Of a stretch of DNA of 5,706 nt, positions 1 to 5,706 are shown in pieces. A model generated the notes under the pieces. It saw only the letters and a list, made by a program, of their open reading frames with translations. It did not search any database and had not been told where the DNA came from. The stretch comes from Candidatus Zhuqueibacterota bacterium. Lineage in GTDB: Bacteria > SM23-31. Where the stretch lies: positions 1-5,706 of the forward strand of contig JADFON010000143.1 in assembly GCA_022562855.1 (NCBI GenBank). Direction: 5' to 3'. The translations under genes and the position numbers were made by a program. How positions within the stretch are numbered: the first letter of the stretch is position 1; the number at the start of each line of letters is the position of its first letter.

Positions 1-285
1 ATCAGATTCATCCGACTTTCGCATTTTTTTGATATTGATTTGTGTAATGGTGCGGTATTCCTCTATTCTTCCCTGTATCTTGACGATATCTCCGGCTTTG
101 TATTCGGTCAAGAAATTATCTGTATTTTCCCAGATGTTTGCCCATATCCTGCCGTGTGTGTAACCCAATTCGAGTTTGAGAAACGGCAGGTTGTCGGATT
201 TTTTTGTCAAGGCTTCAATATCTTTTATCATGAAGAATTCTGTTACTTCTTCTCCGATTTTCTGTTTTAGACTTACGTCTGACAT
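1..285 (-). CDS. OB-fold N-terminus of a YhaM-like 3'-5' exoribonuclease (3' end outside window)
   Basis: The first 95 codons of a gene run off the left edge without a stop. The product begins MSDVSLKQKIGEEVTEFFMI. It then carries a pattern typical of OB-fold nucleic-acid-binding domains: PFLKLELGYTHGRIWANIW (about 39-57), YKAGDIVKIQGRIEEYRTI (about 66-84), then TQINIKKMR. Order and spacing match what I recall of the N-terminus of Bacillus YhaM: GE-V--F-(L/M)IK, then PFL-L-L with G-I-A--W, then G-IVK--G----YR---Q. YhaM proteins continue with an HD phosphohydrolase domain that degrades RNA from the 3' end in the cytoplasm. That part would lie left of the window, so the enzyme identity is an inference from the OB domain alone. 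ATG at 285 is the only usual start after the in-frame stop at 336-334. GAGGA lies four bases upstream. The gene sits beyond a strong terminator, so it is probably transcribed separately from the surface operon. Confidence 0.75.
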   Translation of the reverse strand, partial: MSDVSLKQKIGEEVTEFFMIKDIEALTKKSDNLPFLKLELGYTHGRIWANIWENTDNFLTEYKAGDIVKIQGRIEEYRTITQINIKKMRKSDESD

Positions 286-289
286 GGGA

Positions 290-294
290 TCCTC
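290..294 (-). promoter_or_regulatory. Shine-Dalgarno of the YhaM-like gene (GAGGA)
   Basis: The minus strand reads TGAGGATCCC and then ATG at 285. GAGGA sits four bases from the start, slightly closer than ideal but usable. No other ATG, GTG or TTG lies in frame between the upstream stop at 336-334 and this ATG, so the start is well fixed. Confidence 0.5.
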
Positions 295-353
295 AATGGT
301 TGTAGATTTTGAAAAGGTGAGTATTTTTGTAATTTATAAATAATTTCTACCTA

Positions 354-376
354 CGCAGGCTTAAGCCTGCGGCTAC
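354..376 (-). repeat. REP-like hairpin with GTAG foot, perfect 18-bp palindrome
   Basis: CGCAGGCTTAAGCCTGCG (354-371) is a perfect palindrome. The plus strand follows with one base and then CTAC (373-376), giving GTAG one base 5' of the hairpin on the minus strand. The stem is unrelated in sequence to the one at 437-456, but the layout and orientation are the same. It lies about 70 bases upstream of the OB-fold gene start. It could be a REP-like mobile unit, a protein-binding palindrome, or an mRNA hairpin. The GTAG foot favours the first. Confidence 0.55.
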
Positions 377-436
377 ATTTTTTGAATTGACTTGATTCTT
401 AATCAATGTGATCGGATTTCAGATTGTCCTAAAAGA

Positions 437-460
437 GGGCACGGCACGCCGTGCCCCTAC
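437..460 (-). repeat. REP-like hairpin with GTAG foot, GC-rich type
   Basis: GGGCACGGC (437-445) and GCCGTGCCC (448-456) are perfect nine-base inverted arms around a two-base centre. The plus strand continues CTAC (457-460), so the minus strand reads GTAG immediately 5' of the hairpin. A GTAG or GGAG tetranucleotide at the foot of a hairpin is the defining layout of REP elements mobilised by RAYT transposases. Very similar GGGCACGGC..GCCGTGCCC units are, as I recall, common intergenic repeats in environmental bacterial genomes. No RAYT gene is in the window, and copy number cannot be seen here. Confidence 0.6.
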
Positions 461-583
461 GTTGCAATAGCGAACATAATCAGCGTGATATCTAAATTAC
501 AAAAAATATAATAGTTCATAACGATCTTCATAAATAACTAAGATAATAATAGGAATCTACTATATGCAACGAAAAAATCGCCC

Positions 584-617
584 AAAATAAAAAAACCGGA
601 GCAGATTTGCCCCGGTT
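584..617 (-). terminator. Rho-independent terminator of the surface-protein operon
   Basis: On the minus strand, AACCGGGGCA (617-608) pairs with TGCTCCGGTT (603-594) across a four-base loop AATC. This is a ten-pair stem with one G-U pair. It runs directly into a T-rich tract, TTTTTTTATTTT when the last stem bases are counted. It begins 25 bases after the TAG of the FadL-like gene. The T tract is on one side only, so it should stop minus-strand transcription. It marks the operon's end and separates it from the OB-fold gene to the left. Confidence 0.92.
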
Positions 618-642
618 AATTTAAAATGACCGCGAAACAATA

Positions 643-2019
643 CTAAAATTTGAATTTCAAGCTGGTAAAAATTCTGTTATCCGTGTGCTTTTCGTTTATG
701 AATTCGTTGCTGAATTCACTCAATATATCGGTTTCCCACCAGCCCCGCCTGTATGCAATATCGATATCCGCTGCCCCGCTCAACAAAAAACCCAAGCCAA
801 ACGAAATATATTTCCTGTTGTTTTCACTCCGGGAGTTTTCAAGCGGATTGGGGACAAAGGAAAAACCCGCCCGTAATTTTGTATTGTTTGGCAGGACATA
901 CTCAAATCCCGCCCTCGGACTCAGGATACCTTCTACCGTCCTCCTGATATTTCTGTTTGCATCTCTTTTGGTGATTCCGTCAATCGGAAAATCATTACGA
1001 AATTCGAATTGCGACCAGTCGGTATACCGTACTTCACCGCTTATAAGTCCACGGGGAAACTCGTACGAAGCTCCCAAACCGAAAACAAAGGGCATCCGGA
1101 CTTTATATTCAAATATTCCGTTATCGGCAAACTGCACCACTTCAGCGTCGTCAAAAATAATGTCTTCCACGTCCGACCAGTCTTCTTCGAGTGTTATGTA
1201 TCTCGGAGAGTTAATTGTAATGCCCACATTAACATGCGAATCGAACTTGAACAGCGCCCCGAACACAATGTCAAACCCGCTGATAAACGTATCTATTATC
1301 CTGTTGTTTTTGTAAGCGTCAAAATCATCAGGAAAAACAGAGTAAAAATTATCGAGGTCGATCTCGCTGTAAACCAGGTTAAAATTGTTTTGTCCTGTCC
1401 AATAATTGACCGTTGCACCCAGAAATAGATTTTCAGCCGCCTGGTATGCACCGCCAAGAGACAGCTGCGAAATGTTGCCGCTGATCTCGAGTGATTCATC
1501 CTGCGTCAACCTGTCGGGCACGACCGGTGTCTCGAATGCAAAATCCATATACGATTGACCGGGGTTAAAACCGGAATAGCCGAACAGAGAATTATAATTA
1601 TGAAGCCGGTTGTACCCTCCCGCAATCACCATACTTCCCCTGTATACATCAAAAGAATAGGCAAATCCCAGGGCGCCGACAGCAGTTTTTGAAAGGTTAT
1701 TATCTCCGTCTATTCCCAGAAACCGGGTATCGATGTTTCTGCTGTTGTGCGTTAGTGAAACGAAAACTTCGCTAACTCTAATGAGACCTAATCCTGCCGG
1801 GTTCCAATAAATTGCCGAATAATCGTTGGCAACACTCATATAAGCGCCGCCTAACGCTATAGCACGCGCCCCAATTCCTGTTTCCTCAAACAGAAACGAG
1901 ACCTGGTCGTAGGCAAATGCGTTTTGGGAACGGCATTGCTCTACATTACCAAGGATCAAAATGAAACTGATCCCCAATACAGCATACGTTCTTAACAAGG
2001 CTGATCGTAACGTCTTCAT
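643..2019 (-). CDS. OmpP1/FadL-like outer-membrane protein (possibly PorV/UPF0164-related)
   Basis: This intact protein of 458 residues is predicted to form an outer-membrane beta-barrel. A signal peptide covers about residues 1-36 (MKTLRSALLR, then a hydrophobic stretch LGISFILILG, with cleavage perhaps after NAFA). Residues 50-78 carry the hallmark of the FadL/PorV superfamily: GARAIALGGAYMSVANDYSA, then YWNPAGL with NPAGL at 73-77. Later FadL-like marks are MPFVFGLGASYEF (309-321), TDWSQF (333-338) and LRAGFSFVPNPL (382-393). The chain ends in KFKF, a typical C-terminal barrel signal. The length suits FadL proteins (about 400-450). FadL members import hydrophobic compounds, while PorV members act in type IX secretion. 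The sequence alone does not tell which role applies, and the superfamily call is firmer than either function. It is the last gene of the apparent operon. Its Shine-Dalgarno overlaps the preceding stop codon, so translation is probably coupled. Cys29 is not in a lipobox. Confidence 0.85.
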   Translation of the reverse strand: MKTLRSALLRTYAVLGISFILILGNVEQCRSQNAFAYDQVSFLFEETGIGARAIALGGAYMSVANDYSAIYWNPAGLGLIRVSEVFVSLTHNSRNIDTRFLGIDGDNNLSKTAVGALGFAYSFDVYRGSMVIAGGYNRLHNYNSLFGYSGFNPGQSYMDFAFETPVVPDRLTQDESLEISGNISQLSLGGAYQAAENLFLGATVNYWTGQNNFNLVYSEIDLDNFYSVFPDDFDAYKNNRIIDTFISGFDIVFGALFKFDSHVNVGITINSPRYITLEEDWSDVEDIIFDDAEVVQFADNGIFEYKVRMPFVFGLGASYEFPRGLISGEVRYTDWSQFEFRNDFPIDGITKRDANRNIRRTVEGILSPRAGFEYVLPNNTKLRAGFSFVPNPLENSRSENNRKYISFGLGFLLSGAADIDIAYRRGWWETDILSEFSNEFINEKHTDNRIFTSLKFKF

Positions 2020-2026
2020 TGGCTTT

Positions 2027-2032
2027 CCTCCT
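2027..2032 (-). promoter_or_regulatory. Strong Shine-Dalgarno (AGGAGG) overlapping the upstream stop codon
   Basis: The minus strand reads TAGGAGG, then seven bases, then ATG. AGGAGG is a perfect consensus at ideal spacing from the FadL-like start at 2019. Its first two bases are the last two bases of the TAG (2033-2031) that ends the barrel frame. Ribosomes finishing the barrel gene would release on top of this site, which suggests translational coupling and supports a shared transcript. Confidence 0.8.
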
Positions 2033-2627
2033 AATAGGATATGGATTGACTTACACCAATTGAGACTGCCGAACCATTTATTGTACGAAACTGCAGGTTA
2101 AAAGCATAACCCGCAGGAAGATTAAAATTTACACCGGCAACAAAGCCGGATTGCAGACCGGATACATACTCTTCATCGCTGAATACCTCAATCTGCTGAA
2201 TTTTCCTCCCCTGGTACCCGGCATATATATCATACTGGTTGTAGCTGAAAATAGTTCCCAACGTAAGCCAATACTCACGCCAATCGAATTTTTGATAATA
2301 ATCGGTGTCATTTCCGGACAATGTAGAAAACGAATGACCTATGGGCATGAACCGTAAAGCGCCGATTTCCCCCATTAACCTAACATTATTGATTTCCGGG
2401 ACACTCCTGTATATCTTGGCGGAACCACCTATCGCAAGAGAGTTCTTTGCGTCGAAATTCGTTCGCGCTCTCTCATCCGGATATCTAATATTCATATTTC
2501 CCATGCCGGCAAGGAGTGTCAAATCAAATACATCGTTTACTGAAAACGAAGCATTTAAGAGTCCACGAACCGAGAGGTATTCGTGATTTTCCAATTCATA
2601 TTTAATCCGGTCGGCGCTGATTCCCAC
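2031..2627 (-). CDS. Uninterrupted 198-codon barrel segment downstream of the TAA
   Basis: This is the open segment an automatic gene finder would probably report, using GTG at 2627-2625 as its start. I do not favour it as a stand-alone gene. The GTG is only six bases after the TAA, there is no good Shine-Dalgarno sequence in front of it, and a protein starting here would lack the signal peptide that an outer-membrane barrel needs. Reinitiation after the short leader is conceivable, but the product would stay in the cytoplasm. It is best read as the mature part of the interrupted gene spanning 2750-2031. Confidence 0.4.
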   Translation of the reverse strand: MGISADRIKYELENHEYLSVRGLLNASFSVNDVFDLTLLAGMGNMNIRYPDERARTNFDAKNSLAIGGSAKIYRSVPEINNVRLMGEIGALRFMPIGHSFSTLSGNDTDYYQKFDWREYWLTLGTIFSYNQYDIYAGYQGRKIQQIEVFSDEEYVSGLQSGFVAGVNFNLPAGYAFNLQFRTINGSAVSIGVSQSISY

Positions 2628-2750
2628 ACTCCATTATTTACTTTTGAGCATGACCGGGTTGCCGAGTGTCTGTCCCATTCCGGGGCTTTGCATTAATAAA
2701 ATAATTACAACCGGAGTAACAGTTATTTGGACTAACCTGAGATATTTCAT
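2031..2750 (-). pseudogene. Outer-membrane beta-barrel protein gene interrupted by an in-frame TAA
   Basis: Read from the ATG at 2750-2748, the frame gives a signal peptide (start MKYLR, hydrophobic core VVIILLM, likely cleavage near GMGQT). After codon 38 it meets TAA at 2636-2634, then continues in the same frame for 200 codons to TAG at 2033-2031. The part after the stop looks like a small outer-membrane barrel: alternating hydrophobic and polar strands, glycine- and aromatic-rich turns, and a C-terminal aromatic residue (SQSISY). The start is supported by AAAGGA seven bases upstream and by an in-frame stop at 2756-2754. Without the TAA it would be a normal secreted protein of 239 residues, roughly 210 when mature. 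The gene lies 51 bp after the Ig-repeat gene and 11 bp before the FadL-like gene. I do not recognise a named family. A true nonsense mutation, a sequencing error and recoding are all possible. No second lesion is visible, so any inactivation looks recent. Confidence 0.75.
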
Positions 2751-2757
2751 CTTTTAT

Positions 2758-2763
2758 TCCTTT
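2758..2763 (-). promoter_or_regulatory. Shine-Dalgarno of the barrel gene (AAAGGA)
   Basis: The minus strand reads AAAGGA, then seven bases, then ATG at 2750. It decides the start of the barrel gene: it places initiation at the signal peptide and not at the GTG beyond the internal TAA. Confidence 0.65.
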
Positions 2764-2801
2764 GATGACAAAAAAATAGTCTTGTGGATATCAACGCATA
2801 T

Positions 2802-5706
2802 TTATTGTGCGGGTGGCAGTTTTATGTCCCGAAAACCGGAAACGCCACCGGCAGCAGCACGTATCCGCAATCCTTTCCCGATATCGGCAACGGTGTACGT
2901 CATAGTTGTAGTTATTATTCCAAAGTCGTTAGTTGAGGCGGTGCTCATTATGGACACTCCCGGATTATTTCCCGAACCGTCGTCCTCAGTGCTGAAACTC
3001 ACCAACGTTCCCGAAGCGACCGGGTTTCCATTGAGGTCCGTTATCAATGCCGAAACACCGATCTGGATGAGGTTTCCTGTCAGAAGCGTGCCCACTGTGT
3101 CAGCAGACACCGTTATAATGTCAGGAATACCCGCTTGAAATGTGACAAGAGATAAAGTAGTAGTCGCACTGCCGCTCACCGCAGTTATTACCGCGGTTCC
3201 TGTCTGGGTTCCGCTCTGCAATTGTTCTTTAACAATTCCTTCCTCATTCGTAAATAATAACACTGCGTTGATCCCTGTCGACACAAAAGTACCCAATGTC
3301 GTTGCCAGATTTACCGGTAGACCTTCTACGACGGGATTGTTATCGGTATTTGTTATCCTTACGGTTAATCCTGTACTATTTGGACCATCGCCGCCCTTGA
3401 TCTTTATAAACGAAGTATCTGCAGTCACAAAAATATTGGCGGCTGGTTTTACAGCTTCTTGTTGGATAAAAACAAACGTCGAATCTTTGATATTCGTGCC
3501 AAAAGTTGCATTTATCTTCACCAAGCCTGAATCTTCCCCAGCCTCAAAGAGAATTTCAATTTCACCCCTGTCATTGGTAGTTTCTTCATTCACGATAAAT
3601 CCAAGGCTCGAACCGAAAGTCACTTTCCTGCTTGACAGCGCGACGCTGTTAGTCGTTTCCTTTAGCAATGCTTTGATAGTGACCGTTTCCCCAACTTTTA
3701 TCGTATCCCTCTCGGAATTTGTGGTCAAGGTGATCCCCCGGTACAGGAATGGATCGAGTTGGTCGGGTATGCCATTTTCCTGAAAAATAACAGTCCGCCC
3801 TCCAGCAGATACTGTTACTGCCGGATACAAATCTTCCTTTGAGGACACGCTTTTCAGGGCAAATGAGGCTATACCCCAGTTCGGATTCTGTGTTCCATCT
3901 GCCAATAGCTGGTCTTGAGTCAAACCTGTTCCGTTGTTTCCCGGATTAACGGTAAAATCGACAATAACACCCGCAACAGGATTTTGTGTCGGATCGACAA
4001 TAAGCACCCTAAATAACGTCACAGATTCCCCGTCTGCCAGGATGCTGTTGTCATTTGCTCCTTTTATTTTTAAACTATCGACAAATCCCGCCACTCCCGC
4101 AGTTGGAAGCTGGTTTATAATTAGTGTATCGGATATCTCACGGCTGCTTGCTATAATAGTTATATTGTCTCCCGCAGAATTCGTAGGATAAATCAGGGAA
4201 GTCGAAGCCTTTCCATTCTCTGTTTCTATGGGACTCAGGATCACGCCTATCGGCGGATTGGTGGAATAGTGCACCAGGGTCCCGTCCGTGACAGGATTTC
4301 CGTTTATATCCGAGACTATCGATCCGATGGCAAGTGAAAAAGTCCCGTCCTGATTATCGACCGGAGGCGGAGACGAGCTTGTATTGATTCTGCTTGGTTC
4401 CCCGGCTATCGTAAGGAATGCCTCGTCTGAAATAGAAACTTCCTGTAACGTCGCCCTGAGAATAACGCTGTTTACGGTTTTACTTCCAATCGATCCGGAT
4501 TTGAATATCGATTTTGCACTTCCGGTAGCATCGGTAACGGCAAAAGTAGGATCGATAGACTCGCCTCCTGCCGGTCCCTGGACAATTTTAAAGCTGACAA
4601 TCCGGTTTGCGACGGGATTACCGCTTATATCGGTTACAATAGCCGTCAATTCAACGGTGCCGCCGTTTACGGCAACAACGACAGGATCAACGATTAGTTT
4701 AATGTTTGCCGGTGGAGCCGATACTATTGTTACTATTGTGGTTGGCGGTGTGGGAGTAACGAGGTTGTTTGTCACTTTTGCCGATACTGTGGCAACCCCT
4801 CCGATGGTACTTGACAGGTAGGTAAATGCCTGACCGTTTGCATCAGTAACAGATTCCGGAGGATTAACGTCTCCGAGATTTGTAAAAAACAGGACTTGCT
4901 CACCTGTTTGAGGACTACCATCCAAATCGGCAATCGTAAAGGTCAGTCTTACCGAATCGTTCGCCGCTATCGAGTTGGTATCCGCTACCAAGGTGGTGAC
5001 GAGACGCGTAAATTTTATCGATGTACTTGTTTGTTTACCGGCAGCCGCCGCGGTTACCGAAGCAACACCTTGAATAACGCTTTTTAACGAGTCTATTAAA
5101 ATACCGTTAACATCTGAAAAACCTTTGATTATCGTAGAGTCATTCGAAAATACTGCGTCGACCGTTTGAAGGGTTATCAGGGCAGATTCGATCGGTATTC
5201 CTGCGCCATCCCTCAACGAAACTCTGATCACCGTTTGTGCCGACCCATCAGCTTCGAGCGCCTCCGGCTGGGCAGTAATCTCTATCTGTGTTCCTACAAA
5301 ACTTACCTGGGTAGTTTGTGTAATACCTCTTAATTCTGCGGTTATCAATGCAATTCCGTCGCTTCGTTCACTAATCAGATTAGCGGTAGCTACTCCGATG
5401 CCATTTGTAAGCGCTGTTGCATCGATCAAGCCTAACGACGTCTTAAACAATACCTCCACATTTTGGATTGGATTGTTCAAGGTATTTTTCACCGTAACCG
5501 TTATTTCCGAACTGCTCGTTCCATCCGCTATTATCTCCGTTGGATTCGCTTTAACGGAAATGTTAAGAAGTTCCTGACCGCCACCGGTAAAATTCACAAG
5601 GGTCTGAGCGGTAATCGTCAATGCAAAAGTCGCGGTAATCGTCGACACCCCTGTATCAGATGTGCTTTGTAATAATACCGAGGCTTTTCCTTCTCCGTCG
5701 GTTATG
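2802..5706 (-). CDS. Giant Ig-like repeat surface protein (Big_1/invasin-type), 5' end outside window
   Basis: This is the C-terminal part of a very long, probably extracellular repeat protein, likely an adhesin or surface filament. The frame is open to the right edge, so the true start is not visible. The GTG at 5648 lies inside a domain, because codons upstream of it read ITDGEGKASVLLQSTSDTG, a typical Big_1 ending. Numbering from that GTG as residue 1, nine further Ig-like units follow at about 27-119, 121-216, 217-310, 315-415, 420-515, 523-625, 637-732, 738-838 and 843-945. Recurring marks are ADG near the start of a unit (41-43, 133-135), a central D-x-x-G-N-P-V (340-346, 447-453, 871-877) and a closing alternation of small residues with TVSA or TITA. 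I saw no cysteine and only one tryptophan. The protein ends in KLPPAQ before TAA, with no LPxTG, recognisable type IX sorting domain or barrel. The repeat class is well supported. Adhesion is inferred from the family (invasin, intimin). Two outer-membrane protein genes follow in the same direction. Confidence 0.9.
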   Translation of the reverse strand, partial: ITDGEGKASVLLQSTSDTGVSTITATFALTITAQTLVNFTGGGQELLNISVKANPTEIIADGTSSSEITVTVKNTLNNPIQNVEVLFKTSLGLIDATALTNGIGVATANLISERSDGIALITAELRGITQTTQVSFVGTQIEITAQPEALEADGSAQTVIRVSLRDGAGIPIESALITLQTVDAVFSNDSTIIKGFSDVNGILIDSLKSVIQGVASVTAAAAGKQTSTSIKFTRLVTTLVADTNSIAANDSVRLTFTIADLDGSPQTGEQVLFFTNLGDVNPPESVTDANGQAFTYLSSTIGGVATVSAKVTNNLVTPTPPTTIVTIVSAPPANIKLIVDPVVVAVNGGTVELTAIVTDISGNPVANRIVSFKIVQGPAGGESIDPTFAVTDATGSAKSIFKSGSIGSKTVNSVILRATLQEVSISDEAFLTIAGEPSRINTSSSPPPVDNQDGTFSLAIGSIVSDINGNPVTDGTLVHYSTNPPIGVILSPIETENGKASTSLIYPTNSAGDNITIIASSREISDTLIINQLPTAGVAGFVDSLKIKGANDNSILADGESVTLFRVLIVDPTQNPVAGVIVDFTVNPGNNGTGLTQDQLLADGTQNPNWGIASFALKSVSSKEDLYPAVTVSAGGRTVIFQENGIPDQLDPFLYRGITLTTNSERDTIKVGETVTIKALLKETTNSVALSSRKVTFGSSLGFIVNEETTNDRGEIEILFEAGEDSGLVKINATFGTNIKDSTFVFIQQEAVKPAANIFVTADTSFIKIKGGDGPNSTGLTVRITNTDNNPVVEGLPVNLATTLGTFVSTGINAVLLFTNEEGIVKEQLQSGTQTGTAVITAVSGSATTTLSLVTFQAGIPDIITVSADTVGTLLTGNLIQIGVSALITDLNGNPVASGTLVSFSTEDDGSGNNPGVSIMSTASTNDFGIITTTMTYTVADIGKGLRIRAAAGGVSGFRDIKLPPAQ
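2814..5570 (-). repeat. Tandem array of nine complete Ig-like domains (protein-level repeat)
   Basis: Approximate unit limits in DNA are 5570-5292, 5288-5001, 5000-4719, 4706-4404, 4391-4104, 4082-3774, 3740-3453, 3437-3135 and 3122-2814, each encoding about 93-106 residues. The units share a pattern but have diverged, and I see no near-identical DNA copies, so this is an old array rather than a recent expansion. The fifth and ninth units are the most alike, around D-x-N-G-N-P-V-x-x-G-T-L-V. Units six and seven depart most from the consensus. Boundaries were placed by eye from the recurring motifs and may be off by several residues. Confidence 0.75.

Follow-up and report, generated by a model that had tools for sequence, protein, structure and literature searches.

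The window, an entire contig of 5706 bp, carries on its minus strand the gene of a small outer-membrane barrel that is interrupted by one in-frame TAA. The stop lies between the export signal and the barrel. We consider it probable that a recent nonsense codon arose in a single gene in this lineage or strain, is either fixed in the sampled population or polymorphic there, and would lead to functional loss of the protein. The window comes from a draft genome of 2.5 Mb, in 491 contigs and 79.6% complete. Its phylum is poorly sampled, and six genomes were covered.

The split reading frame and the predicted barrel

Translation indicated that the segments 2750-2637 and 2633-2034 of the minus strand form one frame, and that the TAA at 2636-2634 is the sole break in it. 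The translation of 2750-2031 reads MKYLRLVQITVTPVVIILLMQSPGMGQTLGNPVMLKSK*WSVGIS...SQSISY*, with the TAA as codon 39 and a TAG at 2033-2031. The sequence surrounding the stop is CTCAAAAGTAAATAATGGAGTGTGG, with T as the next base, giving the context TAAT. A preliminary description of this DNA had reported the single shared frame, the TAAT context, K38 and W40 on either side of the stop, an aromatic C-terminal residue and 200 stop-free codons after the TAA. All of these were correct, whereas its list of the codons one change away from TAA was incomplete.

The 5' part (2637-2750, minus strand) begins with ATG and encodes a signal peptide and approximately 12 mature residues. The signal peptide has the hydrophobic stretch TPVVIILLM..., and its probable cleavage site, judged by eye, is near GMGQ. 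A Shine-Dalgarno-like AAAGGAAT is located 5' of the ATG. The 38 open codons alone have a chance probability of ~0.1, calculated from the base composition of the strand. The 200 consecutive open codons of the barrel part have a chance probability of ~5e-6, calculated in the same way. This part (2031-2633, minus strand) consists of 200 codons and the TAG, and ends in Tyr. Its frame has a positive codon-usage score, both shifted frames have negative scores, and it has no lesion other than the TAA. The nearest in-frame start-type codon 3' of the stop is a GTG at 2625-2627. A restart there would produce a 198-aa barrel with no signal peptide. A purine-rich GGAG nearly abuts this GTG, and is probably too close to serve as a normal ribosome-binding site.

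The read-through chain was modeled with AlphaFold from a two-sequence alignment, at a mean pLDDT of 63 (low confidence). The model contains a signal-peptide helix and about 10 long strands. Strand 1 begins at residue 41, just after the stop, so the downstream piece would keep the whole barrel and lose only the export signal and linker. The best Foldseek matches in the PDB are all generic outer-membrane barrels, with query TM-scores mostly between 0.3 and 0.5. The model and these matches support the barrel-like pattern that had been described after the stop, and the predicted product is an outer-membrane β-barrel with a signal peptide and antiparallel amphipathic strands. It resembles small outer-membrane barrels, among them OMP_b-brl (Pfam PF13505), in having about 10 antiparallel strands, a signal peptide and a C-terminal aromatic residue. 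It differs in matching the Pfam profile only weakly (E 0.0044, below the curated cut-off) and in reaching no named family.

The intact relative and the gene neighborhood

The searches yielded a single clear homologue of the barrel, in JANQEH010000244.1 (bacterium PL23a_bin.125), which belongs to another genus of the same family. The homologue is a single uninterrupted ORF of 246 aa, with 32-33% identity over the full length. It has the same signal peptide and linker layout, and the 5' part of the interrupted gene aligns with its N-terminus. A search with the relative as query reports one TAA inside the match. The alignment passes through the stop without a gap, with ...LENK-T-WSV... in the relative and ...LKSK-stop-WSV... 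in the window. The stop codon is thus not conserved, since the relative has a sense codon at the site. The residue between the equivalents of K38 and W40, which the preliminary description had proposed to examine in homologues, is Thr in this one relative. The Thr codon shares no base with TAA at any position, so it does not indicate the ancestral codon.

Comparison with the relative also suggested that the gene was under constraint. Divergence of the barrel gene at codon positions 1, 2 and 3 is 0.51, 0.44 and 0.665, respectively. The equivalent values for the FadL-like gene next to it are 0.42, 0.30 and 0.64. Divergence is greatest at position 3 and least at position 2, which is the pattern of a gene under constraint for most of the time since the two lineages split. 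Together with the intact relative and the complete modeled barrel after the stop, this supports the earlier proposal that the barrel gene was under selection until recently.

Additional relatives were sought in larger collections. Neither a pattern search of 84,980 species genomes nor a tblastn search against plasmids found a relative of the barrel. A weak match was observed in genome G007 (E 0.003). With the FadL-like neighbor as query, 42 loci were recovered, most of them in KSB1, Calditrichota, Neomarinimicrobiota and Ignavibacteria. At all of these except the locus of the known relative, the genes upstream encode other proteins. Barrel-like genes located upstream of the FadL-like gene at two loci (L014 and L021) were rejected, with no match to the family. 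The genes of the FadL-like relatives are often preceded by one for a CYTQ-type lipoprotein with many Tyr and Ser residues.

On its minus strand, the window encodes the end of a Big_1 repeat protein, then the interrupted barrel and an intact FadL/PorV-like protein, after which comes a terminator-like stem-loop. The barrel gene is best explained as the middle member of an operon encoding a Big_1 lipoprotein, a small barrel and a FadL/PorV-like protein. The upstream partner (2802-5706) is a Big_1/Ig-like repeat protein (Pfam Big_1, E 5.2e-53), of which the contig contains the C-terminal part; the gene runs off the contig end. The downstream partner (643-2019; Pfam Toluene_X, E 1.3e-14) also matches the NCBIfam BamG and PorV families, below their cut-offs. 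Its gene has its own strong Shine-Dalgarno sequence, TAGGAGGAAAG, which overlaps the TAG of the barrel gene. The stem-loop, with a T tail, is located directly 3' of this gene (594-617, minus strand) and is the probable end of the operon.

The same three genes are found in the same order in JANQEH010000244.1. The Big_1 protein there is 1403 aa at full length, has a lipoprotein-type N-terminus and is a predicted lipoprotein. The three genes come after a type IV pilus cluster of PilM, N, O, P, Q and PilT, as identified by sequence appearance. This position suggests that they may form a surface system tied to pili. In the window's genome, a separate contig carries the pilus genes as far as PilQ and ends soon after it. 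The same arrangement is therefore plausible in this genome, though the two contigs are not joined.

Other elements are present in the remainder of the window. Positions 1-285 encode the first part of a nucleic-acid-binding protein with an OB fold, truncated where the contig ends, with a Pfam tRNA_anti-codon match just below the cut-off. An intergenic palindrome, GTAGGGGCACGGCGTGCCGTGCCC, is located at 437-460, and has 4 copies in the genome at no more than one mismatch (0 for the reversed control). Another palindrome, at 354-373, had no further copy in the other contigs examined.

Origin of the stop codon

That the nonsense change is recent and real we infer from the absence of other damage, with one homologue at 32-33% identity for comparison. 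The gene is similar to the in-frame nonsense mutations surveyed in bacterial genes (PMC7918605), with one stop in an otherwise intact and recently constrained frame. Measuring dN/dS after the stop arose would take population or species-triplet data; the present comparison is with one homologue from another genus.

We analyzed how stop codons are used in the genome. TAA is the commonest terminator and closes 91 of 157 long frames (~58%). No stops were found inside 28 ABC-transporter and 8 TonB-receptor-barrel domain matches. These results indicate that TAA does not encode an amino acid in this genome, and that in-frame stops are not widespread. We also scanned 315 kb of the genome by codon usage for other single-stop splits. 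The scan found only cases resembling neighboring genes, in which a start codon follows the stop at a distance of up to about 8 codons. It is weak: the site in the window goes undetected, as the score of the signal-peptide piece is too low. The GTG in the window is also soon after its stop, so proximity of a start codon alone does not discriminate between the two situations; the gapless alignment does.

An assembly, consensus or sequencing error in the draft metagenome-assembled genome, with the organism's gene intact, is clearly less probable than a nonsense change but deserves serious consideration. The absence of other damage is equally expected from such an error, which would leave the same trace as a recent nonsense allele: one substitution is enough, and the rest of the barrel gene is undamaged. 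The state of the assembly (491 contigs, 79.6% complete), in which the 5706-bp contig breaks within a repeat-rich gene, is also consistent with an error. However, in-frame stops are uncommon among the genes sampled from this genome, and an erroneous substitution would enter the consensus only where coverage is low or a minority allele is picked up.

A stop that is tolerated or regulatory, with low-level readthrough producing a little exported barrel and lowering expression of the surface protein, is unlikely. Widespread in-frame stops have been reported in bacterial genes that are still under purifying selection (PMC7918605), and the barrel frame here is undamaged. A tolerated stop is possible on these grounds, but nothing at this site favors it. 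Reporter measurements in E. coli rank TAA as the most accurate stop (mean readthrough signals, 0.01-0.05%) and show better termination when T is the next base (PMC11126739). The TAAT context is thus a tight one, the relative has a sense codon at the position, and Rfam finds no RNA element. This agrees with the previous argument against readthrough from TAAT, and neither of the signs expected of programmed readthrough, a leaky context or a conserved stop, was found at the site, the latter by comparison with one relative. It is more doubtful still that the stop is maintained to throttle export of the barrel via rare readthrough, in which case only a small proportion of the cells or of the molecules would carry the protein. 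Phase variation, another early suggestion, found no support: the site has no repeat tract, tandem repeat, inverted pair or invertible element, and no second copy was found in the ~80% complete genome.

Two separate genes, one for a small secreted peptide and another for a barrel that restarts at GTG 2627, are very improbable. The in-frame GTG a few bases after the stop would allow such an arrangement. However, the relative is one ORF and its alignment passes the stop without a gap, rather than having the signal peptide and barrel as separate genes. The restart product would lack a signal peptide, and there is no ribosome-binding site at a suitable distance 5' of the GTG. No homologue with the same split was found, with one homologue in the data. 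Reassignment of TAA to a sense codon in this lineage has nothing in its favor beyond the open frame itself, and is effectively refuted by the use of TAA as the main terminator, which also ends the neighboring Big_1 gene, and by stop-free domain matches across the genome.

Consequences for the protein and the operon

The most likely explanation is therefore a broken allele of an ordinary kind or an error in the draft genome, rather than a new mechanism. With a recent nonsense codon, translation would start at 2750 and stop at the TAA, producing a 38-residue exported scrap. The product of any restart at GTG 2627 would be a barrel confined to the cytoplasm. Such a barrel could not leave the cytoplasm, so the protein would be functionally lost. 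The downstream FadL-like gene carries a strong ribosome-binding site of its own, and its protein is probably still made.

Neither a real stop nor an error would alter general understanding. If the stop is an error, it is a warning that automatic annotation would divide this gene between a peptide and a barrel with no export signal. If it is real, it would represent another surface protein lost by one change, with its operon partners intact, in a poorly sampled phylum.
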